22,006 bases of DNA from a virus. The notes beneath the pieces were generated by a model. The model ran no database searches, was not told where the DNA came from, and saw only the letters and a list, made by a program, of their open reading frames with translations. The position numbers and the translations under genes were made by a program. Shown one piece after another: positions 1 to 22,006 of the stretch. Numbering within the stretch: position 1 is the first letter of the stretch; each line of letters opens with the position of its first letter. Where the stretch lies: IMG/VR virus record IMGVR_UViG_3300020172_004948, positions 1 to 22,006 of that record, one strand, 5' to 3'.

Positions 1-862
1 ACTCTGGAGAGCAGCATTCTGTTCCCATCTGCGAAGTTATTATAGAGTGGTAGTTTCTCCTGTCGAAAGAGACGCATCTCTTTACGTCTTTAAGATAGTC
101 AACGCTTTCGAACACGTCGGCGAGCGCGTGCGAGCCGATTCCTCCTCTTTCTTCTCCGATGAAGAAGTAGTATAGGCCAGGAACGTTGTTTTCCATCATA
201 TAGAGCATGACAGTCGTTCCTGACTTGTCGTCTGCGCCAAGCACAGAGCTTCCGTCTGTGACGATTATCTCGTCTGCACCTTCTTTTACGCTAAGGAGAT
301 TGGTTATCATCTGCTTTCTGTCGGCGGTGTCTAGGTGGCACGTGAACATAGTCTCGGTGTGTCCGCCTATTATGGTATAGTAGTTTCCTACGATGTCTTT
401 CTGAAGCGTAGGAAGGAACTGAAGAACCTCGTCTTCGTTTCCGTGCGGATAGGTCTTGGTGACGAGAGAGAGGAAAGTCTTTCTCGGGTTCTTAGGGCTA
501 TACTCGAATTTCTCTACTTTTATTGGAGTTCCGTCTTGGTTTGGCTTTCCGTTCTTAATGCTGTTGTAGCTTTTCGAGAATTTGCTTATCTCGAAGTCGT
601 TTATGACGTTTTGGAAGAAGTATCTGATGAACTTTCCGATCTTCATATCGTTCTTCGACCCGTCTTCGAACGAGACACTGAAGCACCAGTCTACTTTGGA
701 GACGTCTGCTTTCTTTATCTTAAGTCCGTTGAAATAGTCCGCGTCTGGCTCGGTCATCCACATAAGCTCGAACGCGACGTAGCTGTTTTGCTTTTCTAGC
801 TTTTTTAGAATATCCAGAAGCTCTTTGGAAAACTCTACTCTTATTGGTTTTTTTTCTGCCAT
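1..862 (-). CDS. M20/M28-type metallopeptidase (3' end beyond window)
   Basis: Reading the minus strand from ATG at 862 gives 287 uninterrupted codons that run off the left edge, so the C-terminus is missing. The second half has the metal-ligand pattern of co-catalytic zinc exopeptidases: CHLDTAD (H176, D178), LGADDKSG (D211/D212), FIGEERGGIGS (E237/E238) and a later SFDRR (D267). GADDK followed by EE is closest to the M20 (PepT-like) and M28/M42 clan. Residues 1-150 do not look like the peptidase core and may be a phage-specific N-terminal domain. A TTAATATATA element 16 bases upstream suggests late expression, so the enzyme may be a virion or lysis-stage protein; its substrate is unknown. 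The fold is clear from the motifs, but the exact family is not. Confidence 0.75.
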   Translation of the reverse strand, partial: MAEKKPIRVEFSKELLDILKKLEKQNSYVAFELMWMTEPDADYFNGLKIKKADVSKVDWCFSVSFEDGSKNDMKIGKFIRYFFQNVINDFEISKFSKSYNSIKNGKPNQDGTPIKVEKFEYSPKNPRKTFLSLVTKTYPHGNEDEVLQFLPTLQKDIVGNYYTIIGGHTETMFTCHLDTADRKQMITNLLSVKEGADEIIVTDGSSVLGADDKSGTTVMLYMMENNVPGLYYFFIGEERGGIGSHALADVFESVDYLKDVKRCVSFDRRNYHSIITSQMGTECCSPE

Positions 863-877
863 ATCTTTTTGTTTTGT

Positions 878-1276
878 TTATATATTAATATCGTGTGTGT
901 TGACATAGTCTACGCTGACCTGTCCGTCGTTCATCCCTGGCTCTTTCTTTACGAATCTCCTCTGGCAATAGACAACTGTCACACTTTCTTCATTCTTTGC
1001 CTTGCTATTCTTCTTGGCGAACTCTGCAACCTTTTTAAGAGTTGTCTCGGTAGGAATAATATCTTTTGTTGCAATGATAACATGACTTCCAGGAATTCCC
1101 TTTGCATGCATCCATATATCAGAAGAATCTGCTATGTTGAACGTAAGATGGTCATTAGACTTAGCATCTCCACCGACATAAACCGTGAATCCGTCTATAT
1201 CCATTTTTTTGATATTTGGGAAGATGTTTTTCTTTCCTTCTGACAAGAATCTCTTGAAATTGTTTATATTTTTCAT
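878..1276 (-). CDS. stand-alone NFACT-R (DUF814) domain protein
   Basis: 132 residues, almost all NFACT-R domain. After a short N-terminus the protein reads GFTVYVGGDAKSNDHLTF, then DIWMHAKGIPGSHVII, a TTLKKVAEFAKKNSKAK helix, VTVVYCQRRFVKKEPGMNDG and QVSVDYV. These match the conserved NFACT-R blocks (G-x-N-D, D-W/L-W-x-H, PGSHV, AA..YS, V.Y...+.V+K..G..G.V). In RqcH/Rqc2/NEMF and Fbp this domain binds the tRNA anticodon arm and 60S/50S RNA. Here it has no NFACT-N, HhH or coiled-coil parts. The first residues, MKNINNFKRFLSE, resemble the T4 capsid-targeting signal (MKTYQEFIAE) and end in an LxE site of the type T4 gp21 cuts. A late element sits 4 bases before the ATG. Family call is strong; role is unknown. 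Confidence 0.82.
   Translation of the reverse strand: MKNINNFKRFLSEGKKNIFPNIKKMDIDGFTVYVGGDAKSNDHLTFNIADSSDIWMHAKGIPGSHVIIATKDIIPTETTLKKVAEFAKKNSKAKNEESVTVVYCQRRFVKKEPGMNDGQVSVDYVNTHDINI
879..888 (-). promoter_or_regulatory. late promoter element TTAATATATA
   Basis: Exact copy of the recurrent element, 16 bases before the ATG of the peptidase gene. It lies inside the end of the NFACT-R gene: the last sense codons and the TAA stop of that gene (878-880) are read through the same bases. Confidence 0.65.
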
Positions 1277-1280
1277 AGGT

Positions 1281-1290
1281 TATATATTAA
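1281..1290 (-). promoter_or_regulatory. late promoter element TTAATATATA, 4-base spacing
   Basis: Exact copy, separated from the NFACT-R ATG by only ACCT. If it acts like a T4 late -10 box, transcription starts at or next to the ATG. Confidence 0.65.
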
Positions 1291-1301
1291 GTACAGAAAA
1301 C

Positions 1302-1331
1302 AAAAAAGCTGCTCTTTAAGAGCCGCTTTTT
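1302..1331 (-). terminator. rho-independent terminator after the endonuclease gene
   Basis: A-rich/T-rich flanks around stem AAAAGC-GCTC / GAGC-GCTTTT with one mismatch and a short loop. It overlaps the stop codon (1316-1318) of the minus-strand gene and precedes the late element at 1281. Confidence 0.6.
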
Positions 1332-3253
1332 AAAATCATTTTTTCGAATTTTATCTTTCCACAATCATATATTTTCAGTATATTATTTTCTAAGGCATAT
1401 TTAGATTCGGTCAATATCGTTTTTGTTTTTGATTTCTTGTACCTGGATTTGTGTACTCTTTGTCCATCTACTAGATATTTATAATCAGGTTGGCTTTCTC
1501 CTATTTTTTTAAAACCAAGCTTGTAGTATAGATTTCCTATTGACCAATCTCTATCGGCATAACTTATTACACGACTCGGATTATATGTTTTTACAAAATA
1601 TTCAAATAGTTTTGATGCACCACCAACCACATTTGTGTTTCTACTACTACAAAATCTATTTAGATTCCATCCATTATCTGACATCAAATTTCTACCCTCA
1701 AAGTGATCAAAAGTCATTATACTAACTAATATTTCATTGTGAAATAATCCTAGCTTAAGACTGCTGTTTACTTTGCCTTGTATATGGTTTTCCTCTAAAA
1801 AAGAAGAAGATTCTTTGGTGTCTACCTCGGCTATATTGCATTTTCTTGCAAAAATTTTGATATTTGTGTTGCTGACTAGATTTGATATTTGAGATTCGAC
1901 TACTTCTCTTCTAAATATCCAATCGTCTTCCCATATATGTACGATTCTAATTTCTTTGTCAAGAAAGTGTTTTGTTTTGTCGATGTGATAGTTTTTTTCC
2001 TTGTACTTGTTCGAGTGCCAATATAATCCATTGAATTCGAATCCTAATTTTAGTTCTGGCAAATAGATATCGATTTCTAGCCCGTCTCTATATCCTGGTA
2101 TTATCTCGCCACTATATACGCTTTCTATAAATTCATATAAAACTTTCTCTTTGATTGAAGATTTTGCTGATATAGGATGGCATATAGTGCATAGTGGATT
2201 GTTTTCTTTATTTCTTTTTATATAATTGTCGACATATATTTCAAACGTGTGTTCATTTCCACAGTCACAATTGAACAAGCTCAATGATGAATCGATATAT
2301 TTTATATAAAATGGATTCTTTGCGATATCATATGTCTTTTTTCTATAAATTTCGGATTTTTGTATGTTGTCAACGCCGTGCTTCTCTATGCTCATCAGTT
2401 TAATCTTTTCGTTGTAATCTGATGATTTTGTATGGTGGTCGACTCCATACCTTTCTATATTTGTTTCTTTTTTCTTTTCTTTGAAATCAGAGCTTTGGCA
2501 ATACCACTCAGCGCCATATCTGTCGAGATTTGTCTTCTTGACAATATCTTTGTATTCATTCGTTTTTGAGTAATGTGTTACACCATGCTTCTCTAAGTTT
2601 GTAATCAAAGTCTTTTCTTTATAATCGTCGGTTTGCGTATACCAGTCGACACCATATTTTAAATTATTAGTCTCTACACACATATTCTTATATTCTTCTG
2701 TTTGTGAGAAATGTTCTTTTCCGTATTTTTCTAAAATGGACTCTCTACGCTTTTCTTTAAAAATTTCTAGTTGTGATATATGGTCGACACCATACTTTTC
2801 TTTGATATTTTTTTTCCATTTTTCCTTAACATCTTCGTTTTGGAATGACGACTTTGTACCATATCTTTCCAAATTGGTTTCTTCTGCCTTCTTTTTGATA
2901 TTCGAATTCTTTGCGACATTGGTAACTCCATACTTTTCTAAGGTAGTCTTTTGTCTTTTGTCTTTTGTTGCCTTATCAGATTGTGCACATTTTGCAGAGC
3001 AATATTGCCTATATCCGTCTAACCAATTCTTGTTAAATGTCGTGCCTTTGCCACATTTGCAAGTAAATGGTACGTCTATATCATTTGTCCAATGCCACAT
3101 CTTTTCTTTAAATGATATATTATCGATATTTATACAAAAATCGTCTATTGACTTTTTTAAATCAGTATAATTCTTGTCAAAGAATGATTCTCGCAATCTA
3201 GACGACGAGCCATCCAGTATTTCTAATATAGTTTTTTTTCTATCTTCTCTCAT
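1316..3253 (-). CDS. VSR-like putative homing endonuclease with 23-residue YGV repeats
   Basis: 645 residues. The N-terminus has a zinc-ribbon-like CKCGKG...CSAKCAQ (about 65-90). Next come nine tandem 23-residue units built on TNLEKYGVxxxxQ (about 103-309), then a second CDCG...CTIC pair (about 329-358). Around 365-450 is a VSR/EDxHD-type nuclease: LEIDIYLPELKLGFEFNG, YWHS, a HIDKT segment and HIWEDDW. The C-terminal part (about 465-615, with NHIQGK, GGASKLFEYF, ISYADRDWSIGN and YYKLGFKK) resembles a GNAT-like domain often fused to such phage nucleases. Proteins of this architecture are usually free-standing homing endonucleases, and the repeats probably bind DNA. It lies between the capsid terminator and the NFACT-R gene and has its own late element 4 bases before the ATG. 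A non-homing role is possible. Confidence 0.72.
   Translation of the reverse strand: MREDRKKTILEILDGSSSRLRESFFDKNYTDLKKSIDDFCINIDNISFKEKMWHWTNDIDVPFTCKCGKGTTFNKNWLDGYRQYCSAKCAQSDKATKDKRQKTTLEKYGVTNVAKNSNIKKKAEETNLERYGTKSSFQNEDVKEKWKKNIKEKYGVDHISQLEIFKEKRRESILEKYGKEHFSQTEEYKNMCVETNNLKYGVDWYTQTDDYKEKTLITNLEKHGVTHYSKTNEYKDIVKKTNLDRYGAEWYCQSSDFKEKKKETNIERYGVDHHTKSSDYNEKIKLMSIEKHGVDNIQKSEIYRKKTYDIAKNPFYIKYIDSSLSLFNCDCGNEHTFEIYVDNYIKRNKENNPLCTICHPISAKSSIKEKVLYEFIESVYSGEIIPGYRDGLEIDIYLPELKLGFEFNGLYWHSNKYKEKNYHIDKTKHFLDKEIRIVHIWEDDWIFRREVVESQISNLVSNTNIKIFARKCNIAEVDTKESSSFLEENHIQGKVNSSLKLGLFHNEILVSIMTFDHFEGRNLMSDNGWNLNRFCSSRNTNVVGGASKLFEYFVKTYNPSRVISYADRDWSIGNLYYKLGFKKIGESQPDYKYLVDGQRVHKSRYKKSKTKTILTESKYALENNILKIYDCGKIKFEKMILKSGS
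2327..2947 (-). repeat. nine tandem 69-base units coding 23-residue YGV repeats
   Basis: The translated units align without gaps on a core of aromatic-Gly-(Val) preceded by TNLE(K/R) and followed about ten residues later by Tyr/Phe-Lys-Glu-Lys. DNA identity between units is modest, so this is an old protein repeat and not a recent duplication. Two further units of the same type occur in the protein at 8459-8851. Confidence 0.75.
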
Positions 3254-3257
3254 ATGG

Positions 3258-3267
3258 TATATATTAA
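3258..3267 (-). promoter_or_regulatory. late promoter element TTAATATATA, 4-base spacing
   Basis: Exact copy separated from the endonuclease ATG (3253) by CCAT. Confidence 0.62.
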
Positions 3268-3320
3268 AAGAAACATTTGCCCCTTTGTATTTCTATATAA
3301 AACAGAAAAATAAGTTTAAT

Positions 3321-3350
3321 AAAAAAGCCCCTCGATAAGAGGGGCTTTTT
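3321..3350 (-). terminator. strong terminator after the major capsid gene
   Basis: Perfect GC-rich stem AAGCCCCTC/GAGGGGCTT with a 4-5 base loop, A-run on one side and T-run on the other, so it could work in both directions. It begins 18 bases past the capsid stop codon and isolates this highly expressed gene from the endonuclease gene. Confidence 0.88.
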
Positions 3351-3367
3351 CAATGCATTTATTAAGA

Positions 3368-5113
3368 TTAGTTTAAATACTGAGCGTTGTCAGTTACAAC
3401 TAAAGTCATAAACTGTTTTTGTGGAAACCATCCCACTTCGGCAACTGCGTATCTAGATCTTAGTAACATTCTTGGAGCAAAAGTAGCTTCAGAAATAACT
3501 GAGATAGATTGTGCCATCAAGTAAGGTACGAAGATGATACCTGGTTGGTCTGGGTTGTTTTTTCTACCCAAAACGATTCTGTTGTCGTTGTATTTCATGT
3601 ATGGATCAACATAGATAGCGATATCTCCGATTGAACCTACTGGATATAACTGACCTTGACCGTTTAATTTAGATTTAACTGGGTTGATAGTGTAACCAGC
3701 GATATCTTGTAAAGCAGCAGCTAAACCTCCGTTTGTTACAAGGTATTGAGCAGGTCCTACTCTTCCTTCTGTAGCGATGAAGTTAGAAGCGTGAGCGATT
3801 TTAGTGATCAATTTTCTTTGAACAGCGTGAGTAGTCTCTCCACCAGCCATAGCGTTAACATAAGATGTATCTAAATCGAAGATTGTAGATGCAGTAGCAG
3901 AAACTGAAGTTTTACCAGTAGCTAAAGGCGCAGAAGTTCTGTTTAATGAACCCATTTCGAAGATTTTCGCAACGATTTGTTTAGAGATTGTTTGAGACAA
4001 TTCGTTAACAAGGATAGATTCCATTTTTTGAACGATATCCATACCAGTGTTAGCTTTGATGTCTTCGATCTCAGTTCTTCTTAAAGCTGAAGATACTTCG
4101 ATAGTACCAACTGCAACTGTTTTAGAAGAGATTTTTGGTCCGATAACTCCTGCGTAAGAATCATCGTCTTCTGATCTTGACATTGGGTAAGCACCTTGTG
4201 CAGCAGTAGGAGGAACAGCTCCGAAGTTTGTTGAGAAACCTGGGATATGGTCTTCTAATGCAGATACTAGCTCAACAGTTCCTGTTGCAGCAACGTTACC
4301 TACAAGGACGATTTGTGCAGTCATTGCGGCAGTAGAGTTGAAAGTGTTTCTTGTTGCGTCGAAATCCCATAATGTAGTAGCACTTGCAACAGCAGTGTGT
4401 GCAGTGTTAGCTTGTCTGAATGCTCTGAAGATTGGGAAACCATCGATTCTTGAGAATCCTAAGAACTCAACAACACCTGCTCTAGAACCACCGTTGATAT
4501 CGTCTAATCTAGAGAAAGTTCCTGCAGTAGGAGCTCCAGAAATAGTAGAAGCAGTTGCGATAGTCGCGAACAATCTACCACCGTTCAATCCACCAGTTAC
4601 TTCGCTAACAGCGTTGTATGTTGCAGCAGTTTTTGCAAGCTCAACTCTGATCGCAGCAGAAACTGTAGTCAAAGTAGCAGATGCTAAGTTTAATTTGAAA
4701 ACTTGTGGTCTTTCTGATTGATCACCTAATCTAGTGTCATCGTATTGGAAATCGATGTAAAGTAAGTCGATTTTCGGACCTGGAGTTGGCTTAACAGCAA
4801 CTAAGTCTAAACCGATTGTTTGAGCAGCGATTTTCATAGCTACTGGCAATAAGTTTTGTCCTACGTCTCCTGATCCAGTTACTGCACCAGCAGCTAAACC
4901 GTTAGTTTGTCCTGAATAATATCCAGGTTGTGCAGCCAATACACCACCCATACCAGCAACGTTAGATGCGTTTACGTATGCATTTTCGTTGATTGAGTGA
5001 AATTCAGCGTATTCAGCCATCCATTCAACTCTATCACCTGTAACTCCCATGTTCTCTAAAACCGGAGCCCATTTCTTTGTAGCTTTCGCTTTGTCTATTC
5101 TAATGTGTGACAT
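3368..5113 (-). CDS. major capsid protein, T4 gp23-like
   Basis: 581 residues from the preferred start. The N-terminus (MSHIRIDKAKATKKWAPVLE) and the region NLLPVAMKIAAQTIGLDLVA followed by VKPTPGPKIDLLYIDF match the gp23 family, where LLP, D-(I/L)-V-x-V-x-P and TGP are conserved. The C-terminal stretch with RYAVAEVGWFPQKQF is also typical. It forms the hexamers of the prolate or isometric head. T4 gp23 loses its N-terminus to gp21 at an IxE or LxE site, and SINE near residue 44 is a candidate cut here. An in-frame extension to 5194 exists, but it would translate the A-rich leader and the promoter-like element. The protease-scaffold gene lies directly upstream and a strong terminator directly downstream, as expected for the head module. 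Confidence 0.93.
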   Translation of the reverse strand: MSHIRIDKAKATKKWAPVLENMGVTGDRVEWMAEYAEFHSINENAYVNASNVAGMGGVLAAQPGYYSGQTNGLAAGAVTGSGDVGQNLLPVAMKIAAQTIGLDLVAVKPTPGPKIDLLYIDFQYDDTRLGDQSERPQVFKLNLASATLTTVSAAIRVELAKTAATYNAVSEVTGGLNGGRLFATIATASTISGAPTAGTFSRLDDINGGSRAGVVEFLGFSRIDGFPIFRAFRQANTAHTAVASATTLWDFDATRNTFNSTAAMTAQIVLVGNVAATGTVELVSALEDHIPGFSTNFGAVPPTAAQGAYPMSRSEDDDSYAGVIGPKISSKTVAVGTIEVSSALRRTEIEDIKANTGMDIVQKMESILVNELSQTISKQIVAKIFEMGSLNRTSAPLATGKTSVSATASTIFDLDTSYVNAMAGGETTHAVQRKLITKIAHASNFIATEGRVGPAQYLVTNGGLAAALQDIAGYTINPVKSKLNGQGQLYPVGSIGDIAIYVDPYMKYNDNRIVLGRKNNPDQPGIIFVPYLMAQSISVISEATFAPRMLLRSRYAVAEVGWFPQKQFMTLVVTDNAQYLN

Positions 5114-5150
5114 AATTAATTTTGTTTTTTTTTTGTTTTTTGTTTTTTCT
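5114..5150 (-). promoter_or_regulatory. A-rich leader (translation signal) of the capsid gene
   Basis: The mRNA-sense leader is a 37-base run of A with occasional C, ending in AATTAATT before the ATG, with no Shine-Dalgarno sequence. Bacteroidota genes characteristically replace SD pairing with A-rich leaders, so this is probably the high-efficiency ribosome site of the capsid mRNA. It also argues for the start at 5113. Confidence 0.55.
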
Positions 5151-5157
5151 AATAATC

Positions 5158-5168
5158 TATATATATCG
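5158..5168 (-). promoter_or_regulatory. late-promoter-like element, capsid gene
   Basis: CGATATATATA in the coding direction, 44 bases before the capsid ATG. It is a variant of the TTAATATATA element; the first bases differ, so the call is weaker than at other genes. Confidence 0.45.
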
Positions 5169-5208
5169 TCCAAAAACCTTAATTTCACAGGCATGGACTT
5201 TTTATGGA

Positions 5209-7374
5209 TTATACGTTTTTGAATCTTTCCATAATAGCAGTAACGTCATTGTCAGACAGCTTATCTTCTTGGATAAGAGCTTCGTGAGAAACTAGTTTTT
5301 TAGATACTGATTCGTTTTTTTTGAGGTTTCTAGTCGCCCAGAAATGCTCAACTTGACCTTCGGTCGTTAGAACTTCTGCAGGATATAATCTAGCTTGTGA
5401 AATGATAGATTTTTTCGCTGATTCGTTCATTTGTTCCCAGATAGCCTTTGTGTTCTCAGGCATCATTCTGATTACTCTTTCTTCAAGAGATTCGTTTTTA
5501 GCAGATAGCGCTTCAGAGATCAATGACAATACTTCTTTTTGTGTGAAGTAGCTGCTTTCGTTTATGTGCAACTTTACTGTATCTTGTTCTTCGTTAGTCA
5601 AAGCATAGTAGCTATCAACTTGTGATTTAGACATGAACTTCAAGAAATTCAAATCTGATGTCTCAGAAACTTTACGTTTTTTAGCTTCTTCGATTAATTT
5701 ATCAATAGATTCTGACAATTCTGAATCAGAACTACCGTTTACCTCATATTCGTTTGGTCCACAGTCTTCATCTTCTTCTACTTCTTCGTTTTCTTCGTGT
5801 GCGTGAACATGCTCCGGTGCAATTTCTGCGATTCCGTTTTCTTCTTCGTTTTCTTCCTCAGAAGCATAAGCATTTTCTTCTACTTTTTCTTCTTCGCTTT
5901 CTTCCTCAGAAGCATAAGCATTTTCTTCTGCATTTTCTTCTTCTTTCTCTTCTTCAAGATCTTCGAATCCAGCTGCATTCAATGATGGGAAAGCTCCTTC
6001 TGATTCGTTCAATTTTCCACCGTTTAATTTCTCAACGATCAATCCTTGGTAAGAGATAGATTTGTCTAAGTTCTCAGCGATATATTCAGAGTAAGCGATG
6101 TTGTCATCTAAGTGTTCAGCGATGTATTCAGAGTAAGCGATGTTACCTTCAACGTGCTCAGCCAAGTATTCAGAGTAAGCGATAGAGTTATCAACGTGCT
6201 CAGCGATATACTCGCCATAAGAGATAGATTTGTCTAAGTTCTCAGCGATATATTCAGAGTAAGCGATGTTCTTGTCTAAGTTTTCTGCCAAGTATTCAGA
6301 ATACGCGATGTTCTTTTCTAAGTTCTCAGCAACATATTCTGTGTAAGAAATGTTTTTGTCTAAGTTCTCAGCAACGTACTCAGAGTAAGCGATGTTTTTG
6401 TCTAAGTTTTCAGCAACATATTCTCCGTAAGCGATAGACTTGTCTAAGTTTTCAGCTAGATATTCAGAATAGTTTACTGCCTTTTCAAGATTCTCAGCTA
6501 AATAATCGTTGTGTTTGATCAATTTGTCTGTAGTTTCTTTTAAAGATTTGTTTTCGTTTACCATGATTTGAACTTTCTCTGCCAAATAGTCTAAATATTT
6601 AACTACTTGTGAGTTAGTGCTGTTCAATTCATCATAATACTCAAGCAATTGCTCAAGTTTTTTAGGGTTCATATTCCCTTTAGTAATGGCGGTCTTAACT
6701 TCTTTTTTAGTTGACGCCAACTCTTTAACCAAATACTGAGAGTAATCGGTCAGTTGTTGTTTAGTAACAAATTCGTTGTTGTTCATATTAAATAACTCTT
6801 CCGTTTTTGACTCATTGGATAAATCGTATATCCTAAAGTTAGATTGTGGGTCTTTGTAACCTAGCGACTCATTAAGAATCTTTACGCTCATCTTCGCCGA
6901 TGCGAAACCTGGGTCCGCAACGATGTCATAAGTGAATAGCTTCTTCAATGATACGGTTCCGTCAGATTCGGTAATACCGGCGGCTCTTGATGAAACGAAA
7001 ATAGGACAACCATCGTCAACCAACGATTTTGCCTCTTTTCCCCAATAAGTGCTCAATAATCTGATTTCACCTTCAACCAAGTTTGATTCTTTTACGTAAT
7101 TAGCTTTCGTTATTACGTGAGAAGCTCTTGAAAGCGAAGTATCGAAAACATCCGGGTGATCGAATTCACCGTAGACAATTCCAAGATTGTTCATTCTTTC
7201 GTTCATCTCCTCTAAAGCAGGAAGGAATTTTGCAGCAGTATATATTCTTTCGTTTCGGTTTTTGACTCCGAACTCAGTAAACGTACCACCTAAAATATAG
7301 TCCTTCTTACCAGTGCTTGAACTTTCTCTTACAAGAGAGTTCGTTGAATTTTCTACAATTAGAACTGGTTTCAT
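5209..7374 (-). CDS. prohead protease fused to a repeat-rich scaffold (gp21/gp22-like)
   Basis: 721 residues. Residues 1-170 are an S80-type prohead protease: VYGEFDHPDV (H73), SRASHVI, CPIFVSSRAAG (S128/S129) and VADPGF, in the order seen in T4 gp21 (about 210 residues). The remaining 550 residues replace a separate core protein: a lysine-rich helical region (200-285), eleven 14-residue units of the type YVAENLDKNIAYSE (about 289-443), a strongly acidic Glu-rich block (about 470-545) and a helical C-terminus (about 560-721). Fourteen residues equal two heptads, consistent with a coiled-coil rod. The likely role is an assembly core with a built-in protease that digests itself and cleaves the capsid protein. 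The gene lies directly upstream of the capsid gene. The start is supported by the late element 34 bases upstream. Confidence 0.87.
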   Translation of the reverse strand: MKPVLIVENSTNSLVRESSSTGKKDYILGGTFTEFGVKNRNERIYTAAKFLPALEEMNERMNNLGIVYGEFDHPDVFDTSLSRASHVITKANYVKESNLVEGEIRLLSTYWGKEAKSLVDDGCPIFVSSRAAGITESDGTVSLKKLFTYDIVADPGFASAKMSVKILNESLGYKDPQSNFRIYDLSNESKTEELFNMNNNEFVTKQQLTDYSQYLVKELASTKKEVKTAITKGNMNPKKLEQLLEYYDELNSTNSQVVKYLDYLAEKVQIMVNENKSLKETTDKLIKHNDYLAENLEKAVNYSEYLAENLDKSIAYGEYVAENLDKNIAYSEYVAENLDKNISYTEYVAENLEKNIAYSEYLAENLDKNIAYSEYIAENLDKSISYGEYIAEHVDNSIAYSEYLAEHVEGNIAYSEYIAEHLDDNIAYSEYIAENLDKSISYQGLIVEKLNGGKLNESEGAFPSLNAAGFEDLEEEKEEENAEENAYASEEESEEEKVEENAYASEEENEEENGIAEIAPEHVHAHEENEEVEEDEDCGPNEYEVNGSSDSELSESIDKLIEEAKKRKVSETSDLNFLKFMSKSQVDSYYALTNEEQDTVKLHINESSYFTQKEVLSLISEALSAKNESLEERVIRMMPENTKAIWEQMNESAKKSIISQARLYPAEVLTTEGQVEHFWATRNLKKNESVSKKLVSHEALIQEDKLSDNDVTAIMERFKNV
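5840..5940 (-). repeat. 51-base duplicated segment in the acidic block of the scaffold
   Basis: A 26-base identical core (5856-5881 and 5907-5932) recurs at a 51-base interval, coding EENAYASEEE twice. It is an in-frame internal duplication inside Glu-rich sequence. Confidence 0.7.
6045..6512 (-). repeat. eleven tandem 42-base units in the scaffold gene
   Basis: Period 42 bases, coding 14-residue units with core Y(L/V/I)AE(N/H)(L/V)(D/E)xx(I/V)xY. Several neighbouring units are nearly identical at DNA level, so copy number may vary by slippage or recombination. The frame is kept throughout. Confidence 0.85.
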
Positions 7375-7408
7375 GAAATAAGTGTTTTTTTTTGTATAAT
7401 TATTAGAG

Positions 7409-7418
7409 TATATATAAA
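7409..7418 (-). promoter_or_regulatory. late promoter element TTTATATATA
   Basis: One-base variant of the consensus, 34 bases before the protease-scaffold ATG. The leader between them carries an AAAAAAAAA run typical of the host group. Confidence 0.58.
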
Positions 7419-7583
7419 CCTATAAATCTGTAGAAATTTCAAAGATGGATTTTTTATGGTAAAATATTATATCGATAGAATAAATCAAAATTGAATAAAC
7501 TTCCCAATGGTATTGAGTGTTTGGTTTGTTCGGTAGAACCATATTTTACTTTATCGAAATTACTTCAATGAATATCTGTGATG
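7419..7583. other. non-coding gap with an AT-rich inverted repeat
   Basis: No coding frame is seen. GTAAAATAT (near 7461) and ATATTTTAC (near 7541) form inverted arms about 75 bases apart, and a small hairpin (TGGTT/AACCA with a GTTC/GAAC core) lies near 7525-7545. There is no T-run next to the hairpin, so a terminator for the 7584 gene is not convincing. Confidence 0.35.
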
Positions 7584-8267
7584 TTAACTATTTAATCTAA
7601 ATCTTAAAGGATCGCAGTAGGTAGAAGGAGGAGGACTTGCACTAGTTGTATCTGGAATACCATCTAAATTCCAATCACAATATGTTAAACCCCATCCAAT
7701 AGTACCATCTGGCGAATCACCACCAACCGGCAATTCGGATTGATTTGTTATCTGAGTCATTAAATGAAACTCAACTACAGTTATTCCAGATTCTAATTTG
7801 AAATATAATTTTTGATTTGCTTTAGCTCTTGTAATTGTTCCAACTCCTAATGAATAACCTACGTTACCAATAGGTTGATTAACCTCTGTGCTAATAAAAA
7901 GTTGATCATAAAAGTTTGTTAAATCAGAAAATGTTTCAAAAGTATATGTATTTTCGGATTTAGTAAAAGATATAGTTAAACCAGGGGCTATTCCGGTTAC
8001 ATAATCTAAATCAACTTGTGGATAAAGCCAAATTGTATCTACTATTGATATAAATTCAAGTGTCGGTGTTCCACTACCACCTGCAGATGATGTGGAATTG
8101 GTATTGATATTAGACAAAGACTCATAAATTCGATTTCTCTTTAAGTATTCTTTTCTTTGTCTTTCACTTATTTCAAGCAATTCTTTTTCTTTAGCAATTT
8201 CAGATTCTCTTCTATACTTTAAATCTTTTTGCATATTTTCCCAAACTTCTTCTAATGACTTTCCCAT
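7584..8267 (-). CDS. putative virion protein with N-terminal coiled coil
   Basis: 227 residues of unknown family. Residues 1-50 are highly charged and helical (MGKSLEEVWENMQKD onwards, rich in Lys, Glu and Arg). A Ser/Asn/Thr/Gly linker near 52-68 follows, then a beta-rich domain with repeated Phe/Tyr/Thr strands. The C-terminus holds a DWNLDGIPDTT segment resembling a short calcium-binding D-x-N-x-D-G-x-P-D loop. A helical base with a beta head is common for phage decoration or fibre-type proteins, which is inference only. It lies directly upstream of the protease-scaffold gene, and its late element ends 4 bases before the ATG, so late expression is likely. No terminator is evident downstream. 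Confidence 0.6.
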   Translation of the reverse strand: MGKSLEEVWENMQKDLKYRRESEIAKEKELLEISERQRKEYLKRNRIYESLSNINTNSTSSAGGSGTPTLEFISIVDTIWLYPQVDLDYVTGIAPGLTISFTKSENTYTFETFSDLTNFYDQLFISTEVNQPIGNVGYSLGVGTITRAKANQKLYFKLESGITVVEFHLMTQITNQSELPVGGDSPDGTIGWGLTYCDWNLDGIPDTTSASPPPSTYCDPLRFRLNS

Positions 8268-8271
8268 GATT

Positions 8272-8281
8272 TATATATTAA
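8272..8281 (-). promoter_or_regulatory. late promoter element TTAATATATA, 4-base spacing
   Basis: Exact copy separated from the ATG at 8267 by AATC. Confidence 0.62.
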
Positions 8282-8458
8282 AAAAAAATAATCTATTTTT
8301 TTGTCTCGACAATATTCTAACTATTAAACTATACACTGTAGTTCAAATCATTCAATCGTGTTTTTTATAAGAAAATATTTAGCAGATATTATAAACTAAA
8401 CCTTGTTTTGTAAATAAAAGGAATAGGTGGATTTTTTATATCCATATACCATAGAGAC
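8282..8458. other. AT-rich divergent intergenic region
   Basis: It separates the minus-strand head module from the plus-strand RNase R island and must hold the promoter of that island. No late element in plus orientation and no clean TAnnTTTG box was found; TTTTATATCC near 8435 is the nearest AT-rich candidate. Confidence 0.35.
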
Positions 8459-8851
8459 ATGATACTTACAAGAGAAATTGAAATAAAAATAAACGAGTCT
8501 AACTATCAGTACTACGAAGAATTGGGATATGACATCTCGATTGGCGAGACCATAACCATACCGGTAGAGTTGCTGCCGAACGGATCGCATTATAAAGTAA
8601 AGTGCAAATGCGACGGCTGTGGAATAGAGAAAGAAGTCATATACAAAAACTACCTAAAATACGACAACGAAAAGTGGGGAGACTATTCCTGTAGAAAATG
8701 CTCGGAGACCAAGCGAAAGGAAACGCTGAGAAAGAACTTCGGAGTAGACTACCCCATACAGAACAAAAAAGTATTGTCGAAGATGAAAAACACCCTTATA
8801 AAGAAATACGGGGTCGACAATATCTCAAAAAAGAACAAAAAAGATGAATAA
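8459..8851 (+). CDS. zinc-finger protein with two YGV repeats, no nuclease domain
   Basis: 130 residues. A four-cysteine zinc finger (CKCDGCG about 50-56, CRKC about 79-82) is followed by two 23-residue units (ETLRKNFGVDYPIQ and NTLIKKYGVDNIS). Both elements match the N-terminal, presumably DNA-binding, part of the endonuclease at 1316-3253. It may be a remnant of a homing endonuclease or a small DNA-binding protein derived from one. The reading frame is intact and the gene overlaps the RNase R start by 8 bases, so the two are probably translationally coupled. No Shine-Dalgarno sequence precedes the ATG. The domain call is moderate; the function is unknown. Confidence 0.6.
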   Translation: MILTREIEIKINESNYQYYEELGYDISIGETITIPVELLPNGSHYKVKCKCDGCGIEKEVIYKNYLKYDNEKWGDYSCRKCSETKRKETLRKNFGVDYPIQNKKVLSKMKNTLIKKYGVDNISKKNKKDE

Positions 8852-10727
8852 AATCAAAGAAGGCGACATATTCGAGTCGCAATTGGAATTCTCCATGTCG
8901 GGAAACGCCACCATAAAGATAGACGGCAGGGAAATCTTCATACACAAGAAGAAGACCGCCAACGCGCTTCACCTGGACACGGCAAGAGTCGAGATATTCC
9001 AAGGACAGAAAAAGCTTGAGGGAAAAGTGATTGAAACGATATCCAGATACAAGACGGAATTCGCCGGAACAGCACAGGTAAACGGCGAGACCGTATTCGT
9101 TGTACCAGACAGCAACAGGATGATAGTAGACTTCTATATAAAAGGAAGCGAGAATATAGAAAACGGACAAAAAGTCCTTGTAGAGTTTCTAGACTGGGAT
9201 CTCGGAAAGAAGTCACCAAGAGGAAAGATCAAGAAAATTCTTGGGCGTTCAGGAGAAAACAACGCAGAGATGAACGCGATAATGTACGAATACGGCCTAC
9301 CAGTCGAATTTCCACAAGAAGTCATAGACGAATCAGAGCTCGTTCCCGAAGAGATTAGCGAGGACGAGATAAAGTCGAGAAGAGACATGCGATCCACCGT
9401 CACTATAACGATAGACCCGGTAGATGCCAAGGATTTCGACGACGCCATATCTATCGACATGAGAGATCTAAACAACATAGAAGTCGGTATTCACATAGCA
9501 GACGTCTCGCACTACGTAAAGTCAGGGACAGAGCTGGACAAAGAAGCGTTCAAGAGAGCCACTTCGGTATATCTAGTAGATAGATGCGTGCCTATGCTCC
9601 CAGAGAGGCTCTCAAACGGGATATGCTCTTTGAAGCCAAACGTGGACAGGCTTGCGTTCTCGGTAGTTCTAACTCTAGACAAAGACGGAAACATAAAAGA
9701 CACTTGGCAGGGAAAGACCGTCATACACTCTGATAGAAGGTTCGCATATGAAGAGGCACAAGATATAATCGAAGGGTTGGATGGAGACTATTTCAGAGAA
9801 ATCAGGCAGCTAGACTCTATGGCGAGAAAAATAAGAAAGTCCAGGATAAAAGAAGGATCTATCGAGATGGGTGGATTGGAAGTGAAGTTCGTTCTGGCAG
9901 AAGACAACAAAAAGCCGATAGGAGTCTACTTCAAAGAGCAGAAAGAAGCGAACAAGCTTATCGAAGAATACATGCTTCTGGCGAACAAGTCTGTCGCCAA
10001 GCGGCTTGCCACAGACCAATGGCACAACGTATACAGAGTTCACGACCGACCGAACGGAGAAAAGCTGGCAGCACTTCAGAGCATATGTACCAACTTTGGA
10101 TACACGCTAGAGCTAGACGATGAAGGAGACTCGCTGAAGAAGAACCTAAACCAGCTTCTAAAGGAAATCAAAGGAAAGCCAGAAGAAAACATGATCGAGA
10201 CGCTGGTTACTAGATCGATGTCAAAAGCGGTATATACCATAAAGAACATAGGACACTATGGATTGGGTTTCACTCACTATTCGCACTTCACATCGCCGAT
10301 AAGGAGATATCCCGACCTCATAACTCACAGGATACTATTCGATAGACTGACCACCAACAAGCAGGGAAATCCTACGGTCATAGAAGATCAGGCAAAATGG
10401 TGCTCTAGCAGAGAGCTGATAGCATCCAAGGCGCAGCGAGAATCTATAAAGTACAAGCAGATTGAATATCTGCAAGACAAAGTCGGGCAAGTATTCGACG
10501 GAATCGTAACCGGAGTGATGGAGAGAGGAATCTATGCGGAAATAGAGGAAAACAAATGCGAGGGCATGATAAGGCTAGAGACGTTGAACGGAAAATGGAC
10601 GGCGAACGTAGACAAATACTTCGCGAGCAACGAGCTTGGAGACCAGATCAGGCTTGGGGATCCTATTAAAGTGGTGGTGGCATCGGTCGACCTAGAAAAA
10701 AGGCAGATAAATTTCACAAGATTCTAA
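8844..10727 (+). CDS. rnr: RNase R/RNase II family 3'-5' exoribonuclease
   Basis: 627 residues. N-terminal OB (cold-shock-like) domains occupy about 1-150. The RNB catalytic domain begins near 175 with TITIDPVDAKDFDDAISI, whose D191, D197, D199 and D200 correspond to the four metal-binding aspartates of RNase II. HIADVSHYV, PMLPERLSNGICSLKP and GLGFTHYSHFTSPIRRYPDL complete the signature; the last is the RNR form. A C-terminal S1 domain (about 535-627) ends the protein. Compared with E. coli RNase R it lacks the N-terminal helix-turn-helix and the Lys-rich tail. It degrades RNA processively from the 3' end, including structured RNA. The gene is second in a plus-strand island without a late promoter element, so early or middle expression is likely. 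All catalytic residues are present. Confidence 0.93.
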   Translation: MNKIKEGDIFESQLEFSMSGNATIKIDGREIFIHKKKTANALHLDTARVEIFQGQKKLEGKVIETISRYKTEFAGTAQVNGETVFVVPDSNRMIVDFYIKGSENIENGQKVLVEFLDWDLGKKSPRGKIKKILGRSGENNAEMNAIMYEYGLPVEFPQEVIDESELVPEEISEDEIKSRRDMRSTVTITIDPVDAKDFDDAISIDMRDLNNIEVGIHIADVSHYVKSGTELDKEAFKRATSVYLVDRCVPMLPERLSNGICSLKPNVDRLAFSVVLTLDKDGNIKDTWQGKTVIHSDRRFAYEEAQDIIEGLDGDYFREIRQLDSMARKIRKSRIKEGSIEMGGLEVKFVLAEDNKKPIGVYFKEQKEANKLIEEYMLLANKSVAKRLATDQWHNVYRVHDRPNGEKLAALQSICTNFGYTLELDDEGDSLKKNLNQLLKEIKGKPEENMIETLVTRSMSKAVYTIKNIGHYGLGFTHYSHFTSPIRRYPDLITHRILFDRLTTNKQGNPTVIEDQAKWCSSRELIASKAQRESIKYKQIEYLQDKVGQVFDGIVTGVMERGIYAEIEENKCEGMIRLETLNGKWTANVDKYFASNELGDQIRLGDPIKVVVASVDLEKRQINFTRF

Positions 10728-10729
10728 AT

Positions 10730-11152
10730 ATGAAGCCATTCGACATAGAGGTGTCGCTAGCAGACAACACTCTCGACCAATACGAAAATATGATGTCTAG
10801 ACATAGAGAATGGAAAGGCTTCAAGAGAGAGATAAGGCTAGCGAACCTTCTAGAGTCTGGGAAAAAGATACAATTCGACATAGAGTCGATATCTATGCGA
10901 GTGCCTCTTGGATGCGAGGAGAAGATAGCATCTATTCAGCTTACTGCGCTAGAGATAAAAAGCATCCGATTCATACTGAAAGAAGAAAAAGTGCTGAAGC
11001 TCACTCTGAAATGCATAGCATTGGAGACTCCGATGGGAAAGATTGTAAGGGATTTGATGGCAGCATTGGTTCCTATAGAGATTAGACAGCATGTATCGGA
11101 TGGAAATATAGTCTACTTCTATGTAGACTCGCCCGAAAATAACGCAGCATAA
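10730..11152 (+). CDS. unknown protein downstream of RNase R
   Basis: 140 residues, starting 2 bases after the RNase R stop, so it is clearly in the same transcript. There is no signal peptide or membrane segment. The middle (about 45-115) alternates hydrophobic and charged residues (RFILKEEKVLKLTLKCIALE), consistent with a small alpha/beta or beta-sandwich protein. No motif was recognised. Tight coupling to the nuclease suggests a partner or accessory role, which is inference. A bidirectional terminator overlaps its end. Confidence 0.65.
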   Translation: MKPFDIEVSLADNTLDQYENMMSRHREWKGFKREIRLANLLESGKKIQFDIESISMRVPLGCEEKIASIQLTALEIKSIRFILKEEKVLKLTLKCIALETPMGKIVRDLMAALVPIEIRQHVSDGNIVYFYVDSPENNAA

Positions 11153-11182
11153 AAAAGCCACTCGATTGAGTGGCTTTCTTTT
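11151..11182. terminator. bidirectional terminator between the RNase R island and portal gene
   Basis: Perfect stem GCCACTC/GAGTGGC with GATT loop, A-run before and T-rich run (TTTCTTTTT) after. It sits between the convergent ends of the 10730 gene and the portal gene and serves both strands. Confidence 0.88.
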
Positions 11183-11208
11183 TATCTGTTGTTAAAGAAA
11201 GAATTCTT

Positions 11209-12912
11209 TTAGAATTCGAATTCTCCACCGCCTTGTGCAGGAGCTTCAGGTGCAGCTTGACCACCACCTTGTGCAGGAGCTTCAGGAGCAGCTTGAGCAC
11301 CTCCTTGGGCAGGCATTTCGCTACCGCCTTGTGCAGGCATTCCTCCTTCTGATCCAGCACCACCTTCCGGTCCAGCGCCAACACCACCAAGACCATCTTT
11401 TGCCCAGTATTTTAGGTTTTCCGCCTTTTCTTCTGGAGTAAGCTTGAATACGTTGTCCATAATCCATTCGATGTGGAAATAAGGCTTCTCGCCATTCATG
11501 ATACCAGTAAGCGTGGTTATCGCTTCGGCTCTCTTTGCCAAGTTGTTTATCTTCTTCCACTCCTCGAATATCTGGTTCGTGTAGAAAACGATATCCATCT
11601 GGTTAAGAATAATCTCATCTTCTTTCAGCTCAGGAAACTCGATAAGCATCTGCAGCTTTAGAGGCTTGACTATAAGCTCTTTGAAGTTTGCTCTAATTCT
11701 TCCGATAAAGTTATGGAATTTGATTTCGTCTCTCGTCATCTCGGCAGCGCCGTCTACGAGATTTCCTCCACCGCTTTCGCCTTCGAATCGGGTCAATGGA
11801 ATTTTAGATGCTCTTTTAAGCGCCTGGTGAAACCATTTTAGCATAGATTCCTCGTTGAGGTCATGTCCTTGTGGAGAGACAAGCTCCATATTTGGAGTTC
11901 CTCCGTCTCCTTCTGGAAACCATATCTGCTTGTTGTATGGAAGATGCTTCGCCCCGTTAAGAGTAAGCGTTCCCAATGTATCATCCCATTCGACTTCTTC
12001 CGAATAGTCATGAATAAGTTGTCCAATCTGTTCTTCTGCCCTTTGTCTAGAAAGGCCTTTGATTGGAATAGTAAACTTTTGATATATCGTCGCGTTTATC
12101 ACGTTGAACATGATTCGAGTCTGCTCGAGAATCTTCAATTGATTGTATGGCTTGATAAGTCCTTCTACATAAGAAGTTTCAGAATAATCATTTTGTGTAG
12201 AATAGGAAACAAAGACAATCTGTGAATCTAGGAAGATCCTTCTCAATTGAGGATCTTCAGGAAACTGTATCCAAAGGTGTCCTACGTTTGGCTCGTATGC
12301 AGGAACAAGCGTTTCTGGTCTAAGCCTGTTGAAAGCGATGATATTCTTCTTCTTGTCGTCATATACAATCTCGATCGCGACATAGCCGTCTATGAGAAAG
12401 TCTTTCATCATGTTCCATGCGGTTATGCTATCAGAGAATCCATACTTGCTGTATATCTTTTCAAAATATTCTTGGTATTTGTCGGTTATTTCTTGAGAAT
12501 AGTCGTTAGAAATCGGCCTAGGTGAACAAAAGTCTCTATCGTCGTTGTATACGATGCATTCGTCAGCGACTGCGCTGACCATGTCTCTTATCTCGTCCTT
12601 GATAGAATATTCTCTAAGAATCCTTCTCTTGTCGCCATATGCCTTGTCTAGGTAAGGAATCGATTTCCTGTTTAGAACAGACGCGACGGCCCTTTGACTA
12701 AAAAAATCATACATCGAATTTCCTTTGGCAGCGTATGGATCTTCATTGATTCCGATACCTACCTGGTTCCTGATAATCATATCATCATAGTTCATGCCAT
12801 AGTTCGACAGTGTTCTCAATATCCGGCTGAAGAGTCCTTTGTTCTCTACCGCTGAGTTTACGAAGCCCATGCCCTGTCCTTCTTTGTTGCTATTGTAATT
12901 ATATGATGCCAT
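11209..12912 (-). CDS. portal protein, T4 gp20-like
   Basis: 567 residues from the chosen start. The core (about 60-510) has the gp20 layout: a charged clip/stem region, LIKPYNQLKILEQTRIMF followed by INATIYQKFTIPI, the paired SRQRAEEQ helix and a late SGGGNLVDGAAEMTRDEIKF segment. It forms the dodecameric ring at the head vertex through which DNA is packaged. The last 60 residues are a Gly/Ala/Pro/Gln-rich tail not usual in gp20. An in-frame extension to 12999 would translate the upstream terminator and the promoter, so the ATG at 12912 (MASYNYNSNKEG), 22 bases after a late element, is preferred. The neighbouring gene order differs from T4 because the RNase R island lies between portal and protease. 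Confidence 0.88.
   Translation of the reverse strand: MASYNYNSNKEGQGMGFVNSAVENKGLFSRILRTLSNYGMNYDDMIIRNQVGIGINEDPYAAKGNSMYDFFSQRAVASVLNRKSIPYLDKAYGDKRRILREYSIKDEIRDMVSAVADECIVYNDDRDFCSPRPISNDYSQEITDKYQEYFEKIYSKYGFSDSITAWNMMKDFLIDGYVAIEIVYDDKKKNIIAFNRLRPETLVPAYEPNVGHLWIQFPEDPQLRRIFLDSQIVFVSYSTQNDYSETSYVEGLIKPYNQLKILEQTRIMFNVINATIYQKFTIPIKGLSRQRAEEQIGQLIHDYSEEVEWDDTLGTLTLNGAKHLPYNKQIWFPEGDGGTPNMELVSPQGHDLNEESMLKWFHQALKRASKIPLTRFEGESGGGNLVDGAAEMTRDEIKFHNFIGRIRANFKELIVKPLKLQMLIEFPELKEDEIILNQMDIVFYTNQIFEEWKKINNLAKRAEAITTLTGIMNGEKPYFHIEWIMDNVFKLTPEEKAENLKYWAKDGLGGVGAGPEGGAGSEGGMPAQGGSEMPAQGGAQAAPEAPAQGGGQAAPEAPAQGGGEFEF
11231..11302 (-). repeat. 36-base direct repeat in the portal C-terminal tail
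   Basis: Two nearly identical copies starting at 11231 and 11267 code for (Q)AAPEAPAQGGG. A more diverged GGSEMPAQGG unit lies next to them. Confidence 0.7.
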
Positions 12913-12934
12913 TAAAATTATTAAAATTTTAAGG

Positions 12935-12944
12935 TATATATAAA
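12935..12944 (-). promoter_or_regulatory. late promoter element TTTATATATA, portal gene
   Basis: One-base variant of the consensus, 22 bases before the portal ATG and just downstream of the terminator at 12984-13014. Confidence 0.6.
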
Positions 12945-12983
12945 ATATCGAGCCCCTCTCCGAGGCCAGAATCTTAGGAACAT

Positions 12984-13014
12984 AAAAAAAGGGTAGCAAA
13001 CGCTACCCTTTTTT
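12984..13014 (-). terminator. terminator after the 13027 gene
   Basis: Perfect stem GGGTAGC/GCTACCC with AAAC loop, seven A before and six T after. It ends the 13027-13473 transcript and rules out the longer portal start. Confidence 0.88.
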
Positions 13015-13026
13015 CGGATATTTTTT

Positions 13027-13473
13027 TTAGATATAGAAGCTTCTGTTTACGACTTTCAATTCGTCTCGATTTACATCGATGTCGCCAAGTAGCTTCTGAA
13101 CGTCGTTCCTGTAGTTTGTAAGATGTCCTAATAGCTTTTCATAAGACTTCACCGATTGGCGATCTAAGAACAGGTTTCCGTCCGACCATCTAATCTCTCC
13201 GCCTTGCTTTATCTTGGCATTTACACGATGAGTGTTCGTGTCTGATTGAAAGATGCACATAATCGTGTTCGCTTCTTTTTCCTTTACTATAAGAGCAGAA
13301 TGGAACTTCGCGTTCTTGAATGGTCTAACTTCTCCGACCAGTATATTGAATTTGAGATTGTTTATTTTTTTTCTCTCCAAATCGTTTGCATGGTCGATAA
13401 GATCGATCGCCTTTTGCTTTTGTCCGAAAGATGATAGTTTTTCCGCTGCTGATATGTAAGTAGAGTATTTCAT
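13027..13473 (-). CDS. unknown protein with a host-type promoter
   Basis: 148 residues, no recognised family. The N-terminal 35 residues (MKYSTYISAAEKLSSFGQKQ onwards) look like a helical hairpin, followed by a small beta-rich part (about 45-110) and a C-terminal helix. There is no membrane segment or signal peptide. It forms a single-gene unit: a TATCTTTG box lies upstream, followed by an A-rich leader, and a strong terminator lies downstream. Unlike its neighbours it has no late element, so early expression by host RNA polymerase is likely, despite its position between the portal gene and another late gene. Confidence 0.65.
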   Translation of the reverse strand: MKYSTYISAAEKLSSFGQKQKAIDLIDHANDLERKKINNLKFNILVGEVRPFKNAKFHSALIVKEKEANTIMCIFQSDTNTHRVNAKIKQGGEIRWSDGNLFLDRQSVKSYEKLLGHLTNYRNDVQKLLGDIDVNRDELKVVNRSFYI

Positions 13474-13505
13474 AAAAGAGATTTTTTTTTCGTTTTTTTA
13501 CTCTA

Positions 13506-13536
13506 CAAAGATATGCCTTTTTTACTTCCCACCATA
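13506..13536 (-). promoter_or_regulatory. Bacteroidota-type promoter (TATG-N19-TATCTTTG)
   Basis: In the minus orientation an exact TAnnTTTG -7 box (13506-13513) is preceded 19 bases upstream by TATG (13533-13536), one mismatch from the -33 TTTG. It overlaps the 3' end of the 13522 gene and drives the 13027-13473 gene. Confidence 0.5.
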
Positions 13537-14217
13537 CTTTTTAAGGCTTTTTTGTATCCTATCTATATGACCTTTCATGACTTTGTATTTATCTGATATA
13601 TCGTTGTTTATGTCATAGAATTCGTCTATCATAGACTTCATCATCTCTTGGTTTCTCTGAGACTTGGTTTCTAGCTTTTTCTGCCATATCTCCATAAGCT
13701 TCTTTGGATCGTATGTCGCCTTGGGATGCTGCGAGAAAAAGAATCTAGGCAGCATTTCCATGTGTATCTTGTGTACCATCTTTATCTGTATCGCGTTGTA
13801 TTCCATAAGCGCGTATTCGAAACCAAACCTGACAAGCTCTTTGTACATACCGACATAGTCTACTTTCAGAAAAGAATCTTTTTCGAAATACTCTTCGATT
13901 ATGTATTTGTCGAATATCAGAGCTCTTATCTCCAAAGGTATGAAGTTTAGATTCACTGCCATCACAACGATCTGGTTTCCAAAATTCCTCTGTTCCACGA
14001 CGAATACCGGAGAATACTTCATCCAATTCGAGTCGTCTAGATAGTGAAGGAAGTAGAATCCTCCTGCCTGTATATCAGCAGTGCCTTTAGAGGTCACCAT
14101 TTTGTCGCTTTTCGAGTATTTTTCCGCGAAGAAGAACGAATTGTTCCTGAAGTTTTCCTCTATCCCGTTTCCATAAACCAGCAGGTTCAATCGAACTCTT
14201 TCTTCCAATGCACCCAT
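13522..14217 (-). CDS. conserved phage protein, possibly structural
   Basis: 231 residues from ATG 14217 (MGALEERVRLNLL). A longer frame to 14298 would cross the divergent promoter and is rejected. The central block GGFYFLHYLDD, then YSPVFVVE and VNLNFIPLEIRALIFDKY, resembles a segment found in proteins of marine T4-like phages (F/Y-x-Y-D...P-L/V...G.N.HYLP...R..L.D); this is from memory and not a certain match. The C-terminal third is helical and basic (KKLETKSQRNQEMMKSMIDE). It is divergent from the gp4-like gene, with which it shares an AT-rich palindromic promoter. In T4, gene 2 (DNA end protector) neighbours gene 4, so a head-completion role is conceivable but unproven. Confidence 0.62.
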   Translation of the reverse strand: MGALEERVRLNLLVYGNGIEENFRNNSFFFAEKYSKSDKMVTSKGTADIQAGGFYFLHYLDDSNWMKYSPVFVVEQRNFGNQIVVMAVNLNFIPLEIRALIFDKYIIEEYFEKDSFLKVDYVGMYKELVRFGFEYALMEYNAIQIKMVHKIHMEMLPRFFFSQHPKATYDPKKLMEIWQKKLETKSQRNQEMMKSMIDEFYDINNDISDKYKVMKGHIDRIQKSLKKYGGK

Positions 14218-14233
14218 ATGTAAAGTTTTTTCT

Positions 14234-14245
14234 TTTATATATAAA
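14234..14245. promoter_or_regulatory. palindromic bidirectional late promoter
   Basis: TTTATATATAAA is a perfect palindrome that supplies the element to both divergent genes: 18 bases before ATG 14217 (minus) and 19 bases before ATG 14263 (plus). On the plus strand it also contains TATAAATA, the T4 late consensus. Confidence 0.6.
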
Positions 14246-14262
14246 TAAAAAGAATCGACTGC

Positions 14263-14790
14263 ATGATAAATTCCAAGCCCAACAACAGCAAATACCATGG
14301 TGGAAACTTCATACCGACCAACAAAGACAAAGTGCTAAAGCTGAACGCGCAAGGCGGAGTCTATTACAGAAGCTCTTGGGAGCAAAAGATAATGGTCTGG
14401 TTGGATCTTAAAGAAGAAATATTCCAATGGGGCGCAGAATGCCTAGAAATACCTTATCAGATGACTCACTTCGAAAACGGAGACTCGAGAATAAAGGCAC
14501 ATAGATACTACCCAGACTTCTTCTACAGAATGAGAGGAGCAGACGGCGTCTTGAAAGAAGTCGTGGTCGAGGTCAAGCCTATGAAAGAATACAAGATGGT
14601 TATAGCTCTTACAGAAGGCAAGCTCACGGTTCCCGATAAAGGAATGAAGAAGCTAAAAAGCTTTGAGTACGACCTGAAGATGGCTTATAAGAACAAGCAA
14701 AAATGGGAGACGATGATAAACTGGTGCAACAAAAAGGGATTCTCGTTCATCATAATAACCGAGGAAAACCTAAAAAACTTTAGTGTATAA
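14263..14790 (+). CDS. head completion protein, T4 gp4-like nuclease fold
   Basis: 175 residues. VYYRSSWEQKIMVWLD (about 33-48), FQWGAECLEIPY, HRYYPDFFYRM (about 80-90) and EVVVEVKPMKEY (about 99-110) are the gp4/gp50 signature. PD at 84-85 with E103-x-K105 forms a PD-(D/E)xK-type active site. The C-terminus WETMINWCNKKGFSFIIITE is likewise typical. T4 gp4 acts after packaging, trimming or sealing the DNA end so that the tail can join. The ATG at 14263 lies directly after the shared promoter. The gene converges on the membrane-protein gene, overlapping by 11 bases. It is the only plus-strand gene in this part of the head region. Confidence 0.9.
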   Translation: MINSKPNNSKYHGGNFIPTNKDKVLKLNAQGGVYYRSSWEQKIMVWLDLKEEIFQWGAECLEIPYQMTHFENGDSRIKAHRYYPDFFYRMRGADGVLKEVVVEVKPMKEYKMVIALTEGKLTVPDKGMKKLKSFEYDLKMAYKNKQKWETMINWCNKKGFSFIIITEENLKNFSV

Positions 14791-15133
14791 TAGATATTAT
14801 CTTATAGGCTAATATAGCTATATAGATAGCGATGTTTATCCAAGGCAGGCACATGATATAAGCCTTATAGATTACTCCGCTGATATGGTATAACGCGAAT
14901 TTGGCGAGGTTTACGACTATGAGAAGCATAAACATATCGTCGTAGCTTGAAAACAATCCTATTATCGGCCAAAATATGGAAAGCGTCTTCGATATGTAGA
15001 AGACGACATCTATCTTTTTTATAGAATTCAAAATCTTTTTCTTGAATATTAAGTCTAGCCTCTTCCTGTTCATGAAGTGGTATATTTCCGCGAATATAAA
15101 GGCCGCGAGCATAGAATAGAATATCTCGATCAT
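14780..15133 (-). CDS. small membrane protein, unknown
   Basis: 117 residues with three or four hydrophobic segments: about 1-20 (FYSMLAAFIFAEIYHF), 45-62, 66-85 (MFMLLIVVNLAKFALYHI) and 92-115 (WINIAIYIAILAYKIISII), with a basic cytoplasmic stretch at 22-40. It overlaps the 15130 gene by 4 bases (ATGA), indicating translational coupling. Holin, superinfection-exclusion or another envelope role cannot be told apart from sequence. Confidence 0.65.
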   Translation of the reverse strand: MIEIFYSMLAAFIFAEIYHFMNRKRLDLIFKKKILNSIKKIDVVFYISKTLSIFWPIIGLFSSYDDMFMLLIVVNLAKFALYHISGVIYKAYIMCLPWINIAIYIAILAYKIISIIH

Positions 15134-15432
15134 ATCTCTTTTATTGTTATTTCTTCCATTCCCATGAGATTGTTCATCTGATATTGCGTGAGCCTAACGG
15201 ACTTTTCTTTCTGAACGAGCTCGAACAGCGCGTCTTCTATGAATGCCTCTACGCCTTCTCCGACGATCCTATCATATTCATGCGGTATGGATGTGTCAGA
15301 CTTCCTACTTTCGTAGACAGCCTGTATGTAATTTTCTCTCTCTTTAGAATCCGCGTGCATAGAGCACCCGTCTGGCCGAGTTCCCCAGCCTCTTTCCGAT
15401 TCTTCCCAAATCTGTAAAATAATCTTGTTCAT
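15130..15432 (-). CDS. small conserved protein, unknown
   Basis: 100 residues from ATG 15432 (MNKIILQIWEESERGW); the in-frame extension to 15471 begins in AT-rich non-coding sequence. The block SERGWGTRPDGCSMHADSKERENYI resembles a motif in small phage and bacterial proteins of unknown role (R-P-D-G-x-S-x-H...R..Y). The C-terminus is helical. It is first in a two-gene unit with the membrane protein. There is no late element upstream; TATCTTCG near 15472 is one base from a host -7 box. Confidence 0.6.
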   Translation of the reverse strand: MNKIILQIWEESERGWGTRPDGCSMHADSKERENYIQAVYESRKSDTSIPHEYDRIVGEGVEAFIEDALFELVQKEKSVRLTQYQMNNLMGMEEITIKEI

Positions 15433-15501
15433 GATAAAAGTTGTTATAGATCTTATATGCGAAGATAGCAAAAGTTTATGAAATTTTATATTTTATTATT
15501 C

Positions 15502-15532
15502 TGTGTCGGCAAGAAAATTATATATATCTTTG
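15502..15532 (+). promoter_or_regulatory. Bacteroidota-type promoter (TGTG-N19-TATCTTTG)
   Basis: An exact TAnnTTTG box (15525-15532) with TGTG (one mismatch from TTTG) exactly 19 bases upstream, the same spacing as at 13506-13536. No gene follows on this strand before the terminator at 15704, so it would drive a non-coding transcript. Confidence 0.5.
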
Positions 15533-15536
15533 ACTT

Positions 15537-15731
15537 GCCAAAGGGTTTGCGGTTTCCCTACAAAAAATCGAGTGAAACTTATGTTTTGCGGTAGCTTAGA
15601 ATGAGGATGATGTCCGAATACGTCTTATGATGGTGGTTGCCAGCTCTCCCATATACAGCTGAATGGGCGGCTACTAACAGCCGATAAATATACGGTTAGG
15701 TAGAAAAAAAAGGAGACTTCGGTCTCCTTTT
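15537..15731 (+). ncRNA. candidate structured non-coding RNA, about 195 nt
   Basis: No usable reading frame exists here, and the block is visibly richer in G and C than the AT-rich gaps elsewhere. Pairings seen by eye: GTTTC 15552-15556 with GAAAC 15574-15578; GATGT 15609-15613 with ACGTC 15620-15624; CAGCT 15641-15645 with AGCTG 15657-15661; CCCAT 15648-15652 with ATGGG 15663-15667 (crossing the previous stem, so a pseudoknot or a switch); CGGCT 15668-15672 with AGCCG 15679-15683; and CTACTAAC 15671-15678 with GTTA-G-GTAG 15695-15703 (exclusive with the previous). TTTGCGGT occurs twice (15546, 15585). A promoter precedes it and a UUCG terminator ends it. The family was not recognised. The strand is inferred from the promoter; a long leader of the 15432 gene on the minus strand is the alternative. 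Confidence 0.42.
15704..15731. terminator. UUCG-loop terminator, both directions
   Basis: Stem GGAGAC/GTCTCC closed by TTCG, with eight A before and four T after. The long T-run on the minus strand makes it the terminator of the sigma gene (stop 15736-15738). On the plus strand it could end the candidate ncRNA. Confidence 0.88.
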
Positions 15732-15735
15732 CTAG

Positions 15736-16170
15736 TTATAAAGAATGTAGCCCCATTCCGTCATTTGAACCTTCTATAGAGATAAGTCTTATCTGATGCT
15801 CGTTGTCACCTTTCTTTTTATAGAGATCGTTATATCCCTTCGCAATACCTCTCTTGAATATTTCGGTGAAATAAGCAAACGCGTTTACCGACTTTTCTTC
15901 GTTGAAATTGTACCAGTTCTGGAAAACATAAAGTAGTCCGCTTTGGTAGCAGTCCATCTTATCGTCGTTTGACCAGTATCTCATCTTTTTTATTGTTTTC
16001 TTCGCCAGAAGCTCCAGCATTTGCTGAGCGGGCCTTGTAAGTCTTCCCTGTGCCTTGCTGACTACCAGTTCTATGTAAAGTTCTCTATTGTTTAAGTACA
16101 TTAATAAGCATTTTATTTTTTTGAATCCATAAGGATTTTTAGATGCTTTCATGTTATAGAGATTTATCAT
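15736..16170 (-). CDS. late-transcription sigma factor, T4 gp55-like
   Basis: 144 residues. Region-2-like helices are visible: LTRPAQQMLELLAKKTI, then DKMDCYQSGLLYVFQNWYNF, and NAFAYFTEIFKRGIAKGYND. This matches gp55, where a ..D..Q.G....NF...K...NAFAYF/ITQI..R............K pattern binds core polymerase and melts the late promoter. Like T4 gp55 it is far shorter than sigma-70 and lacks region 4. The start could instead be the inner ATG at 16152 (MKASKNPYG). No late element precedes it, fitting early or middle expression. It is the likely reader of the TTAATATATA elements in this window. Downstream is the UUCG terminator and upstream the terminator of the 16236 gene. Confidence 0.78.
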   Translation of the reverse strand: MINLYNMKASKNPYGFKKIKCLLMYLNNRELYIELVVSKAQGRLTRPAQQMLELLAKKTIKKMRYWSNDDKMDCYQSGLLYVFQNWYNFNEEKSVNAFAYFTEIFKRGIAKGYNDLYKKKGDNEHQIRLISIEGSNDGMGLHSL

Positions 16171-16190
16171 TAAAAAGTTTATAAAACAAG

Positions 16191-16213
16191 AAAATCCCCA
16201 TAAAGGGGATTTT
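16191..16213 (-). terminator. terminator after the 16236 gene
   Basis: Perfect stem AAAATCCCC/GGGGATTTT with a 5-base ATAAA loop, about 20 bases past the stop codon and just upstream of the sigma gene. Confidence 0.82.
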
Positions 16214-16235
16214 CTATATATTCGTAAGAAAGATA

Positions 16236-17519
16236 TTAAAATTTCGTTCTTTCTTTATACTGCAATTCTTTTACTCCATATAGCTCAGCGTCTAGGACAG
16301 TCTTTCTCTTTTCTAGGTTTTTAAGAGCGGTAGTCAACACTTCAGACTCTCCAATCATTTTCATAGATCCTTTAAGCTTTTCGATGTTGAAGCTGACGTC
16401 TTCTAATTTAAGAGTCACTTCTCTTTCTTTGTCTTCTAGTTTTCTTTTAACAACTAACTCTTTGCCTAATTTGTTTTCGAAGAAATAAGTCAAGTCATAG
16501 TTAAGCTCGTTTCTTACTTCGTTTACCAATTCTAACGCAGATTCGTATTTGAAGAATGAGTTGCCATATCTTTCGTCACATCTGTATAAGAAAGTAGCTT
16601 TTTTATAGTTGAACGCGAAACACTCTAAATATGGGTTGATTAAGTTGTTCACTCTTTTAACAACGTCTAGCTCAACGAATTTGTCAAGGTTTTTAGAAAC
16701 CTCAAGTAAGATTGGGTAGAAGTTTTTGTTAACGATTGGAACGATTGGAGAGTTGAACAAGCTTTCTAATGTAGTCTCGTCGTTCATCTCGTCATCGTTG
16801 ATGAATACTTTTCCTTTCTTAGCTACAGACAATCCGATTGTCAAATACTCAGAAATTCTGAAGTTTACTCTATCTTCTGTAACAGACGCGTATTTCATAG
16901 CAGTCTCCAACATTCTCAAAGATTTTAAAGACTCTTCGTCTTTTACGTGGTTTTCAACCAATGTTTTTTCGATTACGTTTTCGCTTAAAAGAAACCAAGA
17001 ATCTCTAACTAAAGCGATATGTCCGTCTTCTACAGACTCAACAATCGTGAAGATAGATTCTCCTTTTCCACCGCTTAGCAAGTTAGTTCTTTGCTCTGGC
17101 GATTTTGTCAAATTATGCACGAACAATTTGATTTCTGGAACCCAGTCATAGACTGCAAGCTCGTTCAAAACTTTAGACATTCTGTCTTGATCTGTCTCAA
17201 GGTTGATAGTCTGCAAAAGCACGTTAATCGGCTGTCTGTAAAGCTCGCCGCTGTTCTTTGTGTTAAGAACGTTGTATAGGTTTTTCAACTCATACAGCAA
17301 TTCGTGGCTCACCATATCATTGTTTAGCGACTCCAATAGAGACTTTACGTCTTTGTCGTATGTATAAGGCTTTAGTCTTTCATTCAATGATTGAACGATG
17401 GCTTTCTCTGAAGCTTCGTTGCAAGCATTCATATGTCCTTCAACTATTACAGAAATCTCCTCTTGACCAAGATCTAGATTTTTCTTAAAGTTAAACAATT
17501 CGAGTTTAAGATTCTTCAT
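16236..17519 (-). CDS. unknown protein, probably virion-associated
   Basis: 427 residues, no recognised family. It is mostly helical and strongly acidic/basic without membrane segments. A small beta-rich region lies near 150-180 (SIFTIVESVEDGHIALVRDS). A long charged helix ends the protein (about 355-427, KLEDKEREVTLKLEDVSFNIEKL), probably a coiled coil. It starts MKNLKLELFNF. A late element lies 31 bases upstream, and it is followed by its own terminator, as for an abundantly expressed single gene. The location between the gp15-like tail gene and the sigma gene gives no functional clue. A structural or scaffold-type role is inference. Confidence 0.65.
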   Translation of the reverse strand: MKNLKLELFNFKKNLDLGQEEISVIVEGHMNACNEASEKAIVQSLNERLKPYTYDKDVKSLLESLNNDMVSHELLYELKNLYNVLNTKNSGELYRQPINVLLQTINLETDQDRMSKVLNELAVYDWVPEIKLFVHNLTKSPEQRTNLLSGGKGESIFTIVESVEDGHIALVRDSWFLLSENVIEKTLVENHVKDEESLKSLRMLETAMKYASVTEDRVNFRISEYLTIGLSVAKKGKVFINDDEMNDETTLESLFNSPIVPIVNKNFYPILLEVSKNLDKFVELDVVKRVNNLINPYLECFAFNYKKATFLYRCDERYGNSFFKYESALELVNEVRNELNYDLTYFFENKLGKELVVKRKLEDKEREVTLKLEDVSFNIEKLKGSMKMIGESEVLTTALKNLEKRKTVLDAELYGVKELQYKERTKF

Positions 17520-17550
17520 ATTTTTTAATATTTTTTTTATGTTTATAGAG

Positions 17551-17560
17551 TATATATTAA
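17551..17560 (-). promoter_or_regulatory. late promoter element TTAATATATA
   Basis: Exact copy, 31 bases before ATG 17519. The leader between contains an A-rich run. Confidence 0.65.
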
Positions 17561-17586
17561 CTACAAAAAGCCGTTTTTTTCTATTT

Positions 17587-18588
17587 TTATCGATTCGGGT
17601 TTCTCGGCGTCACATTCTGCTGTCCGGTCACCGGATCCGTGTTGGCACTGCTCGATCTTTCTCTAGACTTGAGTATGTTGTTGAACCATCTTGTCCTCTT
17701 AGGAGTGATTGCGTATCCGTCTTGTGCGAAGGTTCCATAAGGATCCGAAGGATTTGCTCCTGCTCCGGTATTGTAGAAACTACCAGTCTGTCCATATTGT
17801 GGAAGTGGATTGTTCGGGTTGAACGGGCCGTTTATCCAAGGCTGTCCAGATCCTCGAGGCTGATCGAAATAGTTGGAAAATCCTCCTGTCAATCCAAATC
17901 CGTTGGAATCTTTCATGCCTGATCCATATTCTCTTGGATATCCTTCTGCGACTACTCGGTCTCTTCTAAAGGCAGGGTAGTAAGTCTCTACAGTGAATGA
18001 GCATTTCAATTTGATGTTGTTGTCGCTCGTCAGGTTCTTCTCTCTGCTCATCTCTATGCTATTGGAGTCTGGCATGATGAGGACCGCGTCTATGTTCATG
18101 AAATTGTGTTCGAAATACATGAACTTGTAGATCCATAGAGTGTCCAATATCGCCTGGCTACATTTGAAGGTATCGATTTCGCTAGATAAGGTTATTTCCA
18201 GATCGTAGTTTACCGTTATCGGCACCGCCCTGACCTTCGAAAGAACCTTTCTTATCTCGACCTCGTTCTCCACGACCATCCTAAGCCAGACGTTCGGATT
18301 CGCGAACTCGTCAGACTTTATGTTGAATCCAGTCATGGTAAGGTGTCCTCTAGGTATCAGATCCGTGTTGAGCTCTATGAACCTGTTTTCCGAAACGATG
18401 TCGTCAGAAAAAGAGTCCAAAAGAAACCTCTCGTCACCAGTAAGCGAGTAATATATAGGAACCTGAACGAACAAGTCTCCTGATGTGAAGCGGTTCGTCC
18501 ATTTTATCTGTCCTTCTAGAGTATCCAGCACACAAACGGTGAGATCTCTGAAAAAGACGTCTTCGAAATTAAATTTGTCTCCAATCAT
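17587..18588 (-). CDS. tail sheath stabiliser / tail terminator, T4 gp15-like
   Basis: 333 residues. Residues 1-215 follow the gp15 pattern: an early FFRDLTV strand, SGDLFVQVPIYYS (T4 has SGDKFIRVPITYA), IELNTDLIPRGHLTMTGF, VRAVPITVNYDLEI, a helix with QAILDTLW and KCSFTVETYYPAF near the end of the domain. T4 gp15 forms the hexamer capping the tail and binding the neck. The last 115 residues are Gly/Asn/Pro/Ser-rich, longer than in T4 (272 residues in total), and probably disordered. A late element lies 6 bases before the ATG. It is divergent from the clamp-loader gene. Similarity was judged by eye, and related gp3-type terminators are the main alternative. Confidence 0.65.
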   Translation of the reverse strand: MIGDKFNFEDVFFRDLTVCVLDTLEGQIKWTNRFTSGDLFVQVPIYYSLTGDERFLLDSFSDDIVSENRFIELNTDLIPRGHLTMTGFNIKSDEFANPNVWLRMVVENEVEIRKVLSKVRAVPITVNYDLEITLSSEIDTFKCSQAILDTLWIYKFMYFEHNFMNIDAVLIMPDSNSIEMSREKNLTSDNNIKLKCSFTVETYYPAFRRDRVVAEGYPREYGSGMKDSNGFGLTGGFSNYFDQPRGSGQPWINGPFNPNNPLPQYGQTGSFYNTGAGANPSDPYGTFAQDGYAITPKRTRWFNNILKSRERSSSANTDPVTGQQNVTPRNPNR

Positions 18589-18594
18589 ATCCGA

Positions 18595-18604
18595 TATATA
18601 TTAA
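18595..18604 (-). promoter_or_regulatory. late promoter element TTAATATATA, 6-base spacing
   Basis: Exact copy separated from ATG 18588 by TCGGAT. Confidence 0.62.
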
Positions 18605-18654
18605 ATAAACTTTCTTTCTATCATGCGATATATCATGTGTAAAAAACTTTTAAT

Positions 18655-19614
18655 ATGTCGGTAAAAAAACTATTGCTCTGGGAAAAATGGAGACCTAAAA
18701 GTCTCGAAGATATAATACTTCTGCCAAGGATAAAAAAGCAGTTCGAGAACGGAGTCAACCAGCACTACATATTCTACGGACACTACGGAACCGGGAAGAC
18801 CAGCTTGGCCAGGATACTCGTCGGAAAATACAGCAAAGAAACTCCTTATCTAGAGCTAAACTGCTCTTTGGATACTTCTATCGAAGTGCTCAGAGAAGAA
18901 ATACAGAATTTCTGCAAGTTCACGCCTATGTTCGAATCGAGCTCTGATATAAAATACGTTTTCCTTGATGAGTTCGAAAGAGTTTCCGCACAATTTCAAG
19001 ACGCCTTCAAGGCCTTCATCGAAAAGTACAACAACAGTGTGAGGTTCATAATAACCACGAATCACATAAACAAGATTTCGGATGGGCTCAAGTCCAGGAT
19101 AAAGACCGTGAACTTCGACTGTATAGATGCGGAAGAAGAGAAACATCTAAAGATAGAGCTGTACAAGAGAATACAGAACACCATTCTTCCCAAAGAAGGC
19201 AAAGAGATTTCGAAAGACAATCTTATATCGATAATAAACAAGAAATTTCCCGATTTCAGGAATATACTCGTGGAAACGCAAGACTTTCTGGAAACAGGAG
19301 AGGTAAACAGCGGCGCGAGCAACGTGTCCAACAAAGTAAAGGCCGACTTGTATAGCTTTCTATACGAGAGCGGAAGCTACGAAAGCGTATACCACTTTCT
19401 CATGGCGAATTTTGGAGCGGAGAAGATTGATTCCATGATAAAGCTATTGGGCAAGCCATTCATAGACTGGTCTATAGAAAACGGGAAAAGCGTAGACAAG
19501 CTGTTCGAATGCAACTATGTCATCGCGGACTATACAAGCAAATTGGAAACAAACACGGATCCGATTGTATTAGGCATGACGATAATAGGAAAGTTCAGAG
19601 ATATTTTGAAATAA
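18655..19614 (+). CDS. sliding-clamp loader ATPase, T4 gp44-like
   Basis: 319 residues, the same length as T4 gp44. LWEKWRPKSLEDIIL opens the protein as in clamp loaders. Walker A is GHYGTGKTS (about 42-50), Walker B is YVFLDEFE (about 100-107), sensor 1 is IITTNHINKI and the arginine finger is GLKSRIKTV. The C-terminal collar helices follow (about 225-319). It loads the phage sliding clamp at primer-template junctions together with a gp62-like subunit that is not visible in this window. No late element precedes it, which agrees with early/middle expression of replication genes. The ATG lies in an AT-rich leader without Shine-Dalgarno sequence. Confidence 0.92.
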   Translation: MSVKKLLLWEKWRPKSLEDIILLPRIKKQFENGVNQHYIFYGHYGTGKTSLARILVGKYSKETPYLELNCSLDTSIEVLREEIQNFCKFTPMFESSSDIKYVFLDEFERVSAQFQDAFKAFIEKYNNSVRFIITTNHINKISDGLKSRIKTVNFDCIDAEEEKHLKIELYKRIQNTILPKEGKEISKDNLISIINKKFPDFRNILVETQDFLETGEVNSGASNVSNKVKADLYSFLYESGSYESVYHFLMANFGAEKIDSMIKLLGKPFIDWSIENGKSVDKLFECNYVIADYTSKLETNTDPIVLGMTIIGKFRDILK

Positions 19615-19628
19615 AGGATATGCCAAAG

Positions 19629-19638
19629 TTAATATATA
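19629..19638 (+). promoter_or_regulatory. late promoter element TTAATATATA (plus strand), 4-base spacing
   Basis: Exact copy on the plus strand separated from ATG 19643 by ACTT. It lies between an early-type gene (clamp loader) and a late baseplate gene, separating their control. Confidence 0.66.
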
Positions 19639-19642
19639 ACTT

Positions 19643-20017
19643 ATGAACTTTAACTTTACCGACTTTTACCTAGGATACCCTGGACACCCAAGATTTAGAT
19701 CATTGGATCTCATAGAAGACGATGTCATAAGAGTAATCGTTCAAAAATGGGAAATGATCCTATTCACGAACAAAGGAGAAGTCTTCTTCGACACAGAGTT
19801 TGGAGGAGACTTGCCATACTACTTGCACCAGACAAGGTTATCTTCGGATACGATAGAGAAGGATCTCAAGCAGCAGATTGCATCTTATATTCCGGAAATA
19901 AGTGGTATAGACTATGTTCTTACTGTATCTTTTTTCGAGGATCCTGAAAGGTATCAGGAATACATGGAAATTTACTTCCAGATAAAGGACTTAGATGTAT
20001 ATCTAGTAGTCGCCTAG
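19643..20017 (+). CDS. baseplate wedge protein, T4 gp25-like
   Basis: 124 residues. KGEVFFDTEFGGDLPYYLHQ followed by SSDTIEKDLKQQIASYIPEI matches the gp25/GPW family, in which G-E...FG..L...L and the long helix with (I/V)...Y.P.I are conserved. gp25 is a core baseplate wedge component that nucleates the sheath. Expression is late, from the element 4 bases upstream. Its TAG stop overlaps the stop codon of the convergent 20014 gene, so no spacer separates the two. Confidence 0.83.
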   Translation: MNFNFTDFYLGYPGHPRFRSLDLIEDDVIRVIVQKWEMILFTNKGEVFFDTEFGGDLPYYLHQTRLSSDTIEKDLKQQIASYIPEISGIDYVLTVSFFEDPERYQEYMEIYFQIKDLDVYLVVA

Positions 20018-20220
20018 CTCTTGCAATATACTTCTGACAAGAAATCTGAATATCCATAGATATTGCTTTCTCCTATCTTATTAGGAAGATCTTTGAAGCT
20101 TACGTCGGTCCATTCTCTGTCGAATACCCACTTCATTCTTTTAGGAGCCTTCTTCTTGCTGCCATACTTTCTACGCATAGCGTATATGTATTTGAATTGT
20201 TGCTTTGACTTGGCAGGCAT
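20014..20220 (-). CDS. small basic protein, DUF3008-like
   Basis: 68 residues from ATG 20220, beginning MPAKSKQQFKYIYAMRRKYG, the N-terminal signature of DUF3008-type small phage and bacterial proteins (MPAKSKAQQR...). The middle is strongly basic (SKKKAPKRMKWVF), suggesting nucleic-acid or capsid-interior contact. The start is 9 bases downstream of the hydrolase stop, so the two are co-transcribed. A TTG-initiated extension to 20244 is less likely because it overlaps the upstream gene and lacks the family start. The function is unknown. Confidence 0.6.
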   Translation of the reverse strand: MPAKSKQQFKYIYAMRRKYGSKKKAPKRMKWVFDREWTDVSFKDLPNKIGESNIYGYSDFLSEVYCKS

Positions 20221-20228
20221 ATATAATA

Positions 20229-20879
20229 TTATTTTATAGGACAATTCGAAGCGGAGTAGATATATCTTTCATTTCTTTTTAGCTTCACACCCATCGCCAC
20301 TGCGGCGGTTTCGATATCGGTAAGGCATTCCCCATCAGCACCGCCTACGAGAATGACGTCTCGAACCTCATTCAATCCTTCATTTACGCTTTGTGCCTCG
20401 ACAACTTCCTCGAAAAGCTCATGCAGCTTCTTTGGCATGTGGTACCATTTATGATTGTTTGCAACATAGACTATGAGAGTTCCTTCGTTTGTTGGAAAGA
20501 AGTCTCCTTTCTTCAGCTCGTTAGCGTCTTCTTTTTCGCTTACTTCCTTATAGATGTCCGGGCTAAGAATTTTTTTGTAGAAGTCCGCATCCACGTCGTA
20601 GTTGTACCTCTTCTCGATAAGCTCTGCCTGGTTTGGAAAATGATATAGGTCTTTGTGTACTGGGATTTCAGGATCTTCATCATAGAGATAGTCCTTGTCG
20701 ACATTCTTCCCGTCGACATGATTGTCCCAGATTTGATAGACTCTATCGAATCTGTTGCAATATTTTTTCAGTTCGTTCAAATATGCGTCATTGAAAAATT
20801 CTTTGAACGATTTTTGTACATCAACTACAATAAGAATGTCTTTACTACTATGGCTTTCGAACGTTTTTAGGTATCTCAT
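20229..20879 (-). CDS. nicotinamidase-like cysteine hydrolase (isochorismatase fold)
   Basis: 216 residues. ILIVVDVQKSF gives D20; AELIEKRYNYDVDADF gives K90; LVGGADGECLTDIETAAVAMG gives C185. Together these are the Asp-Lys-Cys triad of the isochorismatase-like family. WDNH (D52, H54) and H75 or H80 fit the metal site of nicotinamidases (D-x-H...H), favouring nicotinamide to nicotinate over isochorismatase chemistry. An insert of about 65 residues between Lys and Cys (NEGTLIVYVANNHKWYHMPK and surroundings) is longer than usual. The N-terminus MRYLKTFESH precedes the fold and resembles the signal shared with three other proteins here. A late element variant ends 4 bases before the ATG, so the enzyme appears to be made late, unlike typical metabolic takeover genes. 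The substrate is inferred only. Confidence 0.72.
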   Translation of the reverse strand: MRYLKTFESHSSKDILIVVDVQKSFKEFFNDAYLNELKKYCNRFDRVYQIWDNHVDGKNVDKDYLYDEDPEIPVHKDLYHFPNQAELIEKRYNYDVDADFYKKILSPDIYKEVSEKEDANELKKGDFFPTNEGTLIVYVANNHKWYHMPKKLHELFEEVVEAQSVNEGLNEVRDVILVGGADGECLTDIETAAVAMGVKLKRNERYIYSASNCPIK

Positions 20880-20883
20880 ATAC

Positions 20884-20893
20884 TATATATTAT
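20884..20893 (-). promoter_or_regulatory. late promoter element ATAATATATA, 4-base spacing
   Basis: One-base variant of the consensus separated from ATG 20879 by GTAT. Confidence 0.52.
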
Positions 20894-20903
20894 TTTCTAT
20901 TTT

Positions 20904-21131
20904 TTAAAAATGTCTTGATAGTATAAAATCAACGGCTTTGATTTCTTTATCATAGTTGCTTATATCAAATTGATCAACAGAATCATCTCTCAAGTTTTTT
21001 AGCCTAAATCTCCATTCAAGAAGTTTATCAACGTCACCTGGTTGGAATTTGTTTTTAAAATATCCTTTATAGGTTGCAGTATTTATAAACTCTAGTTCTT
21101 TAAAACCTTCAAATAATTTTATATACTTCAT
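20904..21131 (-). CDS. small protein with MKxIxxFExF N-terminus
   Basis: 75 residues, no recognised family. It begins MKYIKLFEGFKELEF, the clearest copy of the N-terminal sequence shared with the 878, 20229 and 21218 genes, and KLFE would be an LxE-type protease site. The rest is charged and probably helical (KLLEWRFRLKNL). A late element lies 21 bases upstream, with an ATT-repeat leader (21132-21150). A head-internal protein is a reasonable guess. Confidence 0.6.
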   Translation of the reverse strand: MKYIKLFEGFKELEFINTATYKGYFKNKFQPGDVDKLLEWRFRLKNLRDDSVDQFDISNYDKEIKAVDFILSRHF

Positions 21132-21152
21132 ATATTATTATTATTATTTTAG

Positions 21153-21162
21153 TATATATTAA
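21153..21162 (-). promoter_or_regulatory. late promoter element TTAATATATA
   Basis: Exact copy, 21 bases before ATG 21131 and just downstream of the terminator of the 21218 gene. Confidence 0.65.
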
Positions 21163-21164
21163 AT

Positions 21165-21195
21165 AAAAAACTCATCATTTCTGATGAGTTTTTTT
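21165..21195 (-). terminator. terminator after the 21218 gene
   Basis: Perfect stem CTCATCA/TGATGAG with TTTC loop, six A before and seven T after. Confidence 0.88.
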
Positions 21196-21217
21196 AATTT
21201 ATAGTTTCTGGATTTGA

Positions 21218-21766
21218 TTAAACTGGAAGTTCTTCTTCACCTTCTTCTTCTTGTGCCTGACCTTCTTCTTGTCCTTGACCTTCTTCTTGTCCTTGACCTT
21301 CTTCTTGTCCTTGACCTTCTTCTTGTACTTGACCTTCTTCTTGTCCTTGACCTTCTTCTTGTCCTTGTGGCTCTTCAAACTCGCCTTCTTGTACCTGAGC
21401 TTGTGGTTGAGCTTGAGTCTGAGCTTGCGGTTGAGCTTGTGGCTCGCCTTCAGTCTGTACCTGAACCTGTCCTTGACCTTGTGGTCCGCCCATTAAAGCG
21501 TTTCCAGGAATCTTCTCAACGTCTATGTTGTTAAGAGTTACCCATTTTACAATTTCTTCAGCGATGTCAACATCACCGAAAAACTGGCGAAGGTTTTTTC
21601 CTGTCGTGTCTTTAACTTTCTTAACATAAGAATTTATCAATGATTGAGAAATGTCGATCATAGTTTTAACCTTATAGATATCGTTCACTTGAAGAACAGC
21701 TTCTTTGATTATCTCTTCTCTGTTTTTTTGAACTCTAAAACTTTCAAATTGTCTGATGTGTTTCAT
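21218..21766 (-). CDS. protein with MKHIRQFESF start and Gln/Glu/Gly repeat tail
   Basis: 182 residues, unknown family. Residues 1-12 carry the shared N-terminal motif. Residues 13-95 form a helical domain (IIKEAVLQVNDIYKVKT, INSYVKKVKDTTGKNLRQFF). From about 98 the protein is low complexity: Gly/Gln, then alternating Gln-Ala/Pro, then about six (G/V)QEEGQ units and an acidic end. It has its own late element and terminator, which suggests substantial expression. An acidic, disordered tail and a capsid-targeting-like start suggest a head-internal or scaffold-accessory protein. That is inference. Confidence 0.62.
   Translation of the reverse strand: MKHIRQFESFRVQKNREEIIKEAVLQVNDIYKVKTMIDISQSLINSYVKKVKDTTGKNLRQFFGDVDIAEEIVKWVTLNNIDVEKIPGNALMGGPQGQGQVQVQTEGEPQAQPQAQTQAQPQAQVQEGEFEEPQGQEEGQGQEEGQVQEEGQGQEEGQGQEEGQGQEEGQAQEEEGEEELPV
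21238..21385 (-). repeat. 18-base tandem repeats coding (G/V)QEEGQ
   Basis: About six near-identical 18-base units, followed by looser Gln/Ala/Pro codon repeats up to about 21480. The units are in frame inside the 21218 gene. Confidence 0.8.
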
Positions 21767-21790
21767 TTTTTGGTTTAATTTTTTATATGG

Positions 21791-21800
21791 TATATATTAA
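21791..21800 (-). promoter_or_regulatory. late promoter element TTAATATATA
   Basis: Exact copy, 24 bases before ATG 21766, followed by an A-rich leader. Confidence 0.65.
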
Positions 21801-21826
21801 GTAAAAAATATCGTTTTTTTTCACTT

Positions 21827-22006
21827 TTATCTCATTATTATAATAGCCAAGACTCCGACTATCAAGCCGCTGCTTCCAAAGAGCCAGGTTTTTATTTTTT
21901 CCTTTCTCAAATCGCGTTTGAGCAATTTTATCTGGCGATCCTTCAAGAGCTTCTGGTCGTCGCAGATTTTATTGTTCTTTTCGAGGTTTCTGAATCTATC
22001 AGATAG
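21827..22006 (-). CDS. coiled-coil protein with C-terminal membrane anchor (5' end beyond window)
   Basis: Sixty in-frame codons (59 residues and the stop) enter from the right edge. The visible part is a charged, Lys/Leu-rich helix (LEKNNKICDDQKLLKDRQIK) that becomes basic (RDLRKEKIK), then a hydrophobic segment (WLFGSSGLIVGVLAIIIMR) and the stop. This is a coiled coil anchored by a C-terminal transmembrane helix. Lysis (spanin-like) or other membrane roles are possible, but i-spanins normally have the anchor at the N-terminus, so no function is assigned. Confidence 0.6.
   Translation of the reverse strand, partial: LSDRFRNLEKNNKICDDQKLLKDRQIKLLKRDLRKEKIKTWLFGSSGLIVGVLAIIIMR

Follow-up and report, generated by a model that had tools for sequence, protein, structure and literature searches.

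A stand-alone NFACT-R protein in the head-gene module of a huge-phage lineage bears a capsid-targeting-like N-terminal tag

The window, the whole 22,006-nucleotide stretch of viral DNA that was analysed, encodes a 132-residue NFACT-R protein whose original coordinates (878-1276) are confirmed, which starts with ATG on the minus strand, and whose neighbours are genes for building the phage head. The features of this part of the window are as follows.

2-862, minus strand: M28-like metallopeptidase, incomplete at the window end (Pfam, PHROG peptidase; constant downstream neighbour)
878-1276, minus strand: NFACT-R coding sequence with N-terminal tag, 132 aa, ATG start (Pfam, NCBIfam, PDB, AlphaFold2, Foldseek)
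881-1237, minus strand: predicted mature domain, residues 14-132, 119 aa, starting GKKNIFPNIKK (homologue alignment)
1082-1120, minus strand: core motif DIWMHAKGIPGSH, residues 53-65 (alignment of phage and cellular domains)
1238-1276, minus strand: capsid-targeting-like tag MKNINNFKRFLSE, residues 1-13, followed by G14 (disordered in the AlphaFold2 model; family alignment; comparison with T4 internal proteins)
1281-1290, minus strand: late-promoter-like motif TTAATATATA, 5-14 nt upstream of the NFACT-R start codon
1316-3253, minus strand: DUF7487 ORF between the capsid and NFACT-R genes (Pfam; most relatives lack it here)
3368-5113, minus strand: major capsid protein of the T4 gp23 type, probable start MSHIRID at 5113
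5209-7374, minus strand: prohead protease of the T4 gp21 type, fused to a coiled repeat scaffold

The identity of the domain is nearly certain. The Pfam model NFACT-R_1 (PF05670) matches residues 27-122 with 56.4 bits against a cut-off of 29.8 (E=5.2e-15), the match to the NCBIfam EfbA/RqcH models is confined to their C-terminal NFACT-R part, and a PDB search recovers B. subtilis RqcH (7aqc, E=6e-17). The AlphaFold2 model has a mean pLDDT of 89.7, with values of about 96 for residues 21-132 and below 60 for residues 1-20, and its top Foldseek matches are RqcH (8s1u and 7aqc; E=4e-12), FBPS and CCDC25. The proposal that a phage encodes NFACT-R as a stand-alone domain is borne out by the Pfam and RqcH matches and by this model, agreement with the RqcH fold being one of two checks named beforehand. 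The other, conservation in homologues, likewise failed to refute it: D53, I54, W55, M56, H57, K59, G63 and H65 do not vary, even when phage domains are compared with cellular ones. Dozens of residues, DIWMH among them, are invariant across 16 homologues, which rules out a degenerate remnant. In the same 16 aligned homologues the predicted mature protein is small and basic, with 118-120 aa and a pI of 8.0-9.7. PHROGs contains no family for the 132-aa protein.

The phage protein has the domain, fold and core motif of the NFACT family (RqcH/Rqc2/NEMF/FbpA), to which the bacterial RQC factor belongs, but with only 132 aa it lacks the NFACT-N, HhH and coiled-coil/M domains and the tRNA-selecting DR motif of RqcH, and it carries an N-terminal tag that RqcH does not have. 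NFACT-N (PF05833) was not found in the four phage records searched, two of which are complete genomes, and the protein is therefore not an RqcH. CCDC25 likewise consists of NFACT-R without the rest of RqcH, as do stand-alone proteins that Foldseek recovers among viral models (for example BFVD M1HME1, 110 aa), although these belong to a eukaryotic or algal-virus context; from the accession type we take the viral models to be probably those of eukaryotic viruses, M1HME1 being presumably from a chlorovirus.

Searches by tblastn and IMG/VR scans identified 43 distinct phage homologues, with the huge phages LR745206 (634 kb) and LR756502 (642 kb) among the carriers. The Listeria, Enterococcus and Helicobacter matches that make up most of the phage-collection matches outside these two phages were set aside, as at 33-42% identity they resemble host RqcH or contamination. 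NFACT-R is absent from six related phages (the 636, 735 and 462 kb genomes, Lak-B5, MA9V-2 and pT24) and therefore marks one sub-lineage. Among the huge phage genomes of PMC7162821 the largest fall in the Mahaphage clade, and that paper predicts Bacteroidetes hosts for genomes above 634 kb. In a tree of 94 domains, which is indicative only because it rests on few columns, the phage sequences fall into a single clade (100/100), which branches together with RqcH of Bacteroidota (96/95), and the best reading of these sequence relationships is that the cargo domain was captured from a Bacteroidota RqcH. Of 148 Bacteroidota genomes, 113 have an NFACT-R match above the Pfam cut-off, almost always within an open frame of 490-800 aa; full-length RqcH-sized genes are thus common in this phylum, and the likely hosts own an RQC pathway.

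The NFACT-R gene is almost certainly a late gene of the head module. Wherever a phage locus is long enough for its gene order to be read, the prohead protease/scaffold gene is followed by those for the major capsid protein, NFACT-R and the M28-like peptidase, and NFACT-R is present in 66 of 80 capsid-protein loci, with about five of the remainder ending at a contig edge. The protease and capsid proteins of the T4 gp21 and gp23 types occur in the same genome (PHROG 207, E=1.6e-30; PF07068, E=1e-27), together with a portal protein (PF07230), and the peptidase keeps the metal-ligand motifs HLD, ADDK, GEERG, FDRR and EH in its relatives. In the loci L219, L234 and L248 an unrelated protein of about 160 aa with a tag-like start (MRINSFLDFLSEA, MIIKRFSKYLE) occupies the NFACT-R slot, much as internal-protein genes replace one another among T4-like phages, and both proteins are found in seven other loci. 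The part fused to the protease at 5209-7374 (minus strand) is an extended series of near-perfect 14-residue repeats, YSEYIAENLDKNIA, and seems to be a scaffold built into the protein. The full-length DUF7487 ORF at 1316-3253 is probably a mobile insertion; a second, short DUF7487 fragment lies at 8459-8851 (plus strand), and both look like mobile endonuclease-type insertions. This fragment overlaps the start of a complete phage exonuclease of the RNase R/RNase II family with RNB, cold shock and S1 domains (8844-10727, plus strand), and a protein with a TnsA-like endonuclease domain is encoded at 14263-14790 (plus strand; PF08722, E=7e-13).

The original prediction spoke of a late promoter, and a suitable motif, TTAATATATA, indeed lies a mere 5 nt from the NFACT-R ATG. 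The window has 17 sites of this type, well above the 4 expected, and the motif stands 5-25 nt upstream of many starts, for example at 879-888, 1281-1290, 8272-8281 and 18595-18604 (minus strand). Such sites are possibly late promoters that give nearly leaderless mRNAs.

What the original prediction overlooked, while correctly recognising the stand-alone domain, is the place of the gene in the head module and the N-terminal stretch with its cleavage motif. At the start of the homologues stands a brief run of basic and aromatic residues, closed by hydrophobic-x-Glu-small immediately ahead of the domain, in variants such as FLSE|G, FLNE|G, FNE|S, LFE|G and YFE|S. E13 is nearly invariant across the family, and [FYLI]xE[SGA] or FE[SG] immediately precedes the domain in 42 of 43 distinct NFACT-R proteins, the single exception (L014/L171) reading FFEK. 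Endings of the same hxE[S/G/A] kind mark the likely protease sites of the capsid and scaffold proteins. In the former an invariant HxINE|NA closes a propeptide-like N-terminus and is a candidate propeptide cut. In the protease/scaffold protein a conserved [LI]NE|SL follows the protease domain and KL[NF]E[SN] follows the repeats, where the alternation of N and F (LNES, LFES) parallels that of the tags (FNES, LFES).

In T4, IPII and IPIII begin MKTYQEFIAEA and IPI begins MKTFKEF; the first ten residues of IPIII suffice for packaging, with residues 4 and 7 serving in targeting and residues 8 and 10 in processing (PMC9026906). Because the phage motif is common to the capsid and scaffold sites and resembles the T4 internal proteins, the N-terminus of the NFACT-R protein is read, from its sequence pattern, as a putative capsid targeting sequence, and the prohead protease is predicted to cut after E13. 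Like IPI, IPII and IPIII, which are tagged, processed by gp21 and injected, the protein has a short basic/aromatic tag ending in hxE|small, and the gp21-type protease, the gp23-type capsid and a small basic cargo that is accessory and replaceable are all paralleled here. The differences lie in the tag itself, MK[YH]LKxFNES or MK[YH]LKxYKLFES in place of MKTYQEFIAEA, and in the cargo, which in the phage is a translation-related domain.

The tag is not restricted to NFACT-R. Among ORFs of the 634 kb genome predicted with a simple greedy caller, the targeting half, defined as M[KR]x?[YHNWFD][LIVM]x(1-3)[FY], occurs at 93 of 907 N-termini where about 7 would be expected from internal Met, and 55 of those 93 also have the Glu motif hxE[SGA], against 3 of 2983 internal Met controls. 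The pattern was found in none of 400 ORFs of bacterial contigs and none of 260 ORFs of phage MA9V-2. As it was defined only once the data had been inspected, these controls carry more weight than any p-value. The tag type in this phage is MK[YH]LKxFNE|S, and a looser set of 88 tagged proteins falls into 56 BLAST clusters; Pfam assigned few functions to 50 of the tagged proteins (NFACT-R, NUDIX, M15 peptidase, DUF6576 and DUF6934). The NFACT-R tag of the 634 kb phage is itself degenerate (MIKKYKLFKEG) and fails the strict pattern. A TTAATATATA-like upstream motif is commoner at tagged genes of this genome (41/88 vs 156/819, p=3.5e-8). The window contains three more tagged ORFs on the minus strand, at 20229-20879 (MRYLKTFESH), 20904-21131 (MKYIKLFEGF) and 21218-21766 (MKHIRQFESF). 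The start of the first, DILIVVDVQKSF, resembles by eye a cysteine-hydrolase/isochorismatase, with no Pfam or PDB support.

NFACT-R is also found within larger proteins. In L003, L007/L008 and the 642 kb phage it is fused in frame behind a domain of about 100 aa without an obvious tag, and in L004 it follows another domain that is itself tagged at its start (MKNIITFKKYFES). The Glu motif before NFACT-R is retained internally in all of these fusions, and processing there could free the domain, while the tag could account for the targeting of the tagged forms only. Tenacibaculum phage pT24 (L301-L309) has a different common N-terminal motif, MRDIRDYIKESLE, MKDISVYINEKL and MRDITHYIKEEL (MRDI..YI.E..), which is perhaps a targeting sequence of its own and may be testable because pT24 has a named host. 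The tag is therefore lineage-specific, since its strict form does not extend to MA9V-2 and pT24 apparently uses a variant of its own.

Taken with the cleavage motif, the position in the head module and the tag make it most likely that the protein is packaged, injected and active early, and does not act solely as a late intracellular factor. From the sequence patterns we infer packaging, cleavage and injection, and packaging with trimming is probable. The gene would be expressed late from the head module, the tag would steer the product into the prohead core, and the gp21-like protease would trim it after E13, so leaving the basic 119-aa domain in the head to be injected along with the phage genome. 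In the new host the retained DIWMH/K/GSH face would bind structured RNA, with tRNA or the region of the large ribosomal subunit around the A-site finger as the likeliest ligand. It is in this region that the NFACT-R of RqcH sits, poorly resolved in cryo-EM structures (PMC8012679). The outcome at the onset of infection could be that host RqcH-dependent rescue is outcompeted or blocked, or that the ribosome is shielded.

The originally proposed effects on ribosome rescue, tRNA or obstructed 50S subunits are compatible with the retained core and with RqcH-bearing hosts, and the fact that DIWMH, K59, G63 and H65 are the same in phage domains as in cellular ones speaks for the retention of a nucleic-acid ligand. 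That the injected protein acts on the ribosome or tRNA is put at an even chance, whereas a specific block of host RQC is doubtful; the ribosomal or tRNA target and the sense of the effect are speculative. Recognition of tRNA by RqcH depends on NFACT-N (PMC8373112), so that a lone NFACT-R is unlikely to select tRNA-Ala or to tail, and poly-alanine tailing on 50S-peptidyl-tRNA is not expected of it. Competition, capping or shielding is therefore likelier than rescue. The complete explanation, a packaged internal head protein of the T4 type with an RqcH-derived NFACT-R that is injected and hits 50S or tRNA, is the best of those considered and is held at evenly balanced odds.

The main rival to action on the ribosome or tRNA is DNA binding in the head, in which NFACT-R would have a packaged, structural job on the packaged DNA or the scaffold and no ribosomal target. 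It draws on the same tag and head-module evidence and accords with the basic pI of 8.0-9.7, with the PDB titles that describe CCDC25, a fold match, as solved bound to DNA, and with the proposal that T4 IPIII acts in head assembly. It is nevertheless unlikely, as the retained residues are those common to RqcH, and the 636, 735 and 462 kb phages and Lak-B5 build the same head type without NFACT-R, which is therefore not needed for assembly.

The protein could instead stay unpackaged, as a late cytoplasmic translation factor that binds host ribosomes and helps or protects late synthesis, its N-terminal motif having another role. This is rather improbable: the late-promoter-like motif and the many translation factors of huge phages would suit it (PMC7162821), but a ribosomal role hardly explains a disordered tag that is common to dozens of unrelated proteins and ends in a motif conserved in capsid and scaffold proteins. 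The translation genes of huge phages, which include bS21, L7/L12, EF-Tu, RRF and tmRNA/SmpB (PMC7162821), are a means of interfering with host translation and rescue, as NFACT-R may be; NFACT-R differs from them in that it looks packaged.

That NFACT-R brings the adjacent M28-like peptidase to ribosome-bound or rescued nascent chains is highly improbable. The genes adjoin wherever a phage locus extends far enough to include both, and the peptidase retains its metal ligands. Yet it is untagged (it starts MAEKKPIRVEFS) and has paralogues at other places in the 634 kb genome; moreover, the loci L219, L234 and L248 have a peptidase behind the other tagged protein. An A/T-rich translation-start leader acting at the DNA level, suggested by the A/T-rich codons for MKYLK in an A/T-rich genome, is rejected on codon evidence and has only the slightest probability, since tag codons vary as they do genome-wide, with five different Ser codons after the Glu, so that the signal resides in the protein, and the Glu shifts in position (8-13) while its chemistry is kept.

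The open literature searched contains no earlier report of NFACT-R or RqcH in phages, nor of capsid targeting in huge phages; NFACT is not mentioned in the main text of PMC7824862, PMC7162821 or PMC11165621, nor RqcH in that of PMC7162821. If packaged, the protein would be a rare instance of a phage head carrying a domain of a translation or rescue factor into the cell, and RQC in bacteria would then appear to be important to phages within minutes of infection. It is a tentative and less favoured proposition that huge phages of Bacteroidota use a T4-like targeting code to load dozens of tagged proteins into their heads for injection, including a conserved NFACT-R, derived from host RqcH and encoded beside the capsid gene, that disarms or redirects RQC from the first moments. 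The tag offers a concrete, testable code by which injected effectors may be predicted among the unknown proteins of huge phages.

Follow-up and report, generated by a model that had tools for sequence, protein, structure and literature searches.

A gap of 303 bases that is poor in reading frames (15433-15735; a check of open reading frames found no long one) separates two minus-strand genes of a viral DNA fragment of 22,006 nucleotides, the whole stretch analysed and hereafter called the window, and raises the question of what is encoded there. The gap almost certainly holds the gene for a predicted RNA, with the following elements and borders:

15130-15432, minus strand: gene of 100 amino acids whose start side forms the left border of the gap; its ATG is kept in the homologous contig L086.
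15502-15532, plus strand: sigma-ABfr-type promoter, with a -33 element TGTG (15502-15505), a 19-nt spacer and the -7 element TATCTTTG (15525-15532).
15536-15731, plus strand: predicted non-coding RNA of about 195 nt, its start placed from the -7 element (±3 nt) and supported by homologues.
15708-15731, plus strand: intrinsic terminator AAAAGGAGAC-UUCG-GUCUCCUUUU, the stem of which covaries in other copies (GGAGAC/GUCUCC to AGAGAC/GUCUCU).
15736-16170, minus strand: late-sigma gene whose stop side forms the right border of the gap.

The preliminary description of this DNA had proposed a gene for a structured RNA, equipped with a host-type promoter of its own and a UUCG terminator, and this was borne out; both elements are kept in other copies of the RNA. 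The sigma-ABfr consensus consists of TTTG near -33 and TAnnTTTG at -7 (PMC7366714), and the pattern T[TG]TG-N19-TATCTTTG was observed once on the two strands of the window, against 0.01 occurrences expected in first-order Markov sequence. The GC content of the RNA body is 0.44, versus 0.22 just upstream and 0.38 for the whole window. A simple terminator scan missed the hairpin at 15708-15731 because its T run is short; read on the minus strand, the same hairpin could also end the convergent sigma gene. The window RNA scores 192.7 bits with covariance model R1, a model that has the window itself among its building sequences. The folding energy of this RNA taken alone does not stand out (z = -1.45, with 15 of 200 shuffles folding at least as well), and the case therefore rests on comparison and not on energy.

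The fragment carries T4-type head genes (portal, major head protein and maturation protease) as well as the late-sigma relative, and its portal shares 83% identity with the portal of LR745206.1, an uncultured phage of 634,780 bases. This record and LR756502 were handled as megaphages (PMC9723777), and Bacteroidetes hosts were predicted for phages above 634 kb (PMC7162821). The window resembles these megaphages of more than 630 kb; given the megaphage-like portal and the predicted hosts, a Bacteroidota promoter is of the host type to be expected. The huge phages that carry the RNA probably infect Bacteroidota bacteria. Among the other genes of the window are an RNase R/II-type exoribonuclease with RNB, cold-shock and S1 domains (8844-10727, plus strand; Pfam E 1e-107), a stand-alone NFACT-R RNA-binding domain such as occurs in ribosome quality control proteins (878-1276, minus strand; Pfam E 5e-15) and a head maturation protease fused to a long EYLAENLDK-type repeat region (5209-7374, minus strand), perhaps a protease-scaffold fusion. 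A DUF7487 gene lies at different sites in two close phages, at 1316-3253 (minus strand) in the window and at 2741-4216 (plus strand) in L086, where it directly adjoins the sigma gene; it looks mobile and is perhaps a homing element.

Homologues were recovered by several searches, giving, with the window counted in, 17 copies on 12 contigs (the window's own copy and 16 more on 11 other viral contigs), although some of these contigs may belong to one phage, and L082 and L185 come from one metagenome. The copies fall into four types, A to D, and the carriers are mostly huge phages of 272-296 kb. A search for relatives of the sigma gene led to a single contig (L001/L086), which shares the synteny of the window and is 76% identical to its DNA across the gap, and an exact conserved block led to L082, L083, L084 and L085, the last a 282-kb contig; in L082, L084 and L085 a second copy with a terminator of its own follows in tandem, 198 nt further downstream. 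Covariance model R1 retrieved a diverged copy (E 3e-5) in a tRNA cluster of the same 282-kb phage, and a pattern search with the shared core retrieved L185, L174, L184 and L192. Type B thus comprises L165/L209 (the 282-kb phage), L185 (an 80-kb contig), L174 (a 296-kb phage), L184 and L192. Models R2 and R3 then gave type C (L333, from the same 296-kb phage as L174) and type D in two further phages (L325/L369 and L377); the E-values at first detection of type D were modest (0.0015 and 0.003), with promoter, terminator and fold adding support. Up to three copies, tandem or paralogous, occur in one phage. Most low-scoring covariance matches (L161, L326-L330, L334, L378-L381) were judged to be chance by their score and poor core, the pattern GGATGATGTCCNAATAC gave 53 false matches that are apparently coding, and gapped patterns run against GTDB genomes and IMG/VR yielded no new true copies.

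In the predicted fold a three-way junction (P3/P3a/P4) is followed by an H-type pseudoknot, PK1, and then by a less certain one, PK2. The helices in the window are:

15542-15559, plus strand: P1 hairpin AGGG/CCCU, in type A only; AGGG/CCUU in the L082b type.
15572-15589, plus strand: P2 hairpin GUGAAAC/GUUUUGC, type A, with two-sided changes at two pairs.
15590-15641, plus strand: P3, closing helix of the three-way junction (15590-15595 with 15636-15641).
15605-15615, plus strand: P3a hairpin GGA/UCC (15605-15607 with 15613-15615), followed by conserved RAAUAC.
15621-15632, plus strand: P4 hairpin CGUC/GAUG (15621-15624 with 15629-15632), followed by conserved GGUG.
15642-15667, plus strand: PK1, H-type pseudoknot (15642-15645 with 15657-15660; 15648-15652 with 15663-15667).
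15668-15699, plus strand: PK2, second H-type pseudoknot (15668-15672 with 15679-15683; 15674-15678 with 15695-15699).

The family is defined by the P3/P3a/P4 junction with RAAUAC and GGUG and by PK1 after it, an arrangement found across the compared copies; folding L325 by itself produces this three-way junction as well. P3 changes its letters from type to type (GGYARC/GYURCY in A, CUUARC/GYUAAG in B, GGUGAUU/AAUUACC in C, UGUC/GACA in D), and P4 appears as CGUC/GAUG, CAUC/GAUG, CGUC/GACG or CACA/CGUG. P3a is GGA/UCC or GGG/CCC in types A, C and D, and type B has a longer hairpin instead. An alternative P4 (GAUGU/ACGUC, 15609-15624) was abandoned, since in type B that strand takes part in other pairing; the CRUC/GAUG-like pairing is kept in all types.

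An H-type pseudoknot at about 15641-15667 had already been suspected from the letters of the window, and with covariation in both of its helices PK1 is, on comparative grounds, certain. Across types A, B and C all 72 PK1 cells are paired and seven of the nine pairs show two-sided changes. These changes amount to 16 cells, a count matched by none of 500 shuffles; in the core shared by types A and B, 99.2% of cells are paired with 20 two-sided cells, which again none of 500 shuffles reached, and since the shuffles keep the relatedness among the sequences, both counts are to be read as support and not as probabilities. Within type A, 98.6% of cells are paired, seven pairs have two-sided changes and all helices are kept. 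When the partners were slid by one to three columns, pairing fell to at most 50% (at most 46% for the A and B core). In a hand table of nine copies, with P3 between types and every type D pair positioned manually, 258 of 261 pairs are standard. The test of conservation and covariation in related phages, put forward beforehand as able to refute this RNA, was thus run and passed, homologues with compensatory changes having been found: the predicted fold is kept by compensatory mutations across several huge phages.

PK2 is a probable H-type pseudoknot. Its first helix, present in types A, B and D, covaries (CGGCU/AGCCG to CGUUU/AAACG); the second was identified in types A and B only, is mostly invariant in A and has its order swapped in B (GUUAG/CUAAC), with weak covariation and one mismatch in L174. 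The near-invariance of this helix in type A and the L174 mismatch make PK2 probable rather than proven. The same region had been read as two mutually exclusive stems. That reading is partly wrong: the helices 15668-15672/15679-15683 and 15674-15678/15695-15699 can form together and are better read as PK2, and a switch is not supported; the outer part of the longer stem as then drawn, to 15703, is not conserved.

The expression signals accompany the fold. TTTG or TGTG, a 19-nt spacer and TA[TC]CTTTG lie upstream of the RNA in L086, L082/L083, L165, L174, L325 and L377; L084 carries TACCTTTG in the promoter position, and the type C copy L333 has the -7 element only, without a clear -33. In types A, B and D the terminator hairpin closes the complete copies, and its stem covaries in type A. 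A predicted sigma-ABfr-type promoter and a terminator are retained in nearly all complete copies, the tandem second copies having no promoter of their own. In L082 the promoter region before the first copy is duplicated (5280-5415, plus strand; TTTTGATAATT...TATCTTTGACTTGTTGAAATGA twice), and a second, upstream transcript start is possible there.

The genes around the RNA are not constant. Those flanking it in L082-L085 differ from those of the window, and promoter, terminator and fold persist. When the sigma protein of the window was searched in L086, L082, L083, L084 and L085, a relative was found in L086 only. The type B copies of L165, L185 and L209 sit within a tRNA cluster; in the cluster of L165 and L209 several tRNA-like sequences end in GTTCGAATCC..., some of them missed by ARAGORN, and these may be odd or split tRNAs. 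In both L082 and L325, homologous genes (50% identity) precede the RNA and the DNA polymerase follows it; with most relatives of this polymerase the RNA is absent from that position as well as from the searched records, and under strict filters it was not found in the megaphages LR745206 and LR756502. As most related phages are without it, the RNA is accessory and not essential. A short RNA-like gene of a related phage (L351:1472-1600, plus strand), also upstream of the DNA polymerase, combines a TTTG-N19-TATCTTTG promoter with a strong terminator, and its fold z, terminator included, is -4.1; the RNA models do not match it, and it is possibly a second RNA family.

The earlier impression that no known RNA family is involved agrees with the covariance search, in which none of the 4227 families of Rfam 15 exceeded its gathering score (only tRNAs in the flanks did) and the best sub-threshold matches at a permissive E<=5 were at chance level. 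Blastn with queries of types A-D against deposited phages gave terminator-sized or chance fragments only, a plasmid search gave no match, and a literature search found nothing resembling this RNA. Judged by these comparisons, the predicted RNA is a new family or class among the autonomous structured RNAs of phages. The packaging RNA (pRNA) of phage phi29 is an RNA of about 170 nt and hence of similar size; it has a different fold and no Rfam match to the RNA described here, whose carriers have T4-type portal and capsid genes and whose bearers' relatives mostly lack it. Phage T4 makes the stable RNAs C and D, small non-tRNA RNAs encoded within its tRNA cluster; the likeness is one of description, Rfam and phage blastn giving no match. 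Several H-type pseudoknots in series, and the position of type B copies among tRNAs, recall tmRNA, but the RNA has neither a tRNA-Ala-like domain nor a tag reading frame, and it is not called by ARAGORN. GOLLD and ROOL RNAs are about 600-800 nt long. These ornate large RNAs are likewise stand-alone structured RNAs that occur in phages too (PMC12286853), but they are far larger and multimeric, and their Rfam models do not match.

Going by its anatomy, the RNA is probably an early-transcribed, trans-acting, protein-binding RNA, which may be used in host takeover or counter-defence. Its gene would be an autonomous one of the phage, read by the host RNA polymerase as soon as infection begins, and the product a compact non-coding RNA with pseudoknots that works in trans. 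Its compensated helices would serve as a scaffold presenting invariant unpaired segments (RAAUAC, GGUG and the PK1 linkers) to a protein or ribonucleoprotein of the host or the phage. Promoter, covarying scaffold, invariant unpaired segments, independence of neighbours, patchiness and duplication are together best fitted by such a trans-acting RNA. The idea that the RNA occupies a machine or defence factor of the host, as a decoy or in an antitoxin-like manner, is a guess, for which the pseudo-ToxI RNA of phage PhiTE is a helpful precedent (PMC3475682); a role of this kind fits the patchy presence and the tandem or paralogous copies.

An unlikely alternative, the best placed of several, is a translation- or ribosome-linked RNA that aids phage protein synthesis and is kept with tRNAs and translation genes. 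The type B copies in the tRNA cluster, the NFACT-R protein and RNase R-like enzyme of the window and the many translation genes of huge phages (PMC7162821) agree with it; against it, the other copies are not near tRNAs, no tRNA or tmRNA was called by ARAGORN or Rfam, no cloverleaf with an anticodon was seen and no tag peptide is conserved.

Slightly less likely still is mimicry of the antitoxin RNA of a type III toxin-antitoxin system, in which the pseudoknots would bind a host endoribonuclease toxin and thereby neutralise it. The precedent is phage PhiTE, whose pseudo-ToxI pseudoknot repeats suppress ToxN (PMC3475682) and which shares with the present case a non-coding phage RNA built on an H-type pseudoknot, accessory and in tandem units, as in L082, L084 and L085. 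The ToxI unit, however, measures 36 nt and has no junction or individual terminator, whereas the unit here measures 198 nt, with a three-way junction and its own terminator; tandem units occur in some copies only, the window has a single one, and no antitoxin RNA of Rfam matches.

A base-pairing regulatory small RNA, including one that would read through into the convergent sigma gene and act as antisense to its 3' end, as suggested in the preliminary description, is improbable. The RNA does converge with the sigma gene, possibly across a bidirectional terminator, in the window and in L086, but among the flanks read these two alone adjoin that gene, so antisense action is not supported as the conserved role; neighbours in the other phages are unrelated, the terminator is conserved, and the RNA is compact and extensively paired, with structure conserved rather than a seed. 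Guide RNAs of RNA-guided nucleases contain pseudoknots and may lie away from the nuclease gene. A guide or scaffold RNA for a TnpB/IscB/Cas12-like nuclease, which these general features would allow, is nevertheless very improbable here: the TnpB/Cas12f-type C-terminal domain (PF07282) is absent from the ten RNA-carrying records searched, which may be fragments, the terminator hairpin, and not a guide, forms the 3' end of complete type A, B and D copies, and no RAGATH-type Rfam family matches. A short coding gene or DNA-level element is scarcely credible. Some copies do contain short ATG frames of 18-28 codons, but the longest frame shared by some type A copies ends after nine codons in the window, the ends differ among copies, types B to D share no frame, and changes compensate across helices.

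The trans-acting, protein-binding reading can be taken further, tentatively, to a pseudoknotted RNA class that duplicates among the largest known Bacteroidota phages and may disable a conserved host machine or defence protein, as an RNA counterpart of the protein inhibitors of phages. Surveys of huge phages centre on proteins and tRNAs, and this RNA says that elaborate RNAs are used too: a structured RNA, so far known from only four divergent types, survives across differing neighbourhoods with its own predicted promoter and paralogues. Its covariance model makes the family searchable and its promoter makes expression testable; if the RNA binds a host protein, it would reveal a vulnerable host factor or defence system.

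Follow-up and report, generated by a model that had tools for sequence, protein, structure and literature searches.

Many otherwise unrelated proteins of a phage lineage to which the largest known phages belong begin with a short N-terminal tag of T4 type, and the sequence data support its presence on a far larger set of proteins than in T4. The tag very likely works like the capsid-targeting sequence (CTS) of the T4 internal proteins, a reading to which we assign a probability of around 85%, and we read it as being carried by about 60–120 proteins per genome. The support consists of the tag itself, its register, the unrelated proteins behind it, its exchange at a fixed Glu, a phi-N-E site in the capsid protein, a late-type upstream element, and a prohead protease, and from these we infer binding to scaffold repeats, cutting, packaging, and injection. 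The features of the CTS class appear in these sequences, except that packaging is a prediction and that some of the tags have no clear cut site; neither a virion proteome of these phages nor a report of such tags in huge phages was found in the open-access papers searched.

The window, i.e., the whole stretch analyzed here, is the 22,006-base IMG/VR record IMGVR_UViG_3300020172_004948 and is a member of a lineage of phages with genomes of 634–642 kb. Its capsid protein shares 72.6% and 72.2% identity with those of LR745206 (634,780 bp) and LR756502 (642,428 bp), 51.9% and 50.5% with those of LR756504 (636 kb) and LR756501 (735 kb), 35% with that of LR756500 (462 kb), and 29% with those of Lak phages. 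The account in PMC7162821 groups its genomes larger than 634 kb into a single clade, Mahaphage, whose predicted hosts belong to Bacteroidetes, and judging by their sizes, the LR records of 634, 636, 642, and 735 kb are presumably genomes of that study. Gene counts stem from simple ORF calling with the standard code, not from a trained gene finder, and ORFs of at least 100 residues cover 86–89% of each of the four largest genomes.

Four genes of the window, all on the minus strand, share the start. Three adjoin each other, namely 20,229–20,879 (216 aa, MRYLKTFESH), 20,904–21,131 (75 aa, MKYIKLFEGF), and 21,218–21,766 (182 aa, MKHIRQFESF), while the fourth, at 878–1276 (132 aa), begins with MKNINNFKRFLSE and encodes an NFACT-R_1 domain (PF05670, E 5.2e-15), so that both the common start and the RNA-binding domain reported in a preliminary description of this DNA are confirmed. 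With a slash marking the predicted cut, the tags comprise MRYLKTFE at 20,856–20,879 with a possible cut of non-consensus form (TFE/S), MKYIKLFE at 21,108–21,131 (LFE/G), MKNINNFKRFLSE at 1238–1276 (LSE/G), and a spaced form at 21,701–21,766, where MKHIRQFESF is followed by a spacer and IIKE/A, like in T4 IPI. The tag codons vary among the genes (AAA/AAG, TTT/TTC/TAT/TAC, GAA/GAG), and the similarity is therefore at the protein level. As for the cargo, the 75-aa protein has no assigned family, and the 182-aa protein has a Q/E-rich repeat tail and a cut site, [IL]I[KSR]E/[AS], that is kept in all 80 of its listed homologues. The 216-aa protein had been called an enzyme, for which a weak fold match is what remains: searches of Pfam, PHROG, and NCBIfam up to E 0.01 found no match for it, and the best Foldseek matches of its predicted fold are nicotinamidase/isochorismatase-like hydrolases (E 4.9e-3, TM about 0.37–0.44), making it at most cysteine-hydrolase-like. 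Its residues D20 and C185 are invariant in 24 sequences and may be catalytic, and the tag is disordered in the predicted model (pLDDT <50 for residues 1–9).

Tags of this kind are frequent in the relatives. A DNA pattern derived from the window only, ATGARRNNNHTNNNNNNNTTYGAR, gave 23, 24, and 15 matches in LR745206, LR756502, and LR756504 (backward control 2, 3, and 0), and 1, 3, and 1 matches in LR756501, LR756500, and Lak-B5 (controls 0, 2, and 0). Likewise, M[KR]x[ILMVF]xxF[ED] is found at 28, 25, and 18 ORF starts vs 4, 0, and 0 internal Mets in the first three genomes, at 0 starts and 4 internal Mets in LR756501, and at 3 starts and 1 internal Met in the window. A 10-residue profile built from 74 starts matching this motif (cut-off at least 8 bits) identified 64/916, 61/951, and 41/911 gene starts in LR745206, LR756502, and LR756504 and 1/3062, 1/3246, and 1/2589 internal Mets, adding up to 166 of 2778 starts vs 3 of 8897 internal Mets in these three complete relatives. 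The corresponding numbers are 4/978 vs 0/3796 in LR756501 and 3/25 vs 0/132 in the window. Since the profile was seeded from the same genomes that it scans, these counts are partly circular, and two independent checks were made, one being the seedless positional enrichment described below. The other used 80 IMG/VR loci picked solely by their capsid gene, where the tag is present on 20 of 870 distinct ORFs and on none of 3777 internal Mets. In addition, 15 IMG/VR contigs, mostly picked for holding at least one strict match, contain 277 pattern matches vs 7 in the control; six of the 15 have a gp23 match over the cut-off and seven a phrog_207 match, and most of the contigs are probably fragments.

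The motif MKxIxxFExF as originally described proved to be one real form of a wider motif, and restricting the tag to it was rejected, as FNE, LFE, and FxxF-phi-NE forms occur on proteins of the same kinds. In all four large genomes, [ILVMFY]NE tripeptides show a sharp peak at residues 6–20, e.g., with 46, 19, and 16 occurrences per 5-residue bin vs about 8 in LR745206, and 48, 32, and 18 vs about 8 in LR756501. In the latter, 735-kb genome the form differs (MIKxYxxFINE), the common version being M[IK]xx[FY]xx[FY][ILV]NE[AGSE]. A looser tag class, class B, has an internal-Met background of 58/2373, 47/2511, 45/2033, and 51/3015 in LR745206, LR756502, LR756504, and LR756501, from which about 17–22 chance matches per genome are estimated, leaving an excess of about 40, 56, 23, and 66 genes. 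Together with the main form, this amounts to about 104, 117, 64, and 70 tagged genes. When searched with a looser DNA pattern of FE/FN type, the smaller phages MA9V-1, pT24, PTm1, PAU, and MaF61, which match the capsid protein of the window, showed no clear excess, and Lak-B5 gave 9 matches vs 1 in the control; phi-x-E peaks were weak or absent in Lak-B5 and MA9V-1 (160 of 213.5 kb scanned).

The register of the tag resembles that of T4. Without any seed, enrichment over all M[KR] starts of LR745206, LR756502, LR756504, and LR756500 was found for [FY] at position 7 (z 16.4, 19.7, 7.1, and 7.5) and [ILV] at position 4 (z 11.6, 16.6, 7.9, and 7.0), and was also strong for [KR] at position 5 and [FY] at position 10. 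In T4 IPIII, as related in PMC9026906 after Mullaney and Black 1996, targeting depends on residues 4 and 7 and processing on residues 8 and 10, and an Asp at position 10 prevents processing with targeting retained; the positions conserved in the huge-phage tags, 4 and 7, are thus the targeting positions of IPIII. Tags of LR756500 include MKYIKEYEEFILE/A, MKYILEYEEFLLE/A, and MKYIKEYSEFVNE/S, and the same scan finds MKTYQEFIAE/A of T4 ipII and ipIII. The start of T4 ipI reads MKTFKEFTSTTTPVSTITE/A, and as the gene codes for 95 residues and the mature form has 76 according to PMC3012670, the cut falls after residue 19. Comparing ipII and ipIII with ipI, T4 therefore has compact and spaced tag forms, as the huge phages do. 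Further features shared with IPI, IPII, and IPIII are the MK start, hydrophobic or aromatic residues at 4 and 7, in many tags the phi-x-E end, unrelated cargo, a gp21-type protease, and a late-type upstream element. The huge-phage tag differs from that of T4 in having mostly L or I at position 4, often K at position 5, and mostly N or F at P2, and in its number: T4 carries it on ipI, ipII, and ipIII, whereas the excess over the control indicates about 64–117 proteins per huge-phage genome.

From 27 NFACT-R loci and the loci linked to the capsid gene, 72 strings were collected, of which 30 (register duplicates) and 7 (unrelated matches) were removed, leaving 35 distinct tags. These vary freely, e.g., MKYLKYFE/SKK, MNHLKRFE/SKK, MIKKFNSFNE/SKK, MRNLSTFKRFLNE/GKK, MIKKYNYFFE/SKK, and MNFKLFTE/GKK, next to MKNINNFKRFLSE/GKK of the window, and yet in 34 of them Glu directly precedes the constant part ([SGA]?K); in the remaining one, MKILSFKHFES/SKDK, Glu stands one residue earlier. 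Judged by eye, 33 of the 34 have a hydrophobic or aromatic residue two positions before the junction Glu. Reciprocal best matches swap tag forms as well, as in MIIKKYIKFINE/EFDHL... vs MKYLRTYE/GFDHL..., or in MRYLKTFE/S... of the 216-aa window protein vs MKVIKFSDYLKE/S... in LR756501, and an untagged orthologue begins at the junction (MNKSFKLG... vs MISKFSDMVNE/NISSKFKLG...). Variable N-termini among homologues had been named as evidence that would refute a CTS. The homologues of the 216-aa protein do not show this variability, as 80 of 80 listed start with M[RK]-x-[LI]-[KR]-x-[FY]-[ED], while NFACT-R does, by exchange of tags with the Glu junction kept.

A similar junction, phi-[NH]-E/[NS], occurs in the capsid proteins, where it follows a conserved [EK]YxxxH segment and lies about where T4 gp23 has FLTE/AEIGG. 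In the window it reads SINE/N (residues 67–70, positions 4985–4996, minus strand) and is found in 80 of 80 IMG/VR capsid homologues, and its position suggests that it is the maturation site of the capsid protein. Asn is the most over-represented residue before the tag Glu near the N-terminus (82 vs 27, 107 vs 23, 65 vs 28, 102 vs 27, and 51 vs 23.5 expected), and the P2 of the tags thereby matches that of SINE/N. For phi-D-E, phi-K-E, and phi-N-D, no clear enrichment was seen at residues 6–14.

The sequence tests with the power to refute a T4-type CTS came out in favor of it with one partial exception, as 48 of 170 main-form tags are without any phi-x-E at residues 8–30, i.e., without a consensus cut site. 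In the common FE form, T or K frequently takes the place of a hydrophobic residue two positions before Glu, as T does in the 216-aa window protein, and taken together with the 48 tags, the TFE/S of this protein implies that cleavage may be incomplete, may tolerate FE, or may be absent from such proteins; a cut at E8 in every main-form tag was considered but not taken up. These tags lend some weight to a different, rather unlikely reading, in which the tag sends proteins to the prohead core, where most of them serve head building or stay uncut, and few or none are injected effectors. Asp replaces Glu in 7 of the 80 listed homologues of the 216-aa protein, which points the same way, as does the resemblance of some tagged proteins to the capsid N-arm. 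In small proteins of LR756502 (80,294) and LR745206 (93,266), FNE or FIE runs straight into a capsid-N-arm-like segment, GMGxVxxAQP, which in a third tagged protein stands behind ISE and in two untagged proteins behind ILE; such a continuation right behind the tag also counts in favor of the CTS reading itself. The E-values of this likeness (about 1e-4 to 1e-6 with composition correction off) are soft because the stretch is glycine-rich, and the tag of the LR745206 protein, MRYLKPYKKFIE, lies below the 8-bit cut. Furthermore, most tagged proteins are without a known domain, with 22 Pfam families across the 115 proteins scanned. However, the domains that are recognized include enzymes without an obvious role in the head, namely PPK2, two NUDIX and one Sa_NUDIX, a T4 Rnl1-type RNA ligase, a cyclase-like protein, DHH, and HD, which argues against a cargo devoted to head building; UPF0227, OmpA, and peptidoglycan-binding domains are also present. 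A fructose-bisphosphatase of LR756504 (MSKLKTIGQFIISE) was discarded as a class B false positive, since its Pfam match begins at residue 5 and the start thus looks like the enzyme's own.

The gp21-type protease stated in the preliminary description is encoded at 5209–7374 (minus strand), where residues 2–261 match phrog_207 (E 1.6e-30) and contain the motifs GEFDHP at 69 and SSRAAG at 128; orthologues of this family are present in LR745206, LR756502, LR756501, and LR756504. As in T4, the protease gene adjoins that of the major capsid protein of the gp23 family (3368–5194, minus strand, PF07068, E 9.9e-28). Unlike T4, with its scaffold and gp21, the protease and a scaffold-like part form a single protein, and the 14-residue repeats of this part bear the signature of the tag. 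Twelve [FY]xx[FYL][ILVM]xE units, mostly YSEY[IL]AE, are found at 6031–6597 (minus strand) vs 0.28 in shuffled sequences, the last eleven being spaced by exactly 14 residues. The orthologues have 11 (LR745206), 12 (LR756502), 14 (LR756501), and 11 (LR756504) such units, and six IMG/VR relatives 13, 6, 14, 10, 12, and 2, with 0.1–0.4 in shuffles of either set; one further IMG/VR protease locus, L348, yielded no ORF and was left out of the count. L345, the relative with only two units, comes from a 429-kb contig that was picked up by the tag form of LR756500. The shared signature suggests that the tag imitates one scaffold repeat.

These repeats also bear on where the tag leads. A short peptide with hydrophobic or aromatic residues spaced by 3–4 positions says nothing of its destination, and placing it in the head is a deduction from sequence; hence, the tag might lead elsewhere, e.g., to a nucleus-like compartment, a membrane, or some other structure made by the phage, with the Glu end not being a protease site. 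We regard this as improbable, as the register and, in many tags, the ending are the same as those of the proven CTS of T4, P2 agrees with the capsid site, the scaffold repeats have the same signature, and tags are exchanged at a fixed Glu.

The sequences behind the tag are unrelated, as had been claimed. The 169 tagged proteins longer than 60 aa from the three genomes, the window, and NFACT-R fall into 146 clusters (E < 1e-3) after removal of the first 25 residues, and when 115 tagged proteins of the main form and class B are aligned, the consensus is MKxLKxFExF, with almost nothing conserved behind it. It is thus very improbable that the tag reflects common descent from old paralogues or a signal in the mRNA whereby the first codons help translation, for although some tagged proteins do form paralogue groups (the largest cluster has 4 members), the number of clusters, the unrelated Pfam domains, the varying synonymous codons, and the switching of tag form at one junction in orthologues all oppose it, the exchange in NFACT-R already contradicting it.

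Each of the four tagged genes of the window carries the element AATATATA upstream, at 20,884–20,891, 21,153–21,160, 21,791–21,798, and, for NFACT-R, 1281–1288, all on the minus strand. Within 120 nt upstream, the element is present in 12 of 24 T4 late-gene homologues and also in a few homologues of T4 early or middle genes, 6 of 54, which counts somewhat against the reading (both counts including LR756501), and in 93 of 166 main-form tagged genes vs 362 of 2433 untagged genes (both sums excluding LR756501). Tagged genes differ from untagged (p = 1.7e-31) and early genes (p = 2e-9) and do not differ from late ones; in LR756501 the excess is small (23/82 class B vs 150/892 untagged genes). As a sequence proxy, the element suggests that the tagged genes are expressed late, together with the head genes.

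If the shared start is a capsid-targeting sequence, the tagged proteins would be made late in infection along with the head proteins, and their first 7–10 residues (MK-x-[ILV]4-x-x-[FY]7, often with a third aromatic at 10) would bind the scaffold core. The bound protein would be enclosed as the capsid forms, and the gp21-type protease would then remove the tag after Glu, either directly behind the binding residues (FNE/S, FLSE/G) or after a spacer (IIKE/A). The mature protein would stay in the head and probably enter the host with the DNA. A comparable process is described for SPN3US and phiKZ in PMC5694885 and PMC10052503, where the prohead protease removes N-terminal propeptides of proteins that enter the head and the host. 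For the eight proteins covered there, the propeptides are mostly 111–254 residues long (two have 20 and 24), whereas the huge-phage tags have 8–22 residues and are found on many more proteins. Whether the largest known phages carry a coded head cargo of some 60–120 proteins, including metabolic and RNA enzymes, with exchangeable tags of 8–22 residues that imitate a scaffold repeat and the same protease recognizing and destroying both, is in our estimation about evenly balanced.

The largest phage genomes are known from metagenomes only, and most of their genes lack an assigned role. With an address tag that can be read, one could predict the set of proteins that travel in the particle and are the first to act in the host, and if the coded-cargo reading is true, sequence alone would reveal what the virions of uncultured phages carry. 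In T4, internal proteins counter host defenses, as noted in PMC9391042 for IPI against gmrSD and IPIII in ECOR17. A tag on dozens to about a hundred proteins suggests a large protein load packed with the DNA, and it would show how a T4 device can be scaled up.

Tagged genes, i.e., those whose products start with a short peptide read as a T4-type capsid-targeting sequence, can be clustered, as six tagged starts fall inside a 3.4-kb stretch in IMGVR_UViG_3300042559_001610 (locus L216) and contigs of 180-220 kb carry ~40 tags apiece. The window protein encoded at 13027-13473 (minus strand), starting MKYSTYISAAEKLSSFGQ, is without a tag, while relatives of the same family in other genomes are tagged, including its reciprocal best hit in LR756502, which starts MKHLRKFEELNYSTYTSAVDKL. 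In the NFACT-R orthologue of LR756502 (L052, gene at 229253), ~97 extra residues precede a tag-like KFDKFNE, followed by GKK at the predicted cut, and no Met is found at the position of this tag-like sequence; the orthologue may thus carry an internal tag or else use a non-ATG start. Two PPK2 genes are present in the single phage LR756501, at 152222 and 447874, one of them bearing a T4-like tag together with an N-terminal extension, the other being shorter.

Upstream of genes, AATATATA occurs at 11 sites on the minus strand of the window, in most cases 10-39 nt ahead of the start codon, and in these phages it behaves as a late promoter element would.

The protease and capsid genes of the window are flanked by two ORFs assigned to DUF7487 by Pfam, one on each side, at 1316-3253 (minus strand) and 8459-8851 (plus strand), the latter being short and possibly a remnant. 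Within the head gene region, an RNase II/R-type exoribonuclease gene (8844-10727, plus strand; RNB 1.1e-107, cold shock and S1) lies on the opposite strand. Near the head genes, the product of 14263-14790 (plus strand) contains a TnsA-like endonuclease N-terminal domain (7.3e-13). In LR756501, a short second ORF (11314-11850, 178 aa) shares 44% identity over 115 residues with the protease domain, and a comparable second match is found in a 135-aa frame of contig G003.
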